NCBI GenBank assembly: GCA_025457915.1
Contig: JALOTL010000011.1
Location: 1-64,000, forward strand
From: Spirochaetota bacterium
GTDB lineage: Bacteria; Spirochaetota; UBA4802; UBA5550
Direction: 5' to 3'
DNA length: 64,000 bases
How positions within the stretch are numbered: position 1 is the first letter of the stretch; each line of letters starts with the position of its first letter. Position numbers and translations under genes: made by a program. Of this stretch, positions 1-64,000 are shown piece by piece. The notes beneath the pieces were generated by a model that did not search any database, was not told the DNA's origin, and saw nothing but the letters and a program-made list of their open reading frames with translations.

Positions 1-552
1 TTCGACGACAATGAGCAATTCAGGAAATCCATGGAATATATCGAGGACATGCTCTGGGACCCGGACCTGGGCATGCTGCAGAGGTACCTGCCGTTCATCG
101 AGGACCCGGAAACCCACATACACGCCGGCAACGGACCATGGGTCCAGTATACCGCCATGCTCGCGCAGTATAATTTTTACGCCGGAAACCTGGAGAAGGG
201 GAACAGGATACTGGAAACGGTGGACAGGTACAAATCGAAGGAAGGATACCTCTGCGAGCACCTGACTACTCCGGAAAGGTTTTACGAGTTCAAGGAGCTT
301 GAATGGCTGAGCGGAAGGGATTTCGGAAAGGAATTCGACCAGGAAATATTGATCGGGGATATTTCATACGATAAGATCGTCGAGGAGCTCAACCACATGA
401 AAAAATCCTACGATGCAGTGGAAAGCCAGTGCCAGAAGATAGGACCGGAGGGCTATATATCCTTCGCGATACCGCTGATGTGGTCGCACGCGGAATATGC
501 CATGGCCCTTCTTCTCAGGGCCGAAAAGGAGATAAAGGACAATAAATGGTGA
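1..552 (+). CDS. Glycoside hydrolase family 15-like protein, C-terminal part (5' truncated by window)
   Basis: The reading frame is open from the first base, so the gene starts upstream of the window and only the last ~183 residues are seen. The segment 'GNGPWVQYTAMLAQYNFYAG' followed by a helical stretch, and 'PLMWSHAEYAMAL' close to the C terminus, match the alpha/alpha-barrel end of GH15 glucoamylase-like enzymes, where a W-S-H-A motif follows the last catalytic region. Such enzymes cut alpha-linked glucans (glycogen, trehalose or dextrins), but the catalytic acid region lies outside the window. The stop is 4 bases before the next gene, which suggests one transcript with the signalling genes. 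Family assignment is by motif memory only. Confidence 0.55.
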   Translation, partial: FDDNEQFRKSMEYIEDMLWDPDLGMLQRYLPFIEDPETHIHAGNGPWVQYTAMLAQYNFYAGNLEKGNRILETVDRYKSKEGYLCEHLTTPERFYEFKELEWLSGRDFGKEFDQEILIGDISYDKIVEELNHMKKSYDAVESQCQKIGPEGYISFAIPLMWSHAEYAMALLLRAEKEIKDNKW

Positions 553-556
553 GACG

Positions 557-1537
557 ATGAATACAGAAAAAGACATAGATGAAATAAAACTGCTCCTTAA
601 AAATATAGACATCTTCTCGAGCCTGAAGGATGAAGAGCTCGCCGCGGTGGCAAGCTACAGCGATTTTTATCCATTCAGCGAAGGCGAGGTCGTTTTCAGC
701 GAGGGAAGATACTGCGAAAACCTTTTTATGATCAAGGAAGGCTCCGTAAGGATTACCAGGAAAAATAACGGAACGAATGAAATTGACATAGCAAAGTTCA
801 TCAAGGGCGAGTCCTTCGGAGAACTGGACCTTTTCGAGAATTCGCCCATGAGCGCGACTGCCCTCGCGGAGAAGGACACGGTGCTGCTCATGTTCCCTTA
901 CAGGGGGGCGTCCTTCAGGGACGTTCTGGTAAAAAGGCCGGACATATCCGCGCACATTATATACAAGCTTATCGGGATGATCGCCGGGAGAATAAGGTCC
1001 ACCAACAAGCTCATTTCCGAGCAGACGCCGTGGATTAAGAATCTCAAGAGGCAGCTCCTGAGCGACAAGCTTACCGGGCTTTACAACAGGTCTTTCCTTG
1101 AAGACGACCTTCCCAAACTCCTTCCCGAATACGGGCCGTCAACATGCATCGCGATGGTAAAACCAGACAACTTCAAGGAAATCAACGACGGGTTCGGCCA
1201 CGAGGCCGGGGACAACGTGCTGAGGCTGCTGGCGGACACAGTGAAATCCTGCATCAGGGACGACGACATCGCAGTCAGATACAGGGGGGATGAATTTGCC
1301 GTGGTTCTTCCGTCAACCGGGACTGAAGAGGCTCTCGGGGTAGCGGAAGTCATAATCGGCGCAGTCAAATCAATGTGCATAGACCATCTGACTCCCGGCA
1401 GAAAAATCATCATTACGGCGAGCATAGGAATAGCCGCGTGCCCGGACGACGATACGGATCCGAAATCGCTGGTGGGCACCGCGCATAAGAAAATGTTCGA
1501 GGCAAGGGACGGGGGAGGCGACAGGATAAAAGCATGA
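557..1537 (+). CDS. cNMP-binding domain plus degenerate GGDEF domain protein
   Basis: Residues ~18-130 form a CRP-type cyclic-nucleotide-binding fold ('GESFGELDLFENSPMSAT') and ~165-320 a GGDEF domain ('LTGLYNRSF'). Key positions are altered when aligned with the paralogue just downstream. The phosphate-cassette Arg is Met98 (PMSAT instead of PRSAT). The first metal-binding Asp of the DxD segment is Lys202 (VKPD instead of IDLD). The signature is RGDEF (243-247) instead of GGDEF. The RxxD product-binding site five residues before the signature is kept (R234-D237). This points to a catalytically dead, possibly c-di-GMP-binding protein; known family rules support the inference but activity is untested. 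Start ATG follows a GGTGAG ribosome site. Confidence 0.85.
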   Translation: MNTEKDIDEIKLLLKNIDIFSSLKDEELAAVASYSDFYPFSEGEVVFSEGRYCENLFMIKEGSVRITRKNNGTNEIDIAKFIKGESFGELDLFENSPMSATALAEKDTVLLMFPYRGASFRDVLVKRPDISAHIIYKLIGMIAGRIRSTNKLISEQTPWIKNLKRQLLSDKLTGLYNRSFLEDDLPKLLPEYGPSTCIAMVKPDNFKEINDGFGHEAGDNVLRLLADTVKSCIRDDDIAVRYRGDEFAVVLPSTGTEEALGVAEVIIGAVKSMCIDHLTPGRKIIITASIGIAACPDDDTDPKSLVGTAHKKMFEARDGGGDRIKA

Positions 1538-1555
1538 AACGGAATATGGTGAACA

Positions 1556-2521
1556 ATGCAAACTAGGGATTTTTTAAAAAAGGTGGAAATTTTTTCCCTT
1601 CTCACGCCGGAAGAAACCGAATGGATCGTTACGCTTTTCAGGGAGAGGAATTATAAAAAAAACAGCCTTCTCTTCAAGGAAGGGGACAGGGGGAACGAAC
1701 TTTTTATCATCAGGTCCGGCAGCGTCGCGAGTTATATACTTACCCCGGACGGAATGGACAGGGAAATAGCGAAGTTCGCGGAGGGAAATTTTTTCGGCGA
1801 GATGTCCATTTTCGAAAACGCCCCGAGGTCCGCAACCTGCAGGGCGGTAAATGACAGCCTGCTGATGTCATTGCAGGATGACGATTTTTACAGGATAATC
1901 GAGGAAAAACCCGACATCGCCGTCAAGATAATGTACAGGATGCTCAATATAACCACCCAGAGACTCAGGGATACCGGCGAGTTTCTTTCCGAGATGGTCC
2001 ACTGGGGTGAGGCGGCAAGCAAAAGGATAATAACCGATGATCTGACCGGAATATACAATAGGCGTTTTCTGGATGATGCGCTTGAAAGCTTTTTCGAGAG
2101 CCAGAAAAAGGAAAAAAAACAAATGTCGCTTATAATGATCGACCTGGACCGGTTCAGGGACGTAAACGAGATGTACGGAAATGAAGCCGGCGACAAGATG
2201 ATCCTGGCAGTCGTGAATGTCTATAAGCAATATCTGAGGGAAAAGGATATCTTTGCCAGATACGGCGGCGATGAGTTTACGATAATACTGCCTGATACGA
2301 CATTAAGCGCCTCCGTGGACCTTGCTGAAAAGATCAGGGTCCAGGTTTCAAAGGAAGATGTATTGAAGAGATACGGCGGGGAAATAAAAAACGTGACGGT
2401 CAGCCAGGGCATATCTAATTTTCCTGACAGCGCCGCGGATCTGAAGGTATTGAAGGAAAAAGCGGATCAGGCGCTTTACAGGGCCAAGCTGGAAGGGAGA
2501 AACAGGGTTGTTACAAACTAG
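1556..2521 (+). CDS. cNMP-binding domain diguanylate cyclase (intact GGDEF)
   Basis: Paralogue of the preceding gene with the same order: cNMP-binding fold at ~10-125 with a complete phosphate cassette (GEMSIFENAPRSAT, Arg91), then GGDEF at ~155-318. Metal-binding Asp196, the signature GGDEF (237-241) and an inhibitory-site RxxD (R228-D231) are all present. It is therefore expected to make c-di-GMP from two GTP, with cAMP or cGMP binding at the N terminus as the likely input. No membrane segment is seen, so it should be cytoplasmic. It lies 18 bases after its degenerate neighbour and 15 bases before the DHH gene, so the three look co-transcribed. ATG is preceded by 'ggtgaac'. Confidence 0.9.
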   Translation: MQTRDFLKKVEIFSLLTPEETEWIVTLFRERNYKKNSLLFKEGDRGNELFIIRSGSVASYILTPDGMDREIAKFAEGNFFGEMSIFENAPRSATCRAVNDSLLMSLQDDDFYRIIEEKPDIAVKIMYRMLNITTQRLRDTGEFLSEMVHWGEAASKRIITDDLTGIYNRRFLDDALESFFESQKKEKKQMSLIMIDLDRFRDVNEMYGNEAGDKMILAVVNVYKQYLREKDIFARYGGDEFTIILPDTTLSASVDLAEKIRVQVSKEDVLKRYGGEIKNVTVSQGISNFPDSAADLKVLKEKADQALYRAKLEGRNRVVTN

Positions 2522-2536
2522 GCAGCGGTTTAATAA

Positions 2537-3697
2537 ATGAAAAAAAAGACTATTGAAACGATTTACGAAAAAAACAGGATTATAAGAAATATCATCAAGG
2601 CTATTGCAACAAGGGAGTATTTCCTGATCCTGGGCCACAAGATGCCGGACGAGGATTGCGTCGCCTCAATGGTTTCCATAGCTCTGATACTCAGCAAGTT
2701 CCTGAAGGAAGCCAAGATTTACATAGATTCCAGGATACACGAGCATTACCAGTATCTTCTCAACATCTGCACCTTTAATTCGATCCAGATTCTTGATCAC
2801 AGGGAGGATGCCGGTCTGGTCGACGCCATCATCATCTGTGATACCCCGAAGCCTTCGATGATCGATACGAGCCCGGGGATCCATTCCCTTCTTGATAATG
2901 AGGACGTGCTGAAAATCGAGATTGACCATCACCTGGGCGCCGACAGCGAGTATATAGGCAGCGATGGATACTGCCTTGTGAGCGAGGCTTCATCCACCTG
3001 TGAACTCATCGGCCTGATCGCGTTCAAGCTCAAGAGAAGGGTCGATCTTCTCGAGCTCTTCAGCATCGACCAGCTGATGACGCGAAATCTCGTTCTTTCA
3101 ATTCTTACAGGGATCATCGGGGATTCGAAGATGGGTCAGTTTTTAAAGTCCAAGAGGGAGCAGAAATATTACAGCATCTTCAGCAGGCTCTACAACAGCA
3201 TGCTCGTAAGCGAGACGACAAAGGAATCGAATTTCACTGACATGGGTCAGGTCTTCACCGAGCTCCAGAGGCTGTCGACAAAAGAGGAGCAGTGCTTCAA
3301 CTTCATCATAGATAAAAAGAAAAAGAAGGGCGACGTGTCCTACGTGGTGATGTCGAAAGACGACATGAAGTTCCTTTACGACGAATTCGATGCTGACACG
3401 ATTGTTTCCGTGACAAGGACGGTCGCAGACATTCTGGCCGAGGACAGCGAAAAGCTCGGCCTTGTGGCCTACTATGATTATTCAGGCGATTCAAATCTCG
3501 TTCAGTTCAGGCTTAGGCGGTCGCAGTATTATAAAATATTCGATGTAAGGACCATCCTGGACCTGTTCAAGATTGAAGACGGTGGGGGCCACGAGGGTGC
3601 GATCGGCTTCAGGGTGGAAAGCTCAACCATCAAGGACATCAACGATTACGTGATGTTTCTCATCAACGGTATGCAAGAGGCCATGTCTTCATTGTGA
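2537..3697 (+). CDS. DHH/DHHA1 family phosphoesterase (NrnA/GdpP-like)
   Basis: The protein has a full DHH set: motif I HKMPDED (H34, D38, D40), motif II 'IICDTPKP' (D102), motif III IDHH (D130-H132) and a C-terminal DHHA1 RNA/nucleotide-binding motif GGGH at 349-352. These Mn2+-dependent enzymes cleave short RNAs, pAp or cyclic dinucleotide products. The placement directly after two GGDEF proteins suggests a role in nucleotide-signal turnover such as hydrolysing pGpG or nanoRNA, which is inference. Motif I carries Glu-Asp where many relatives have Gly-Asp. There is no transmembrane, PAS or CBS part, unlike GdpP. ATG 15 bases after the previous stop. Confidence 0.85.
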   Translation: MKKKTIETIYEKNRIIRNIIKAIATREYFLILGHKMPDEDCVASMVSIALILSKFLKEAKIYIDSRIHEHYQYLLNICTFNSIQILDHREDAGLVDAIIICDTPKPSMIDTSPGIHSLLDNEDVLKIEIDHHLGADSEYIGSDGYCLVSEASSTCELIGLIAFKLKRRVDLLELFSIDQLMTRNLVLSILTGIIGDSKMGQFLKSKREQKYYSIFSRLYNSMLVSETTKESNFTDMGQVFTELQRLSTKEEQCFNFIIDKKKKKGDVSYVVMSKDDMKFLYDEFDADTIVSVTRTVADILAEDSEKLGLVAYYDYSGDSNLVQFRLRRSQYYKIFDVRTILDLFKIEDGGGHEGAIGFRVESSTIKDINDYVMFLINGMQEAMSSL

Positions 3698-3725
3698 AAA
3701 TTCTTATAAACCAAAGCGCCGATCA

Positions 3726-4859
3726 ATGACCCGCCATATCATAGCCGCTACCTGCGCCTTCGGAATCGAATCGGTACTGTCCGATGAACTGAAATCCCTC
3801 GGCTACGACGGACTGAATACTGAAAACGGCAGAGTGCTGTTCCAGGGCGATGACAGGGACATCGCCAGGTGCAACATCAACCTCAGAACGGCTGACAGAC
3901 TGTTTATAAGGCTGGCTGAATTCAGGGCCTTCGACTTCGAGGAACTGTTCCAGGGGGTCCTTGGGATAGACTGGGAAAACTTTATACCCATGGAAGGGAT
4001 AATGCACGTGGTGGGAAAATCCGTGAGGTCAAAACTGCACAGCGTTCCGGATTGCCAGTCGATCACCAAAAGGGCCGTGATAGAGGCGATGAGGAGAAAG
4101 CATAAAATCGAAATCTTCGAGGAAAAGGGGCCGCTTTACCGGATCGAGGTGGCTCTCAACAGGGATACTGCCACTATATCCCTGGATACGAGCGGGGAGG
4201 GCCTGCACAGGAGAGGGTACAGGCTGTCACGGGGTGAAGCGCCGCTCAGGGAAAACATAGCGGCCGCGGTGGTTCTCCTCAGCAGGTGGGATAAAACCAG
4301 GCCTTTTATCGATCCCTTCTGCGGATCCGGGACGATACCGATAGAGGCCGCCATGATAGGCAGAAGAATCGCGCCGGGGATCCGAAGGAAGTTCGCATCG
4401 GAGGGTTGGGTCTCCATCCCTGACCGTATATGGAAAACTGCAAGGGAGGAGGCCCGCGACCTTGAGAATATTGATTCCTTCAGCATAATGGCGTCTGACA
4501 TAGACAGGCATGTGTTTGACAGCGCGAGGATCAATGCACGCGAGGCAGGGGTTGAGGGCAATATAATTTTTCAGAGGAAATCCGTTAGCGAACTGAGTTC
4601 AAGGAAAAAATACGGCTGTGTGGTCTGCAACCCCCCATATGGCAAGAGGCTCTCGACCGGAACTGAGGCGGCAGGCATTTATCGCGAGATGGGGAAGGTG
4701 TTCCCCGGGCTGGACACATGGTCATGCTTTATCCTGTCCGGGAATGAGGATTTTGAAAGGCATTTCGGAAGAAAGGCGGACAGGAACAGAAAACTCTATA
4801 ACGGCAAAATCAAGACCTATCTTTATCAGTATCTCGGCCCGCTTCCCGGGAAACGCTAA
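3726..4859 (+). CDS. THUMP-domain class I RNA methyltransferase (RlmL N-terminal/YpsC-like)
   Basis: The N-terminal ~160 residues resemble a ferredoxin-like plus THUMP RNA-binding module. The C-terminal half is an SAM-dependent methyltransferase with 'FIDPFCGSGTIPIEAAMIG' (SAM-binding and UPF0020 signature) and the catalytic 'CNPPYGKRL' (N-P-P-Y). This set is typical of enzymes that make N2-methylguanosine in 23S rRNA, including the N-terminal half of RlmL, and of YpsC-type proteins. Length (~377 residues) fits the stand-alone form. The start ATG lacks a strong ribosome site, so it could be off by a few codons. Substrate is inferred. Confidence 0.85.
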   Translation: MTRHIIAATCAFGIESVLSDELKSLGYDGLNTENGRVLFQGDDRDIARCNINLRTADRLFIRLAEFRAFDFEELFQGVLGIDWENFIPMEGIMHVVGKSVRSKLHSVPDCQSITKRAVIEAMRRKHKIEIFEEKGPLYRIEVALNRDTATISLDTSGEGLHRRGYRLSRGEAPLRENIAAAVVLLSRWDKTRPFIDPFCGSGTIPIEAAMIGRRIAPGIRRKFASEGWVSIPDRIWKTAREEARDLENIDSFSIMASDIDRHVFDSARINAREAGVEGNIIFQRKSVSELSSRKKYGCVVCNPPYGKRLSTGTEAAGIYREMGKVFPGLDTWSCFILSGNEDFERHFGRKADRNRKLYNGKIKTYLYQYLGPLPGKR

Positions 4860-4866
4860 TTTAATC

Positions 4867-4896
4867 TTGACAATACCCCTCATGAAGGTTTATCAG
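4867..4896 (+). promoter_or_regulatory. Sigma-70-type promoter candidate for serine acetyltransferase
   Basis: TTGACA at 4867-4872 and TATCAG at 4891-4896 with an 18-base spacer (17 if TTATCA is taken as -10). It sits in the 59-base gap before the acetyltransferase ATG. Confidence 0.4.
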
Positions 4897-4918
4897 ACTG
4901 TTTAATAAACGGTGCGGG

Positions 4919-5863
4919 ATGAAAGTAAAAGATAATAAAAACGGCAGTCTCTCCGAAAAGGAAATCAACGAAATAGTCGACAGGCTCTGCAGGCCTGAAT
5001 CGTACAGGGGTGTGTATCACAGGGCAAACCATGATTTTCCCATGCCTTCGCTTGAATCCCTTGGCCGCACCGTCGACATGATAAAATCGATCCTGTTCCC
5101 GGGTTACTACGTGCATTCGGACGTCAGGCCGGAAACCATGAAGTTTTACATCGGATCCGCAATGGACAGCGTCTTTACTATGCTGTCAGAACAGATAAAA
5201 AGGGGCTTCTGCTTTTCATGCACCGAAGACAACCTTGAACTTTGCGCTGACTGCGATTCAAGGGCCAGGAGCATATCCCGTCGTTTCATTTCAACTTTGC
5301 CGGATCTCAGGAGAATGCTCGGGCTTGACGCGAACGCGGCCTATACCGGCGACCCGGCGGCTAAAAACATAGGCGAAACCATATTCTGTTATCCCAGCCT
5401 GTCCGCGCTGGCAAACTACAGGATTTCTCACGAACTTTACATGCTGGAGGTTCCGCTGATACCCAGGATAATAACTGAGATGGCCCATTCCACGACTGGA
5501 ATAGACATTCACCCGGGAGCCACTATCGGCGAGTGTTTTTTCATAGATCACGGTACCGGTACGGTGATAGGAGAAACTACGATCATAGGCAAAAGCGTCA
5601 GGATATACCAGGGAGTGACCCTCGGCGCCAAGAGCTTTCCGCTGGATTCGTCCGGGAAACCAATCAAGGGCATCCCCAGGCATCCGATCGTTGAGGATGA
5701 TGTCATCATATATTCCGGGGCTACCATTCTGGGGAGGGTCACTATCGGCAGGGGAGCGGAGATCGGCGGGAATGTGTGGATCACGGAGGACGTGCCTGCC
5801 GGATCCAAAGTAATGCAGAGCAGGTTTGAAAACCAGTTCCACTACGACGGGTCGGGGATTTAA
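4919..5863 (+). CDS. cysE: Serine O-acetyltransferase (EpsC/CysE type) with a four-cysteine cluster
   Basis: It would transfer acetyl from acetyl-CoA to L-serine, the first step of cysteine synthesis. The C-terminal ~130 residues carry the left-handed beta-helix hexapeptide repeats with the SAT core ('MAHSTTGIDIHPGATIG', 'IDHGTGTVIGETTIIG', 'YQGVTLGA'). The long helical N-terminal part fits the EpsC-type form (~314 residues). Residues 98-112 hold C98-x2-C101-x7-C109-x2-C112, spaced like a metal-binding knuckle; a structural zinc is inference. No cysteine synthase gene is beside it. The last four bases overlap the stop of the convergent flavoprotein gene. Confidence 0.9.
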   Translation: MKVKDNKNGSLSEKEINEIVDRLCRPESYRGVYHRANHDFPMPSLESLGRTVDMIKSILFPGYYVHSDVRPETMKFYIGSAMDSVFTMLSEQIKRGFCFSCTEDNLELCADCDSRARSISRRFISTLPDLRRMLGLDANAAYTGDPAAKNIGETIFCYPSLSALANYRISHELYMLEVPLIPRIITEMAHSTTGIDIHPGATIGECFFIDHGTGTVIGETTIIGKSVRIYQGVTLGAKSFPLDSSGKPIKGIPRHPIVEDDVIIYSGATILGRVTIGRGAEIGGNVWITEDVPAGSKVMQSRFENQFHYDGSGI

Positions 5864-7212
5864 ACTGTTCTTTTGACGGCCTTCTGCGCCGCGGTCAGCA
5901 CCGGGTCCCAGACCGGTGAAAACGGCGGAGCGTATCCAAGATCCAGATAGGCAAAATCCCTCAGCGTCATTCCGACCGTAACGGCAGCCACGGCTGCATG
6001 AAGCCTCAGCGCCGCATTATCCGTTCCGGCTACCTCGACCCCCAGGATCCTTTCCGTTTTCAAATCATAAGTGATATTTACAAGGACGTCCATGTTTCCT
6101 GGATAGTAGCCTGCCCTGGATTTCCCGCTTGAGGATATCATCCTTGCGTCAATACCCTCCCTTTCAGCGTCGGTCACATTAAGGCCGGTTTTACCGATCT
6201 CGAGTTCGAAAACTTTAACCATCTGCGATCCCACGATGCCCCTGAAGCTTTCATCCTTGACCCCGGCGGCCTGCAGCCCGGCGACGCGTCCCTGTTTGTT
6301 CGCGGTTGTCCCGAGGGGCATATAAACATTTTTTCCCGTGATGATATTTTTGACCGTCGCGCAGTCTCCTGCGGCGAAAACGTCCTTTACACCGGTCCGT
6401 GATTTCTCGTCGATTATTATGGCCCCCTTTTCATCGAAATTCAGACCGCTGTCTTTTAAAAAGCCTGTGTTTGGCACCACCCCGATGGCGCAAATGACCA
6501 TGTCGGCATGAAAGCCGCCCCTGTCCGTTATCAACCCCGGCCTGTTTCCTGGGCCGCTGATTTTTTTAAGCGTCGCACCTGTTATAACTTCAATATTATT
6601 AGACGCCAGCCTGTCGCCTATCATTTTTCTTATGTTTTCACTCATCGTCATCGCCACAGACGGCATCTTTTCAATAATGGCGGTCTTTATCCCGAGTTTT
6701 GCGAATGATTCCGCCATCTCGAGACCGATGAAACCGCCGCCTATTATTGCTGAAACGGCCGGCTTTTTTTTATTTATGAATTTTTTTATTTCGATAGCTT
6801 GACCGAGGTTTCGGAGAAAGAATATTCTTTCTCCGTCAATCCCTTCAATCTCCGGGATGAACGGGATCGCGCCCGTGGCGATAATCAGCTTTTTGTATTC
6901 ATACTTTTCATTTGAACCGTTTCTGATTACAGTGATGATTTTTTTGTCCAGATCCGCTGATGACACCCCGGCGCCTGTATGTATCATGATCTTTTTTTCG
7001 CGTATGAATTCTTCAACATTAATTGCGATCAGGTCTTCCTGCGAGCCCACTTCGCCCGATATGAAATAAGGCATACCGCATGCCGCATAGGATACGTAAC
7101 TTCCCCTGTCAAAAACGGCTATTGACATTTCCGGGTCCATCCTTCTCGCCTGGGAAGCGGCGCTCATTCCGGCGGCATCGCCTCCAATTATAATCAGATC
7201 GATTGAATCCAT
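5860..7212 (-). CDS. CoA-disulfide reductase / NAD(P)H oxidase-family flavoprotein
   Basis: FAD- and NAD(P)H-dependent oxidoreductase of ~450 residues. From the chosen start the FAD motif is 'DLIIIGGDAAGMSAASQA', followed by the redox Cys45 in 'SYAACGMPYFISG'; a central NAD(P)H motif is 'AIIGGGFIGLEMAESF'. The C-terminal 'LGYAPPFSPVWDPVLTAAQ' is characteristic of CoA-disulfide/persulfide reductases. Likely roles are reduction of CoA disulfide, CoA persulfide or O2. The start at 7212 is preferred over an ATG 39 bases upstream because CTGGAG lies 6 bases before it and the FAD motif then begins at residue 5. It is divergent from the selenoprotein gene. Confidence 0.85.
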   Translation of the reverse strand: MDSIDLIIIGGDAAGMSAASQARRMDPEMSIAVFDRGSYVSYAACGMPYFISGEVGSQEDLIAINVEEFIREKKIMIHTGAGVSSADLDKKIITVIRNGSNEKYEYKKLIIATGAIPFIPEIEGIDGERIFFLRNLGQAIEIKKFINKKKPAVSAIIGGGFIGLEMAESFAKLGIKTAIIEKMPSVAMTMSENIRKMIGDRLASNNIEVITGATLKKISGPGNRPGLITDRGGFHADMVICAIGVVPNTGFLKDSGLNFDEKGAIIIDEKSRTGVKDVFAAGDCATVKNIITGKNVYMPLGTTANKQGRVAGLQAAGVKDESFRGIVGSQMVKVFELEIGKTGLNVTDAEREGIDARMISSSGKSRAGYYPGNMDVLVNITYDLKTERILGVEVAGTDNAALRLHAAVAAVTVGMTLRDFAYLDLGYAPPFSPVWDPVLTAAQKAVKRTV

Positions 7213-7280
7213 GATTGCTCCAGAGTTAAGTTTTATACAGCATTCAACCATAAGAATTACCAGCGGGCAATGAAAAAAAG

Positions 7281-7308
7281 TTGTTTTTTTTATAAATTTT
7301 AGTATATT
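7281..7308 (+). promoter_or_regulatory. Promoter candidate for the selenoprotein gene
   Basis: TTGTTT (7281-7286), 16-base spacer, TATATT (7303-7308), in a very A+T-rich 125-base gap between divergent genes. The ribosome site GGAGG lies 5 bases before the ATG at 7338. Confidence 0.35.
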
Positions 7309-7337
7309 ATAAAATATTAAATATTTTGGAGGTACGA

Positions 7338-7637
7338 ATGAAGCTCGGGATTACAGAAAGGGCTAAAGTAAAACTCAAAGAGGCCATCATGGATTCTCAA
7401 TTCAATGAACCTGTTTTAAAGATCATATTCCAGGGTTTCGGATGAGGCGGTCCCAGGCTGGGATTGACTCTGGATGAGTTGAATGATAATGATAAAGAGA
7501 TTATTAATGACGGTGATATCAGGATTTCCTTTGACGAAAGGATGAAAAAATATTTCGGAAATGATTCTCTCAGCATTGATTTCAGGGAATCATATTTAGG
7601 ACCGGGTTTTGTTATAGACGGGGCAGGGAAATGCTGA
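7338..7637 (+). CDS. HesB/IscA-like selenoprotein (in-frame TGA = selenocysteine 36)
   Basis: A 99-residue protein begins at an ATG with an ideal GGAGG site. Codon 36 is TGA (7443-7445), after which the same frame continues 63 codons to TGA at 7635-7637. The TGA sits in 'IIFQGFG-U-GGPRLGLTLDE', where A-type Fe-S carriers (IscA/HesB) have their first ligand cysteine; the C terminus GAGKC supplies another thiol. HesB-like selenoproteins with Sec before GGP are an established bacterial family, as I recall. A hairpin follows the TGA directly. The role is probably Fe-S or redox related, but is unknown. A simple stop-codon reading would give a 35-residue fragment and leave the conserved tail unexplained. 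It is a single-gene transcript ending at the terminator at 7637-7669. Confidence 0.88.
7446..7474 (+). promoter_or_regulatory. Bacterial SECIS-like stem-loop candidate
   Basis: Directly after the TGA, TCCCA (7451-7455) pairs perfectly with TGGGA (7459-7463) around a GGC loop, extendable by two G-U pairs. An alternative is CCAG (7453-7456) with CTGG (7470-7473) around a 13-base loop starting with G. Bacterial SECIS elements lie just 3' of the UGA and tend to have a G at the start of the apical loop. The first hairpin sits rather close to the UGA (loop 11 bases away), so which fold is used is unclear. Confidence 0.5.
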
Positions 7638-7669
7638 AAAAAAAAGAGGGACACGATCCCTCTTTTTTT
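7637..7669. terminator. Bidirectional rho-independent terminator
   Basis: Stem GAGGGA (7646-7651) / TCCCTC (7657-7662), loop CACGA, flanked by nine A on the left and seven T on the right, so it can serve both the selenoprotein gene (+) and the rubrerythrin operon (-). Confidence 0.85.
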
Positions 7670-7695
7670 ATTTTCTCATAATTCAATCTTGTTGG

Positions 7696-8271
7696 TTAAA
7701 ATTTTTCCGTCAGCACCTCGAAATATGATTTATCGTGCTGGCATGCCGGGCATTTCTCAGGGGGTTCCTTTGCTTCTAAGACGAATCCGCAGTTCCTGCA
7801 CTTCCAGATTACATTCGAATCTTTTTTGAAAACCGTGCCGTTTTTGACGTTTTTCAGAAGCTCAAGGTATCTTTCCTCATGGTGCTTTTCGACATCGGCG
7901 ATCCTGAGAAAGGCGAGGGCCACGTCTTTGAAGCCCTCCTGTTCGGCGATTTTTGCCGCTTCTGGATAAAGCTTTGTATGCTCCTCGTGCTCACCCATGG
8001 CCGCAGCCTCCAGGTTCTCCGCGGTGGTTCCTACTCTTCCCGCGGGATAGGTCGCCGTTATCTCAAGGTCCCCACCCTCGAGGAATTTAAAGAAGCGCTT
8101 TGCATGCTCCTTTTCATTCTCGGCCGTTTCAAGAAAAATCGCGGATATCTGCTCGAACCCCTCCTTTTTTGCCTGCGAAGCAAAATACCAGTATCTGTTC
8201 CGTGCCTGCGATTCTCCGGCGAACGAGGCAAGGAGGTTTTTTTCGGTTTTTGTTCCTTTAATGCTAGCCAT
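7696..8271 (-). CDS. rbr: Rubrerythrin
   Basis: A diiron peroxidase that reduces H2O2 with electrons from rubredoxin. The N-terminal ~140 residues are a ferritin-like four-helix bundle with '[14 protein letters not shown]' and two ExxH-type iron motifs ([20 protein letters not shown]). The C-terminal ~40 residues are a rubredoxin-like Fe(Cys)4 domain with CRNCG and CPACQ. Length 191 matches classical rubrerythrin. It is the last gene of the rubredoxin-cydAB-dfx-ferritin-rbr operon, 23 bases after ferritin, and is followed by a strong terminator. Cytoplasmic. Confidence 0.96.
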
Positions 8272-8294
8272 ACTGTCTCCTTGTTGAAAATAAT

Positions 8295-8819
8295 TTATTG
8301 GGCGGCCTGCTGCTGGTATGCCGCCATGTTGAATGTTCTCAGGGCCAGCTCCCTGTCTATCAGGAAAATGGCGCTTCCGTCCTTTCCTGTTAACCTGAGC
8401 TTTTCAAGTATTCCGCTTGCGTTCGCCTCCTCTTCAACCTGCTCGGTAACGTACCACTGCAGAATCGCCTGAGTGGCGTGATCGCCTTCTTTAACCGCAA
8501 GGTCCATGAGCTTGTCGATGGATTCCGTGACAAGCTGTTCGTGCTTGTAGGTTTCATCGAAAATCTGATCCGGGGAGTCCCAGGTTGTCTTGGGTCCATC
8601 GATCGGCATCAGTTTTACCTTGCCGCCCCTGCTGATGAGGTAGTCGTAGAATTTTTTCGCGTGCATCATCTCTTCCTGCGTCTGAACTTCCATCCAGTTC
8701 GCGAAACCCTCCAGGTTCCTTCCATGGAAATAGGCGGACATGGACAGGTAGAGATAAGCCGAATAGAGTTCTTTATTGATCTGCGAATTTATGGCTTCTT
8801 CTATAACGGGTTTAATCAT
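8295..8819 (-). CDS. ftn: Ferritin (FtnA-like, non-heme)
   Basis: Iron-storage ferritin of 174 residues. The pattern '[20 protein letters not shown]' and '[18 protein letters not shown]' holds the ferroxidase-centre Glu, Glu and His, and '[16 protein letters not shown]' the third-helix ligands. It oxidises Fe(II) and stores the mineral core, removing iron that would drive Fenton chemistry. It lies 14 bases after desulfoferrodoxin and 23 bases before rubrerythrin in the same operon, so iron storage is expressed together with peroxide and superoxide removal. Confidence 0.95.
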
Positions 8820-8833
8820 ATGTTTCCGTCTCC

Positions 8834-9211
8834 TTACAATGATGCTTTCCAGAGTCCATGCAGGTTGCAGTATTCCCTGGCGGTCACGGCTGAGGCTTCG
8901 ATCTTGAATTCCGCTTCCGGCTTCATGCCCGCGCTGAGGAATTGGAAAAACGATCTGCCGTCAGCGATCAACTCGATCCATTGTATGTAGTGCTTTTCTT
9001 CCATCGGATGCGGCACGGCGCCTATCCTGACCATGTAGCCGCCGGATATTTTTTCGATAACCGGAACGTGCTTTTCCTGGGCTGCGTCGGTTGTGTTTTC
9101 TTTTAATTGAACCATGTCCTGGCCGCAGCAGACCAGTGTTCCGCCGCCAACGTGGAGAACCTCCACAATGTTTCCGCAGACCCCGCATTTATAAACGTCA
9201 AGTCTTTGCAT
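8834..9211 (-). CDS. dfx: Desulfoferrodoxin / superoxide reductase (2Fe-SOR)
   Basis: Reduces superoxide to H2O2 without releasing O2. The N-terminal desulforedoxin-like centre has C9, C12, C28 and C29. The catalytic Fe(His4Cys) centre is formed by H48 (in EKHVP), H68, H74, C115 and H118 (CNLHGLW). At 125 residues it is the full two-centre type. The gene lies between cydB (17 bases) and ferritin (14 bases). The expected electron donor, rubredoxin, is encoded first in the same operon, and the H2O2 produced can be removed by the rubrerythrin encoded last. Confidence 0.96.
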
Positions 9212-9228
9212 GTTTTTCCTCCATGTAA

Positions 9229-10224
9229 TTAATTTTGAACGGTCTTTCCCTTGAAGACCCTGTAAATGTATACAGAATATGCTATTACAATTGGCATCCC
9301 TATTGCCGCAATGATAAGCATGACGGTAAGCGTCAGCTGGCCTGAAGATGAATTATATATTGTCAGGTTGTAATCCGGGTTGTTGGATGCCTTTACGAGA
9401 TTTGGAAAAAGTATCGATCCGGAAATTGCCCACAGGCCCAGAAGCGATGATGATGATGTGATGAAGGACGCGAGGTCCTTCCCGAGGTTTATGAAGACAC
9501 GGTTCAGTATCAGGCTGAAAACCGTAATGGATGAACAGACCCACACGGCAGGTTTCCGGCTTTCCGCGACGTAAATGGAAGCCAGGATCATAGATATGAC
9601 CACAATGGCGGCATAAGCTATCCAGATTTTTTTTGAAAGGTTCCTCGCCCTTTCTAAAAGCCCTCCTGACGTTTTAATCGATGCGTAGGTCGAGCCCTGG
9701 AGCAGGATGGCGGACAGTCCCAGAAGTCCGATTGTAAGACTGAATGGGTTAAGCAGATTCATAAATCCCCCGGCATATTCCATGTTTTCCTCGATGGGAA
9801 TTCCTGCTATCACGTTGCCTAGGGCCACTCCGTAGATCAGGGAGGCAGTAAGACTTCCTGCGGTGAATGTCATCCTCCAGATTCTTTTTCTTTTTTCGTC
9901 GAGCGACCAGAATTCAAGGGAAACAGCCCTGAATACTAGGGCGAACAACAGGATCATGAAAGGGAGATAAAAACCGCTGAACACCGTAGCGTAGGCGTGG
10001 GGGAATGCCGCGAACAGCGCTCCGCCTGCGGTTATAAGCCACACCTCGTTGCCGTCCCATACCGGTCCGATGGAATTGAAGAGCGTCGAATCGTCCATCT
10101 CTCCGTCCGAAAGAAAGGGCAGGAGGGATCCGATACCGAGATCAAATCCGTCCAGGACCGAATATCCGGCAAGAAGTAGTCCTAGAACCAGGAACCAGAT
10201 TATCTGAAGATTTTCTATGGCCAT
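9229..10224 (-). CDS. cydB: Cytochrome bd quinol oxidase subunit II
   Basis: Integral membrane subunit (331 residues, about eight or nine hydrophobic helices). The N terminus '[25 protein letters not shown]' has the D-G-F-D-L-G motif of CydB, and '[23 protein letters not shown]' is the second family hallmark. It pairs with CydA to reduce O2 to water at very low oxygen. It starts 10 bases after cydA. No cydX-like small subunit is seen after it; the next gene is desulfoferrodoxin. Confidence 0.95.
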
Positions 10225-10234
10225 TTATCCCTCA

Positions 10235-11557
10235 TCAATACCCGGTCCTGATATTTTCCGGGCCCTTTTCAATTATTTTCAGCAGAAGCTTCATGAAAAC
10301 CGCGAAGAGAAGGATGTAAATCAGTGTAAATCCGATCAGCGAAAATAATATCTGCCACGCGGGCACCACAACTGAAGACGCATCGGAAGTCTTGAGCACC
10401 CTGTAAACCGCCCACGGCTGCCGTCCGATTTCCGCGGATATCCAGCCCATCTCGTTTGCGATGACCGGAAGCGGTATGGAGAATACCAGCAGGTACAGGT
10501 ACCACCTGGCTGAAAATAATTTTTTAAGAGCGAACAGTATAACCCCCAGGGCCGAGACAAGCAGGAAGTAAGAACCCAGGCCGATCATTACATGGTAGGT
10601 CGCGAAGGTCACGAATACGGGCGGTGTTTCTTCCTTCGGGAATTCATTCAGTCCAGTAACCTTCGCGTTCGAATCCATGTATACAAGGTAGCTCAGCAGG
10701 TTGGGAATGCCGATCTCAAAATGGGTGGTCCTGTTTTTTTCGTCTGGGATCCCGAAAACGGAAAGCGGGGCTCCTTCCCTGGTTTCCCACAGGGACTCGA
10801 AGGCCGCGAGTTTTTCAGGCTGGGTCCTGGCGACCTGGACTGAATGCGCATGGCCGGTTCCGAACTGAAGCATGGATGCCGCGAAAAGGATAAAGATGGA
10901 AAGTACCAGCATGGGCCTTGAATATTCTTCATATTTCTGCCTGATGACGTACCAGCCGGCTATTCCAGCCACAAAAAGGGAGCCGGTTATCCATGATGCT
11001 ATGATCGTATGAACATACCTCTGGACTGTCGACGGATTAAGCGCTGCCTGAAAAAAATCTGTCAGCATCGCTCTCCCCCCGGAAATGACATAACCTGCGG
11101 GTGTCTGCATCCAGGAATTGGCTATTATTATCCACAACCCTGAAAGATGCGAGGCGAAAAAAACCAGCAGTGCCGACAGCCAGTAAACCCGTTTTGATAC
11201 CTTTTCACGCCCGAAAAGCAGCACACCGATAAAGAATGATTCAAGAAAGAATGCCAGTATGCCTTCCGCTGCAAGTGGGGCCCCGAATATATCGCCTACC
11301 ATTCTGGAGTATCTGGACCAGTTGGTTCCGAATGAGAATTCCAGAATTATGCCGGTTGCCACTCCCACGGCGAAAACCAGTCCGAGAATTTTCACCAGGA
11401 ATGAGGAAATAATCCTGTATTTTTCCTTTCCTGATTTGAGATAGATGCTTTCATAAATCAACAGGACTAGCGTCAGGCCGAGCGAGATTGAAGGGAATAT
11501 GAAATGAAAACCTGCGTTCAGCCCGAATTGTATCCTTGCAAGAAAATTTGCGTCCAT
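10235..11557 (-). CDS. cydA: Cytochrome bd quinol oxidase subunit I
   Basis: Membrane subunit that binds hemes b558, b595 and d and oxidises quinol. Visible marks are the N terminus 'LARIQFGLNAGFHFIFPSIS' with the conserved His, the segment 'FGTNWSRYSRMVGDIFGAPL', and the Q-loop end 'ISAEIGRQPWAVYRVLKT'. At 440 residues it has the short Q-loop, as in most non-enterobacterial bd oxidases. It lies 21 bases after rubredoxin and 10 before cydB. Its place in an operon of ROS enzymes suggests an O2-scavenging rather than mainly energetic role (inference). Confidence 0.96.
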   Translation of the reverse strand: MDANFLARIQFGLNAGFHFIFPSISLGLTLVLLIYESIYLKSGKEKYRIISSFLVKILGLVFAVGVATGIILEFSFGTNWSRYSRMVGDIFGAPLAAEGILAFFLESFFIGVLLFGREKVSKRVYWLSALLVFFASHLSGLWIIIANSWMQTPAGYVISGGRAMLTDFFQAALNPSTVQRYVHTIIASWITGSLFVAGIAGWYVIRQKYEEYSRPMLVLSIFILFAASMLQFGTGHAHSVQVARTQPEKLAAFESLWETREGAPLSVFGIPDEKNRTTHFEIGIPNLLSYLVYMDSNAKVTGLNEFPKEETPPVFVTFATYHVMIGLGSYFLLVSALGVILFALKKLFSARWYLYLLVFSIPLPVIANEMGWISAEIGRQPWAVYRVLKTSDASSVVVPAWQILFSLIGFTLIYILLFAVFMKLLLKIIEKGPENIRTGY

Positions 11558-11578
11558 GCTTTAAATTCCGCCTTTCCG

Positions 11579-11740
11579 TCAGGCTTCCGGCTCGAAGGAG
11601 TCTTTGGCCACACCGCAAACCGGGCAAACCCAGTCTTCCGGCAGCTTTTCAAACGGCGTACCGGGTTTTATTCCATTGTCGGGATCGCCTGTTTCCGGAT
11701 CATAAATATAACCGCAGACCGAGCATACATATTTTTTCAT
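11579..11740 (-). CDS. rd: Rubredoxin
   Basis: A 53-residue protein, too short for a routine ORF cutoff. It has CSVCG near the N terminus (C6, C9) and CPVCG near the C terminus (C39, C42), with '[14 protein letters not shown]' and '[14 protein letters not shown]' of classical rubredoxins; these four Cys hold one Fe. It is the cytoplasmic electron donor for rubrerythrin, desulfoferrodoxin and the nearby flavodiiron protein. It is the first gene of the operon, with a strong GGAGG 8 bases before the ATG. Its role in supplying electrons to its operon partners is inferred from family biochemistry. Confidence 0.96.
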
Positions 11741-11759
11741 TTATTATCCTCCGAAACTG

Positions 11760-11789
11760 TTTATAAAAACATTGATTTTCAATGTTCAA
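11760..11789 (-). promoter_or_regulatory. Promoter with overlapping operator of the oxygen-defence operon (candidate)
   Basis: On the minus strand, TTGAAC (11784-11789) is followed after 17 bases by TTATAA (11761-11766; or TATAAA 11760-11765 with an 18-base spacer), about 20 bases before the rubredoxin ATG. A perfect 8-bp inverted repeat, AACATTGA-3-TCAATGTT (11768-11786), fills the spacer, a usual place for a repressor operator. The cognate regulator is unknown. Confidence 0.45.
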
Positions 11790-11815
11790 TGTTGGATTTG
11801 ATGCGAAACTTTGAT

Positions 11816-11834
11816 TTTAATTTAATAAATTAAA
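11816..11834. promoter_or_regulatory. 9-1-9 A+T palindrome upstream of the oxygen-defence operon
   Basis: TTTAATTTA and TAAATTAAA flank a single central base: a perfect 19-base palindrome with the geometry of Fur/PerR boxes. In such A+T-rich DNA it may also be chance. Confidence 0.3.
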
Positions 11835-11980
11835 TTTTAAATGCAAGCAAAAACTTTAAGGAATATTAAAATTTTAACAGATTCTTAACAATTTCAATAT
11901 CTATTATTTACATTTTTTTCGGTTGTATCAGTGGATGATAATGATTTTTCATGAATCAGAAAAAATTAAACGGTATTTTA

Positions 11981-13144
11981 TTATTTTATCAGACCTTCGA
12001 GTTTATTGATGATTTCAGCCAGCTGGTTTTTTTCCGGCACATACTTTATTTTGATGCTTTCGAGCATTTCGAATCCGCATGAAGCAAGTGTGTCCTCGAC
12101 CTGGCCGATGCTCTGGCCGCCCCATCCGTACGATCCGAATGCCAGTCCGAACCTGTTTTTGGGAGCGAGGCCTTTGAGATAGGTCAGGAATGCCGATACC
12201 GTCGGGAGCATGTTGTTGTTAAGGGTCGGGGAGCCGACGCATATGTATTTTGCGTTCAGCAGCTCGGTCATGATATCGGATATATGGTTCGTCTGAAGGT
12301 TGAGCATCTCCGTTTCAAAGTCCCTGCTTTCAAAGGCGCTCTGGATCGCGTAAGCTATTTTTTTCGTGGAGTTCCACATCGTGTCGAAAATAATCACGCA
12401 TTTATTTTTTGTCAGGTTGCCGCTCCATTCCTCGTACTGGTGGATGATTTCATTGATGTGCTTTCTCCATATGAGCCCGTGGCTCGGCGCGATTATTTCT
12501 ATGTCGAGTTTTGCAGCGTCTGACAGCGCGCTTTTTACCTGCTCGGAATAAGGCATAACAATATTGGCATAATATTTTGCCGCTTCCTGCATTATCATGT
12601 TGAGCTGGTGTTCATCGTCAAACCGGTCGTAAGACGCTATATGCTGTCCGAAGGCGTCGTTGGAAAAAAGGATTTTTTCTTCCGGCAGGTATGTCATCAT
12701 GTTGTCAGGCCAGTGCACCATCGGGGTCAGTATGAATCTCAGGCTGTACTTTCCGAGTTTCAGCGTGTCCCCGGTTTTTACCTGCTTGAATCCCAGGTCG
12801 GACTTGTAATGCTCGGTGAGGCCCTTGACGCCGTTCGGTGAAGCGTAAACTGCGGCATGGGGAGCTATCTTTTTAAGGAGGGGTATGGACCCGGAATGGT
12901 CCATTTCAACATGGTTGGAAATAATATAATTTATTTTCGACGGATCGATGACCTTTGATATCCGTTCGATCATCTCCTCGTAATGATAATGCTTCACGGT
13001 GTCGATCAATGCGATTTTTTCGTCGATTACGAGATACGCGTTGTAAGTGGACCCCTTCTGGGTAACATAACCGTGAAAATTTCTGAGGTCCCAGTCGATC
13101 CCGCCCACCCAGTATATGTTTTTCGCGATTTTAACAGGAATCAT
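11981..13144 (-). CDS. fprA: Flavodiiron protein (A-type flavoprotein, O2/NO reductase)
   Basis: Cytoplasmic O2 or NO reductase. The N-terminal metallo-beta-lactamase-like domain (to ~250) carries the diiron ligands 'SNHVEMDHSG' (H-x-E-x-D-H), 'MVHWPDNM', 'SNDAFGQH' and 'PSHGLIW'. The C-terminal flavodoxin-like domain has 'DTMWNSTKKIA' and 'GSYGWGGQSIGQ' for FMN. No rubredoxin domain is fused, so the stand-alone rubredoxin just downstream is the likely donor. The start at 13144 (MIPVKIAKNIYWVGG) is preferred: family proteins start here, GGAGCGG lies just upstream, and a TATAAT lies at 13210-13215, which would make the ATG 60 bases upstream almost leaderless. Confidence 0.93.
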   Translation of the reverse strand: MIPVKIAKNIYWVGGIDWDLRNFHGYVTQKGSTYNAYLVIDEKIALIDTVKHYHYEEMIERISKVIDPSKINYIISNHVEMDHSGSIPLLKKIAPHAAVYASPNGVKGLTEHYKSDLGFKQVKTGDTLKLGKYSLRFILTPMVHWPDNMMTYLPEEKILFSNDAFGQHIASYDRFDDEHQLNMIMQEAAKYYANIVMPYSEQVKSALSDAAKLDIEIIAPSHGLIWRKHINEIIHQYEEWSGNLTKNKCVIIFDTMWNSTKKIAYAIQSAFESRDFETEMLNLQTNHISDIMTELLNAKYICVGSPTLNNNMLPTVSAFLTYLKGLAPKNRFGLAFGSYGWGGQSIGQVEDTLASCGFEMLESIKIKYVPEKNQLAEIINKLEGLIK

Positions 13145-13209
13145 GGCTCCGCTCCCGAGTATTTTTTTCTTCATCATTCTCTCATCATATTTTATTGATG
13201 TCAACGAAC

Positions 13210-13240
13210 ATTATATGCCATGTTTATTTTTTATTGTCAT
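13210..13240 (-). promoter_or_regulatory. Promoter candidate for the flavodiiron gene
   Basis: Exact TATAAT on the minus strand (13210-13215) with ATGACA (13235-13240) upstream; the spacer of 19 bases is long. It would give a leader of about 60 bases for a start at 13144. Confidence 0.35.
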
Positions 13241-13404
13241 ACCGGAATTAATAAAAGAGCGGGGCAGTTGATAACTTCGGGTGAGCATAATGCTGCCGGC
13301 CGTTTAAAGACCGGCTCCGGTTATAATCAGGATATGAAAACAATCTTGACATCAATCGTTTTTTATCGTCAAGTGCTACATATGAAGCAGGGGGTGATAT
13401 TATT

Positions 13405-14724
13405 TTGAGTTATATAAAAATAGCGCTGATAGTAACCGTTATCGCTGTCTCGTATTCATGCAAAAAATACGATCATTTTGAATTGTCCAGGTTTATCCCG
13501 CCGGAGACCTGCGGCGGGTGCCATACGGAGATATATGACCAGTGGAAGGGATCATTGCATCAGCAATCGCATTACGATGCGATTTACAGGGAGATATCCC
13601 TCCGCGACCTCAAGGGGTTGACTGACGGGGACGAGATAATGGAAGCTGAATCATGCGTCAAATGTCATACTCCTGTCGGATTTGTGACGGGCAATCCGAT
13701 GAAGACTTCCAATAAGGAGGCCGGTATACCTGTTATCGCGAAAGAAGGGGTGCAGTGCGATTTCTGCCACTCTTCCACCGGGGCCAGGGAGCTCTATAAT
13801 GCCATGATGAAGCTTGATCCGGGCCACGGTGAAAGCAGGCCGGGGATCAAGAGGGGGCCCTTCAAAGACTCCCATTCGTCATACCATGAAACCGCGTATT
13901 CGGAATTCCATACCGAATCCGAGATCTGCGCCGTATGCCATGACGTCAGACACGTGGTTTTTGGAACCAGGCTGGAAACACCTTACGAGGAATGGAAAAA
14001 CAGCCCGTACAATTCCAAAGATCTCCAGAAAAGAATTACGTGCCAGGGGTGCCACATGTACCAGAGGCCAGGCGTACCCGCGACCGGATCAACAGAAAGG
14101 CCGAAGAATCCCGGGAAGGCGTCTTCGGACGGGCCTGATCGGGACCATATATACACGCATTATTTTGTCGGTGCGAATACGGTGATTCCTTCCATGATCA
14201 AAAATACCGCGCAGTATAAAATGGCCGAGGAAAGGCTGAAAAACGCGGCCGTACTGGAAATCTCCGGGATGCCGGCCGAAGGAAAAATAAAGATCACAAT
14301 AAAGAATACAGGCGCCGGGCATAAAATCCCGACAGGGCTCACAAACCTGAGGCAGGTCTGGCTTGAAATAGTAATAACATCCCCTGGCGGCGAACTTCTC
14401 TACTCGGCCGGCAAATTGGACTCTGACGGGCGTCTGCCGAAAAACACGGCCGTATACAATACAGTATTCGGGGATGGCAGCGGAAAACCGGTAATGAACC
14501 TGGCAAAGGCGAGGGAGATACTGTCTGACAGAAGGATACCCCCCGGAGGGGAGCTGTCGGAATTGATTGACGCCGCGTCTTTCAAGGGTAAAAGTATCAG
14601 CGTTGAGGCACGCCTTTTTTACAGATCTGCTCCGCAGGATGAGGTAGACTCGGTTTTCGGCAGGGGTAAAATCAGGATCCCGGCGATTGAAATGGCCAGA
14701 ATTAAAACGACCCTCGCTTTCTGA
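13405..14724 (+). CDS. Pentaheme cytochrome c lipoprotein
   Basis: An exported protein with a hydrophobic leader ending at Cys19 (weak lipobox SYSC). It has five CxxCH heme-binding motifs at residues 36-40, 84-88, 118-122, 175-179 and 213-217. The N-terminal half resembles cytochrome c554-like multiheme folds; residues ~265-430 are a heme-free beta-rich domain ('GKIKITIKNTGAGHKIPTG'). It probably carries electrons in the periplasm or at the outer membrane; partner and substrate are unknown. Start is TTG with GGGGGTGAT 8 bases upstream. It is divergent from the flavodiiron gene, with 260 bases between the start codons. Confidence 0.85.
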   Translation: MSYIKIALIVTVIAVSYSCKKYDHFELSRFIPPETCGGCHTEIYDQWKGSLHQQSHYDAIYREISLRDLKGLTDGDEIMEAESCVKCHTPVGFVTGNPMKTSNKEAGIPVIAKEGVQCDFCHSSTGARELYNAMMKLDPGHGESRPGIKRGPFKDSHSSYHETAYSEFHTESEICAVCHDVRHVVFGTRLETPYEEWKNSPYNSKDLQKRITCQGCHMYQRPGVPATGSTERPKNPGKASSDGPDRDHIYTHYFVGANTVIPSMIKNTAQYKMAEERLKNAAVLEISGMPAEGKIKITIKNTGAGHKIPTGLTNLRQVWLEIVITSPGGELLYSAGKLDSDGRLPKNTAVYNTVFGDGSGKPVMNLAKAREILSDRRIPPGGELSELIDAASFKGKSISVEARLFYRSAPQDEVDSVFGRGKIRIPAIEMARIKTTLAF

Positions 14725-14770
14725 TTTGATCCGGAATTTCTTATTTTTTCCGGCAGGCGCGACAAAGATC

Positions 14771-14792
14771 ATCGCGGGTCTTTTTCCGCGAT
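14771..14792. terminator. Hairpin between convergent cytochrome and peroxiredoxin genes
   Basis: ATCGCGG (14771-14777) and CCGCGAT (14786-14792) form a 7-bp stem with an 8-base T-rich loop. The following T tract is weak, so terminator strength is uncertain. Confidence 0.4.
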
Positions 14793-14796
14793 CGTG

Positions 14797-15276
14797 TTAT
14801 TTTATCAATTCCCTCAGTGTGGAGAGCACGTCCTCGCCGTGTCCTTTCACGTTCACCTTGTTCCATACATGCGCGATTATACCCCGGGGATCTATCAAAA
14901 ACGTCGTTCTTGCAACCCCGAAGTATTCCCTCCCGTACATTTTTTTTATGCGCCATACTCCGTAGCCTTCAAGCGTTTTTTTTTCAACATCGCTTAATAG
15001 CTTGATACCGAGATCGTGTTTTAAAATGAATTTCTGGTGGCTCTGGCAGGAATCCGGGCTTACTCCGATTATGACCGCGTTCAGTTCCATAAAAACGGTC
15101 GATAGGGAAGTGAAGTCAATCGCTTCTACCGTGCACCCGCTTGTATTGTCTTTTGGATAAAAGTAAAGAACCACCCATTTCCCCCTGTAATCCTTTAATG
15201 AAACCGTGTTCCCATCCTGATCCGGCAGGGTGAAATCTGGCGCTTTTTCGCACCCTGACATTTTGATTTCAGCCAT
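14797..15276 (-). CDS. bcp: Thiol peroxidase PrxQ/BCP (peroxiredoxin)
   Basis: Reduces H2O2 and organic hydroperoxides. The peroxidatic Cys48 is in 'YPKDNTSGCTVEAIDF', a close match to the P-x3-T-x2-C motif. The resolving Cys five residues later, as in E. coli BCP, is absent. Cys77 (in GVSPDSCQSH) stands where PrxQ proteins with the resolving Cys in a later helix place it, so an intramolecular disulfide there is plausible. An extra Cys9 is present. Start ATG has AGGAGG 5 bases upstream. Cytoplasmic, single gene; fits the nearby ROS-defence genes. Confidence 0.92.
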   Translation of the reverse strand: MAEIKMSGCEKAPDFTLPDQDGNTVSLKDYRGKWVVLYFYPKDNTSGCTVEAIDFTSLSTVFMELNAVIIGVSPDSCQSHQKFILKHDLGIKLLSDVEKKTLEGYGVWRIKKMYGREYFGVARTTFLIDPRGIIAHVWNKVNVKGHGEDVLSTLRELIK

Positions 15277-15439
15277 ATGCTCCTCCTGAAAAAGTACTTG
15301 TCTATATCCCGGAAGTTTTTGATTGTGATGGATCAGTTCATCTTCGAACCGGCAGATGAAAAAATCTAATTAATATATTGAAAGTTTCCACAAGGGAACA
15401 TCCTGCTTTGATTATTAAGGATTCCCTTATAACAAAACA

Positions 15440-16102
15440 ATGAATGCAATTCAATATAAAAAAAGAGCGGAAGAGGTGATGTGCCTCTATTTGTCGATAA
15501 AACCCGAGATTGAAAAGAGGCTCGAAGAATTCCGCCGCGTGTGGAGGAACGGCGACGATGAGAAAATATTCATCGAGCTTTCCTTTTGTCTTCTCACGCC
15601 CCAGTCCAGCGCCAAAAGCTGCTGGAGGGCCGTACAGCTCCTGCTTGAAAAAGACCTTCTTTTCGAAGGAGATTTCGAGGGCATCCGCAATGAGCTTAAC
15701 ATAGTCAGGTTCAGGAACAACAAGGCAAGGTACATAATGGAAGCCAGGGACAAGTTCGTCATGAAAAGGGGCGAATCGCTTTTCAGGTATTTCAGGACCA
15801 TTGAATCAGTCCCGGAAAAAAGGGACTGGCTTGTAAAAAATGTCAAGGGAATGGGATACAAGGAAGCGAGTCATTTTCTCAGGAACATAGGAATGGGGCA
15901 GGATATCGCGATACTGGACCGGCATATCCTGAAAAACATGAAACACCTGGGCATACTGGCAGAAATACCGAAATCCCTTGGAGCGGGTCTGTATAAGCAG
16001 CTCGAAGAGAAACTCAGGGCTTTTTCCTCCGAAGTCGGCATCCCCCTCGATCATCTTGATTTCGTCTTGTGGTACAAGGAGGCCGGCGAGGTCTTCAAAT
16101 AA
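15440..16102 (+). CDS. ogg: N-glycosylase/DNA lyase, Ogg2 family (8-oxoguanine repair)
   Basis: Base-excision repair enzyme of the HhH-GPD superfamily, 220 residues. The helix-hairpin-helix 'VKGMGYKEASHFLRNIG' with its catalytic Lys and the catalytic Asp in 'IAILDRHIL' match the compact archaeal-type Ogg2 group (MjaOgg). It would remove 8-oxoguanine opposite C and nick the strand by beta-elimination. Its place among oxidative-stress genes fits that role. No clear ribosome site precedes the ATG; the upstream 163 bases also contain the divergent peroxiredoxin start. Confidence 0.88.
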   Translation: MNAIQYKKRAEEVMCLYLSIKPEIEKRLEEFRRVWRNGDDEKIFIELSFCLLTPQSSAKSCWRAVQLLLEKDLLFEGDFEGIRNELNIVRFRNNKARYIMEARDKFVMKRGESLFRYFRTIESVPEKRDWLVKNVKGMGYKEASHFLRNIGMGQDIAILDRHILKNMKHLGILAEIPKSLGAGLYKQLEEKLRAFSSEVGIPLDHLDFVLWYKEAGEVFK

Positions 16103-16104
16103 AT

Positions 16105-16584
16105 TCAGGATGAGATCCTGAGCTTTTCGGAAAGGTCCAGAAGCAGCATCACGTGCCTTTTTTCTTCCTCGATAATCCTTTCAATATTATTGAAAATCTC
16201 GCTGTTGTTTTTATATGCAGACGAGAGTTCGGTATAAAAAAGGATCGATTGTTTTTCATCCCCGAAGGCCCTGTTGATCGCGTCAAGCGGGGTGCTGATG
16301 TCTTCCATCTCCACCGCAATCTTTTTGCTGTCGAAGATCCTGTCCCCGCCTATCGCCTTAAGATAAAGAAAATATTCTTCGGAGAATATGCCTGGCGCAC
16401 TGTCAAGACCGGACAGCATGGATTTAAAATATTTTTTATGCCCGAGCTCTTCCTCGGCCAGCATCAGAAACAGGTCCCTTATCGGTTCATTGCTGAATTT
16501 CTTTGAAAAATCCGAATAGAAGCGATGGCCGTTTTCCTCTATCCCGACCGCAATGTCTATTATTTCTTTCATTGAATAATCCAT
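16105..16584 (-). CDS. Ferritin-like diiron protein (rubrerythrin-type domain, no rubredoxin tail)
   Basis: A 159-residue all-helical protein. ExxH-like elements 'LAEEELGHKKYF' and 'IIEEEKRHVMLL' plus 'GIEENGHRFYSDF' and 'DEKQSILFYTEL' give the four-Glu/two-His set of a rubrerythrin-like diiron site. The Cys4 rubredoxin domain is missing, so it needs another donor or binds iron without peroxidase action. Nine bases upstream of pepA's stop on the same strand, it appears to be the second gene of a pepA transcript. Physiological role is not known. Confidence 0.82.
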   Translation of the reverse strand: MDYSMKEIIDIAVGIEENGHRFYSDFSKKFSNEPIRDLFLMLAEEELGHKKYFKSMLSGLDSAPGIFSEEYFLYLKAIGGDRIFDSKKIAVEMEDISTPLDAINRAFGDEKQSILFYTELSSAYKNNSEIFNNIERIIEEEKRHVMLLLDLSEKLRISS

Positions 16585-16593
16585 GTTGTTGCC

Positions 16594-18069
16594 TCAATCC
16601 TTTTCATTCCAGTTTTTTATCGCGGCAGTCAGAAGTCTTACGCCGAAACCGGTGGCATTTTTCGGCCTGTAGCCCCTGGGCTTGGAATACCAGGATGTCC
16701 CGGCTATGTCTATATGGGCCCACCTTGAGGATTTTACAAAGTTTTTAAGGAAAATGGCGCCCATTATCGTGCCGGCATTCTTTTCGGAGGAGACGTTATT
16801 GATGTCAGCGATGTCCGATTTCATGTTTTCCTCGTATTCATCCACAATCGGGAGTCTCCAGACCCTGTCGCCGGATTCCGCAGACGCGGCTTCAAGGAGA
16901 CCCGCCAGTCCTTCGTCCCCGGTCAGGTATCCCGCGACGGTTTCTCCCAGGGCGATGATGCAGGCGCCTGTCAGGGTGGCGATATCTATCATAATATCGG
17001 GCTTGAGCTTTTCTTCGGTGAATGACAGGGCATCGGCGAGGATAAGCCTGCCCTCCGCGTCGGTATTGCCGATCTCTACGGTTTTTCCGCTGTATGACCT
17101 GAAGATGTCGCCCGGCCTGTATGAATCGTTGCTGATCATGTTGTCCGTGAGGGGTATTATCCCGTAAACGTTTTTTTTAAGCTTCAATTCGGCCGCGCTT
17201 TTCAGTGTATAGATTACTGCCGCCGCTCCGGACATGTCCGATCTCATGTTTTCAATGTGCCCGCTCGGCTTGAGGTTCATTCCGCCGGAATCGAATGTTA
17301 TGCCCTTGCCGATTATCGCAATACTTTTCCCGGACCCCGGATTGCCGGAGTATTTCATGACTGCCAGCTGAGGATCTCTTTTACTGCCCCTGTTTACCGC
17401 GAGCAGCAGTCCCATTTTCATCCGTTCAATTTCTTTCCTGCCGTAGATGGTGCATGAAATGCCGGCGGTCTTAGAAATTTTTTTCGCGAGGGCCGACATG
17501 GTTTCCGAGTTGCAGTTGTCGCTGGTTTCGTTTATTATATCGCGGCAGAGGTTGGTGTTTTCGGAGATTATCGAGATCGTGTTCAGTTCATCCGACAGGT
17601 CTGAATCTGAAATGATTACGGCCCTGTCAAGGGGCATTGAATTCCCTTCTTTTAATTTTGCCTTGTATCTGTCAAAAACGTAGTTGGAAAGATACAGTCC
17701 TTCCACCGCGAGAAGCGCCGCGTCCTTCTGGGTAATGTCGCCGGCCTCCAGGATCCGGATTCCCGCGGTTTTAATTCCCTTCTCCCTGAAAATGGAAACA
17801 GCGCCCGATGAGGCGTTCCTTATTGTCTCACCGGTTATTTTTTTTTCTGATCCGAGGCCGCAAAGAAGCACGCAGGTCCCGTCGGTCATGGGAATGAATA
17901 TCGTCTCGTTCGATTTGCCCCTGAAGTATTTCAGGTCTATCGTTTCCTTTATTTTTTCCGCCCATCCCAGTTCTCGCGCGAGGGGGTTTTTTGCGGATTC
18001 CTCGCAGAGGAAAACGGCCATGGCTTCGCCTTTACGCGGTATATAATCAATTTTGTGAAGCAGTTTCAT
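16594..18069 (-). CDS. pepA: Leucyl (cytosol) aminopeptidase, M17
   Basis: Dizinc/manganese exopeptidase that removes N-terminal residues from peptides. The M17 signature 'NTDAEGRLILADAL' is complete. Metal and catalytic residues are also seen in 'GKGITFDSGGMNLKPSG' (Lys, Asp) and 'MRSDMSGAAAV'. Length 491 is usual, with a less conserved N-terminal macro-like domain. The following gene (ferritin-like protein) starts 9 bases after its stop. An upstream start codon is not seen, and the ATG fits the family. Confidence 0.95.
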   Translation of the reverse strand: MKLLHKIDYIPRKGEAMAVFLCEESAKNPLARELGWAEKIKETIDLKYFRGKSNETIFIPMTDGTCVLLCGLGSEKKITGETIRNASSGAVSIFREKGIKTAGIRILEAGDITQKDAALLAVEGLYLSNYVFDRYKAKLKEGNSMPLDRAVIISDSDLSDELNTISIISENTNLCRDIINETSDNCNSETMSALAKKISKTAGISCTIYGRKEIERMKMGLLLAVNRGSKRDPQLAVMKYSGNPGSGKSIAIIGKGITFDSGGMNLKPSGHIENMRSDMSGAAAVIYTLKSAAELKLKKNVYGIIPLTDNMISNDSYRPGDIFRSYSGKTVEIGNTDAEGRLILADALSFTEEKLKPDIMIDIATLTGACIIALGETVAGYLTGDEGLAGLLEAASAESGDRVWRLPIVDEYEENMKSDIADINNVSSEKNAGTIMGAIFLKNFVKSSRWAHIDIAGTSWYSKPRGYRPKNATGFGVRLLTAAIKNWNEKD

Positions 18070-18150
18070 TTTTTTATTCGGTTTTTTTAGATTTCGACCC
18101 GAGACTGCATGTGGACCCGATCGGATTTATAATGATTGTTATTATCCCGG

Positions 18151-18185
18151 CCCGATATCTTTTCAACATTTTTTTTAATATCGGG
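18151..18185. repeat. Inverted repeat between pepA and the rnr operon
   Basis: CCCGATAT (18151-18158) and ATATCGGG (18178-18185) with a 19-base A/T-rich loop. It lies after the last gene of the rnr unit and before pepA on the minus strand, so it may act as a terminator or a pepA control site. Confidence 0.35.
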
Positions 18186-18201
18186 ATAAAATTATGAGCC
18201 G

Positions 18202-18579
18202 TCAGCGAAGAAGATCCCGGGGAAGGGGAAGCGGCGAAGAGGATATGCCTGTGTAGCTCATTTTTGAATCACTTATCGTTATTGTCCCGTTCAGCCTGGT
18301 TCCCGTCAGCCTCAGTTTTATCGGGTTTGATGCCGGGTTGCACTCGTATTCCCCGGAATCGTAAAGCTCGATCCGGCCCCTGTCGCAGCTTATAGGTCCC
18401 TCGTATTCAAGGTATTTAATGCCGTGATCCTTGATCCTCTCCGCCGTTACGGTCTGTCCTTCAAGCATCTTTGCCAGGCCGTCCATGGACACCCTCCAGG
18501 TGACAAGCACCCCGTCTTTTTCGAACATGAAGTCGTAATGCGCGGGATCGGTGATATGGAGATGTATCGCGTACCTCAT
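18202..18579 (-). CDS. Stand-alone LigD 3'-phosphoesterase-like domain protein
   Basis: 125 residues resembling the PE domain of bacterial NHEJ ligase LigD, which trims 3'-phosphates or ribonucleotides at breaks. H8, H14 and D16 match the metal-binding His-x5-His-x-Asp, and H52 the downstream His ('IKDHGIKYLEYEGPI'). The Arg two residues after the Asp is Met18, and the Glu two before the later His is Lys50, so two catalytic-site residues of LigD PE look replaced. No ligase or primase domain or Ku gene is seen here. Its ATG overlaps the rnr stop by 4 bases (ATGA), implying translational coupling with RNase R. Confidence 0.7.
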   Translation of the reverse strand: MRYAIHLHITDPAHYDFMFEKDGVLVTWRVSMDGLAKMLEGQTVTAERIKDHGIKYLEYEGPISCDRGRIELYDSGEYECNPASNPIKLRLTGTRLNGTITISDSKMSYTGISSSPLPLPRDLLR

Positions 18580-20663
18580 GCCGGTTCGAAATCAATCCTC
18601 AATGTTTCCAGGTCAACCTTGGTCAGCCTGGCCTTGATTTTATCCCCGAGCCGGTACCTTTTGCCGGTTTTTCTGCCGGTGACGGTATATTCATCCTCAA
18701 CCGCTATGTAATAATCGTCGGAAAGGCTTTTAAGGGGCACCATTCCTTCAATCGGCATGTCGATGAGGGTCACGAAAAAACCGAACCTTGCGATGCCGCT
18801 CACCAGGACCTCGAATACCTCGCCGATCCTTTCCTGCATGAGCCTGCAGGACTTGATCTTGATCAGGTCCCGTTCGGCCCTCTGGGCGACCCTTTCCATA
18901 TCGGAATTCATTTCCCCGATTTTCTGCAGTTCGTCCACCGGATACGGGGGTTTTTCCCCGTCAATCATGGATTTGAGGCACCTGTGGACCACAAGGTCGG
19001 GATACCTCCTGATGGGCGAGGTGAAGTGGGTATAGTCTTCGAATCCCAGCCCGAAATGTCCCAGGGGCTCGGCCCCGTAATATGCCTGCATCATTGACTT
19101 CAGGATGGCGAGATTCACGACCTGCTCGTATTCTTTACCGATGACGCTCTCAATGGCCTTTTGAAGGCTTTCACCGAGGTTCGCGCCTACGGTCAGTTTT
19201 ACGTTCAGGAGCCTCAGGAATTTCTTAAGGGAAGCGAGGGATTCCGGGCTCATTTCCTCGTGGATCCTGTAAAGGGCAGGAGTGCCGCTTCTGTCAAGGG
19301 CCATTGAAACGACCATGTTGGCGCTCAGCATGAATTCTTCAATAATCATGTGGCTTGACAGGCGGTCCGCGAATTTTATCGCCGAAACCCTGTTCCCGTT
19401 GTAAATCACTTTCTCATCGGGCATGTTCAGGTCTATCCGGCCTTCGCCCATTCTCTTTTTTTTCAATACAGCGGCAAGCCGTTCCATTTCAACAAGCGTT
19501 TTTCGCAGTACAGCGCTCCCACCGCCATCGATTATGCCGGAAGCGGATGTGTATGTCAGTCTCCTGTCTACGTTGATTACGCTTCTGTGGAAGCCGTAGT
19601 CTTTTATGGATCCGTCCCCGTCTATTTTCATGACAACGGTGAACGCATACCTGTCCACGCCTGCCCGGAGCGAACAGAGGTCGTTTGACAGGACCTCCGG
19701 AAGCATCGGTATCACCCTGTTGCCCAGGTAAAAGCTGGTGCCCCTGGAAAGCGCCTCAAGGTCGAGTTCGCCGCCCTTTTCGACATGGGAGGATACATCG
19801 GCAATATGCACGTAGAGCTCGTATCCATGGCCGGTTTTTTTCAGGGATACGGCATCGTCGAAATCCTTCGCGTCCTCCCCGTCTATTGTTATCGTGAAAA
19901 GCTTCCTGTGATCGGTTCTTTTTTTTGATGAATCGAGTATTTTGAAACCGGATTCATTGTAAACCGGATAATTCTTGTGAAGGCCCGGAAGGGAATACTT
20001 TATTTTTATTCTTTCAAAATCCCCGTCCTCATCGTCGCCGGAATACAGGGCGATTATCCTGCACCTCGGCATGCCGTGGATGGTCCCGTTTTCAATCTGG
20101 ATCATGACCAGGTCGTTTGGGGCCGGTTCGGGGCCGTTGAGATCAGTTGCAACTTCAACATCTCCCGGGGTGTCGATCAGCCTGAATACCTTGATGTCCC
20201 TGGTCCTGTTTATAATCCTCGCGAAATAGCAATTCTTGTCCCTGTTGAGCACCTTTTTGATTTCAGCGAAAAGGGTCCCCCGCCTGACATCGGTTATTTC
20301 GGCCGATACAATGTCATTGTTGTGCGCGTGTCCGATATCTTCCTTTTTTATAACCGCTTCGAGTCCGTTCCCGTTCGACAGCAGACCGCCGCGCCGGTCG
20401 AGAAATAATTTTCCTTCCACCATGAAACCGCGGCTTATTCTGAACCTGTTTTTTTGTCTGGATAAAAAGCCCGTTGAAACCAGTTCCCTGAGCGTGGATT
20501 CAATCCTTTCCGGGTCCCTGCAGGACGGTTTTTTTTTCTTTTTGTTGCCGACGGCTTTTTTTTTGTTCCTTGTCTCTGATATGGAATTCAATATATCGCC
20601 GGCGGTAAAGTCACCGTGTTGTTTTTTTAAAAGCTGGATGATTCTTTTAGAGGATATCGGCAT
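18576..20663 (-). CDS. rnr: Ribonuclease R (RNB-family 3'-5' exoribonuclease)
   Basis: Processive exoribonuclease for structured RNA. Order of parts: N-terminal winged-helix-like and Lys-rich stretch (1-60), cold-shock domains, RNB catalytic domain ('TIDGEDAKDFDDAVSL' with the Asp cluster for Mg2+, 'YVHIADVSSHV', 'HFGLGFEDYTHFTSPIRRY'), and a C-terminal S1 domain. The Lys-rich N-terminal linker 'KKKAVGNKKKKKPS' is notable. At 695 residues it is the usual length. It starts 9 bases after the small coiled-coil gene and ends overlapping the PE-like gene. Confidence 0.95.
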   Translation of the reverse strand: MPISSKRIIQLLKKQHGDFTAGDILNSISETRNKKKAVGNKKKKKPSCRDPERIESTLRELVSTGFLSRQKNRFRISRGFMVEGKLFLDRRGGLLSNGNGLEAVIKKEDIGHAHNNDIVSAEITDVRRGTLFAEIKKVLNRDKNCYFARIINRTRDIKVFRLIDTPGDVEVATDLNGPEPAPNDLVMIQIENGTIHGMPRCRIIALYSGDDEDGDFERIKIKYSLPGLHKNYPVYNESGFKILDSSKKRTDHRKLFTITIDGEDAKDFDDAVSLKKTGHGYELYVHIADVSSHVEKGGELDLEALSRGTSFYLGNRVIPMLPEVLSNDLCSLRAGVDRYAFTVVMKIDGDGSIKDYGFHRSVINVDRRLTYTSASGIIDGGGSAVLRKTLVEMERLAAVLKKKRMGEGRIDLNMPDEKVIYNGNRVSAIKFADRLSSHMIIEEFMLSANMVVSMALDRSGTPALYRIHEEMSPESLASLKKFLRLLNVKLTVGANLGESLQKAIESVIGKEYEQVVNLAILKSMMQAYYGAEPLGHFGLGFEDYTHFTSPIRRYPDLVVHRCLKSMIDGEKPPYPVDELQKIGEMNSDMERVAQRAERDLIKIKSCRLMQERIGEVFEVLVSGIARFGFFVTLIDMPIEGMVPLKSLSDDYYIAVEDEYTVTGRKTGKRYRLGDKIKARLTKVDLETLRIDFEPA

Positions 20664-20672
20664 TTAAATTGA

Positions 20673-20990
20673 TCAGGTGTTCTGTCCGGAAGAGTCCTTT
20701 TTCTTAAGGGCTTCTATTTCCTTTTTTTTGGAATCTATGTCTGATTTGTGTTTTTTAATCTTGTCGCAGATGTATTTGAGCGCCTGGTCTGTCGCATCAA
20801 TGGATGTGGCGCCGGATTCAATTTTTCCAAGGACAAATCCGCCGAGCTCCTTCTCGGTCCTGTCGATTTCCAATTCTATCCTTTTGATGTCTATGTTCAG
20901 CTTCGCAATTCTTGTATAGTCGCTGGTTTTGCTGACTATTATTTCACTGTATTTAAGGAAGGAATCGCCTGCTTCTTTAAGAATGCTCAT
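20673..20990 (-). CDS. Hypothetical coiled-coil protein
   Basis: Unrecognised 105-residue cytoplasmic protein with no signal peptide or Cys. Residues ~30-55 and ~75-100 are rich in Lys, Glu and Ile with heptad-like spacing ('LNIDIKRIELEIDRTEKEL', 'KKHKSDIDSKKKEIEALKKK'), so two antiparallel or dimeric coiled coils are likely. ATG at 20990 is preferred to an upstream TTG because GGAG lies 6 bases before it. It precedes rnr by 9 bases, so expression with RNase R is likely; a functional link is unknown. Confidence 0.7.
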   Translation of the reverse strand: MSILKEAGDSFLKYSEIIVSKTSDYTRIAKLNIDIKRIELEIDRTEKELGGFVLGKIESGATSIDATDQALKYICDKIKKHKSDIDSKKKEIEALKKKDSSGQNT

Positions 20991-21174
20991 TTCAATCTCC
21001 AAACAGCTTGTTTATGGGAACCTCGAAAAATCAGGAACCGCTGTGCCCGGCTTTATTTCTGAATTATCACCCTGAAGCCGGATTTTGAAAACGGACACGG
21101 TATATCAATATAACAATAAAACCTTCAATTGTCAAGATAAAAGAAAAAGAGCTTCAACGGCATGTTTAAATAAA

Positions 21175-21196
21175 AAAAGGGGCCGCGGCCCCTTTT
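21175..21196. terminator. Rho-independent terminator after the enoyl-CoA hydratase gene
   Basis: AAAAGGGGCC-GC-GGCCCCTTTT is a perfect palindrome (21175-21196) with A/T flanks on both sides. It lies 22 bases after the stop of the minus-strand gene. Confidence 0.75.
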
Positions 21197-21217
21197 GAAA
21201 AATTATTCAGTATGGAT

Positions 21218-21937
21218 TCATGGAACCATTATGTTCAGCGGCTCGATGAATTCCGGGTCCTCGTTTTCTATTATCCTGACGATCTCCTTGTGGTTTCTTT
21301 TTTTCATCTCTCCGAAAATTCCCCTCTTTTTCTGGAATGTTTTGGCGAATTCGAAGGAGCTTGTCATGAGGTCATCCAGGTCCTTGCATGCCTTTACTAT
21401 GACATGATGCTCCGCCAGCTCTGGAGCCGTGATCCTCTTGCCGGAGTAAAGCATGTCCTCGAACTTGTAATACGGTATCGCCCTTTTAACCCAGGAAACC
21501 ATTCCCGGAAGAAATGGTATGCTTATGTCCACCTCGGGGAAGCAGAAAAATCCCTTGTCCGCCCGCATGAATCTGAAATCGCATGCGCATGAGAGAATGG
21601 CGCCGTTGCCGAAGGCATGCCCGTTGATCGCGGCTATCACCGGCATCGGGAAAAGGAGTATTCTTTTAAAGACGTCGTTCATCCTGTACATGAAGTCCCT
21701 CATGGCCTGGAGATCGTTGGCCTGCTTTTTCTCAAGAAGCCACGGGACATCCACGCCCTGTGAGAAGTTTTTTTCATCGCTGGAAGTCAATATTACGGAG
21801 AATATTGAGGTGTCCTTTATTATTTCGTCAAATGCGTTTACCATCTCGTTTGCGAATACGAGATTCTGCCTGTTTTCCTTGTTCGTCATGGTAATTATTG
21901 CAACGGTTTCCTTCTTTTCCCATTTTACAACTGACAT
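21218..21937 (-). CDS. Enoyl-CoA hydratase/isomerase family protein
   Basis: Crotonase-fold protein of 239 residues. Oxyanion-hole segments 'NFSQGVDVPWL' and 'NGHAFGNGAILSCACDFRFM' are present, and one catalytic Glu is in 'FCFPEVDISIPFLPG'. The second acidic residue of true hydratases is not obvious, so an isomerase role is also possible. It forms a unit with the nitronate-monooxygenase-family gene (23 bases) behind the acyl-CoA dehydrogenase, which suggests beta-oxidation-type chemistry on acyl-CoA esters. GGAGGC lies just before the ATG. Confidence 0.85.
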   Translation of the reverse strand: MSVVKWEKKETVAIITMTNKENRQNLVFANEMVNAFDEIIKDTSIFSVILTSSDEKNFSQGVDVPWLLEKKQANDLQAMRDFMYRMNDVFKRILLFPMPVIAAINGHAFGNGAILSCACDFRFMRADKGFFCFPEVDISIPFLPGMVSWVKRAIPYYKFEDMLYSGKRITAPELAEHHVIVKACKDLDDLMTSSFEFAKTFQKKRGIFGEMKKRNHKEIVRIIENEDPEFIEPLNIMVP

Positions 21938-21960
21938 ATTGCCTCCGTTTAATAAAATTT

Positions 21961-22995
21961 TTAGAATAATTTAGGCAGTTCCCTGGAAAGCTTTCCGGCC
22001 TCCGCCACGATTCTTTCAATAACCTGTTTAACCGTGGGCGTGTCGTGAATTATACCGGTTACCTGTCCAAGCGGCAGAACGCCTCGCTCATTGTCTCCGT
22101 CCATCGTGCCCACCTGGAAGGCCTCGAATCCGATTGCCATTCTCGCCATCTGGACGGATCTTTTATAGCCTGACAGCATGATCCCAATCGCCAGCTTCAG
22201 CCACGGGAAACCGAGGAGCCTGGCGATTTTCCTGGAATTTACAAGTGCGCTCAGCGGATTGAGCTTTTTCTTTATAAGTTTTTTAGCTCCCTTTGAATCC
22301 ATCACCCTTGCGAACAGGCCGTCAACCTTGTCGGTGTAAATCGTGGAATAGACGTCCTTTTCAATGCTGATACTTTTCTGTATTTCACTGACGGGGCTTT
22401 CCTTTGTGTTCATGAACCTGGTTCCCATGGCCACTCCGTCCGCGCCGAGTGCGAGGGCGGTGACAAGGCCCCTCCCGTCCGCGAAGCCGCCTGCTGCTAT
22501 TATGGGGATTTCCAGGGCGTCCGCGAGGCTGGGTATGAGGACAAGGGATGTAATCGCCCCTCCGTGGCCGGCCGCCTCATGTCCCGTAACTATGAGCGCG
22601 TCCGCGCCGTCCCTCTGTGCGGCCAGGGCGTGCTTCAGCGTGGTGACGGTCGCTATGACCTTTCCGCCGTAAGCATGCACGGCCTTGGCGATTTTATCGC
22701 CCTTCCCGAGGGCGTAGTTTACCACCGGCACCTTTTCCTCTATTATAACCTGCGCGTTTCTCTCGGCGCCGGGGAAATAGAGGGTAACGTTCGCGGCAAA
22801 TGGTTTTTTTGTAAGCTTCCTCGTCCTGCGTATGTATTCCCTTGACTGTTCAGCGGTGAGGATGCCTGTAGCCAGTATCCCGAGTCCGCCTGCATTGGCC
22901 ACGGCCGCCACGAGTTCCGGCGTGCTTATCCAGCTCATGCCAGAAAGCACAAGCGGATATTTTATTCCAAAAAGTTTTGTAATCCTGGTTTTCAT
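21961..22995 (-). CDS. Nitronate monooxygenase / FabK-family FMN protein
   Basis: TIM-barrel FMN enzyme of 344 residues. 'ITKLFGIKYPLVLSGMSWIS' is the usual start, 'GHEAAGHGG' is the conserved His-containing motif of nitronate monooxygenases (2-nitropropane dioxygenase family), and 'IIAAGGFADGRG' with 'GADGVAMGTRFMNTKES' binds FMN phosphate. Family members oxidise alkyl nitronates or act as enoyl-ACP reductase (FabK). In acyl-CoA gene clusters the true substrate is often unclear, as here. Insert 'KKLIKKKLNPLSALVNSRKI' is less conserved. Confidence 0.85.
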   Translation of the reverse strand: MKTRITKLFGIKYPLVLSGMSWISTPELVAAVANAGGLGILATGILTAEQSREYIRRTRKLTKKPFAANVTLYFPGAERNAQVIIEEKVPVVNYALGKGDKIAKAVHAYGGKVIATVTTLKHALAAQRDGADALIVTGHEAAGHGGAITSLVLIPSLADALEIPIIAAGGFADGRGLVTALALGADGVAMGTRFMNTKESPVSEIQKSISIEKDVYSTIYTDKVDGLFARVMDSKGAKKLIKKKLNPLSALVNSRKIARLLGFPWLKLAIGIMLSGYKRSVQMARMAIGFEAFQVGTMDGDNERGVLPLGQVTGIIHDTPTVKQVIERIVAEAGKLSRELPKLF

Positions 22996-23050
22996 GATCT
23001 GCCTCTTGATTGACTTTATATTGAGTAATGGCCGGCCTTGAATATAAATA

Positions 23051-23078
23051 GAGCGCTCAGTTTTTCCCCCGAGCGCTC
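23051..23078. terminator. Hairpin after the acyl-CoA dehydrogenase gene
   Basis: GAGCGCTC occurs at 23051-23058 and 23071-23078; the octamer is self-complementary, so it forms an 8-bp stem with a 12-base loop. A/T-rich bases follow on both strands. Probable terminator for the minus-strand gene ending at 23167. Confidence 0.5.
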
Positions 23079-23166
23079 CTTATTTTAAACAGTCCGTTCA
23101 CATTGTTTTTAAGACACCTGTCCGGGATGATGTCAATGATAATTTATCCCGTGACGGTCAATATAT

Positions 23167-24324
23167 TCACTTTTTATAATCATTGAGAACATTGCTTGAA
23201 ATTACAAGACGCTGTATTTCCGAGGTGCCCTCGTAGATTTCCGTGATCCTTGAATCCCTGTAGAACCTTTCTACCGGGTAATCCCTCGTGTATCCGTAAC
23301 CCCCGAAGATCTGGATCGCCTTATGCGTGACCCTGTGGGACGTTTCGGAAGCGAAAAGCTTGGCCATGGCGGAATACCTTGAATACTTCTGCCTGTCCCC
23401 GGTATTGAGGTAATTGGCAGCCTGGTATACCAGGAGCCTAGATGCCTCTATCTCCGTGGCCATATCAGCTATCATCCACTGTATCGCCTGGAAGGAAGCT
23501 ATGGGCTTTTTGAACTGGAACCTTTCGTTCGCGTAGGAGGCCGCTTCATCCAGGGCCGCCTGTGCGATTCCAAGCGCCTGTGCGGCTATCCCGACCCTTC
23601 CCCCATCCAGCGTGTGCATGGCGATTTTAAACCCTTCACCGGGCTTTCCGAGGAGATTTGATTCAGGGATGGCGCAATTGTCAAAAACGAGCTCGGTGGT
23701 GGAGGAGGCGCATATGCCGAGCTTGTCCTCTGTTTTTCCGACGCTGAAACCGGGCGTTCCCTTCTCGACGATAAAAAAGCTGAGTCCCCTGTGCCCGATG
23801 CCCTTCTCGGTCATGGCCGTAATGACCGCCACGTTCGCGACTCCGCCGTTCGTGATGAAGTTCTTGGTGCCGTTGAGGATCCATTTCCCGTTTTTCAGCT
23901 CGGCGGTCGTGGTCGTGCCGGCGGCATCCGATCCCGCGCTAGGTTCGGTGATGCCGAAGCATCCTATCCATTCTCCTGTCGTCAGCCTGGACAGGTATTT
24001 TTTCTTCTGGTCTTCGGTTCCGAAATAATAGATCGGGGAAAGACACAGGGAATTGTGTGCGGAAACTATGACGCCGGTGGAGGCGCATCCCCTGGAAAGC
24101 TCCTCGACTGCAATCGCGTAGCTCACATAATCCATGCCTGCACCGTTGTATTCATCCGGATAAACGACGCCCATCATACCCATATCGCTGAGCTTTTTTA
24201 CATGTTCCCACGGGAACTCGTGGGTTTTGTCGTAATGCTCGGCCCTGGGTTTCAGCTCGTTCAAAGCGAATTGCCTGCATGTTTCTTTTACCATTTGCTG
24301 TTCTTCAGTTAGCTTGAAATCCAT
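23167..24324 (-). CDS. Acyl-CoA dehydrogenase (short-chain/butyryl-CoA type)
   Basis: FAD-dependent alpha,beta-dehydrogenase of 385 residues. Signatures 'GCFGITEPSAGSDAAGTTTTA' region (FAD and substrate binding), 'QIFGGYGYTRDYPVERFYRD' and the catalytic Glu in 'EIYEGTSEIQRLVI' are all present. Length and N terminus 'MDFKLTEEQQMVKETCRQFA' match butyryl-CoA dehydrogenases. No etfAB genes are adjacent, so the electron acceptor is encoded elsewhere. A hairpin and 171 bases separate it from the next gene, so it may have its own transcript. Confidence 0.95.
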   Translation of the reverse strand: MDFKLTEEQQMVKETCRQFALNELKPRAEHYDKTHEFPWEHVKKLSDMGMMGVVYPDEYNGAGMDYVSYAIAVEELSRGCASTGVIVSAHNSLCLSPIYYFGTEDQKKKYLSRLTTGEWIGCFGITEPSAGSDAAGTTTTAELKNGKWILNGTKNFITNGGVANVAVITAMTEKGIGHRGLSFFIVEKGTPGFSVGKTEDKLGICASSTTELVFDNCAIPESNLLGKPGEGFKIAMHTLDGGRVGIAAQALGIAQAALDEAASYANERFQFKKPIASFQAIQWMIADMATEIEASRLLVYQAANYLNTGDRQKYSRYSAMAKLFASETSHRVTHKAIQIFGGYGYTRDYPVERFYRDSRITEIYEGTSEIQRLVISSNVLNDYKK

Positions 24325-24456
24325 ACAAAATCCCCCGCAGAATAATTATTTTATGCATGTATGCCGTTGTTTCCCTGAGCACACTTTTTCATCAACAGTC
24401 GATTTGTCAAGGGAATTTAAATGGATGACTATTCCAAAATCAGCCATAAAAAAATC

Positions 24457-24484
24457 TTGAAATAATATGAAATCCGTGTATAAG
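24457..24484 (+). promoter_or_regulatory. Promoter candidate upstream of the lipoprotein-nnr genes
   Basis: TTGAAA (24457-24462), 16-base spacer, TATAAG (24479-24484), in the 283-base gap between divergent genes. No other structure was seen in that gap. Confidence 0.4.
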
Positions 24485-24607
24485 ATAATATTAAAACCAT
24501 GCTCCCATTACGGATTCAAATAATGTTTGCCATTTGATCCGGAATGTTCCAAATGGATAACAATTATTCCTTTAATTGAATTAAAACATACGGGATCTTG
24601 AGGGATT

Positions 24608-25675
24608 ATGAAAAAAACCGCATATTTGACCGTGCTCGCCCTTTTTCTTTTTTTTATTTCTTGCGGGCAATGGAAAGTTACCACTCTCAATCCAAAAAGG
24701 TTAGCTTTCATTAAAAACGGCACTGCCCCGGGCCAGGTGCTTATTAAAATGGACGAATTCGGCTTTGAAGATCTTTCGGTTGGAATGGGCGTGTTCGACG
24801 GGAAAATACTCTCCGCGGACAACGTGCTCAAGCGTGTGCAGCTGCTGAACAGCGACGGCGAGGCGGAGCTCGTCATCGGATCGATAAAGAACCTTGATCC
24901 CAAAAAAGTCAGGGCGATTAATTTCAATTTCAATAATATCGGCGCGGTCGCGATGGACGATGAAAACAATATTTACGTTCAAAACAGGCTGAATCAGGCC
25001 GGCGCGGGCGCAAGGGGCGGGAAGGCGGACGCTGATTCGTCGCCGTCATACGTGCTCGGATTCAATAAGAAGGGAGATCTTCAATACACCCTGGGCCAGT
25101 CCGGGACCCCTGACACGCCATTTTACCAGATAGAGTCAATGATCGTCGATAAAAAGGACAGGCTTTTCGTGGTTTCCAGGTCATACGAGATGTGGAACGT
25201 TTACAGGTTTTCCGGTAAAAAAAGGAATTTTTATCTGACCATCGGAAACCAGGACTTCCAGGAAAAGGACGGGAAGGAAGTATACAGGGGCAGGATAGAG
25301 AATATCATGCCTTATGAAAGCGGCGATACGATTCTCATCACGGTCGCTTTTTATCATGAATTGAGGCTCAAGTACATCAAGATATACAATTACCTCGTGG
25401 AAGAGAGGAAGCTGGACAAGGCCATCCTCAATATCCCGGACCCCAAAAACGTGCTGTTCAATTTCGTAAACGACAAGTACCTTTATTTCTGGAACATGAC
25501 AAACAACAATGTGAAATTCGTGATCTGCAACCTGGACGGCAACATCATCAACAACCTCCAGCTGAATATGAAGGACAAGAAGAGCTATTATACCAAGATA
25601 ATAGGCGACAGGACGGGAAGGATATTTTCCTACCATGTAGGGAGGAAGGGCGTAGAAATCATAAGGTGGGATTGA
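24608..25675 (+). CDS. Putative lipoprotein, beta-propeller-like
   Basis: Type II signal peptide of 18 residues ending at Cys19 (FFISC). The ~335-residue mature part has repeating aromatic/Asp-Gly blades ('DDENNIYVQNR', 'DKKDRLFVVSRSYEMWNVYRF', 'NDKYLYFWNMTNNN', 'GDRTGRIFSY') that suggest a propeller of NHL type. No enzyme motif was found. It resembles lipoproteins I associate with spirochaetes, but this is memory and not a search. It is followed after 3 bases by nnr, which is probably a shared transcript and not a shared function. Confidence 0.65.
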   Translation: MKKTAYLTVLALFLFFISCGQWKVTTLNPKRLAFIKNGTAPGQVLIKMDEFGFEDLSVGMGVFDGKILSADNVLKRVQLLNSDGEAELVIGSIKNLDPKKVRAINFNFNNIGAVAMDDENNIYVQNRLNQAGAGARGGKADADSSPSYVLGFNKKGDLQYTLGQSGTPDTPFYQIESMIVDKKDRLFVVSRSYEMWNVYRFSGKKRNFYLTIGNQDFQEKDGKEVYRGRIENIMPYESGDTILITVAFYHELRLKYIKIYNYLVEERKLDKAILNIPDPKNVLFNFVNDKYLYFWNMTNNNVKFVICNLDGNIINNLQLNMKDKKSYYTKIIGDRTGRIFSYHVGRKGVEIIRWD

Positions 25676-25678
25676 AAA

Positions 25679-27244
25679 TTGAAGGTCGTTACAGCCGATG
25701 AAATGAGGAGGATCGACTCCGTGTCGATCAACGAGATGGGACTTCCCGGAACCGTACTGATGGGTTTCGCCGGGAAGAAGGTCTTCGACCTCGTGGCGGG
25801 CGAGTTCGGTTCCGCGGTCAGGATCTGCGTCCTTTGCGGAAGCGGCAATAACGGCGGCGACGGACTGGTGGCCGCGCATTTCCTGCGCAACAGCGGAAGG
25901 GATGTCCGTGTCTGCATTGCGGGCGACAGGAACAGGCTCTCACCGGATACGGCCGTATACCTGGGGCTGTGTGAAAAGACCGGTCTGGCCGTTACCGTGC
26001 TGGACGATTCAGGCCTGGATTCACTTGATCTGGCGGGCACGGATCTCATAATTGACGCCCTGCTGGGTACCGGCGCGAGCGGACAGCCAATGGGACTGAT
26101 CGGCCGGCTGATCGATAAGATAAACGTTTCCGGGATACCGGTCCTTTCCGTGGACATGCCGAGCGGGCTTCCATCGGACGGCGCCGTTCCCTCCATGGCG
26201 GTAAAGGCTTCAGCCACCCTTACAATCGGACTCCCGAAGATCAATCTCGTAACTTTTCCCGGGAAAAAGTTTGCCGGCCGGATTTTCGTCGCGGATATCG
26301 GATTTCCCGCCGTACTCCTGGATTCTGACGACATAAGGGTTGAACTGGTCGACGGGGCTTATTGCACGGCGCACTTGAAAGCGGACGACGATCCGGATTC
26401 GCATAAATCATCCAGGGGACATCTCCTTCTTGTCGGAGGGTTTTACGGGATGGAGGGAGCCATAATCCTTGCCGCCTCCGCTGCCCTCGAAACTGGCCTG
26501 GGTCTCATTTCAATCCTGACCCGGAAGGAATCGAGGGACGTGATCGCCGGGACCAGGCCGGAAGCAATCACACACGGCATTGGAGAATCCGAAGACCCGG
26601 ATTCAATCAAGGAAGAGCTTGACAGGTTTTTTTCCGGCAGGAGGATCGACGCAATAGTCATGGGCCCGGGGATGGGAAGGGGAAGGTTCCCGTCAATCGT
26701 GTTCGGCACAATAATGGACAATCTCAGGACCTACGGAATAAAAAGGGCGGTCATAGACGGCGACGGGCTTTTTCTGCTGGCTGGATACCTGGCGGAAAAA
26801 AAACCGGATTACGGCGCCGGCGTCATCATAACGCCGCATTTTCTCGAGGCATCGCGCATCCTCAATATAACCGTGGATGAAATCAAATTGGACAGGATTG
26901 GATCCGCGAAATCGCTTGCCGGGCTGGCTTCGTGCGTTGTCCTTTTGAAAGGACCTGCTACCATAGTTTCTGACGGCGATTATTCCCTTGTAAACACCAG
27001 CGGTAATTCCTCCCTTGCGACCGGCGGATCGGGCGACGTGCTGTCCGGCATAACCGGCGCGCTGATGCTCAGGGACCAGTCATTATTATCGTGCGCGGGC
27101 ATGGCGGCATACATCCATGGCAGGGCCGCGGACCTTTTTGCGGAAGAAAGCGGGAGCCGGTACATGAAGGCCGGGGATATCGTCCAATATGTAAAAAGCG
27201 CCATGGCATTCGGGCTGCAATCCGGAGCAATCCGTACCATTTAA
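25679..27244 (+). CDS. nnr: Bifunctional NAD(P)H-hydrate epimerase / ADP-dependent dehydratase
   Basis: Repairs damaged NAD(P)HX. N-terminal YjeF epimerase domain (~1-210) has 'LCGSGNNGGDGLVAAHFL' and 'DLIIDALLGTGASGQP'. The C-terminal YjeF/ribokinase-like dehydratase domain (~235-515) has 'IVMGPGMGRG', 'VIDGDGLFLLAG' and 'GNSSLATGGSGDVLSGITGAL' with the catalytic Asp. Family members usually have GNPGMATAGTGDVL, so the Pro-Gly-Met is Ser-Ser-Leu here. Start is TTG, 3 bases after the lipoprotein stop, with GGTGGG upstream. Confidence 0.93.
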   Translation: MKVVTADEMRRIDSVSINEMGLPGTVLMGFAGKKVFDLVAGEFGSAVRICVLCGSGNNGGDGLVAAHFLRNSGRDVRVCIAGDRNRLSPDTAVYLGLCEKTGLAVTVLDDSGLDSLDLAGTDLIIDALLGTGASGQPMGLIGRLIDKINVSGIPVLSVDMPSGLPSDGAVPSMAVKASATLTIGLPKINLVTFPGKKFAGRIFVADIGFPAVLLDSDDIRVELVDGAYCTAHLKADDDPDSHKSSRGHLLLVGGFYGMEGAIILAASAALETGLGLISILTRKESRDVIAGTRPEAITHGIGESEDPDSIKEELDRFFSGRRIDAIVMGPGMGRGRFPSIVFGTIMDNLRTYGIKRAVIDGDGLFLLAGYLAEKKPDYGAGVIITPHFLEASRILNITVDEIKLDRIGSAKSLAGLASCVVLLKGPATIVSDGDYSLVNTSGNSSLATGGSGDVLSGITGALMLRDQSLLSCAGMAAYIHGRAADLFAEESGSRYMKAGDIVQYVKSAMAFGLQSGAIRTI

Positions 27245-27402
27245 GGGCGGGCTGATGAGTGTATTTAACCCGTGTTTCCGCGACAGCTGCATATCCGGTT
27301 CCATACCTGGATCCTTGCCAGATTGAGCTGAAAACCGCCTAAATCGGACGCTTTTTAAGTCCCGTCATCAAGAAGGCGCTGGTATTTGCCGATTGTTATA
27401 CC

Positions 27403-28485
27403 ATGAAGAAATATCTCGTCATACTGACGGTAGTTCTGGCTGCTTTATTCATACTTGCATATAAAAATCTGACTGCAGGTAAAAATCCACAATCCGCCGA
27501 AGACCTTATTAAGCTTGAGGATTCCATAATCATCAAGGGGATAGAAATGGAATCGGACGAACCGCCTGCCGAGGACGACCAGTCCGGATACGGCAGGATA
27601 ATTTTTGATGACAGCTTCATGGGAACCGGGAATAAAGGAGCTGTAAAGAAGTATCAGGCCGGGGAGCCTGGCGAGAAGCATGCGGTTCCCACTTTCGAGT
27701 CCCTGAGGAAAAAGGACCCCAGGTGGCACCTTGTCGAATACAGGATAAAAAAGAACGACAACCTCTGGAGGATCGCCTCAAGGTATTCAACGAATCCGTC
27801 GCTGATCATACAGGTCAACGGCATCAGGAAGCCGGACATGCTCGACAGGGGTAAGACCATAATGGTGCCCAGCAGGAACGGGGTATACCACAGGGTCAGA
27901 AAGGGAGACACTGTCATCAAGATAGCCAGGATATACGGTGTTCATCCTGAAAAAATTGCGGCGCATAATTCCATTGAACAGGGAAGAATATCTTCCGGGG
28001 CCATGATTTTCATTCCGGAGGCATCCGAATCTAAAAGCGAAGCAAGAAAACACGAAGAAAGGCAGAAATCAAAGACCCCTTCAAGGATAGCAAAAACCGG
28101 CATCAGGCTGATATGGCCACTTTATGGAAAAATCACTTCCGGTTTCGGAAAAAGAATGGACCCTTTTTCCGGAGAAAGGAGGTTCCATTGCGGGATAGAC
28201 ATCAGCGCCAATGTCGGGACACCGGTAAAAGCAGCTGCGGGCGGCAGGGTGATATTCAGCGGATGGAAGGACGGATACGGCCAGACCGTGATCATCAGGC
28301 ATGACGGCGGATACATCAGTGTTTATGCCCATAATTCAAAAAACATCGCTGTTGAAGCCGATATCGTTAAACAGGGACAGGTCCTTGCCTATTCCGGGAT
28401 GACCGGGGCCGTGACCGGCGCGCATCTTCATTTTGAATTCAGAAAGTACGTGATACCACTTAATCCCTTAAGGTTTTTCAAATGA
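27403..28485 (+). CDS. Membrane-anchored LysM-LysM-M23 metallopeptidase
   Basis: Peptidoglycan-binding endopeptidase of the NlpD/LytM group. Residues ~4-24 are a signal anchor, ~108-155 and ~162-207 two LysM repeats ('EYRIKKNDNLWRIASRYST', 'YHRVRKGDTVIKIARIYGV'), and ~245-345 the M23 domain. Zn ligands are His and Asp in 'FHCGIDISANVG' and the HxH in 'GAHLHFEF'. An acidic linker lies at 35-90. All zinc ligands are kept, so it may be an active hydrolase and not only an amidase activator. The stop overlaps the next ATG (28482-28485). Confidence 0.92.
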   Translation: MKKYLVILTVVLAALFILAYKNLTAGKNPQSAEDLIKLEDSIIIKGIEMESDEPPAEDDQSGYGRIIFDDSFMGTGNKGAVKKYQAGEPGEKHAVPTFESLRKKDPRWHLVEYRIKKNDNLWRIASRYSTNPSLIIQVNGIRKPDMLDRGKTIMVPSRNGVYHRVRKGDTVIKIARIYGVHPEKIAAHNSIEQGRISSGAMIFIPEASESKSEARKHEERQKSKTPSRIAKTGIRLIWPLYGKITSGFGKRMDPFSGERRFHCGIDISANVGTPVKAAAGGRVIFSGWKDGYGQTVIIRHDGGYISVYAHNSKNIAVEADIVKQGQVLAYSGMTGAVTGAHLHFEFRKYVIPLNPLRFFK

Positions 28486-29549
28486 ATTTTAAATTACTAT
28501 CGCCATTCATGCTTCTTCTGTTATTAATCCAGCCTTTGTATCCCAACATGGTAATGAACAAGGGGGAATACAGGGTCAAGATCTTTTTTTCCCAGAATGA
28601 AACCGCGGGAATAGACGCGGTTTTAAAAGGCAAGGTACAGGCCTTTTCCTCAAAGGATGAGTATGACAAACAGGACCTGTTGAACAGGGCCCAGGAAAAG
28701 AGCAAGGTGACCGTTCGGCTTTATTCAACCAGGGGAGTCCATGAAGGCGATGTCCTTTATATCATCAACGACAGAAACATAGTGGTTGCCAAGGTCATGG
28801 CAAAGATAATTTTCAACAGCGGGTCCTTCGGGAAAATGGTTATAGGATACGGCTTTTTCAGGCTCGCCTCCATCGGAGACAGGGTGGTGCAGCTGAAGGA
28901 GGATTCATATACACAGTATTCCTGCGTATATACCGCTAGGGGCGACTACTATCTCGAAGCGGGGGATACCGGAAACGCAATAAGCGAGTACAAGAAGGCG
29001 ATAGAGATGGACAGCGGGAATCCGGAAGCCCGCATCGGACTGGGTAAAATATATTTCAAGCAGGGTTTGTATCAATTCGCCTTCATGCAGTATGAAGAGG
29101 CATACAAGCGGATCGCCCGCATCTACGATATGGAAAACCGGTACGACCTTCTCAGGGGAATGGCGGAGATAAGGTTCCACCAGCTGTACTACGAAGGGCT
29201 TCCGGCCGGCTTCCGTGACAGGTACATGCTTGACGGGGTCAAATACTGCGCCGAGGCGCTGCAGGCCAATCCGGATTCAGTACAGGTAAACTATATGCTT
29301 GGAGTTTTCTACAGCAGGCGCCAGGATCCCATGGATGAAAAGGCGAGGGACTGTTTCCTGAAGGTGATAGAGCTTGATCCGATGCATGCGAAAGCCTGTA
29401 TCGCGCTTTCGGAGCTTTATTTCAAACACGACAATTATGAAAAAGCCAGAACCTATGCGGAAATGGCCCTGAAGGCTGAACCGACCAATAAAAGGGCATT
29501 CAAGCTTTTGAAATACATTGAGGGAAACACAAAAGGCAGGAGGTTCTAG
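28482..29549 (+). CDS. TPR-repeat exported protein
   Basis: Signal-peptide-like start ('LLSPFMLLLLLIQPLYP') followed by a ~120-residue beta-rich part (25-145) and then at least three tetratricopeptide repeats ('ARGDYYLEAGDTGNAISEYKKAI', 'ARIGLGKIYFKQGLYQFAFM', 'CIALSELYFKHDNYEKARTYAEMALKAEP'). It has no lipobox, so it is periplasmic or outer membrane. TPRs give protein-protein contacts. The 4-base ATGA overlap with the LysM/M23 gene implies coupled translation and a joint job in cell-wall turnover, which is inference. Confidence 0.78.
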   Translation: MNFKLLSPFMLLLLLIQPLYPNMVMNKGEYRVKIFFSQNETAGIDAVLKGKVQAFSSKDEYDKQDLLNRAQEKSKVTVRLYSTRGVHEGDVLYIINDRNIVVAKVMAKIIFNSGSFGKMVIGYGFFRLASIGDRVVQLKEDSYTQYSCVYTARGDYYLEAGDTGNAISEYKKAIEMDSGNPEARIGLGKIYFKQGLYQFAFMQYEEAYKRIARIYDMENRYDLLRGMAEIRFHQLYYEGLPAGFRDRYMLDGVKYCAEALQANPDSVQVNYMLGVFYSRRQDPMDEKARDCFLKVIELDPMHAKACIALSELYFKHDNYEKARTYAEMALKAEPTNKRAFKLLKYIEGNTKGRRF

Positions 29550-29695
29550 CGCGATAGCCCATTCTTTTCATGAAGTTCCTGCAGCCGGGATAACCGCCTT
29601 GCAGTGATTTAGAATCTTGAATAAAAATTGAAACATGTACAGAATTTAAAATGCTTTTAACGGATTTCAGATTGTTCATTGTATAATATTCTTTC

Positions 29696-29724
29696 TTGAC
29701 AATGAAGAAAACTGATTGTATAAA
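29696..29724 (+). promoter_or_regulatory. Strong sigma-70-type promoter
   Basis: TTGACA (29696-29701), 17-base spacer, TATAAA (29719-29724), 22 bases before the ATG of the membrane protein. AAGGA at 29735-29739 is the ribosome site, so the leader would be about 15 bases. Confidence 0.75.
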
Positions 29725-29745
29725 TAAACCCTGTAAGGACCTGTC

Positions 29746-30204
29746 ATGCTTATTTATATCTTTTTGTTTTCCCTTGTCGCCTCGTTTTCCATCCACATTA
29801 TTATAGTAATTTTTTACATCAGCAGCAGGTCGAAAAGGCTCTTCAACTGGTTTATAACCACTTCCATAACCAACATGGCTTTCGCCATCGCTCTCAGCAT
29901 CTACGCGCTCTCCAGGCCGGAACTGATCCGGGGACTCAATCTGAAATTCATCCTGTGGGTGCTTTCCGGTTTCGTCATGGTGATACTTTTATTCGTGAAA
30001 ATAAACGTCCTCAGGAGCGTCTACAATCGAAGGAATGATCCGTCATGTTTTCATTACAATTATTTCGGCAAAAAGGTATACGAGTCAGGGATCATCAAAA
30101 AGCATGAATTTCTATCTTTCCTTGCGTCATTTCCGTTTTTTTTGATCATAGGGGCCTATTTTGTTGCAAGATTAATAAACATGGTCCTATATGGCCATAT
30201 TTGA
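29746..30204 (+). CDS. Hypothetical four-helix membrane protein
   Basis: 152 residues with four hydrophobic stretches at ~3-26, ~35-55, ~66-87 and ~123-146, and a charged loop ~90-120 holding one Cys and several basic residues. No family recognised. It has its own near-consensus promoter. It is followed at once by the ParB-domain gene, whose longer possible start would overlap it by 14 bases, so the two are likely one unit. Confidence 0.65.
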   Translation: MLIYIFLFSLVASFSIHIIIVIFYISSRSKRLFNWFITTSITNMAFAIALSIYALSRPELIRGLNLKFILWVLSGFVMVILLFVKINVLRSVYNRRNDPSCFHYNYFGKKVYESGIIKKHEFLSFLASFPFFLIIGAYFVARLINMVLYGHI

Positions 30205-30220
30205 AGGGGAATACAGTTTT

Positions 30221-30625
30221 ATGAAGGTAAAAATTTCCGAGATAACCGTTAAGAAAAGAATAAGAAAAGACCTCGGAGACATTTCACGGCTCAAGGAATC
30301 CATCCTCAAGTTTGGCCTCATCAATCCGGTCACCATATCCGACAAAAAGGTCCTGATTGCTGGATACCGGAGACTGATGGCGGCCAGGTCCCTGGGCTGG
30401 TCCGATATCGAATGCAATATGATAAATGCCAGGACGAAACTGGCGATGCTGCAGATCGAAGTTGATGAAAACATCAACAGGAAGGATTTCACGTCTTCCG
30501 AGATGAACAGGTACGAAGAAGAAAAAAAATACCTCAGCGCGAAAGGCTTCATGAGGATATGGCTCTGGCTCATAAGGCTTTTTGAGTCATTGAAGGAATG
30601 GCTAGAAGGAAAATTCAGGGACTGA
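30221..30625 (+). CDS. ParB/Srx-fold domain protein with Trp-rich C-terminal helix
   Basis: Residues ~1-95 match the ParB N-terminal domain: 'DISRLKESILKFGLINPVTI', then 'AGYRRLMAARSLGW' (G-x-R-R box) and 'ENINRKDFTSSEMNRYEE' (ENxxRxDxxxxE). The helix-turn-helix and dimer domains of ParB/Spo0J are missing. Instead, the last ~28 residues ('FMRIWLWLIRLFESLKEWL') form an amphipathic, Trp-rich helix that could lie on a membrane. Such short ParB-fold proteins can be NTP-switch or sulfiredoxin-like; function unknown. ATG 30221 is preferred for domain fit with AGGGG 11 bases before it; an ATG at 30191 is the alternative. Confidence 0.72.
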   Translation: MKVKISEITVKKRIRKDLGDISRLKESILKFGLINPVTISDKKVLIAGYRRLMAARSLGWSDIECNMINARTKLAMLQIEVDENINRKDFTSSEMNRYEEEKKYLSAKGFMRIWLWLIRLFESLKEWLEGKFRD

Positions 30626-30660
30626 ATGCGGATTCCTGATCCGTACCCGACCGGGTTCAT

Positions 30661-31797
30661 TCATTTGACGAATCTTGAAACAATCTCCACGTGATAGGTG
30701 GCCGGGAACATATCTATCATCGACAGTCTTTCAATTTTATATCCTTTTTTTATAAAATCCGCCGAATCCCTTGCGAAGGTTGCCGGATTGCAGGACACGT
30801 AAATGATTTTTTGCGGATGGATTGCGAGGATCGTATTTCTTGTTTTTTTTGAAAGTCCGGCCCTGGGCGGGTCGGCCAGAACGGTCCCGGCATTGTATTT
30901 GTAAGGATTTATGTCCGAGGAGTCAAGTTTTACGAATCTGCAGGTTTTTATAAGGTTCGAGTCCGCGTTTCTTTCCGCCCATTCGATGCTTTTACCGTTT
31001 GTATCAAAGCCCGTGCCCCTGGCGCCGTTTTTCGACAGGTGCAGGGTGAAGAATCCGACGCCGCAGCCAATGTCCAGGAATTCTTCCCCGGTGGCCAAAG
31101 CTGAATAATCCTCCACGGTTTCGAGCATCCTGCCCCTGATGTGCCTGTTGGTCTGGAAGAACAGTTCGATATCCCTGCGGTATGTCAGTCCCCCTTCTTT
31201 TTCTTCGATGATTTTCGGTCCGGAAAGCGAATTTAAGATCCTTCCCCCGCAATCCACGGCCACCCGGTATCCGGCTGTTTTTATCATGCCGGCATCAATA
31301 CCGTTCCGGATTGACGGATGCAAAAGCAGGCAGCCTTCCCCGGGAAATGGGACCAGTTCGTTCCCCTCCCTTTTATAAAATCCGTTACTCATTCCGTCGG
31401 TTTTAATCGCTGCATGACTTCTGTAACCGTATCTCGGACCGCTTATGGTTTCGATCGCCGGGATATCAACTTCTGCAACTCCCCCGATTCTGTTAATGCA
31501 GTCGAGAATAATCGATTTTTTATATGACAGCTCCGATTCATAATCCGCACACAGATAGGAGCATCCGCCGCAGGTCCCGTAATTTTTACATTCCGGGGTG
31601 ATTCTTGCCGGCGAGGGAGATCTGATATCGATGATATCCGCGAAGGCCAGGCCTTTTTTAAATCTGTATGGCTCGGCGTCTACCACGTCGCCCGGTATTG
31701 CGTACCGCACAAATACAGTCGAACCGTCATGGTGCCCGATTCCGTACCCCATATGGACGATTTTTTCAATTTTTAAATTGACTATTTTGTTTTTCAT
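30661..31797 (-). CDS. RNA (uracil-C5) methyltransferase, RlmD/TrmA family with TRAM and Fe-S cluster
   Basis: Methylates a uridine in rRNA or tRNA with SAM. An N-terminal TRAM domain (1-60) is followed by Cys residues of a [4Fe-4S] site ('ECKNYGTCGGCSYL', with a fourth Cys in 'GEGCLLL'). The SAM domain has 'FLDIGCGVGFFTLHLSKN', and the catalytic part 'DPPRAGLSKKTRN' and 'YVSCNPATFARD' with the nucleophilic Cys. All marks of the RumA group are kept. Length (378) is shorter than E. coli RlmD (433), so the target base cannot be named. Upstream it is divergent from the lipoprotein operon. Confidence 0.92.
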   Translation of the reverse strand: MKNKIVNLKIEKIVHMGYGIGHHDGSTVFVRYAIPGDVVDAEPYRFKKGLAFADIIDIRSPSPARITPECKNYGTCGGCSYLCADYESELSYKKSIILDCINRIGGVAEVDIPAIETISGPRYGYRSHAAIKTDGMSNGFYKREGNELVPFPGEGCLLLHPSIRNGIDAGMIKTAGYRVAVDCGGRILNSLSGPKIIEEKEGGLTYRRDIELFFQTNRHIRGRMLETVEDYSALATGEEFLDIGCGVGFFTLHLSKNGARGTGFDTNGKSIEWAERNADSNLIKTCRFVKLDSSDINPYKYNAGTVLADPPRAGLSKKTRNTILAIHPQKIIYVSCNPATFARDSADFIKKGYKIERLSMIDMFPATYHVEIVSRFVK

Positions 31798-31876
31798 ATA
31801 ATATATTATCTTATCGGTCGCTCAAAATAGTCGTACTGTTTTTCATGGCATTTATAATCACAGGGACAGGCATGAT

Positions 31877-32008
31877 ATGCAATTTAACAGGAATGCAAGC
31901 GGAAACCGCAGGTTCAATATCATTATCAATCCCCTTATGACAGGCTTGCGTCAAGGATTCATGGATTTCAACAATATTTCTTCACCTGTCCGCCTGGAAA
32001 TTATATGA
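31877..32008 (+). CDS. Possible small protein or leader peptide (43 aa)
   Basis: ATG at 31877 has AGG 6 bases before it and opens a 43-codon frame that ends in TGA at 32006-32008, overlapping the lipoprotein ATG (32005) as ATGA. The product is basic and hydrophilic ('MQFNRNASGNRRFNIIINPL') with no signal. The same overlap style joins the next two genes. It may be a real small protein, a coupling leader, or chance. Confidence 0.3.
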   Translation: MQFNRNASGNRRFNIIINPLMTGLRQGFMDFNNISSPVRLEII

Positions 32009-33564
32009 TTAAAAGGTCCTGCATTTACATGATCGTTTTATCGCTGTCCGCTTTTTTCTGCTGCGCGAAGCAGTCTGTCCAGGAAAAGGAGCCCAATGGT
32101 TCCTTTTCTACAGCCAACATAATTGACCCGGAAAAGACCGTTGAGGGATACCTTGGAAGCGGTGAAGACAGGGACTTTTACAGGTTTTCAGTTAAGAGGG
32201 AGGGGATCCTGGACATATCACTGTCGGCAGTCAAGGGGGTAAATAATGCCCTCAAGGTCTGGAAGGGACTGGACAGCCCGGTTCTGCTGAAGTGGATCGA
32301 TGACAACAGGAAATCATCCCCGGAGAGAATGTCCAACATATTCCTGTCCCCCGGCATTTACTTCATCGAGGTTCTTCACGGTGAAAAGGACGCGAGAAAG
32401 GAGAATCTCGAGTCGACCTATACAATGGCGCTTAAAATCAGGGACTTCAAGAGCGAGGAAAGGGAGCCGAATGACGGGCCTGACGCCGCTAATCCGATAA
32501 TCCCGGGGAGCGAGATCACCGGGTTCTTTTCTCCGGCATCGAACAGTCTGAACAGCAGGCAGGAGTTCCCGAACCGCGAAGAGGACTGGTTCGTTCTGGA
32601 TGTGAAAGTAGATTCCGGATCTCCGGTAGTGGCGGACGTCACGCTGTCAGGGGTGTCGGGCGTGAATTCTGTTTTATATATTTATGATTCGGACATCAGG
32701 GAGGCTGTTTCGGCCGATTCTGCTGGACCCGGCAAGGGGGAAATCATAAGGAATTTCGGCATAAAAAATTCCGGCAGGTACTACGTGGTTGTAACTTCCA
32801 GGGGCGGAGGATTCAACCATGAAGAACCTTACACTCTGGGCGTGACCTTCAAGGGACATGACAGCTCAATTGAAATGGAAAACAATGATGATTTTGACCG
32901 TGCGAACCCGATAGAAGGAAACGGGATATCCGGAAAGATAAACAGGCCCGGGGACCAGGATTTTTTCACGTACAGGGCCGTTGAAGATCAGTATTATTAC
33001 AGGATTGAACTCCTCCCGCCCAACGGCATGGACGGCGAGCTGTCCATTTACGACAGGAAGCGGCAGAAAATCATCACTTTGAATTCGGCCGGGATAGGCG
33101 GAAGGGAGGTCTACCCGGATTTTTACTGCAGGGAGGATTTTTTTATTTCCGTATCCTCCGGCATTGATTCCGGTTCCATTGATTCGGGGTACAGGCTCAA
33201 CGTAATCCCTCTCGCGAAAACATCAAACATGGAAATTGAGCCGAACGACACGAAGCTCCAGGCAAACAAGATGACCGGAAATGAAATAACAGGTTATACA
33301 TCATTCAAGGGGGACAGGGACTTTTATCAGCTGATAAGGGGCAGGCGCACCAGGCATGAATTCACGATAAACGGCATCAGGGATGGCGAGATAAAGGTGT
33401 CCATAACCGATCCCCTCGGATACATTTTGAAAAATGTAACGGTCAGGGATGAACAGAAGGTGATTTTAAAAGAGACCGTGGACAGGACGGGATACATAAT
33501 AATCGAGTCCCTGGTCGAGAATTACGATAATCCCTACAGGATAAAAATACGGAGCATAAAATGA
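32005..33564 (+). CDS. Lipoprotein with four PPC-type repeats
   Basis: Exported protein with lipobox-like Cys19/Cys20. Four repeats each begin with an E-x-E-x-N-(D/G) to A-N element ('EKEPNGSFSTAN', 'EREPNDGPDAAN', 'EMENNDDFDRAN', 'EIEPNDTKLQAN') and continue to a G-D-(R/Q)-D-F-(Y/F) strand, the pattern of bacterial pre-peptidase C-terminal (PPC) beta-sandwich domains. In secreted proteases PPC domains are processed or bind substrate; here no catalytic domain exists, so a binding or structural role at the surface is likely. The stop overlaps the next lipoprotein gene (33561-33564). Confidence 0.8.
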   Translation: MIKRSCIYMIVLSLSAFFCCAKQSVQEKEPNGSFSTANIIDPEKTVEGYLGSGEDRDFYRFSVKREGILDISLSAVKGVNNALKVWKGLDSPVLLKWIDDNRKSSPERMSNIFLSPGIYFIEVLHGEKDARKENLESTYTMALKIRDFKSEEREPNDGPDAANPIIPGSEITGFFSPASNSLNSRQEFPNREEDWFVLDVKVDSGSPVVADVTLSGVSGVNSVLYIYDSDIREAVSADSAGPGKGEIIRNFGIKNSGRYYVVVTSRGGGFNHEEPYTLGVTFKGHDSSIEMENNDDFDRANPIEGNGISGKINRPGDQDFFTYRAVEDQYYYRIELLPPNGMDGELSIYDRKRQKIITLNSAGIGGREVYPDFYCREDFFISVSSGIDSGSIDSGYRLNVIPLAKTSNMEIEPNDTKLQANKMTGNEITGYTSFKGDRDFYQLIRGRRTRHEFTINGIRDGEIKVSITDPLGYILKNVTVRDEQKVILKETVDRTGYIIIESLVENYDNPYRIKIRSIK

Positions 33565-34013
33565 AAAAGGCCCTGCTATTCCTGATTATCGCCGCCGCAG
33601 GATGTTCCATTCCAGCGGCGAATAAAAAGACGTCACAGCAGAAATTCAAAGCCCCATCGGGATTCAATTTCAGGCTCGCCGTCAGCGATACCGGGATAAC
33701 CAATCCCGCCGACGACAGAAGGACCTATTACAGGGTTTATATCGATAAGTCCGAAGAGGGAAGGACCACCACCGGACTGGAGTCCCAGGAAAAGACATTT
33801 GAAGCCAGTCTTCAATCGAACAGACACCTTGTCATGATTGAAAAATGGGTCCTTGATGAAAAAACCTCTTCATATACCAAACTCAATAACGTAGAGCAGC
33901 CCAGACCCAATTTCTATTATTTTGACGCTGAACCGGAGAAGATACTTATTTTGAAAATCAAGGTGGGGAAGGACAGAAGGGCTGTTTATTCCGTAGATTT
34001 TGAAAGAGAATAA
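33561..34013 (+). CDS. Small putative lipoprotein
   Basis: Clear lipobox AAGC with Cys15; the mature part (~135 residues) is polar, beta-rich and unrecognised ('DDRRTYYRVYIDKSEEGRT', 'EPEKILILKIKVGKDRRAVY'). It is translationally coupled to the PPC lipoprotein by a 4-base ATGA overlap, so the two may form one envelope complex. A strong terminator follows the stop directly. Confidence 0.7.
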   Translation: MKKALLFLIIAAAGCSIPAANKKTSQQKFKAPSGFNFRLAVSDTGITNPADDRRTYYRVYIDKSEEGRTTTGLESQEKTFEASLQSNRHLVMIEKWVLDEKTSSYTKLNNVEQPRPNFYYFDAEPEKILILKIKVGKDRRAVYSVDFERE

Positions 34014-34014
34014 A

Positions 34015-34040
34015 AAAAGACCCTGCAGCCAGGGTCTTTT
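34015..34040. terminator. Bidirectional rho-independent terminator
   Basis: AAAAGACCCTG (34015-34025), loop CAGC, CAGGGTCTTTT (34030-34040): an 11-bp perfect stem with A and T runs on either side. Serves the lipoprotein pair (+) and the glycosidase gene (-). Confidence 0.9.
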
Positions 34041-34064
34041 AAACTGTCTTATGAGTCGCATGTT

Positions 34065-35072
34065 TTATGACTCATCGTCGGATTGATACCTGTCCTTTTC
34101 TTTCTTAGACAATTTTTTTGAATAAAAGCTTTTTGTAACGCTGAGCGGAATAGCGTATTCCTGCGACGCGTTCCATAATATGAATCCCTTCACGCCCGAA
34201 TCATGAATGGCCCTGATCTGGTCGTTTATGTATTGTTCGTACGGCATCCCGCCCATCTTCATTTTGAAGGCCTGTATATAGGTGACGATTTCGGAATACT
34301 TCGTCCTTTCATCGGCATTCTTGCAAGTTATATAAACGGTGTAATACGGATCATGCTGAAGCTTTTTGCTCCACGTGTAATGGGAAGGGTAGGCCATCGG
34401 GCATATGACGTCAACGATCCCGTCCAGTCCTTCCATCCTCTGCCCAATAAGGTCGTTTTTATTGAGCGGAATCCTGCCGAATACGTCAGCTGCTATTTTA
34501 ACGTTGTACTTTGACAGGGATTTTTTCATTTTTTTGAGTAAACCCTCGATGAAGTCGTACCTCTGCTGAAGGGTCAGCTTCAACCTGCTGGAATCGTAAA
34601 ACCTGATGTAATCGAACTGGATTTCTTTAAAACCGTTTTTACAGGCTTCTTCGGCTATTGCCAGTCTGTCGTTTATGTATGATTCGTCGATCGGAAAGGA
34701 CCTCAGTCCGTCAGGGAACATCACTATCCTGGCTACGGGATGAAGGCCGTTTTTCAGGACCAGGCTGACGTTTTCCTCTGAAACCATGCACCTCCTGTTT
34801 TTCCCAAGCTGCGCGTCCATGACCAGTGTGTTGATGTAGGACTGTTTGGCCCTGGATACCATATCCGAGAGTTTTCTCATGTCCATTGCGGTATTGACGG
34901 TAAGATACATGCCCCTGTAAAAATCAGGGAATTTATAGTCCCTGCTGAAAAAGGTATCGGATGATTTACTTTTTTCGGATTTTTTTTCGCTCGCGTTAGT
35001 GGGTAATGACCTGAGACTGTCGATGGAAATGATTGTTAAAAGCAATAGTATCGCGCAGCTGAACCTTTTCAT
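34065..35072 (-). CDS. Putative glycoside hydrolase, DUF4015-like TIM barrel
   Basis: Exported protein (signal peptide ~1-28, then a Ser/Lys-rich linker) with a TIM-barrel-like domain. 'GFKEIQFDYIRFYDSSRL' (FDYIRF with Asp), 'KIAADVFGRIP', 'DVICPMAYPSHYTW' and 'GVKGFILWNASQEY' are the marks of the DUF4015 'putative glycoside hydrolase' family, which is related to GH13-type barrels. Substrate is unknown. It is a single gene behind a 300-base gap and ends at a shared terminator. Confidence 0.78.
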   Translation of the reverse strand: MKRFSCAILLLLTIISIDSLRSLPTNASEKKSEKSKSSDTFFSRDYKFPDFYRGMYLTVNTAMDMRKLSDMVSRAKQSYINTLVMDAQLGKNRRCMVSEENVSLVLKNGLHPVARIVMFPDGLRSFPIDESYINDRLAIAEEACKNGFKEIQFDYIRFYDSSRLKLTLQQRYDFIEGLLKKMKKSLSKYNVKIAADVFGRIPLNKNDLIGQRMEGLDGIVDVICPMAYPSHYTWSKKLQHDPYYTVYITCKNADERTKYSEIVTYIQAFKMKMGGMPYEQYINDQIRAIHDSGVKGFILWNASQEYAIPLSVTKSFYSKKLSKKEKDRYQSDDES

Positions 35073-35282
35073 TATTCTCTCCTTGTATCGAAGTAAATGG
35101 TTTAAAAAACATCAATGATTCACATGAAAAAATTGTAAACAATATTTTGCCGGGCTGTCCATATTTAGGCGATGTTGCAATGGCTTTATGCAAGGTTATT
35201 CGATAATAATATCGACAAAAAAATCAGTAAATACCGCAATAGTTTATTTTTTATGTTAAAAAAATATAATTTTTTGTTTTAA

Positions 35283-35311
35283 TTGACTTTATATGATTTT
35301 TTGGATATCAT
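35283..35311 (+). promoter_or_regulatory. Promoter candidate for dnaG-rpoD-gpsA
   Basis: TTGACT (35283-35288), 17-base spacer, TATCAT (35306-35311), 62 bases before the dnaG start. It lies in a 300-base, very A+T-rich gap (35073-35372) between divergent genes in which no gene or further structure was seen. Confidence 0.5.
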
Positions 35312-35372
35312 TATCTAATAATTGGACTATCCCTCATTATCCTGACGCCAGATCATAAACCCAGGGGCAGAT

Positions 35373-37151
35373 TTGTTAATTCCGCAAGATAAGATAGAAC
35401 TGATAAGAGACAGGGCGAATATTGTCGACGTCGTGAAGCGGTACGTACCGTCTCTTGTCCAGAAGGGCAGGAATTATCTGGGTCTTTGCCCCTTCCACAA
35501 GGAAAAGACGCCCTCTTTTACCGTATCGCCCGAAAAGCAGATTTTTTACTGTTTCGGATGCCATTCGGGAGGAAACGTATTTTCTTTCATTTCCCAGGCT
35601 GAAAAGCTTTCATTCCCTGAAAGCGTCAGGCACCTGGCGGGAATTCTCGGCATCGAGATCAGGGAGGAGCAAAAGGAAGAGACCGGCAGGCGGGACTTGC
35701 TTCTCAGGATGAACGATGCAGCCATGGCCCTTTACCATAATTATCTGAAATCCGGGCCGGGCAAACGCGGGCTTGACTATATAACATCGAGGGGCGTCAA
35801 AGAGGAAAGCATCGAGGAATTCAGGCTGGGATTTGCCCCTGAATCATGGGATTTTCTTGCCGGCAGCCTCTTGAAGGCAAAAATCGATCTTTCCGCGGCC
35901 GCAGGGCTCGGCCTTCTGGGTGTGTCCGAAAAAACCGGTACAAAAAGATATTACGACAGGTTCAGGAACAGGATAATTTTTCCTATTTTTGACAGGGGAG
36001 GCAGGCCACTTGCGTTCGGGGGAAGGATAATAGGCGATGGCGAGCCGAAATATTTGAATTCACCGGAATCCGAGGTTTTCAAAAAAAGGGAGGTGCTTTA
36101 CGGGTTCAATCTCGCGAGGGAGCACATGGCCGCCTATAAACGGGTCATAGTAGTCGAGGGATACCTTGACGTGATCGGCTGTCATCAGTCAGGCATCAAG
36201 AACGTTGTGGCCCCGATGGGTACTGCCATCACGCCCGTACAGATACAGGCGCTTTCAAGGATCTGCGAGGAGATAGTTTTTCTTTTCGATTCGGATTCAG
36301 CCGGTGTCAAGGCCTCGATAAGGTCCCTGGACCTTGTCGATGAGCTGAACGTCCAGGCAAGGATCGGCATGCTTCCGGAGGGCGATCCGTTCGAATTTGC
36401 GGTCAACAGGGGCGCGAGGGAATTGATGTCCGTCGTTGACAGCGCATCAAAGCCGGTAGATTTCAAGATACAGACGGTTCTCGACAATCTGGATAACATT
36501 GGAATGGTCAATACCCTGGTGCAGCTGTTTTCGGTGGTAAGGGACCTAAAATTTGAAGTGGAAAGGAGCAATTACCTGAAGGTCATAAGCGGCCGCCTCG
36601 GGCTTGACGAGAACGACGTCAGGAGGGACTATCAGAATTTTATAAACAGGCTCACCCACGTTATGCCCGTTAAATCGAAACAACCGGAAGATAAGAAAAA
36701 ACCGGATTTCATGATAAGGAGCTACAGGGAACTGATAAAGCTCATAAGCAATAATCCCGAACTTATAGAAAAAGCCGTGATTGATTATTCCGAAAAAGAC
36801 ATAAATGATGATTTGTCCAGAAACATATTCAAGAAAATGACGGAACTTTATTATTCAGATGATTCTTTTTCGATTGATAAATTGTTTGACTTTTTTACAG
36901 ATGGTATTGAAAAAGATTTTTTGGTCCAGGCCGTAAGCAGTAATAATTCAATACAGAATCCCAACAACGTTTATACCGAAATATATATCAACATGAAGCT
37001 GCACGAGATCGATGATAAAATCGAGAAATATGCCGATCTTGTGAGATCTTCCGATAAGGGTGATTTTCACGGTTATATCGCCGAGATAGAGGTCTTGCGA
37101 AGGGAAAAGGAAAAGCTTTCGCAGTATATTTATAACAGGTTTTCCGAATAA
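35373..37151 (+). CDS. dnaG: DNA primase
   Basis: Makes RNA primers for replication. N-terminal zinc finger 'CPFHKEKTPSFTVS' and 'FYCFGCHSGG'; central TOPRIM with 'VIVVEGYLDVIG' (Glu) and 'FLFDSDSAGVKAS' (DxD); C-terminal ~170 residues form the less conserved helicase-binding part. Start TTG (product MLIPQDKIELIRDRANIVDVV) has AGGGG 6 bases upstream, and the family start agrees. 592 residues is a usual length. It heads the classical dnaG-rpoD pair, 29 bases before rpoD. Confidence 0.96.
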   Translation: MLIPQDKIELIRDRANIVDVVKRYVPSLVQKGRNYLGLCPFHKEKTPSFTVSPEKQIFYCFGCHSGGNVFSFISQAEKLSFPESVRHLAGILGIEIREEQKEETGRRDLLLRMNDAAMALYHNYLKSGPGKRGLDYITSRGVKEESIEEFRLGFAPESWDFLAGSLLKAKIDLSAAAGLGLLGVSEKTGTKRYYDRFRNRIIFPIFDRGGRPLAFGGRIIGDGEPKYLNSPESEVFKKREVLYGFNLAREHMAAYKRVIVVEGYLDVIGCHQSGIKNVVAPMGTAITPVQIQALSRICEEIVFLFDSDSAGVKASIRSLDLVDELNVQARIGMLPEGDPFEFAVNRGARELMSVVDSASKPVDFKIQTVLDNLDNIGMVNTLVQLFSVVRDLKFEVERSNYLKVISGRLGLDENDVRRDYQNFINRLTHVMPVKSKQPEDKKKPDFMIRSYRELIKLISNNPELIEKAVIDYSEKDINDDLSRNIFKKMTELYYSDDSFSIDKLFDFFTDGIEKDFLVQAVSSNNSIQNPNNVYTEIYINMKLHEIDDKIEKYADLVRSSDKGDFHGYIAEIEVLRREKEKLSQYIYNRFSE

Positions 37152-37180
37152 ATTCAATCCACGGACAATAAAGAGGGGTA

Positions 37181-38947
37181 ATGAGCAAGAACGAACTATC
37201 TTTGGAATCGATCCCTGAAGTAAAGAAACTAATCGAACTTGGAAAATCGAACCACGAGGTGACATACGACGAGATCAATGAGATCCTGCCGGACAAACTT
37301 CTCAATTCGGAAAAGATAGACGATATATTCATACTCCTCAACCAGATGGGCATCGAGGTGGTCGAGGAATCGACCAGAAAAAGCACCACCATAGCAAGCA
37401 AAAAAAAGAAGGGCAGTACTGTTAAAAAAAGCGTGTCACAGACATCGGATTCGGCCCACATAGACGATCCGATACGGCTTTACCTTAAGGAAATCGGCAA
37501 GGTGTCGCTTCTCTCGGGCGACCAGGAAGTGGACCTGGCCAAAAGGATCGAGGAAGGAGAGATCCTGATAGAGAAGGCCGTTCTTAATTCATCGCTCCTC
37601 ATAAACGATCTGATTAAAAACCATTCCAAAGTAAAAAGCGGAAAAATCAAGCTGACTGACGTCCTCAAGGTGAACAGGCTGTATTATTTTTCCTCTGTTG
37701 ATTTAAACGAACTCGAAAAAAAGTACCTAGAGAACATGAAAATAATAATCGAGGAAGACAATAAAATCGTCCAGTATGCAAACAAGTTGAGGAAGCTGAC
37801 CCCGGAATCGAAAAAGGCTGTTGAGTTTGCCGAAAAGCTGGATGAATCAAGATTGAAGCTCCAGAAGGCCGTTGAGTCCCTGGAAATAAACGAAAACGAG
37901 ATCAACAAGGTCGCCAACAAGATCAAATCCATGGTCGGCAGGATCCAGGAAACTTATACCTTCTTCGAATCCATAGAGAATAAATACAACAAGGAGCTCA
38001 AGGAGCTCAAGCATTACGCCCGCAAGATAGAAAAGGGCGAGGACATTAACAAGATGGTGAAAAAGCTCGGGATCGGAACCAAGCACGATCTCCTTGAAAT
38101 AGTAAAGGACATAAGGAACAACGAGAGAAAGATACGCAGGATTGAACAGGAGGCGGGCGCAACCGCTGACGACATTCTCGGCTGGGGGAAACAGATCTCG
38201 CTGGGGAGGAGAAAGATCTCCATCGCAAAGAAGGAGCTGATCAATGCCAATCTCAGGCTGGTTGTCTCCATCGCCAAGAAATACGCCAACCGGGGCATGC
38301 ACTTTTTCGACCTGATACAGGAAGGCAACATCGGCCTTATCAAGGCCGTGGATAAATTCGAATACAGGAAGGGCTATAAATTTTCCACCTATGCGACATG
38401 GTGGATAAGGCAGGCCATTACCAGGGCGATATCCGACCAGGCCAGGACCATAAGGGTGCCTGTTCATATGATAGAGCAGATAAACAAGGTCATGAGGGAG
38501 ACCAGGCTCTTTCAGCAGGAGTTCGGCAGGGAGCCGACTTCCGAGGAGCTTGCCGACAGACTTGGATGGCCCGTGGCCAAGGTCAAGTCCGTGAAGAACG
38601 TCGCAAGGGAGCCCATATCCCTTGAGACACCGGTCGGAGAGGAGGAGGATTCGCTCCTTGGAGATTTTATCGAAGACAAGGACGTGGATTCGCCGGCAAA
38701 TACAGCCGCCTACAGGCTTCTGCACGAACAGATCAGCTCCGTTCTGAGCACCCTCCCTGCCAGGGAGCAGAAGGTGATCAGGATGAGATTCGGCCTTGAT
38801 GACGGGTATTCCCACACGCTTGAAGAAGTGGGATACGTATTCAAGGTCACTAGGGAAAGGATAAGGCAGATCGAAGCCAAGGCTCTCAGGAGACTTAGAC
38901 ACCCGACCAGGGCCAGGAAGCTGAAGGATTATCTTGATTACATATGA
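37181..38947 (+). CDS. rpoD: RNA polymerase primary sigma factor
   Basis: Housekeeping sigma-70. Region 1.1 spans ~1-85, region 1.2 '[18 protein letters not shown]', a long nonconserved charged helical insert ~125-330, region 2 '[18 protein letters not shown]' to '[19 protein letters not shown]', region 3, and region 4.2 '[20 protein letters not shown]' near the C terminus. Length 588 with the big insert is like proteobacterial and spirochaetal RpoD. GAGGGG lies just before the ATG. The TTGACA/TATAAT-like promoters in this window fit its expected specificity. Confidence 0.97.
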
Positions 38948-38972
38948 TCCATTCCGCCGTTTAGCGGCATGA

Positions 38973-41297
38973 ATGAGATGCAGAATAATCATGCTGAAAG
39001 CCGACACAATAAAAAACGTCTCAATAATCGGCGCCGGATCTTGGGGCATGACAATTGCCAAGGTCATCGCCGAAAACCGCCCGGACATCAACATCCTGGT
39101 CTGGGCATACGAGAAATCAGTCGTTTCTGAAATAAATAAAAGCTCCACCAACGGCGAATTCCTTCCCGGGATACAGTTCCCGGCAAACATACGGGCGACC
39201 AATTCCCTGAAGGATTGCGTTTCAGGAATGGATGCCGTCATCATCGCCACACCGTCGAAAGTCATTCCGGACATATCGCAGAAAATTTCAAAATACCTCC
39301 CGGCCGGGGCCTGCCTCGGGTTCCTCTCAAAAGGTTTCTGCAAGCTTAACCAGAGGATATATACAATTTCACAAACCCTTGGGATTTTCCTGCCTGGATT
39401 CACCGACAGGGCAGTGGCTATTTACGGACCCAGCCACGCGGAAGAAGTTTCGCTCGGGTACCACACCTGCCTTAACGTCGCATCGAAGGACGCTGAATCC
39501 AGGGGAATTTTTTCCGGATTACTGACCAATTCATACCTGCAGTGCAGGGAAACGGATGATATAATGGGCGTGGAGGTCGGAGGCACGCTGAAGAATCCCG
39601 CGGCAATCGCGGCCGGGATAATAAGCGTGCTTCCGGAATGCGGAGACAACCTTGCCGGCGCGCTCATCTCCGAGGCCCTCAAGGAAATGCTCGAGCTTTC
39701 AAAGGCCTTCAAGGCCCGGGAATCCACCATCCTGGATATATCCGGTCTCGGTGACCTCATCGCCACTGCACTGAGCGATCACAGCAGAAACAGGAGGTTC
39801 GGAAAGGACATAGCCGGGCAGATATTGAAAAAGGGACGGACTCTTAACATCCTTGACCGCCTTGTCCTCAAGTTCAGGCCTGCAAGCGTTATTGAGAGGA
39901 TGAGCGAAAAGCTTCATTATCTCGCGGAAGGGGCCTATGCCATCGAACCGCTGATCGACCTTGCCGACATGGAGGGGCTTTCCATACCGGTATACAGGTC
40001 CCTTTATGAAGTTCTTCTGAATAAAAAAAATCCCTCGCTGCTTATAGAAACCATAAAGAACCCGGAGAAATATCATGAATTTTATTTCTCCACCAAAATC
40101 CAGGTCAAGGGGAAAAGGAGCGGATTCGAATCAGTAAAGGGACGGGTCTTCAGAAACCTTATAATGTCCCGAACGGTCGAAAAATTCACCGCCAGGAAGG
40201 GGGAGGATGCCGACGGCCTTGATCTTTTATCATCAATGAGGGATTATTATCATGCCGTTACAACCCGAAATCCGTACGAGCTGTCCGGGAGGGAGGCCAG
40301 GATAATACTGCAGATGACAAGGACGAATTATGAAAAATCCCTGATCAAACTTTCCAGGACCTATGCCGATATGATCGCCGATAATTACAGCTTTTTCGCG
40401 AAATGGTTTTTCCTGAGGTATATCAAGCTTACAAAGCTTTTCAGCATGATCTCGGGCGGCAAGGGCGGTATTTCCTTTTCCGGCGACACATCGGGAATAT
40501 CGAGGATAAAAAAGTCCGTTAACATCATCTACGCATCGACCTGTACCGGTCCATTCGACCATCTGTATATTATCAGCCTGATCGACAGGCTCGGTCTCCC
40601 TTTCCCGAGGTTTTTCGTGAACTCTAAATCGATCAGCAGGAAAAGGGACAGGTTAATCATCAGGCTCATCGGCGGGTTTATAGTCAATCCGGATAAAATT
40701 TCAAACCCCGTATACAGGGAAACCCTCTGCCAGTATCTGTCCACCATGATTGAAAACGGGATGCCGCTTCTTTACTTCCCGGACCACAGCGGCGATGGCA
40801 GTGAATTCATATCCGCCGTCTCCGATTCTCTCTATAAATTTTCCGTCGAGATAGCCCTTGTCCCGGTTGAAATCGCATGCTGCAGGTCTTCCGGAAAGGA
40901 CCAGCAAGGACTTTTCGGGGGAAACCGTACTGCGGACCCTCATGTTCATTTTTCAAACGCCGTATTTTTATCGGATTACACCTCCCAGCCCCAGCTCGTT
41001 CTGGGTCTGCCTGATCTTTTAAGAAATTCATGGAATGCCGGTTTCGATTCGATGCCGCCGGTTAAACTGGCCAGAATACTCAAGGCCGGCGATTATTCGG
41101 TTGGGATGGATGACGCCGGAAGGATTATAAGTGAAGACCCCGGGGGCGGACGGAATACAGCCAGGCTGCTGCTTAAGGAAGCAGTTAAATTTCTTTCTTC
41201 CAATAATTACATCAGTGTCTCCGGCGGCGTGATAACGGCAGTTGACAGGGACGCGATAGATTATCTCGCTGAAATCATGGTGTCGAGATGTTCGTAA
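38973..41297 (+). CDS. gpsA: GpsA glycerol-3-phosphate dehydrogenase fused to a degenerate PlsB-like acyltransferase domain
   Basis: Residues ~15-345 are a full NAD(P)+-dependent GpsA: 'VSIIGAGSWGMTIAKV', SKG (119-121), 'GPSHAEEV', catalytic Lys207 in GGTLKN, and 'HSRNRRFG'. It makes sn-glycerol 3-phosphate for phospholipids. Residues ~370-774 look like a PlsB-type GPAT, but the H-x4-D motif is C524-T-G-P-F-D529, so the catalytic His is Cys, and the E-G-x-R-S-R motif reads PDHSGDGS (603-610). The domain is probably inactive or altered. ATG 38973 was used; 38991 is an alternative. The last 37 bases overlap the convergent LOG gene. Confidence 0.85.
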   Translation: MRCRIIMLKADTIKNVSIIGAGSWGMTIAKVIAENRPDINILVWAYEKSVVSEINKSSTNGEFLPGIQFPANIRATNSLKDCVSGMDAVIIATPSKVIPDISQKISKYLPAGACLGFLSKGFCKLNQRIYTISQTLGIFLPGFTDRAVAIYGPSHAEEVSLGYHTCLNVASKDAESRGIFSGLLTNSYLQCRETDDIMGVEVGGTLKNPAAIAAGIISVLPECGDNLAGALISEALKEMLELSKAFKARESTILDISGLGDLIATALSDHSRNRRFGKDIAGQILKKGRTLNILDRLVLKFRPASVIERMSEKLHYLAEGAYAIEPLIDLADMEGLSIPVYRSLYEVLLNKKNPSLLIETIKNPEKYHEFYFSTKIQVKGKRSGFESVKGRVFRNLIMSRTVEKFTARKGEDADGLDLLSSMRDYYHAVTTRNPYELSGREARIILQMTRTNYEKSLIKLSRTYADMIADNYSFFAKWFFLRYIKLTKLFSMISGGKGGISFSGDTSGISRIKKSVNIIYASTCTGPFDHLYIISLIDRLGLPFPRFFVNSKSISRKRDRLIIRLIGGFIVNPDKISNPVYRETLCQYLSTMIENGMPLLYFPDHSGDGSEFISAVSDSLYKFSVEIALVPVEIACCRSSGKDQQGLFGGNRTADPHVHFSNAVFLSDYTSQPQLVLGLPDLLRNSWNAGFDSMPPVKLARILKAGDYSVGMDDAGRIISEDPGGGRNTARLLLKEAVKFLSSNNYISVSGGVITAVDRDAIDYLAEIMVSRCS

Positions 41298-41761
41298 ACC
41301 TGATCGAGGCTTGCCGCGGTCAGTAATCTGCTCCCAGCCCTCTGATCCGGGCTGATTTCCGCAAAAATTCTGCTCCATCCGCCGCAAAAGGTGCAGCATA
41401 TGACGGTTTTTCCATATTGCCACGCATAGGCAAGCTCCGTGAGGGTTCCAGCACCGCCTTCCATGGCAATGATGATGTCGCCGGAAAGAATGTTCATGCT
41501 GTTCCTTGCGTACCCTATCCCGGTCGGGATCACGATGCTGCAGAATTCATTTGCTTCATCCATTTCCTCAGAGGGCAGAATGCCCACCGTGATGCCTCCG
41601 CATTCCCTGGCTCCTCGTGAAGCCGCGCTCATTATACCGCCCCGTCCCCCTGAAATCAGCACGCAGCCCATTTCTGCGACCCTGCGGCCGATCTGGTACG
41701 CTTCCTCCATGTGTCCCGAGTCTGATGAAGATCCTATGATAACAACCTGCCGTTTTCTCAA
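41261..41761 (-). CDS. LOG/TIGR00725-family nucleotide-binding protein
   Basis: Rossmann-like SLOG-fold protein of 166 residues: 'VVIIGSSSDSG', 'LISGGRGGIMSAASRGA', 'PTGIGYARNSMNI', and 'MEGGAGTLTELAYAW'. The GG-R-GG and G-G-x-G-T-x-x-E signatures are those of the TIGR00725 family, related to LOG cytokinin-activating phosphoribohydrolases and DprA. The usual PGGxGTxxE Pro is Glu-Gly here. Function is not known for this subgroup. The 37-base 3' overlap with the GpsA fusion is unusual. Confidence 0.8.
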   Translation of the reverse strand: MRKRQVVIIGSSSDSGHMEEAYQIGRRVAEMGCVLISGGRGGIMSAASRGARECGGITVGILPSEEMDEANEFCSIVIPTGIGYARNSMNILSGDIIIAMEGGAGTLTELAYAWQYGKTVICCTFCGGWSRIFAEISPDQRAGSRLLTAASLDQVYEHLDTMISAR

Positions 41762-41810
41762 TGCCGGGTTCCGCCTGTTAATGGATTATTTTATTGATGG
41801 CACGCCTGGA

Positions 41811-42719
41811 TCAATCCCTGAAATAGCACTGGTTGATGAATTCCATGAATTCCTGAAGCGAATCGCCAGAATCGATGCGGAAGGCCTGGATCTTAAACGG
41901 TACGGGGAGGCCTTTATAGCAGAATTCGAGGTCCGGTCTGACATGGAAATTTTCCGATCCGCTGCTGATAAGTATGATATAGAGGGAGAGCGAAAGGTGT
42001 ATGATTTTTGACCCGGGGGGGTAGTTTTCTCCCAGCGAAGAGAGCATTGATTCGGCAAATCCTATGATGCTCCCGGCCCCAGTATGTGAAAAAATATCTT
42101 CCAGATTGTTGAATACGATGAGATTTGCGTCTATTCCGGAATTGAGCGGCAGGGACTTGACGAAATCGAGTATTTCCACGGAGAAGTCGTCGTAAAAATT
42201 CATGGAAAAACATTTTTTTGAATTAATTATTCCGTATATTTCCTTCAGAAATGCGGCCGTGAATTCAAAATAATTACTATCGAAATATTCCGACTTGCTT
42301 GCGGATGTGAAAATGGTTTTTTCGTTTGGCGCGGATTCAAAGCTGTAAGAATAAAGCCTGTATGCGGCATCGTCGGTCTTTATGATGTCACCAGCGTCTG
42401 CCTGCAGGATCGTTTCTCTTATTACAGAGTTCAGGTCCTCGTTCCCGACGCTTTCGGCAAGGTCCAGCGCCCCGTCCTTACGGGTCCAGACCGAGGTAAC
42501 GGCTGAAAAATTGCGGGCATTGTGTTCATATAAAACGCCCCTTATCAGGCCGGTATCGCCGGTTGCGCCGTATTTTTTTTCAAGCTCATCGAATGATTTT
42601 TTAAGATCAGCGTAAATCCCGGATATACTGTCTCCGGGAATCAGTCCCTCGGAGAAATCATTGATGGCCTGTTTGATCGATTTCAGGTTCCTGATTATTT
42701 CCATTTTTTTTAAAGTCAT
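41811..42719 (-). CDS. Hypothetical protein
   Basis: Unrecognised 302-residue protein with no signal peptide or transmembrane segment. Residues 1-60 are helical and charged; from ~60 on it is mixed alpha/beta with hydrophobic strands ('DANLIVFNNLEDIF', 'SKIIHLSLSLYIILISSG'). No motif pattern of an enzyme was seen. The start has only a weak ribosome site; an in-frame Met six codons downstream is possible. It lies alone between folC and the LOG gene on the same strand. Confidence 0.6.
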   Translation of the reverse strand: MTLKKMEIIRNLKSIKQAINDFSEGLIPGDSISGIYADLKKSFDELEKKYGATGDTGLIRGVLYEHNARNFSAVTSVWTRKDGALDLAESVGNEDLNSVIRETILQADAGDIIKTDDAAYRLYSYSFESAPNEKTIFTSASKSEYFDSNYFEFTAAFLKEIYGIINSKKCFSMNFYDDFSVEILDFVKSLPLNSGIDANLIVFNNLEDIFSHTGAGSIIGFAESMLSSLGENYPPGSKIIHLSLSLYIILISSGSENFHVRPDLEFCYKGLPVPFKIQAFRIDSGDSLQEFMEFINQCYFRD

Positions 42720-42816
42720 ATGCGGCTTAATCCAAAGGATGATGAAAGGTATGATTTACAATTCAGATCATAAATAATGATTACAGTGTGACCGGTTGCA
42801 AAAATCAAGCAAATTT

Positions 42817-44088
42817 TTATTCAAGATGCTCCCTGTAATTGAGAGCGGTTTTGTACAGCCTGAAGCTGCCGGTGAAAAGGATGATCCAGTCCCCCGTCCG
42901 GTACCGGTCAAGGTACTGAAAGAGTTCGCGTTCATCCTTGAATTTTTCAAGGAAAATATTTTTCATTTCCCGCGGTCCCGGGCTGTAGCACCTCCCGTCA
43001 TCCAGATCAAAATAGGCAAGTGTAAAGCCATGTTCCATCAGTATGCTGAAAAAGGAACGGTCCTTGTCCTTCATAAGCGAAACTACCGCGGTCTTCTTCG
43101 ATCCTGGAAATTTATGCTGTATCAGATCGACCAGGGACCCGCATGCTGACGGGTTGTGCGCCGGGTCAAATATGACGGGGGGTCTTTCTGACAGGAACTC
43201 GTACCTGCCTGGCACCCTTGCTTTTTTTATTCCTGTCCGTACAGAGCCGGCGGTGATCTTTACCGGGAAATCGCCGGAAATCATCGACGCGGTTATTGCA
43301 AGGCATGAATTCATGATCTGGAATTCCCCGGATAATTCCAGACTGATGCCGCTGATCGAAGAGCCGCCTGAAATATAGTCGTACCTGTATCCCCGTTCCC
43401 GTTCTTCAATATTTTCCGCGTAGAAATCCCTGCCGTAAAGAAGAAGCTTTGATTTTTTTTCTCCGGAATGTTTAATTATCTCCTCCAGGACTTCTTCGGA
43501 GGATTTAGCGGCAATAACGGGAACCCCCTCCTTGATTATGCCGGCTTTTTCGGATGCTATTTCCCGGAGTTTCCCGCCAAGTATGCCGGTGTGATCGAGC
43601 GATACGCCGGTTATCAATGAAACCTCCGGGATCAGGACGTTTGTGGAGTCCAGCCTGCCGCCCAGACCTGTCTCGATGACTGCAATGTCCACATGGCTGT
43701 CGCTGAAGTGTCTGAAGGCGGAAAGGGTGAGGACGTCGAAATAAGTCGGTTTTTTATCAAGCGCTTTCCTGGTTTCGTATATCTCATCAATATACCGGCC
43801 GAGTGTTTCCTCGGTTATCTGTGCGTCATTTATCCTGATCCTTTCGCAGATCGAGAGAAGGTGGGGCGATGTATATAACCCGGTTTTGTATCCCGAAGAA
43901 ATGAAGATGGAATTCAGCATGTGCGCAACCGATCCCTTGCCGTTGGTTCCGGCTATATGGATGGACCTGAAGTTTTTATGCGGGTTCCCGAAAAGTTCAA
44001 GCGCCTTAACCATGCCGGATGTGTCGTATGTTCCTCCATGCCAGGTTTTTTCATTATCGGCGAAATATTTCAGTTTTTCAGTCGGCAT
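42817..44088 (-). CDS. folC: Folylpolyglutamate synthase / dihydrofolate synthase
   Basis: Adds glutamate to folates (and often dihydropteroate). ATP P-loop 'IHIAGTNGKGSVAHMLNSIF', Mur-ligase-type 'YTSPHLLSICERI', 'VIETGLGGRLDSTN', and 'VSLDHTGILGGKLREIASEKAGIIK' are family marks. The C-terminal Mur-ligase domain contains 'VIFDPAHNPSA'. 423 residues is normal. The upstream aroE ends 15 bases before it, so aroE-folC form one transcript of aromatic and folate precursors. Start ATG at 44088. Confidence 0.95.
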   Translation of the reverse strand: MPTEKLKYFADNEKTWHGGTYDTSGMVKALELFGNPHKNFRSIHIAGTNGKGSVAHMLNSIFISSGYKTGLYTSPHLLSICERIRINDAQITEETLGRYIDEIYETRKALDKKPTYFDVLTLSAFRHFSDSHVDIAVIETGLGGRLDSTNVLIPEVSLITGVSLDHTGILGGKLREIASEKAGIIKEGVPVIAAKSSEEVLEEIIKHSGEKKSKLLLYGRDFYAENIEERERGYRYDYISGGSSISGISLELSGEFQIMNSCLAITASMISGDFPVKITAGSVRTGIKKARVPGRYEFLSERPPVIFDPAHNPSACGSLVDLIQHKFPGSKKTAVVSLMKDKDRSFFSILMEHGFTLAYFDLDDGRCYSPGPREMKNIFLEKFKDERELFQYLDRYRTGDWIILFTGSFRLYKTALNYREHLE

Positions 44089-44103
44089 GGCGGAATGACC
44101 GGG

Positions 44104-44943
44104 TCAGAAAATGTGCCTGTAAGCTGTCTCGCGGTAAATCCCTTCAGGCGCCTTTGTGCCCATCCAGATTTCGAACTGTCTCGCGGCCTGGTTGATTAGC
44201 ATGTCAATGCCATGTATGACCCGGCAGCCCTTTGCCATTGATTCCCTTATAAGTTTCGTTTCATGGGGATTGTAAACGATGTCGAAGACGGTGTTTCTTC
44301 CGGAGATAAGGCCGCAGTCTATGGGCGTATCGTCAGAGTCCGGGGACATCCCGACAGACGTCGTATTGATCACTATGTCCGTATCCTTCATGATGTCCCC
44401 GTCGATATCGGCGAGTAAAACCGTGTGTACGGGATTCCCGTGCCGTTTTAAATCGCCGGCCAGCGCCTCGACCCTTTCCCGGTTCCTGCCTGCAATGACG
44501 AGTTTTGATCCTGAATCCAGGAGGGTAAAGGCCACGGCCCTGGCGGAGCCGCCATTGCCGATTATGAGGACTTTTAATCCTTCGGTACTGATTCCCAGGT
44601 CCTGTATGGCTTTTACGGCCCCGTCGCCGTCCGTATTGTAGCCCCTGAGGATGCCGCCTTGGTTTTTTATGGTATTTACGGATCCGATTTTTTCAGAAAC
44701 AGGGTCGATCTCGTCGAGCAGATCGATGGCATCCACCTTGAAGGGGATGGTAACGCTTGCTCCGATTATTTTAAGTGTCCGCATGGAATCAAGGGCTTCT
44801 TTGATCGTCCTGGGCTCGAAGGCAAGGTAAACGGCGTTTATTCCCGCCTGGAGGAATGCGGCATTGTGCAGGACCGGCGACAGGGAATGCCTGACCGGCA
44901 TGCCGAAAATGCCGTAGAGTTCAGTGTTGGAATTTATATTCAT
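44104..44943 (-). CDS. aroE: Shikimate dehydrogenase (NADP+)
   Basis: Reduces 3-dehydroshikimate to shikimate. Substrate motif 'GMPVRHSLSPVLHNAAF', catalytic Lys in 'ASVTIPFKVDAIDL' and Asp in 'GYNTDGDGAV', and cofactor motif 'VLIIGNGGSARAVAFTL' followed by 'AGRNRERV' for NADP. Length 279 is typical. It is upstream of folC on the same strand, 15 bases apart. Confidence 0.96.
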   Translation of the reverse strand: MNINSNTELYGIFGMPVRHSLSPVLHNAAFLQAGINAVYLAFEPRTIKEALDSMRTLKIIGASVTIPFKVDAIDLLDEIDPVSEKIGSVNTIKNQGGILRGYNTDGDGAVKAIQDLGISTEGLKVLIIGNGGSARAVAFTLLDSGSKLVIAGRNRERVEALAGDLKRHGNPVHTVLLADIDGDIMKDTDIVINTTSVGMSPDSDDTPIDCGLISGRNTVFDIVYNPHETKLIRESMAKGCRVIHGIDMLINQAARQFEIWMGTKAPEGIYRETAYRHIF

Positions 44944-45153
44944 GTTAAAACCTGCAGGATTTAATGTTTGCCTTGCAATAACCGGTAAACCGGGCTGTCG
45001 GCGGCCGGCAATTGTTATTTTTAATGCACAGCAACAGGCTGCGACGTTTTTTTCATAAAATAACGGATGTAATGCCGATTACAAGGATTTTATTATTGTA
45101 AAAAACATTATTTGTTTTTCTTTTGAATAAAATATTTGTTTGGAGAAATTCAA

Positions 45154-46074
45154 ATGAAAAAGATCGGCGTCATCATAAACCCGAATGCCAAAAAAATAAG
45201 GAAAGGCAAGATTTCCATCGATGATTTCAGGAGGATATCCCCGGATATCGTCGATATCAGGCTGACAAACGACCTGAAGGAGATCGACACGGTAGTCAGG
45301 GATTTCAAGAAAAAAAGGATGAAATATGTCGGCATTACCGGCGGCGACGGCACCATACACCAGGTCATCTCCAGGATGATCGCGATATATGGTCCCCGCA
45401 GCCTTCCGCCCGTAATCATTCTCAAGGGCGGCACAATGGACAACATCGGAAGAAGCATCGGGCTGAAGGGCAACGGGCAAAAAATACTAAAAAGGCTCGT
45501 GGATACGCTATCCAGGGGCGAAGAACCGGAGATACTGAGTTATGACACCATGAAAATAGGGAAGGCTTACTGCTTCCTTTTCGGTTTCGGATTCGTCACG
45601 AAATTTCTTGAGGAGGCCTACAGGGGGGAAAAAGGATTCATCAAGAACATGATGGTCATAAGAAAGGCCATAACGCACGCCTTTCGCGAACCAGCAACCG
45701 GGTCGCTGTACGAAGGGATAGAGGCGGACATAACGGTGGACGGGAAACCGCTTGGTTTTACGAAAATCACAGGTCTCCTGGCCGGGACGGTAAAAAGCAT
45801 CGCCGAGGGAGCCAATCCCCTGTTTCTGGCCAATAAAAAGCCCGGGACGTTTCATCTTCTTGCCTCAGGGATGAGGCCCCTGCAGATTCTGTTGAAGTTC
45901 TATTTCGTATTCGGAATACGGGTAAGGCACAGATTTCTATTCAATGATACCGCGTCATCATTGAAGATCAGAAGCAGGATCAAATTCGGGTATACCATGG
46001 ACGGCGACCTGTACGATTCCACCGGAAGGCTGGACGTGGGCATCGGCATCAAGATTAAGCTGGTAAAAGTTTGA
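45154..46074 (+). CDS. Diacylglycerol/sphingosine kinase-family lipid kinase
   Basis: Soluble DAG-kinase catalytic fold of ~306 residues. 'KKIGVIINPNAKK' is followed by the nucleotide motif GGDGT (63-67) and by 'ILKGGTMDNIGRSIGL', where most relatives have P-x-GT-x-N-D. Members phosphorylate diacylglycerol or related lipids (DgkB/YegS type). A C-terminal domain and a basic end support membrane contact. ATG 45154 is preferred over a TTG 18 bases upstream because GGAG lies 8 bases before it. Its 3' end overlaps the IspH-UbiA gene by 20 bases. Confidence 0.85.
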   Translation: MKKIGVIINPNAKKIRKGKISIDDFRRISPDIVDIRLTNDLKEIDTVVRDFKKKRMKYVGITGGDGTIHQVISRMIAIYGPRSLPPVIILKGGTMDNIGRSIGLKGNGQKILKRLVDTLSRGEEPEILSYDTMKIGKAYCFLFGFGFVTKFLEEAYRGEKGFIKNMMVIRKAITHAFREPATGSLYEGIEADITVDGKPLGFTKITGLLAGTVKSIAEGANPLFLANKKPGTFHLLASGMRPLQILLKFYFVFGIRVRHRFLFNDTASSLKIRSRIKFGYTMDGDLYDSTGRLDVGIGIKIKLVKV

Positions 46075-47782
46075 TTAGGCATCCAAAGAGAATGACCAGG
46101 ACCAGGTTGAGGTCGACCATCATTTCATATTTGAAGGAGTAGTGATAGCCGATCCTGGTCAGCCTTAAAAGAACCATCATCCCGTAAATTATATTCAGGT
46201 TGAATAACAGGTGCCACAGATTGCCGCCGGCCACTGAAACGGCGCTGAATACGGTTGCTCCCGCCAGTGATGCAGCCAGGAAAATCAGCCTGATTTTTCT
46301 CACGCCTATCCATACCGGCAGGGATTCCCTGCCGAGAATCAGGTCGCCCTGGAAGGCCAGCAGGTCAAGAGCAATGTGCCTGAGCATGATTACCGTGAAT
46401 ATGAATGCCGATACGCAAACGGCCCGGGCGGGGGAAGAGTGGTTTTCATACATGGGCAGAACGGCGGTTATCATCATCCATCCGAGCCCGGTTATAATCT
46501 TGGAATCATAAATCTTGGTGATTATCCCGGAATTGATTTTTTTCAGCAGTCCCTTCATCAGCGGGGTAGAATATATGAATCCGACAAGGTAAGACGCAAT
46601 TATTACGGATATTACGGGCAGGCTCCTGTCAATCAGCAGGAATATCGATGCGGCCATGGAAAGCGCCGACATGACGACAAGGGGTTTCCCGATCCGTTTG
46701 TAAACGAGGTATTTGTAATGGTTGCTGTATTTGAGAAACCGGAGGTCCAGGTAGTTGTTGACGGTGTACATCGAGAAAATATAAAGGAGCGATACCATGG
46801 GGAATGCGGTTTCCGTTCCGGACCCGGAATAAGTCTGGGCGAAAAGCGTCAGGAAAAAAGCGGATACTGCAGACAGTATGTTCGTCCTTACGATGAACTC
46901 CAGGAAAAGCTTCACCCATTTCAAAATGAAATTGCTTTTTTTAAATTTTAAATCGTAAATCCTTTCAAGCACGTTGTTGATGATCCATCCTGGAGTAGAG
47001 GCTCCCGCGGTCACCATCAATCGTTCAGAACCTGAAAGTTCTTTTTCCCTGATGTCTTCATCTGTCTCGACGTGGATGGTTTTGATGCCGTTTTCCGCGC
47101 CTATCTGCGCCAGCCTTTTCGTATTGGCCGAGTTTTTCCCCCCCACCACAACGAGCGTATCGATGCCGTTCCTGATCCCTTCCGTTACATCGTTCAGCCT
47201 GTCCCTCGTTGAGTCGCAAATGGTGTCTATCACGATGAGATCCGGAAATTTTTCTTTTAACGGGCTAACGAAGTTATAAAAGAGTGACCGGTCAAAGGTC
47301 GTCTGCGATACCAGCAGGCACTTGCCGGAGTCAGGAACCGATTCAATGTCCTCCATCCTTGATATCACGTGATGTCCGTTTTCCGCATAACTTTTAAGGC
47401 CGGTCACTTCGGCATGGTCTGCGTCTCCGGCGATGATCGTAAAGTAACCCTGTCGCGAAAACTTTTTAATAATTGACTGGACCCGGGCCACCCTCGGGCA
47501 GGTAAGATTTATTATTCTATTTGCGGACCCGCTTATCAGCCTGTATTCATCAACCGGGATGCCGTGTGTCCTTATCGCCAGGTCCTTTCCATTTATATCA
47601 TCAAGCGTTTTAATCGTTTTCAATCCGCGGTTGTCGAGGATCTCCATGGTCTGGGGGTTGTGAATCAGGGGACCGTAAACGTATATGTCCCCGTCGGAGG
47701 CGTTTATTTCCTTTACTATCCTGAGAATGGCGTTTCTCACTCCCATACAATAACCGGAATTTTTTGCGAGGAATATCTTCAA
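46055..47782 (-). CDS. ispH: IspH (HMBPP reductase) fused to a UbiA-family membrane domain
   Basis: Residues 1-~275 are a complete IspH: Cys12, Cys95 and Cys189 for the [4Fe-4S] cluster, H123/E125 in 'GDADHAEVTG', 'GGKNSANTKRL' and 'AGASTPGWII'. It makes IPP and DMAPP in the MEP pathway. Residues ~295-575 carry about eight hydrophobic helices like UbiA prenyltransferases, with D473-x6-D480 in 'DLLAFQGDLILGRESLPVWIG'. The first Asp-rich motif is only N342-N-Y-L-D346, so two of its three usual Asp are missing. It follows gspN by 15 bases on the same strand. Substrate of the second half is unknown. Confidence 0.88.
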   Translation of the reverse strand: MKIFLAKNSGYCMGVRNAILRIVKEINASDGDIYVYGPLIHNPQTMEILDNRGLKTIKTLDDINGKDLAIRTHGIPVDEYRLISGSANRIINLTCPRVARVQSIIKKFSRQGYFTIIAGDADHAEVTGLKSYAENGHHVISRMEDIESVPDSGKCLLVSQTTFDRSLFYNFVSPLKEKFPDLIVIDTICDSTRDRLNDVTEGIRNGIDTLVVVGGKNSANTKRLAQIGAENGIKTIHVETDEDIREKELSGSERLMVTAGASTPGWIINNVLERIYDLKFKKSNFILKWVKLFLEFIVRTNILSAVSAFFLTLFAQTYSGSGTETAFPMVSLLYIFSMYTVNNYLDLRFLKYSNHYKYLVYKRIGKPLVVMSALSMAASIFLLIDRSLPVISVIIASYLVGFIYSTPLMKGLLKKINSGIITKIYDSKIITGLGWMMITAVLPMYENHSSPARAVCVSAFIFTVIMLRHIALDLLAFQGDLILGRESLPVWIGVRKIRLIFLAASLAGATVFSAVSVAGGNLWHLLFNLNIIYGMMVLLRLTRIGYHYSFKYEMMVDLNLVLVILFGCLIKLLPA

Positions 47783-47797
47783 GCGGCGGCTCCGCGG

Positions 47798-48676
47798 CTA
47801 CTGTTGCGGCATTTCGACCCTGGGATTGGATATCGTTCCGGAAACCGGGATGGTGATCATTCCCTTTCCCTCAGAGAATTTTGCTATCATGTCCCTGTAC
47901 CTGGCCAGTGCCTCGGAATTCGGGTCGACCAGTATCTTGATGTTGAGCCTCGAGTTCATGAATATCCTGTCCAGCATGATATTGCCCTGGATTTCTCCCC
48001 TGAGGTCGGACCCGTTGATCTTTACAGTCTGGAGGTTCATTCTCTGCCCGGAGATGTTGGAATTGAAAATTATCGATGGTATCTTTATCGGCGGTATTGT
48101 AAGAGGAAGACCGCCCATTGAATCAGGAAGATTTATCTCGCCGATCTTGATGTTCGCGTTCTGTATCATGAACTTTATCGTCCCGAGCGCAGGGGTATAG
48201 TCAGGGTTCAGGTTGAGGTCCAGGTTCCCGTTGATGTTGAAATCTACCTGCGAGGCCTCCCGGCTGTACTTGAAGCCGTTGATCTGCAGCCCTCCCGCCA
48301 GCTTTTTCCTCACGAAGAGCGTGAACGGATTGAGGGACAGATCGGAATTTATTTCCTTGAGCGCCAGTTCCGCGCCGCTGTTCAATGTGATGACAACATT
48401 GTCGGCAGTGGATTCACCGATGACGTTGTAGCTGAGGTCGCCGATCTGTATGCTCCTGTACAGGCCGCTTTCCATTTTTTTAAGCTGTCCCCTGATCAAT
48501 ACGTCATACGGGAAGGTCATGATGATGAAAAGCAGTATCATGGGCACTGTAATTGCGATATATAGCTTCGCATAAGGCAGTTTTAAAATTTCGCGGGCTT
48601 TTTCAAGCAATGCCTTAAGAAATTGCTTGGCCCTTGCCTTGAACTCGACGAAATTTATGTTAAATTTGAAATTCAT
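47798..48676 (-). CDS. gspN: Type II secretion system protein GspN
   Basis: Single-pass inner-membrane protein. Residues ~40-60 are the membrane anchor ('LYIAITVPMILLFIIMTFPYDVL') followed by a periplasmic AsmA-like beta domain of ~230 residues ('IDFNINGNLDLNLNPDY'-like repeats). It has the FPYDVLIRG segment of this GspN form. GspN is an accessory part of the pseudopilus platform in some systems. It is the last gsp gene; the IspH fusion starts 15 bases after it. Confidence 0.85.
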   Translation of the reverse strand: MNFKFNINFVEFKARAKQFLKALLEKAREILKLPYAKLYIAITVPMILLFIIMTFPYDVLIRGQLKKMESGLYRSIQIGDLSYNVIGESTADNVVITLNSGAELALKEINSDLSLNPFTLFVRKKLAGGLQINGFKYSREASQVDFNINGNLDLNLNPDYTPALGTIKFMIQNANIKIGEINLPDSMGGLPLTIPPIKIPSIIFNSNISGQRMNLQTVKINGSDLRGEIQGNIMLDRIFMNSRLNIKILVDPNSEALARYRDMIAKFSEGKGMITIPVSGTISNPRVEMPQQ

Positions 48677-48685
48677 CCTGTGCCG

Positions 48686-49198
48686 TCACTGTGCCGTAAG
48701 GCTCTCAAATTTTATAGAAACATCATATAGGTTGCGGCCTTTAAGGCCCTGGCTGATCTTGATGTAGCTGACTGATATCAGCTTGTTCGAGTTTTCCATT
48801 TTGTGCATGAAGCTTAAAAGCGATTTGATGTCCACTCCCTCGAACTTGACGTCCGTTGATATTTTTTTATATTGCCCCTGGATATTACTTGGCCTGTCCT
48901 GGGTGTATACCTTGTTCCTGAGAATGTTGACGCTGCCTGCATTTTCTTCTATGATGGTTGTTGTCCCCTTTTCGTTGCGGAGCATTGCTTCATAGCTCGC
49001 CCGTTTCTGCTTTATCATACGGTATTCATCACTCAGCTCTTCCATCTTGCTGACCCTGGAAGCATTGGACTCTGACTTCACTCCGGCTTCCTTTTTGTAG
49101 CTCATTACCTGTGATACGATCAGGTAGACAACGGTGCACGCCGCGACTCCCGCAAGCACCATCAGCATCCTTTTTTCCCTTTTGCTGAATTCTATCAT
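48686..49198 (-). CDS. gspM: Type II secretion system protein GspM
   Basis: 170 residues: short cytoplasmic N terminus 'MIEFSKREKRMLMVL', one membrane helix (~10-30), a coiled coil (~40-75), then a ferredoxin-like periplasmic domain ('FEGVDIKSLLSFMHKMENS', 'KISQGLKGRNLYDVSIKFE'). Fits GspM, which binds GspL in the inner-membrane platform. Positioned between gspL (6 bases) and gspN. Confidence 0.88.
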   Translation of the reverse strand: MIEFSKREKRMLMVLAGVAACTVVYLIVSQVMSYKKEAGVKSESNASRVSKMEELSDEYRMIKQKRASYEAMLRNEKGTTTIIEENAGSVNILRNKVYTQDRPSNIQGQYKKISTDVKFEGVDIKSLLSFMHKMENSNKLISVSYIKISQGLKGRNLYDVSIKFESLTAQ

Positions 49199-49204
49199 TC
49201 AGGT

Positions 49205-50830
49205 TCAACCCTTTCCTTTTTTTTCCTGTTTTTGAAGCTTCTGCTTGATGGTGAGGGAGAAGCTTACCAGGTTTTTGCTTGAGCTTGAAATATTAAGCGT
49301 TACTGAATCGAACTTCCTGGACCTTATAAGGTTTTCTTTGAAATCATCCACGGCCTTGCTGGATCCGATGGTGCCGTCAAGCCTCAACACCCTCTCGTTT
49401 ATCACGAGGTTTTTCAGGTCAAAGCTGTTGTCCCTCGGGAAAAAGACTATCACGTCTTTAAGGGCCTCCAGTACCGAGGTGTCGTCCGGGATAAGGTTGG
49501 TGATCTTTGATAAGTCGGCCTTTTCCTTTTGCAGCATCTTCGACGCGTCCGTTATCGGGTCGTCGTTGATTGCGCTGGAGTGAAAATTACGCTTGAACTG
49601 GTCTTCAAGGATGCTGTTGTAGTCGCTGTTCGATTTTGCCGCGATAATGAAGGAAACGAGCAGTTTAATTATAAGCATTATACCGGTCAGGACCGCGAAG
49701 CCTCCCGCGAGGTAGTAAATTTTTTTAGAGGAAGACGCAATGTCCGGAAGAAATTCCCCCTTCAGGAAGTTGATCGACGATCTTTTGCTTCTCATGTATG
49801 CCAGTATTGTGCCGAAGGCGATGGGAAACTGGGCCTGGATCCTGGGGTCCTTGTATTCATCGAGAAAGGGATGGGCGACTACCGGGATGTCGAGAACGTT
49901 GGAAAGCATGCTTCCGAATCCGTGCACGCCGGAGCCTCCGCCGGAAATCATCGCCCTCGAAAGGGCGATGTTCCTGAAATCGGCTTCAAGAGCCTTGATG
50001 GTTATGACGATCTGTTCGAGCAGGTCATCGAAGACGTCTGTGGCGATGTCGAAGATCCTCTGGAGCCTCTGTCTGGTGATGTTGAAAGCCTTGTAACTGC
50101 TTTTTTGCAGGTTGTTTTCATAGGAGGTGAGATCCAGGTTGAGGCCCTCGAATATTCTTGCGGCTTCGGTCATGTTCATTTTTAACCCTTCGGAAATCTC
50201 GGTAATGATGTTCCTGAGGCCGATAGGTATCGATCTTGTATAGAGAAGGCTGCTGTCCTGTATTATATTGATGATGGTTTTCGAGTTTCCTATATCAATC
50301 TGTATTATGGATTCGGTCTGTATCTTGTTGAAGTATTTGTAGCTCTCGAAAAGCGCACCTGCCTCCATTCCCATCCGGAGCGGGGTGATGTGGGCGTCGC
50401 CCAGGACCCTTATGAATTCATACAGGTTTTCCTTGTGAGTTGCCGCCAGGAGGACTCTCCCCTCCTCCGGGTTGCCGCTTTTCATGGGCTGAAAATCCAT
50501 GACAAGGTCTTCTATCTTGAAGGGGATATTTTCCTCGGCCTCGTATGGTATGGCCTCCGCGATTTTTTCCACGTCGCTGAACGGGAAGGTTATATTTCTT
50601 AAAATGACCTTTTCCATCGGTAGATTCGTCACGATCCTGTATCCGCTTAAATCGAAATCGCGCGTAAGCCTGGCAAGGGCATCGATAACCGCTTCATTCC
50701 TGCTCTCGCCGGACTGATTGATGTCCTCGTATGCCAGCGATTTAACCTGGAAATCGGTAAGTCCGGTCCTTACAGCCACGAGTTTGACGGATGATGTGCC
50801 GATGTCTAAAGATGCAATATTTTCGAACAA
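49205..50830 (-). CDS. gspL: Type II secretion system protein GspL (PilM-like actin fold plus periplasmic domain)
   Basis: 541 residues. N-terminal PilM/actin-like ATPase-fold domain (~1-345) with 'IASLDIGTSSVKLVAV', 'SIIQIDIGNSKTIINIIQ' and 'AMISGGGSGVHGFG'; a membrane helix (~372-397) 'YYLAGGFAVLTGIMLIIKL'; and a C-terminal periplasmic ferredoxin-like part. It links the ATPase GspE to the membrane platform. This PilM-like GspL is the form found in delta-proteobacterial and spirochaetal systems. gspM follows 6 bases later. Confidence 0.88.
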   Translation of the reverse strand: MFENIASLDIGTSSVKLVAVRTGLTDFQVKSLAYEDINQSGESRNEAVIDALARLTRDFDLSGYRIVTNLPMEKVILRNITFPFSDVEKIAEAIPYEAEENIPFKIEDLVMDFQPMKSGNPEEGRVLLAATHKENLYEFIRVLGDAHITPLRMGMEAGALFESYKYFNKIQTESIIQIDIGNSKTIINIIQDSSLLYTRSIPIGLRNIITEISEGLKMNMTEAARIFEGLNLDLTSYENNLQKSSYKAFNITRQRLQRIFDIATDVFDDLLEQIVITIKALEADFRNIALSRAMISGGGSGVHGFGSMLSNVLDIPVVAHPFLDEYKDPRIQAQFPIAFGTILAYMRSKRSSINFLKGEFLPDIASSSKKIYYLAGGFAVLTGIMLIIKLLVSFIIAAKSNSDYNSILEDQFKRNFHSSAINDDPITDASKMLQKEKADLSKITNLIPDDTSVLEALKDVIVFFPRDNSFDLKNLVINERVLRLDGTIGSSKAVDDFKENLIRSRKFDSVTLNISSSSKNLVSFSLTIKQKLQKQEKKGKG

Positions 50831-50842
50831 AATTCTAACCCT

Positions 50843-52069
50843 CTATTCCTCGCTCCAGTAGAGAAAGCTCCTGTTCTGCCTGTTGTAAACCGCGATGATT
50901 TTGACCTTGGAGTTGCCCATTGTCGCAGTCGATATGATCCTGAAGATAAAAGATTTAACCGAGAGGTTGTTGTTGCGGATTTTTGTTCCCTCATCCCCCG
51001 ATATGATATCCTTTACCTCGTCCACCGTAGTGAAGGGACGGTAAAGCCTCCTTCTAATCAGCTCCGTCACCTTATCATCCGTCATATTTTCTGTCAACGC
51101 AGATAATACCCTGAAAGAAGCGGTGTTTATGTTAATTTTGTTTATTTCATCGAGATAGTTCTGCCTGCTGCCGTAGACGGTGAAATAATCGGCAAGGGCG
51201 CGGCTTTTTTCCCTGCCTATCTTTACCGTGTCCTGGGATTTCGAGCTTTTATCCCTTTCCTCCTTGGAAAGCCCCTTGATCTTGTCGAGTTTTTTTGGAT
51301 CGAATTTAACATCGCCCTTGTTGTTGTCCACAAGATTCGTCTCCCTGCCGTAATATCCCCCTCCCAGTCCGTAGTATATTTCAGGAGTTATTCCCTTGAC
51401 CATGAGCAGTTCGTCTATGCTGTCCATGGCCTGGTTTTTTGCGGCGTAGGACGGCTTCAGGGTGCTGTAATAATCCGGCGCCTCGGCTCCGTACGGGGAC
51501 CTTGAATCATCTATATCAACCCAGTCCAGGATGGCGTCGGCATGATCAGCCGGGAAGCCCATGTTAAGGAAGAACCGCTGGAGCATCTTATAATACGGGT
51601 TTACGTCGGACAGTTCGGTGTATATTACGCTGAGATTGATTTTTGAATTCTCATCGATAATCTCTATCTTCAACTGGCCGTCTTCCACGGGAATTTCCGG
51701 AAGATCGAGCGCCCAGAGGTCAGCATAGCTGTCTATTGAACTTGATACCTGCCTTGAAGAAAGAAAATCGCCTCCGGCACCGACGTCATCTGCGTAGAGG
51801 ATGTTCATGGCTAGCTCGATGCCGGATTTTGCGAGGAAGACCGCCCTGGTGCGCTGGGTCCATTTTTTCATATAGGCGATGTTAGTCTGGGTCATGATGA
51901 TGAATTCCGATGAGACCGATACTATGAGAGTGGTTACTATCAGGACCAGGACGAGGATGTATCCCCGGGAGTTTATGAAATATCCCCTGATCCCGTGCAG
52001 GGAAATCATCTCCTTCCTTTTTTTATAATTGGCCTTAAGGGACTGTATATTTTTTCTGGGAAACAGCAT
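50843..52069 (-). CDS. gspK: Type II secretion minor pseudopilin GspK
   Basis: Large pseudopilin (408 residues) capping the pseudopilus. The prepilin cleavage region 'FINSRGYILVLVLIVTTLIV' lies after a ~36-residue positive leader. The large globular head has 'ILDWVDIDDSRSPYGAEAPDYY' (typical GspK D-W-x-D-x-D Ca2+ region) and the helix-hairpin-helix-like 'INKININTASFRVLSALTENM'. It follows gspJ by one base. Confidence 0.9.
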   Translation of the reverse strand: MLFPRKNIQSLKANYKKRKEMISLHGIRGYFINSRGYILVLVLIVTTLIVSVSSEFIIMTQTNIAYMKKWTQRTRAVFLAKSGIELAMNILYADDVGAGGDFLSSRQVSSSIDSYADLWALDLPEIPVEDGQLKIEIIDENSKINLSVIYTELSDVNPYYKMLQRFFLNMGFPADHADAILDWVDIDDSRSPYGAEAPDYYSTLKPSYAAKNQAMDSIDELLMVKGITPEIYYGLGGGYYGRETNLVDNNKGDVKFDPKKLDKIKGLSKEERDKSSKSQDTVKIGREKSRALADYFTVYGSRQNYLDEINKININTASFRVLSALTENMTDDKVTELIRRRLYRPFTTVDEVKDIISGDEGTKIRNNNLSVKSFIFRIISTATMGNSKVKIIAVYNRQNRSFLYWSEE

Positions 52070-52070
52070 A

Positions 52071-52886
52071 TTATTTCTGTCCCTGGGTGTTAATCGATAG
52101 ATTTACGTTCGATATGAAAATGTATTTGTCCACTATCCCCTCGTAATTTTTTACAATCAGCGTCGTTTTTACCGCTTCTGGATACAGGTTGTTCTGTCTG
52201 GAGTCCCATTTGTCGACCCAGTCATTGTTTTGCTTGAAATTGAACTTCAGGCTGACGACGTTTTCCAGTATTATATTCTGCTCTCCTCCGCCTTCCGGAT
52301 CTTTGTCGTAATTGGACTGCTCCCGCTTGATGAGCAGATTTATGTCCTGGTAATCCTTGTCCTTGATGAGGTAATACCCGACCTCCTTTATATCGCAGTC
52401 GGGATTCGGCCTCTTCAAATCGCCCTTCATGCTTATGTCTTTATGGTTTATCGTCACGAAATTGAGTTTGCTGTTGCCGTCCCCTGTCGTGCTGATGAAA
52501 TGGGCGGTGCCTTCCTTTTTGAAATAGCAGTTGGATATGTCGCTGTCTATTTTTTTAATGGCAAGATTGATGTTTTCATAAAACTCGGCATAGCCGCTGA
52601 CCCTTTTTACGATGCTCAGGGTGGTCCTGTATGAAGTATACAGCATGAGAAGCATGATGGATGAAACCGCCACGCCGACCACCATTTCTATCAGGGTAAA
52701 CCCGCTGCTGGCCGAACAGGCGGTTCCGGTTGGACCGGGATTTTTTAAGGGGCGGCGAAAGGGGAGAGTGATGCAGTGTGAAATTGCCCCGATAATCCGC
52801 ATGGAGGTTCCAAACGCTGAAACCAGAATTAAGCGGGCCGGAATTCCGGGATTGCGGGATTTAAATTTAGTACTGCGGTTTTTCAT
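52071..52886 (-). CDS. gspJ: Type II secretion minor pseudopilin GspJ with very long leader
   Basis: Pseudopilin with processing site before 'FTLIEMVVGVAVSSIM' (G61/F62). The leader is ~61 residues, basic and with a hydrophobic stretch, far more than the usual 6-25; M30 is the only inner Met and would still leave 32. The start ATG overlaps the gspI stop as ATGA, which supports M1. The head (271 total) has the family's beta-rich C terminus. GspI and GspJ form the tip complex with GspK. Confidence 0.88.
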   Translation of the reverse strand: MKNRSTKFKSRNPGIPARLILVSAFGTSMRIIGAISHCITLPFRRPLKNPGPTGTACSASSGFTLIEMVVGVAVSSIMLLMLYTSYRTTLSIVKRVSGYAEFYENINLAIKKIDSDISNCYFKKEGTAHFISTTGDGNSKLNFVTINHKDISMKGDLKRPNPDCDIKEVGYYLIKDKDYQDINLLIKREQSNYDKDPEGGGEQNIILENVVSLKFNFKQNNDWVDKWDSRQNNLYPEAVKTTLIVKNYEGIVDKYIFISNVNLSINTQGQK

Positions 52887-53383
52887 TTTTGAGCGTAAAT
52901 GTAAAAAATTTTGTATGTCTTATCCCTTTCCCTTTCCTTCCATGAAACGGTTATCTCGGTTATGTTTGTGGGTATGGGGCCCGTAAAAGTGTGCTCGAAC
53001 CTTTTTGTTTCCCTTGTAAGTAAGAATTCAGTGTAACCCTCGACCGGCTCCTTGTTCACGTCCGGTTCGCGCATTTTTTTTAATATGAATTCGTTCATCT
53101 TGCTTTTCGCGATCATCATGGCCTTGGTGTAATTTTTGCTTCCGGCCATTGCATATATGCTGGAAGATACGCCGGTGAATACGCTGATGAGGATTATTGA
53201 AAGAATGGATGCGGCGATGAGGATTTCGATAAGGGCAAAGCCTTTTTTTCGCTTAATTCTGAAACTGGCTGACCCGGATCCCATCGCAAATGCAGAATGC
53301 AATACTCCGGCGTGTCTTACAGCCTGCAGGGGATCGCGTCCTTTATCCCGGTATTTTTTTTGGTATGCGGCGGCTTTACTCAT
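52883..53383 (-). CDS. gspI: Type II secretion minor pseudopilin GspI with long leader
   Basis: 166 residues. The prepilin site is 'KRKKG/FALIEILIAASILS' near residue 48, so the leader from M1 is ~47 residues; Met34 would leave 14, but no ribosome site precedes it. The start ATG overlaps the gspH stop (ATGA, 53380-53383), favouring the long form. The C terminus is beta-rich and short, as in GspI, which joins GspJ and GspK at the pseudopilus tip. Confidence 0.88.
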   Translation of the reverse strand: MSKAAAYQKKYRDKGRDPLQAVRHAGVLHSAFAMGSGSASFRIKRKKGFALIEILIAASILSIILISVFTGVSSSIYAMAGSKNYTKAMMIAKSKMNEFILKKMREPDVNKEPVEGYTEFLLTRETKRFEHTFTGPIPTNITEITVSWKERERDKTYKIFYIYAQK

Positions 53384-53931
53384 TTATCGAATTCTATGTA
53401 ATCGGAGTATATTTTCGGCTCCTTTAAATACTTGAACATTCGGATGGAGCTTTTCCTGTCGCCGTCAGAAATGTGGATTATAAAGTTATCCGAGAAACCC
53501 TGCGGATAAAACGGAATTATGACGTTTCCATCGGTGATTTTATCCCCGGAGGTCAGGACAACTTCTTCTATCTTGAAGTAATCCGGAAATTTTTTGTATT
53601 TAAGGATATTTCTCCTGTTGTCGACATACTTTTCGCCCTCCCTGAGTATCACCGAAACGCCGTTTGTCCTGGATTGAATCTCATCCTTTTTTTCGCCCAG
53701 GGGTCCGGGGCTGTGAAGATGGATGACGAGATAGTTAATGTGGTCCTTCAAAAAAGCATCGTCGAAGGTCTTGGATATTATCCCGCTGAGAACGGCAATG
53801 CTTTCTTTATCTTCTCCTATCGCCCTTGTGAGTTTTGGTATCACTATTATCGAAAGGATGGATACAATGGTCACCACAATGATCATCTCGATAAGGGTAA
53901 ACCCCTTTTCGGACCTGATATGATTCAACAT
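53380..53931 (-). CDS. gspH: Type II secretion minor pseudopilin GspH
   Basis: 183 residues with a short leader and canonical site 'SEKG/FTLIEMIIVVTIVSIL'. It lies between gspG and gspI, and its stop overlaps the gspI ATG. The globular domain ('PKIYSDYIEFDK' end) has no known family signature, so GspH is assigned by gene order, size and leader. Confidence 0.82.
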   Translation of the reverse strand: MLNHIRSEKGFTLIEMIIVVTIVSILSIIVIPKLTRAIGEDKESIAVLSGIISKTFDDAFLKDHINYLVIHLHSPGPLGEKKDEIQSRTNGVSVILREGEKYVDNRRNILKYKKFPDYFKIEEVVLTSGDKITDGNVIIPFYPQGFSDNFIIHISDGDRKSSIRMFKYLKEPKIYSDYIEFDK

Positions 53932-53992
53932 TCCGATGCCGTTCCGTAGATTTATCGCCGGGCCGCCGACAAAGCAATGTGACGCGGATGGA

Positions 53993-54442
53993 TCATTCCC
54001 AGCTCTTTATGTCGGCGCCGAATCCCTCGCCGCCTTCTTTACCGTCCGCGCCAAGGCTCCAGATTTCAGGTTCATCCTTGTCCACTTCTCCCGGATACCT
54101 GTATAGATAGGGATGTCCCCACGGGTCCAGCAGGATGTCTTTTTTCTTTTTTACATAGCCATCTTCAACAAGCTTGTTTAGCCCTTCATCGTTGGTTGGA
54201 TAGTTGCCGCTGTGCTCCATGCTGAATTTAGAAAGGGCCATGGAAAACGCGTTGATGTCCGCCTTGGCCTTCGTGACCCTGGCCTTCTGGGGCATGTCCA
54301 TCAGCCTGGGGACCACTATGGCGCTGAGTATGGCAATAATTGTTATGACGATAAGGATCTCGATCAGGGTGAATCCGTCCCTCGAACCTGAAATCCTTCC
54401 GATGAAAGAACGGGCTTTTAATATTCTTTTTATCATTGTCAA
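53993..54442 (-). CDS. gspG: Type II secretion major pseudopilin GspG
   Basis: 149 residues. Leader of ~23 residues, cleavage at 'RDG/FTLIEILIVITIIAIL'. After the N-terminal helix come the GspG marks 'YPTNDEGLNKLVEDGY', 'LLDPWGHPYLYRYPG' and 'WSLGADGKEGGEGFGADI' with the Ca2+-binding loop of the C terminus. It is the main subunit of the pseudopilus that drives secretion. A 61-base gap separates it from gspH, and 56 bases from gspF. Confidence 0.95.
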   Translation of the reverse strand: MTMIKRILKARSFIGRISGSRDGFTLIEILIVITIIAILSAIVVPRLMDMPQKARVTKAKADINAFSMALSKFSMEHSGNYPTNDEGLNKLVEDGYVKKKKDILLDPWGHPYLYRYPGEVDKDEPEIWSLGADGKEGGEGFGADIKSWE

Positions 54443-54498
54443 AACTCCTGAATGATTATATTATAATTCTCAACCAGCATGCTTTCTGAACGCTGACA

Positions 54499-55749
54499 TC
54501 AGCCGACCAGGAGATTCATTTCCATGATCGGCAGCATGACGGACATCACTATTATTCCGATTATAAAACCCATGAAAATGATTATTATCGGCTCAATCAG
54601 GCTAGTCAGGCCCGTGATGGTAAGGTCGATCTCCGTTTCATATACTTTGCCGATATTCACAAGCATGGCATCAAGCTTGTCGCTTGCCTCACCGGCCGTT
54701 ATCATGCCGATAACCAGCTTCGGCAGGAAACCCGACTTGTTGAGGGCGATGGCGACAGACGATCCCTCCCTGATTTTTTTTGACGCCTCGGATATCCTTT
54801 CCTGGATGACAATATTGTTCACGATTTTTTCAACTATTTCGAATGACTTGATTATATCGACCTTGTTCCCCAGCAAAATCCCCAGGTTCTGCGTAAACCT
54901 GTATGTCAGAAGCTTTTTATAAAGGCCGCTTACCAGCGGGATTTCCAGTTTAAGTTCATCCAGCTTCCTTCTCCCGGCGTCGGTCTGTATGTACTTGTAA
55001 AGAAAATAAAACCCGACGATTGCGATAATCAGGATGAAGATGCCGTACCTGGTGAGCATGTTGCTTACGAAAATTACGATTTCCGTGGGCAGCGGCAGGT
55101 TCTTGTTCTGTTCGCTGAACATCTCAGCGATTGCCGGGATGACCTTGACCATAAGAAGTATCACGACGCATATCGAAAAGAAAAACATGAAGCTGGGGTA
55201 CCACAGAGCGGCCCTTATCCTGCTTTTAAGTATATTCTTTTTTTCCTCCATTTCCGCGAGTCTTTCAAAAACCTCGTCGAGGGACCCGAGGCTTTCTCCG
55301 ACCCTGACCATGTTTATATACATGTCGGAAAAAATACCCCTGTGCTGCTGTATGGCGTTGGACAGGGAGGACCCTTCGTGCAGCTTTTCCCTGACGTCCG
55401 CTATGACGCCTTTAAAATGATTGTTGTCTATCTGTTCAACGATATCCGAAATGGCGACCGGTAGCGGCAGCCCGGCCTTCAGGAGGGTCCCGAGCTGTCT
55501 GGAGAAGAGACCTATGTGCTTTGTGCTGAATCTTGTGCTGACCTTGTCCCTCACCTTTGCGAAAAGCAGTTTGATGCCGCCCGCTTCACTGTCCAGGGTT
55601 TTCACCATGGAAACGTCCTGCTTTTTTATCTTTACTGGGTACAGCCCCATGCCCCTGATTTTCTGTCTGGCGGCCGATTCGTTCGTAGCATCCACGAAAT
55701 CAGATACCGGTGCGCCCTTGTTGTTCAATGCCTGATATTGAAAAAGCAT
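54499..55749 (-). CDS. gspF: Type II secretion inner-membrane platform protein GspF
   Basis: 416 residues with two homologous cytoplasmic helical domains and three membrane helices ('WYPSFMFFFSICVVILLMVK', 'YGIFILIIAIVGFYFLY', 'IEPIIIIFMGFIIGIIVMSV'). 'QLGTLLKAGLPLPVAISDI' and 'RFTQNLGILLGNKVDIIKSF' are the paired GspF/PilC repeats. It sits in the inner membrane and interacts with GspE and GspL. It starts 1 base after gspE's stop. Confidence 0.94.
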   Translation of the reverse strand: MLFQYQALNNKGAPVSDFVDATNESAARQKIRGMGLYPVKIKKQDVSMVKTLDSEAGGIKLLFAKVRDKVSTRFSTKHIGLFSRQLGTLLKAGLPLPVAISDIVEQIDNNHFKGVIADVREKLHEGSSLSNAIQQHRGIFSDMYINMVRVGESLGSLDEVFERLAEMEEKKNILKSRIRAALWYPSFMFFFSICVVILLMVKVIPAIAEMFSEQNKNLPLPTEIVIFVSNMLTRYGIFILIIAIVGFYFLYKYIQTDAGRRKLDELKLEIPLVSGLYKKLLTYRFTQNLGILLGNKVDIIKSFEIVEKIVNNIVIQERISEASKKIREGSSVAIALNKSGFLPKLVIGMITAGEASDKLDAMLVNIGKVYETEIDLTITGLTSLIEPIIIIFMGFIIGIIVMSVMLPIMEMNLLVG

Positions 55750-55750
55750 G

Positions 55751-57454
55751 TCAGCTTACCCTCAGTACCTCGTCAACTGTCGTTATTCCCGCTATAGCCT
55801 TATTTATGCCGTCCTGGTAAAGCGTGTACATTCCTTCCTTGATGGCCAGTTCCTTTATTATAGCCGCATCCTCATGGCTCATTATCTCTTTTTTAATGGC
55901 CGTCGTCAGCGGAAGCAGTTCGTATATGCCCAGTCTTCCGGAATACCCCGTGTTGAGGCACTTGGCGCAACCCTTTCCCCTGTAAAGCTTTCCCCCCTTC
56001 AGTCTGGATGCGGTTATACCGAGTTCCTTAAGGGATTTCTGGGGAGGCGTATAAGATTCCTTGCAGTGGACGCATATTTTCCTGACAAGCCTCTGCGCGA
56101 GGAAACCGTTGACGGATGAAGTTATCAGGTACGGTTCTATCCCCATGTCAAGAAGTCTCGTGATGCCGCTGGCCGCGTCGTTCGTGTGCAGGGTCGAAAA
56201 TACCCTGTGGCCCGTAAGCGCGGCCTGCACGGCTATATCCGCTGTCTCGAGGTCCCTGATCTCTCCTATCATTACTATATCCGGGTCCTGCCTCAATATC
56301 GATCTGAGACCGGCCGCGAAGGTAAGGTCTATCTGCGGCTTCACGTGCATCTGACCTATGCCTGATATCTGGTATTCAATAGGATCCTCGACAGTCAGGA
56401 TATTGACTTCCGGGTTGTTGAGCCTGTTGAGTACGCTGTAGAGAGTGGTCGTTTTTCCGCTTCCCGTAGGGCCCGTGACGAGGATTATACCGTGCGTTTT
56501 TTTTATCAGATCGTTGAATGTTTTCAGGGTCCTGTCGTCGAACCCCAGCGCATTGAGGTCATAATCCATATCTGACTTGTTCAGGAGTCTTAGGACTATC
56601 CTTTCTCCGAAATAGGTAGGGAAGGTCGCCACCCTTATATCGATGTCCTTTCCCGCGATCTTGAGCTGAATCCTGCCGTCCTGCGGTAGCCTGTTCTCGG
56701 CGATGTTAAGGTTGGCCATTATCTTGATCCTTGAGATGATGGCGTTCTGGTATTTTTGCGGTGGAGTGAACATCTGGTAGAGTATGCCGTCTATCCTGAA
56801 ACGGACTATGAGTTCCTTCTCGTACGGTTCGAAGTGGATGTCGCTGGCCGAATCGTTGACGGCCTGCTTGATTATCGTGTTCACGAGCCGTATGATCGGG
56901 GCCTCGTTGGCCATGTCCATGAGGTCTTCGGTCTCGGATATCTTCTGGGTCAGGATGTCAAGGTCGGAATCTTCGAGGTCCTCGATGACGTCGTCTGTGG
57001 ATTCCGACTTGAGATGCGAGAAGTGCTCGTTTATGATTTTCTGGATTTCAACTTCCGTCGTAAGTACGGCCTCGAAATCGAATTGAGGATACAGCATTTT
57101 CAGGTCGTCAAGGGGCTGGATGTTGAGCGGATCGATCACCGCGACCTGTATCTTGCCGCCCTTCCTGTTGAATGGAACGACCATGTTTTTTTTCAGAAAA
57201 CCGACGGGTATACCGGAAAAAAGATGTTCGTGATCGTCGAAGGTCAGCTCAAGCTTGAAAGGCATGTCATAGTGTTCGGCAAGCGCCTTCAGGATATCGT
57301 CATCGCCGGCGTAGCCCTTCCTGATCAGGATCTGCCCCAGCCTGTAAGGAGATCCCTTCTGGGTGAGCAGCGCCTCCTGGAGGTCTTCCGCGGTTATGAT
57401 GTTGTTGTCAACGAGAATCCTGCCGAGGGTCTTTGGTTTGTTTTTTTTTGGCAT
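55751..57454 (-). CDS. gspE: Type II secretion ATPase GspE
   Basis: 567-residue AAA+-like secretion ATPase. N-terminal MshEN-like part (~1-150), then Walker A 'VTGPTGSGKTTTLYSVL', Asp box 'VEDPIEYQ', Walker B 'RQDPDIVMIGEIRDLETADI' and His box 'GHRVFSTLHTNDAASGITRL'. Zinc-binding C-x2-C...C-x2-C is in 'VRKICVHCKESYTPP' and 'GKGCAKCLNTGY'. All catalytic elements are intact, so it powers the pseudopilus. Between gspD (10 bases) and gspF (1 base). Confidence 0.97.
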   Translation of the reverse strand: MPKKNKPKTLGRILVDNNIITAEDLQEALLTQKGSPYRLGQILIRKGYAGDDDILKALAEHYDMPFKLELTFDDHEHLFSGIPVGFLKKNMVVPFNRKGGKIQVAVIDPLNIQPLDDLKMLYPQFDFEAVLTTEVEIQKIINEHFSHLKSESTDDVIEDLEDSDLDILTQKISETEDLMDMANEAPIIRLVNTIIKQAVNDSASDIHFEPYEKELIVRFRIDGILYQMFTPPQKYQNAIISRIKIMANLNIAENRLPQDGRIQLKIAGKDIDIRVATFPTYFGERIVLRLLNKSDMDYDLNALGFDDRTLKTFNDLIKKTHGIILVTGPTGSGKTTTLYSVLNRLNNPEVNILTVEDPIEYQISGIGQMHVKPQIDLTFAAGLRSILRQDPDIVMIGEIRDLETADIAVQAALTGHRVFSTLHTNDAASGITRLLDMGIEPYLITSSVNGFLAQRLVRKICVHCKESYTPPQKSLKELGITASRLKGGKLYRGKGCAKCLNTGYSGRLGIYELLPLTTAIKKEIMSHEDAAIIKELAIKEGMYTLYQDGINKAIAGITTVDEVLRVS

Positions 57455-57464
57455 ATCGGTTACG

Positions 57465-59492
57465 CTATTTTTCCTTGGTTTCCTGCCTGAGCCTCTTTAT
57501 GGAATTCCTTTTCTGCTTGGTGATAGAGTCTATCGTTTCCTGCTTGGTCAGGATATGGGGGGTAAGGAAAACCAGGAGGTTAACCTTCGTGGTCGACTCC
57601 TTTCGGTATTTAAAAAGCCAGCCCAGCAGGGGGATATCGCCCAGCAGGGGTATTTTTTCTTCCGTCGTGGATTTGTTGTTTTTCATCAATCCGCCCACGA
57701 CTATCGTCTGACCGTCGAATATGGATATTTTGGTCTTTATGTCCCTTTTCCCCAGTTTTGGTGGTATATAGGAGCCGGCCGTGGTAATAGTTTCAGAACC
57801 TATTACGGAATTTACCTCCTGGTAGAAATCAATTGTTATCTTCTTGTTGTTGGTTATATGCGGGGTAAACTTGAGCTTTATACCAACCGGCTTGTAATCG
57901 AAGGTCTGGAACGACGTGCCGTCGGCCGCGAGCCTGTTGTCTCTGGTGATGGGCACTTCTTCGCCGACATTGAGCTCCGCCTCCTGGTTGTCGACGGTGA
58001 CTATCTGCGGGGTTGATAAAACGTTCACGTTGTTGTCTGTCGCGCTGGCGTGTATGATCGCGAATCCGACAAAGTCCGCGTCATGAAGAAGCCCCAGCTG
58101 GAAACCCTTCTGGAGGGGCACGGCAAGCTTTTTCTGCTGCGTATACTTGATGTCGCCGAAAGTGTATTCCTTGGGTTTGAAGTAGTCCCCCTCCGGAAGG
58201 CTGTACTTGGGTATGGGGCCGTTTATCTGCGATGTGCCCCATTTTTCCTTACCGGTAAGGCTTCCTCCGAGGAGCCAGTCGACCCCGAATTCCCAGCCGT
58301 AATCGGCGTTGACCTCGACGATCATGGATTCTATCAATACCTGCTCCCTGACAATATCAAGCTCCTTTATTATTCTTTTTATTTCGCTGTATTCATCCGG
58401 GAGCGCCGTTATGATAAGAGAATTCGTGGCCTTGTTGGCTATGATCGAAAGGGGCGTTTTATCCGCGCCTGATGTCTGGGTCTGGGTGACCCTCTGCGCT
58501 GCCGAAGACGGCTGAATGCCTGCCGGCGGCATGGACGGCTGGGGGCTAGTAGTCGCCTGGCCACTCATGATTTTGGCGTTCTGAGAAAAGGGGACGCGTG
58601 AAAGAACGTTTGCCAGCTCTTCTGCATTGGCATTTTCAAGGTGTAAAACGTGAATGTTGCCCGCGGATTCTATCTTCTGCCCCATCTTACCGAGCCTGTC
58701 GAGGGATTTTGCGATTTTCACCAGGCCGTCTATCTCGGAACTGTTGCCGCTGATTATCAGTGTATTGAGAGGCCTGTAGATAACGACGTCCGTAAACTGC
58801 GATTTCAGAGGCACAAGCGCAGTGGCTATCTCGTCAGCGTAAGAATTCTTGAGCTCAAGGAGATAAGTCATGGTCTGGTCGATTCCGAAGGTCATTTCTC
58901 CGGTTTTATCATCCACTATCACGTCGGAATTTTTTTTGATCGCATCCTTCATGGGAATGACTTTTATCAGGTTTCCTACCTCGATGACCGCTATGCCCTT
59001 TATCTCAAGAATGGATTTCATGATGCTGTATGCCTGGTTGACCGGCACCTTTTTCGAGGATATGATTGAAATCTTACCCTTGATCTTGTCGTCCATGATT
59101 ATATTCTTGCCTATCAGCTGGCTCATTATGTTCAGGAATTCCTCAATCTCGACATCCTTGAAATTCAGGGCGAACATTTTTTCTTTCTGGGGCTGCGTTT
59201 GCGGTTTCTGCGCGGCTTTGGATTCCTTTGCATCTTTCGCGTTTTTCGGATTTTTGCCGTTTTTTTGTGCTTTGCCGTTCTTCCTTTCCTTCGCTTCTTT
59301 ATTGATATTGATATTCTTTTCTATTTCCTTTACGGCTTCTTTTTTAACCGGCTCCGGTGTTTTTTCCTTATCCTTCGGGTCCTGGGCGGATGCGGTTTTC
59401 TGGCTGATGATGTCGGTACCGAACATGTTGATCTGTGTTAATAAAATTAATATTGCAAATGCCGATATTTTTTTGTTTTTCGAGAAATTCAT
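57465..59492 (-). CDS. gspD: Type II secretion secretin GspD
   Basis: Outer-membrane channel, 675 residues. Signal peptide ~1-25, an unusual Lys/Glu/Asn-rich linker ~31-105, N0 domain ('FALNFKDVEIEEFLNIMSQL'), N1/N2/N3 modules ('LLELKNSYADEIATALVPL', 'HVLHLENANAEELANVLSRV') and the C-terminal secretin with 'LSTPQIVTVDNQEAELNVG' and 'VVGGLMKNNKSTTEEKIP'. A proline/serine/glutamine spacer (~310-345) sits in N3. No pilotin or S-domain is obvious. It starts after gspC by 12 bases. Confidence 0.97.
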   Translation of the reverse strand: MNFSKNKKISAFAILILLTQINMFGTDIISQKTASAQDPKDKEKTPEPVKKEAVKEIEKNININKEAKERKNGKAQKNGKNPKNAKDAKESKAAQKPQTQPQKEKMFALNFKDVEIEEFLNIMSQLIGKNIIMDDKIKGKISIISSKKVPVNQAYSIMKSILEIKGIAVIEVGNLIKVIPMKDAIKKNSDVIVDDKTGEMTFGIDQTMTYLLELKNSYADEIATALVPLKSQFTDVVIYRPLNTLIISGNSSEIDGLVKIAKSLDRLGKMGQKIESAGNIHVLHLENANAEELANVLSRVPFSQNAKIMSGQATTSPQPSMPPAGIQPSSAAQRVTQTQTSGADKTPLSIIANKATNSLIITALPDEYSEIKRIIKELDIVREQVLIESMIVEVNADYGWEFGVDWLLGGSLTGKEKWGTSQINGPIPKYSLPEGDYFKPKEYTFGDIKYTQQKKLAVPLQKGFQLGLLHDADFVGFAIIHASATDNNVNVLSTPQIVTVDNQEAELNVGEEVPITRDNRLAADGTSFQTFDYKPVGIKLKFTPHITNNKKITIDFYQEVNSVIGSETITTAGSYIPPKLGKRDIKTKISIFDGQTIVVGGLMKNNKSTTEEKIPLLGDIPLLGWLFKYRKESTTKVNLLVFLTPHILTKQETIDSITKQKRNSIKRLRQETKEK

Positions 59493-59504
59493 TTTGGTTA
59501 CCTT

Positions 59505-60362
59505 CTAATCGGTTATATTGAAATCAAATGTCATTACCTGGTTGTTTCTTTCAAGGTCTATGGTCACTCTCGTTTCGCTTTTTAACGATTCCCACATCTG
59601 GTAAAGCTTTTCGGTGCTGTCCAGGGAATGACCGTTTATCCTTTTAACTACGTCTCCGCTCCTGGCCCCGAATTTGTAAAGTATGTTAAAAGGCCTGATC
59701 TGTATCAATTGAAAACCCTGGATCTGTCCGTTAACCCTGTAGGGCCCGGCCCTGAGTCCGTTAAGGGCGTTGTCCATGTTGTTCAAAACCTTCTGTCTTA
59801 TTTCAGCCCTGCTAAGCGTCTGCTTGACATAATTTCCCTTGACCTCGGTTATCCCGGACTTGCCGCCTGCTTCCGCTGACTTTTTCGGAAAAAGCTCCAG
59901 CGCCTTTTTTTCGTTACCGACGAGAATATATACCTTCTGGTCCATTATTCCGACAAGTTTGTATCCGTAAACATCGTTTGTAACGTCATTGCTTACCCTG
60001 TAAAGCGCGAAAATTTTAGGGGTCTGTTCGCCTTTCTTGGATATCATGGCCCTGGCGATGTTCTGGGGGCCGGTTATGGTTCCAAGCAGGGTCAGCTCAT
60101 CGACGGCAGCGGAGGAGGCGGAGACGCCTTCAGGTCCCGCAATATCCGCTATCTTGAAGAATCCGGATTCAATTACATCATTGTAATACTCAAAGGGCTT
60201 TTTGGCGGACATCATGGTATTGGATTTTCTGGATGCCTTGTAATCCATGGTATAATCAGGAGAAATCTTATATTTTACTATCTGATTAATTGTCGTCGCC
60301 GATACGTATGAAAAAAGCATTACCGAGGCTATGTTCATCAGGTGATATTTTATATTATGCAT
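59505..60362 (-). CDS. gspC: Type II secretion protein GspC
   Basis: 285 residues: one membrane helix near the N terminus ('MNIASVMLFSYVSATTI'), a periplasmic homology region ('TLLGTITGPQNIARAMISK'), and a C-terminal PDZ-like domain ('RPFNILYKFGARSGDVVKRI', 'GHSLDSTEKLYQMWESLK'). GspC joins the inner platform to the secretin. First gene of the gspC-N operon; the ribosome site is weak, and the gap to the upstream small gene on the same strand is 93 bases. Confidence 0.9.
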   Translation of the reverse strand: MHNIKYHLMNIASVMLFSYVSATTINQIVKYKISPDYTMDYKASRKSNTMMSAKKPFEYYNDVIESGFFKIADIAGPEGVSASSAAVDELTLLGTITGPQNIARAMISKKGEQTPKIFALYRVSNDVTNDVYGYKLVGIMDQKVYILVGNEKKALELFPKKSAEAGGKSGITEVKGNYVKQTLSRAEIRQKVLNNMDNALNGLRAGPYRVNGQIQGFQLIQIRPFNILYKFGARSGDVVKRINGHSLDSTEKLYQMWESLKSETRVTIDLERNNQVMTFDFNITD

Positions 60363-60455
60363 TTTTATGCCGAAAATTTGTCGTTAATTTAGGGTTTTTT
60401 AAACAAAAATAGTTTCCTTAAAAAATAGATAAAAATTCAAATTTATCTTTAATTC

Positions 60456-60779
60456 TTATTTTACTATAAAAGGCATTGATTTCAATGCAGTCATTCCTTT
60501 TTTTATCCAGACACGTATTTTCGGAGCCGTTTCTCCGCTGCCTGATGTCGTTGAGCCGAGATCTTCTATTGTGCCTATTGAATCAATTGAAAATTCATAA
60601 AACTCCTCGTTAGAAAAGGGGTCCTTCAGAAGTATTAAAATGTTCCTGTCATGAGGGTGCTTCTGCGGGGTTCCTTCAAAGGCGGTATGGGTTTCCTTGA
60701 GATTTATATTGCTGAACTTTTCCAGCTCGTATTTTTTCGAGATTTCAAGCAGCTTTTTGATATACTTTCTGTCATCCAT
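60456..60779 (-). CDS. Hypothetical protein upstream of gspC
   Basis: Unrecognised cytoplasmic protein; the frame runs to a TTG at 60851, but ATG 60779 ('MDDRKYIKKLLEISKKYEL') gives a natural N terminus. The C-terminal half has beta-rich segments 'RNILILLKDPFSNEEFYEF' and 'PKIRVWIKKGMTALKSMP'. No signal peptide. It may be expressed with gspC (93-base gap, same strand) but no link is shown. Confidence 0.5.
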   Translation of the reverse strand: MDDRKYIKKLLEISKKYELEKFSNINLKETHTAFEGTPQKHPHDRNILILLKDPFSNEEFYEFSIDSIGTIEDLGSTTSGSGETAPKIRVWIKKGMTALKSMPFIVK

Positions 60780-60945
60780 GGCACTTTCAGTTACAGTTGT
60801 TTTTGCGAAGTCATGTAATCCTTTAAAGAAGAGGTTGGTTGAATTCCACAATTATCGATCCGGGGCTAAATTATCTTGACTCACAGATTCTCCGGTAAAA
60901 TAATGTAAAAAAATCGGTATTTTAACAACAAAAAAATAGCAGAAA

Positions 60946-63234
60946 GTGAAAAATATATCAAACAAAATAATTTCTAGGATTAAAAAAAAATACGTATTCC
61001 TTTCAATATCCGGATTAATTCTAATCGCGATCGCTTTCCTCGTCCTTCTAAAGCTGTTGTTTATCGTCAGGTTTTCTGAAAAGGATCTTAAATCCGACAT
61101 ATCCATATTTTTTAAGAACAACCTCAACAAGGCCGTCAAGTTCGAAGAGGCATATATCGATTTCTCCGGAAATATAATCGCTACGGACTTCAATGTGTCG
61201 GAATCAAGCGATTTTAACGATAATCTCAGCCTTGTTAAGGCAAAGAAGGCCGTGTTCGATCTTAATTTCTTCCGTCTTTTTATCGGGGAAATCAAGATAG
61301 ACGGCATGGACCTGTATGATGCCGATGTCACCTTTTTTAAACGCTACGGTAAAAGCTATAGCGAGAATCTCAGCCAGGTGCTTGATCTTGAAAACCTGAA
61401 GATCCTCGACAGGCAAAAATTCAGCGGTTTTCGAATGAGGTATTATGATGCCAGGTTTTTCTACAAGGAGGTTTTCAAGGAGTCGGAGCTCCAGGTCGAG
61501 TTTTATGATATTTATGCCAGGCTGAGCATTGATGATGACGAGATATCATACAGGATCAAGGGAAAGATAAAACCATATAAAAGCAAACTCATTAAAAAAG
61601 GAAATTTTTTCCTGAAGGGGGCGCTCTGCTATGAAAAGGCCGCAAAAATAACAAACGAAATCGAGATAGAAAATTTTGATCTCACCTGCGTCAATGAATT
61701 CATCAGGGAGCACAGGCCAGCGGACATACTTTTGAAGGGCGGGGGTTCCGCCGATTTGAAAATAACCTCCGAGAAGGGACTGAACAGCATAAAGGGGCAG
61801 GTGGAGTTAAACAATCTTGGCGTTGTCGCGTCCCTTCAGCCGCAGAGGGACCTCGTAATGAATGAAAACCTCAATGTTGCGATTGATTGCGATTTTTCTG
61901 ACGAGTTCAAAAACATCAACCTCAGAAAGTTCAAGGTCTATGACGACATTTTCAAGATAACGGCCTCGGGCGCTTATAAATGCAATGATAAAACAGAGAA
62001 GCTGGATGTTTCGATCAAGTCCAACAAGATCGACCTTGAGGATTTTTCCTCCACATATAAACCCTTCAGGGACATCGCCTTCAGGGGGGCTTTAAGGTTT
62101 GAAGGCAGAATCAATTACGACTTCAAGAGCAATGTTTCCGGCGGATCAGACCTGTCATTGACCCTGAAAAAATTCGGGATTATCAAAGAAAAGCCGGGCA
62201 GGGGGGATGCGTTAATCACTGACGCCGAACTTGAATTCAAGCTGGACGACAAAAGCATGAAGCTCGGATCGACGGTTAAGACTGAAAAATCCGACATATC
62301 CATAAATGCGGACTCCGTTGTGAAAAGCTGGATCCCATTCAATTCGGACACGGAAATAAAAGTAAGATCAAAGATCCTTGAATACCGGATCCCATATCTG
62401 GGGATGGCTTACTTCACCGATATGCTTATCGGGATGGCCTATGAAGACATCAAGAGGGGCTACGAAGATATTTTTTTCCTGCAGAAACCCCTCGGTAAAA
62501 TCATAAACGGCAACAACATTTTGCTGGATTTCACGGCGGACAGGCTGGCCTTTCCCGGAAAAGCATCGATGTCTAATATCAAGTTCATGCTTTCCCTGAA
62601 AAACGGGATGCTTGAAATGAAGGATTTTAACGCCGAGGGTTACGAATCCAAATGCTCGCTTGCAGTCAATTGCGGATTTAACAGGGATTATCCATACATA
62701 AACCTGAAAGGATCGGCAAAGGGATTCAACCTTGAGGGATTTTTCAGGGATGCCGGCTTCAAGGGCGGACTGGCAGGGAAGGCTGATTTTGATTTTGATT
62801 ACGAGGTTACAGCCTACAGGATGCTTCAGCTGATAGAAAATTCAAAGGGGAATGTAAACATCGCCCTGAATAATTTTTTCGCTGAAAACACCGAGTTCCA
62901 GAGGAAACTGGTTGAGATGTTCAATGGAACCGATTACCGGGCCGACTCCTTGAGGAAGATGGAAAATGCCTCTGTGTCATTCTCATTTTCCCAGATGGGG
63001 GAGAACTTCTTTATAAAGACATTCAACGTCAGGAGCGACGGCCTGAACCTGGGGGCATTCGGAAGATATGGATATCAATCAGGTCTTGATCTGCAGTCAA
63101 ATGTTTCCGTGAAGGCCGGCGACAGGTTCATAACGGTGCCGCTTAAAATTGACGGTAAAATTCTTTCACCCTGCATAAGGATCAACGATAAAAAAAGCAA
63201 AAATTCGCTCTGCCTTGATTTTGAAAAGCCCTGA
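60946..63234 (+). CDS. AsmA-like/DUF748-type membrane-anchored protein
   Basis: 762 residues with one N-terminal membrane helix ('YVFLSISGLILIAIAFLVLL', ~16-40) and a very long beta-rich periplasmic part with repeats such as 'GMDLYDADVTFFKRYGKSYS' and 'NCGFNRDYPYINLKGSAKGF'. This is the layout of AsmA-type bridge-like lipid-transport or porin-assembly modulators. 'FRGALRFEGRINYDFKSNVSG' and the 'NVNIALNNFFAENTEFQR' end near the C terminus agree with the family. Start is GTG; no strong ribosome site. Ends 3 bases before the convergent cyclase stop. Confidence 0.75.
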   Translation: MKNISNKIISRIKKKYVFLSISGLILIAIAFLVLLKLLFIVRFSEKDLKSDISIFFKNNLNKAVKFEEAYIDFSGNIIATDFNVSESSDFNDNLSLVKAKKAVFDLNFFRLFIGEIKIDGMDLYDADVTFFKRYGKSYSENLSQVLDLENLKILDRQKFSGFRMRYYDARFFYKEVFKESELQVEFYDIYARLSIDDDEISYRIKGKIKPYKSKLIKKGNFFLKGALCYEKAAKITNEIEIENFDLTCVNEFIREHRPADILLKGGGSADLKITSEKGLNSIKGQVELNNLGVVASLQPQRDLVMNENLNVAIDCDFSDEFKNINLRKFKVYDDIFKITASGAYKCNDKTEKLDVSIKSNKIDLEDFSSTYKPFRDIAFRGALRFEGRINYDFKSNVSGGSDLSLTLKKFGIIKEKPGRGDALITDAELEFKLDDKSMKLGSTVKTEKSDISINADSVVKSWIPFNSDTEIKVRSKILEYRIPYLGMAYFTDMLIGMAYEDIKRGYEDIFFLQKPLGKIINGNNILLDFTADRLAFPGKASMSNIKFMLSLKNGMLEMKDFNAEGYESKCSLAVNCGFNRDYPYINLKGSAKGFNLEGFFRDAGFKGGLAGKADFDFDYEVTAYRMLQLIENSKGNVNIALNNFFAENTEFQRKLVEMFNGTDYRADSLRKMENASVSFSFSQMGENFFIKTFNVRSDGLNLGAFGRYGYQSGLDLQSNVSVKAGDRFITVPLKIDGKILSPCIRINDKKSKNSLCLDFEKP

Positions 63235-63236
63235 TA

Positions 63237-64000
63237 TCAGGATTTGTAGTCGATAAGTTCGTATATTTTAACCGGCAGTTCCTTCCCCTTCACCCTTATC
63301 AGATCCAGCTCTCTCACTACGAACCGGTCCCTGACCTGTTCATAGGTGTACTCGCTTATGATTATATTTGTCCTGTATATCTTGTTGGTGCCCTCGAGCC
63401 TTGCCCCGAGGTTAACGTTGTCCCCCATCAGGGTATAATCCATCCTCGAGGATGATCCCATGTTGCCGACTACCATGTCGCCCGAGTTCAGGCCGATGCC
63501 TATATTCAGCGAGGGCTTCCCGATCTTGATCCATTCATCGTTAAGCCTTCTCAGTTCTTTCATCATTTCAAGCGCGGCGGAGCATGCCAGGGCGGCATGG
63601 TCGTCCTGCGGGATGGGCGCGCCCCAGAAGGCCATGATCTCATCGCCAACGTACTTGTCGAGGGTCCCGTTGTATTTTATGACTATGTCTGTCATGGACT
63701 GGAGATATTCATTAAGGTGTTCAACGAGCTTTTCAGGGGTGAGCTTTTCAGAGATCGATGTGAAGCCCCTTATGTCTGAAAAAAGCACGGTCAGAATTTT
63801 TTTATCTCCGCCGAGCTTCAGTTTGTCCGGGTGCTTGAGCAGGTCGTCCACGACCGATTTTGAAACGAATTTCGAGAAGGTCTGCCGAATGTATTTTTTT
63901 TCCTGCTGTTCGGTGAGAACCCGGTAAGTGACCATCAGCGTGAAGGATGCGCCGATCATGATTGTCGGCGTGGCGAAGGCCGTGATTACGCTTGCAAAAT
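63237..64000 (-). CDS. Class III adenylate/guanylate cyclase, CHASE2-type (5' part beyond window)
   Basis: The frame remains open to the window edge, so the N terminus is missing; the edge residues are hydrophobic and look like the last helices of a CHASE2 sensor. The cyclase domain has 'TVLFSDIRGFTSISEKL' (metal Asp), 'DKYVGDEIMAFWGAP' (second Asp) and 'MGDNVNLGARLEG' (transition-state Asn/Arg region). Family members make cAMP. The Lys/Asp that set ATP versus GTP are not judged here. Its product could be the ligand of the cNMP-GGDEF proteins at the other end of the window (inference). Confidence 0.92.
   Translation of the reverse strand, partial: FASVITAFATPTIMIGASFTLMVTYRVLTEQQEKKYIRQTFSKFVSKSVVDDLLKHPDKLKLGGDKKILTVLFSDIRGFTSISEKLTPEKLVEHLNEYLQSMTDIVIKYNGTLDKYVGDEIMAFWGAPIPQDDHAALACSAALEMMKELRRLNDEWIKIGKPSLNIGIGLNSGDMVVGNMGSSSRMDYTLMGDNVNLGARLEGTNKIYRTNIIISEYTYEQVRDRFVVRELDLIRVKGKELPVKIYELIDYKS

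Follow-up and report, generated by a model that had tools for sequence, protein, structure and literature searches.

Comparative evidence for a divergent HesB/IscA-like selenoprotein gene with an in-frame TGA codon in a Spirochaetota genome

The window (the whole stretch of 64,000 nucleotides that was analysed) carries a gene that is almost certainly a genuine HesB-like selenoprotein gene, with UGA codon 36 decoded as selenocysteine (Sec); this confidence covers the identity of the gene and the decoding of the codon, not the biochemical function of the product. Judged from its sequence, the protein is a divergent branch of the recognised HesB-like selenoproteins and not a new kind of protein. 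Catalogues list such proteins from 2005-2006 or earlier (PMC1088965, PMC1794560), and the initial annotation was right to call them an established family. Known examples (TIGR01911) come from Methanococcus, Desulfovibrio and Geobacter. One of them, in Methanococcus maripaludis, was recognised through 75Se labelling and mutagenesis, according to work cited in PMC11097638. The present gene is otherwise an ordinary, well-supported selenoprotein gene. Its features are listed in Table 1.

Table 1. Coordinates of the selenoprotein gene, its neighbours and related loci. Positions refer to the window unless another locus is named.
Feature	Position	Strand	Basis or remark
HesB/IscA-like selenoprotein gene (predicted)	7338..7637	+	99 aa + stop; frame conserved; NCBIfam, Pfam and fold matches
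Shine-Dalgarno sequence GGAGGT	7328..7333	+	Read directly
Predicted Sec36 codon, TGA	7443..7445	+	Invariant column; alignment with IscA/ErpA ligand Cys; Sec machinery in genome
Candidate bacterial SECIS hairpin, 7 bp, loop UGGAU	7464..7482	+	25 nt from UGA to loop; covariation
Cys99 codon, C-terminal	7632..7634	+	Invariant in clade
Intrinsic terminator-like hairpin and T run, 3' of stop codon	7639..7669	+	Consensus match only
CoA-disulfide-reductase-like (CoADR-like) flavoprotein, divergent neighbour	5860..7251	-	TIGR03385, E 1e-128, below cut-off
Rubrerythrin, convergent neighbour	7696..8271	-	NF045767, over cut-off
Ferritin-like protein	8295..8819	-	NF007638, E 2e-40, below cut-off
Desulfoferrodoxin	8834..9211	-	TIGR00320, over cut-off
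selD, same genome	L010 1501-2427	-	GAGUAAK; TGA in GxGUxxK motif (Sec in UxxK)
HesB gene of G029, TGT for TGA	L071 5001-5320		Degraded tail and SECIS loop

The gene starts at ATG 7338, and the ribosome-binding site claimed upstream of it is present. The frame crosses the TGA at codon 36 and stays open for 63 codons, up to the true stop, TGA 7635-7637 (codon 100), where the protein ends in GAGKC. This is as first described, except that the conserved GGPRLGLTLDE sequence lies directly after the Sec codon and is not a tail. A terminator-like hairpin follows the stop codon and fits a one-gene transcript, though one such hairpin was found against 0.6 expected. One rival reading takes TGA 7443 as a real stop and the frame beyond it as a decayed or chance open reading frame. 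Given the local composition, 63 open codons would arise by chance with a probability of about 0.7%; hence the open frame is no proof by itself and the real evidence is conservation.

We searched 98 related genomes for the gene and obtained matches in 33 at E <= 1e-3, some of them to Cys-type or IscA-type genes. Within the order to which the host belongs there are 30 complete genes, the window copy included. The codon is TGA in 29 of these and TGT in one. In all 28 of the other complete TGA homologues the frame runs on to the same C-terminal Cys, so homologues do continue past codon 36, with U or C at that position. A partial gene in genome G016, where the TGA lies beside a run of N, is the 31st. 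Thus, 30 of the 31 same-order genomes that have the gene carry TGA at exactly codon 36. Some of the best-conserved residues of the protein lie beyond the TGA; G37, G38, P39, G42, L45, D46, E47, G90 and C99 are invariant in the clade alignment. Furthermore, differences at codon positions 1, 2 and 3, counted in 17 close pairs, were 139, 71 and 330 before the TGA and 140, 85 and 338 after it. The pattern is the same on both sides; both sides therefore evolve as coding sequence. The retention of TGA in homologues, protein conservation beyond it in 29 genes and the third-position bias rule out a genuine stop or pseudogene, a reading that we regard as scarcely credible.

Could the organism instead read TGA as Trp or Gly? 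We found no point in favour of this. TGA terminates 28 of the 53 long open reading frames in the window and is their commonest stop, so it is not reassigned. In addition, the sole homologue without TGA carries Cys and not Trp or Gly. Reassignment is thus ruled out and the chance left to it is vanishingly small. Conversely, the host genome has the full Sec-decoding trait of bacterial selenoprotein genes. The selA and selB products score 458 and 284 bits (cut-offs 268 and 242), and the two genes lie side by side with a gene for tRNA-Sec (anticodon UCA) on contig C47. The selD gene has a TGA in its GxGUxxK motif and is therefore itself a selenoprotein gene. The sel genes on which the initial annotation made its proposal depend are, therefore, all present.

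In the order as a whole, a selA match was found in 29 of the 30 genomes with the TGA-bearing gene. The remaining genome, G010 (81% complete), has a selB of full length. The four genomes of family f3 have neither selA nor a copy of the gene. The association between selA and the gene has a Fisher p of 0.003 with kinship ignored. In G029, the only genome with Cys in place of Sec, selA is absent and no selB scores over cut-off; selB is present in two TGA-bearing members of its genus. The G029 copy, moreover, no longer has the C-terminal Cys, nor the GG in the loop of the SECIS hairpin. By comparison of sequences, this is the pattern expected after loss of the Sec trait, and the gene would be a natural example of decay.

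The candidate SECIS hairpin was found as the consensus structure of 29 sequences, with 95.6% of cells paired. Three pairs show compensatory changes, amounting to 9 cells, where shuffles averaged 2.5 (0 of 500 shuffles); these counts come from related sequences, and a change from GCT/GAG to GTT/GAA, shared by three genomes, may have arisen once. Slid versions of the pairing were all far worse. The published bSECIS model sets rules for loop, stem and spacing, together with a minimum free energy limit of -7.5 kcal/mol (PMC13188914). The hairpin follows the rules (UGGAU, 7 bp, 25 nt) but, at -5.7 kcal/mol when folded alone (z -2.6), it misses the energy limit. A competing hairpin in the window, at -13.7 kcal/mol, overlaps the SECIS stem. 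This more stable hairpin, which lies upstream, was considered as the SECIS and rejected: it shows no covariation, and 83% of its cells are paired, at or below shuffles. Rfam gave no match within the window. In the mechanism that we propose, SelB with Sec-tRNA(UCA) would bind the 7464-7482 hairpin, 25 nt downstream of the UGA as measured to the loop. Sec would be inserted at codon 36, and translation would end at the second TGA, codon 100.

The product matches HesB/IscA profiles below their cut-offs (TIGR01911, E 3e-13; NF038090, E 1e-11; PF01521, E 6e-5), and profile matches, model and alignment support a HesB/IscA fold along the whole protein. An AlphaFold2 model (pLDDT 84) has IscA and SufA as its top Foldseek matches, with a TM score of about 0.7; the product is thus predicted to fold like an A-type Fe-S carrier. 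A profile alignment pairs U36 with the Cys that serves as first ligand in IscA, AQ_1857 and HI1723, which bears out the initial placing of the TGA at a ligand-Cys site. At the conserved HesB Cys, 29 of the 30 complete genes have TGA and one has TGT, and the motif formed with Sec is UGGP; the motif of HesB-like selenoproteins is listed as UxGP (PMC13188914).

Assignment to a described subfamily is another matter. The scores against TIGR01911 (50.0 bits; cut-off 66.35) and NF038090 (44.9 bits; cut-off 85) are both too low. Likewise, each of the 29 clade members is matched by both NCBIfam models and, going by best E-values, none reaches either cut-off. On these matches the protein is a member of the broader HesB-like kind, not of either subfamily as drawn. 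With TIGR01911 (HesB_rel_seleno) it shares the IscA/HesB fold, the UxGP motif, Sec at the conserved Cys and a full-length profile match; it differs in falling below the cut-off and in having a bacterial host with a bacterial-type SECIS. With NF038090 (IscA_HesB_Se, the Desulfovibrio/Desulfomicrobium type) it shares the signature U/C-GGP-x-L-x-x-ALDE. Whereas classical forms of that type have a Cys-rich tail, the window clade has a single terminal Cys and is separate in the tree. The protein is also below all equivalog cut-offs of the IscA, SufA and ErpA carriers (1x0g, 1r94, 2d2a and 2apn). It shares with them the fold and the position of the first ligand Cys, but their CSG and CxC motifs are replaced in the window clade by UGGP and one terminal Cys. 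In our tree the clade stands apart from both classical Sec/Cys HesB-like proteins and IscA types (support 93/83).

One genome of the set, G024, encodes a member of the divergent clade together with a classical HesB-like selenoprotein (L117, contig C75, near 6434-6673). The latter has the sequence UGGPSLAMALDE and a Cys-rich tail, and scores over the NF038090 cut-off. Since both forms occur in one genome, they represent separate subfamilies rather than a single orthologue that has diverged. Whether the clade is an order-restricted third subfamily of HesB selenoproteins, with Sec nearly fixed, a minimal U36/C99 site and a putative redox or metal activity distinct from cluster transfer, we judge to be an even call. 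Present NCBIfam cut-offs would miss the members of the whole order.

Turning to function, the carriers of this fold use three Cys residues in a C...CxC arrangement. This set is absent here: the only invariant chalcogen residues are U36, which occupies the position of the first IscA ligand Cys, and C99, the last residue of the protein. The two would replace the C...CxC set. In IscA structures, the counterparts of U36 and of the tail Cys meet as ligands; U36 and C99 therefore probably meet. By this analogy we favour U36 and C99 as the putative working site, with a redox or a metal role. They could quite possibly form a redox pair, linked by a reversible selenenylsulfide, although we put this a little short of an even call. 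Sec usually serves redox chemistry. Binding of metal or an Fe-S cluster, at a two-ligand site on a dimer interface, we rate as only slightly less probable. Some other role for the site is unlikely.

A different reading makes the protein a true A-type Fe-S carrier with Sec substituted for one ligand Cys; U36 and C99 from each of two protomers would then jointly hold one cluster with four ligands. Its fold and ligand position match those of IscA, SufA and ErpA. Moreover, no further A-type carrier was detected in the host genome, which does have three NifU_N proteins and SufBD proteins. We nevertheless find this reading somewhat doubtful. The CxC tail of the carriers is cut to one Cys, and Sec is seldom an Fe-S ligand. 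No copy of the gene was detected in 15 of the 46 genomes of the order, some of which are incomplete, and it is thus not generally essential. Finally, an unpublished observation mentioned in PMC11097638 is that an M. maripaludis strain mutated in a HesB-like selenoprotein fixed nitrogen normally. Most likely, a U36/C99 redox pair or two-ligand metal site describes the protein better than a classical three-Cys Fe-S carrier does.

The neighbouring genes are those claimed at the outset; the rubrerythrin, ferritin-like and desulfoferrodoxin genes are, however, convergent with the selenoprotein gene, on the other strand. It is mainly in family f1 of the order that the CoADR-like, rubrerythrin and cyd genes are kept as neighbours. 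In other families a gene read from its sequence as Lon protease lies upstream. Because the context is kept mainly in one family, it is weak evidence for function, and we did not take an operon-based function as strongly supported. The f1 neighbourhood genes (rubrerythrin, ferritin, desulfoferrodoxin, cytochrome bd and CoADR-like) would concern O2 and iron stress, which tilts the choice mildly towards the redox reading of the U36/C99 site. For further work the clade provides about 30 genomes and, in G029, a clean control for the loss of Sec. With the site reduced to one Sec and one Cys, the choice between redox and metal roles can be tested on a small protein.

Several further HesB-type genes were encountered. 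In a contig search by an alignment pattern that specified a Cys codon, most matches were consequently Cys homologues. Another family of the phylum has a Sec-type relative below the NCBIfam cut-offs (L116, G374:C17:112293-112559; GUGGPQLSMALDE...GGTC). A separate Cys-type HesB family, with the motif CCGxS/F and a tail of SGCC or similar, occurs in the host's order (L120-L123, in G015, G025, G033 and G029); in L123 the gene is followed by an ArsA-like ATPase frame. The window itself also encodes a peroxiredoxin (14797-15276, - strand) with the active site TSGC. Members of its family often carry Sec at that position; the window protein is the Cys form.
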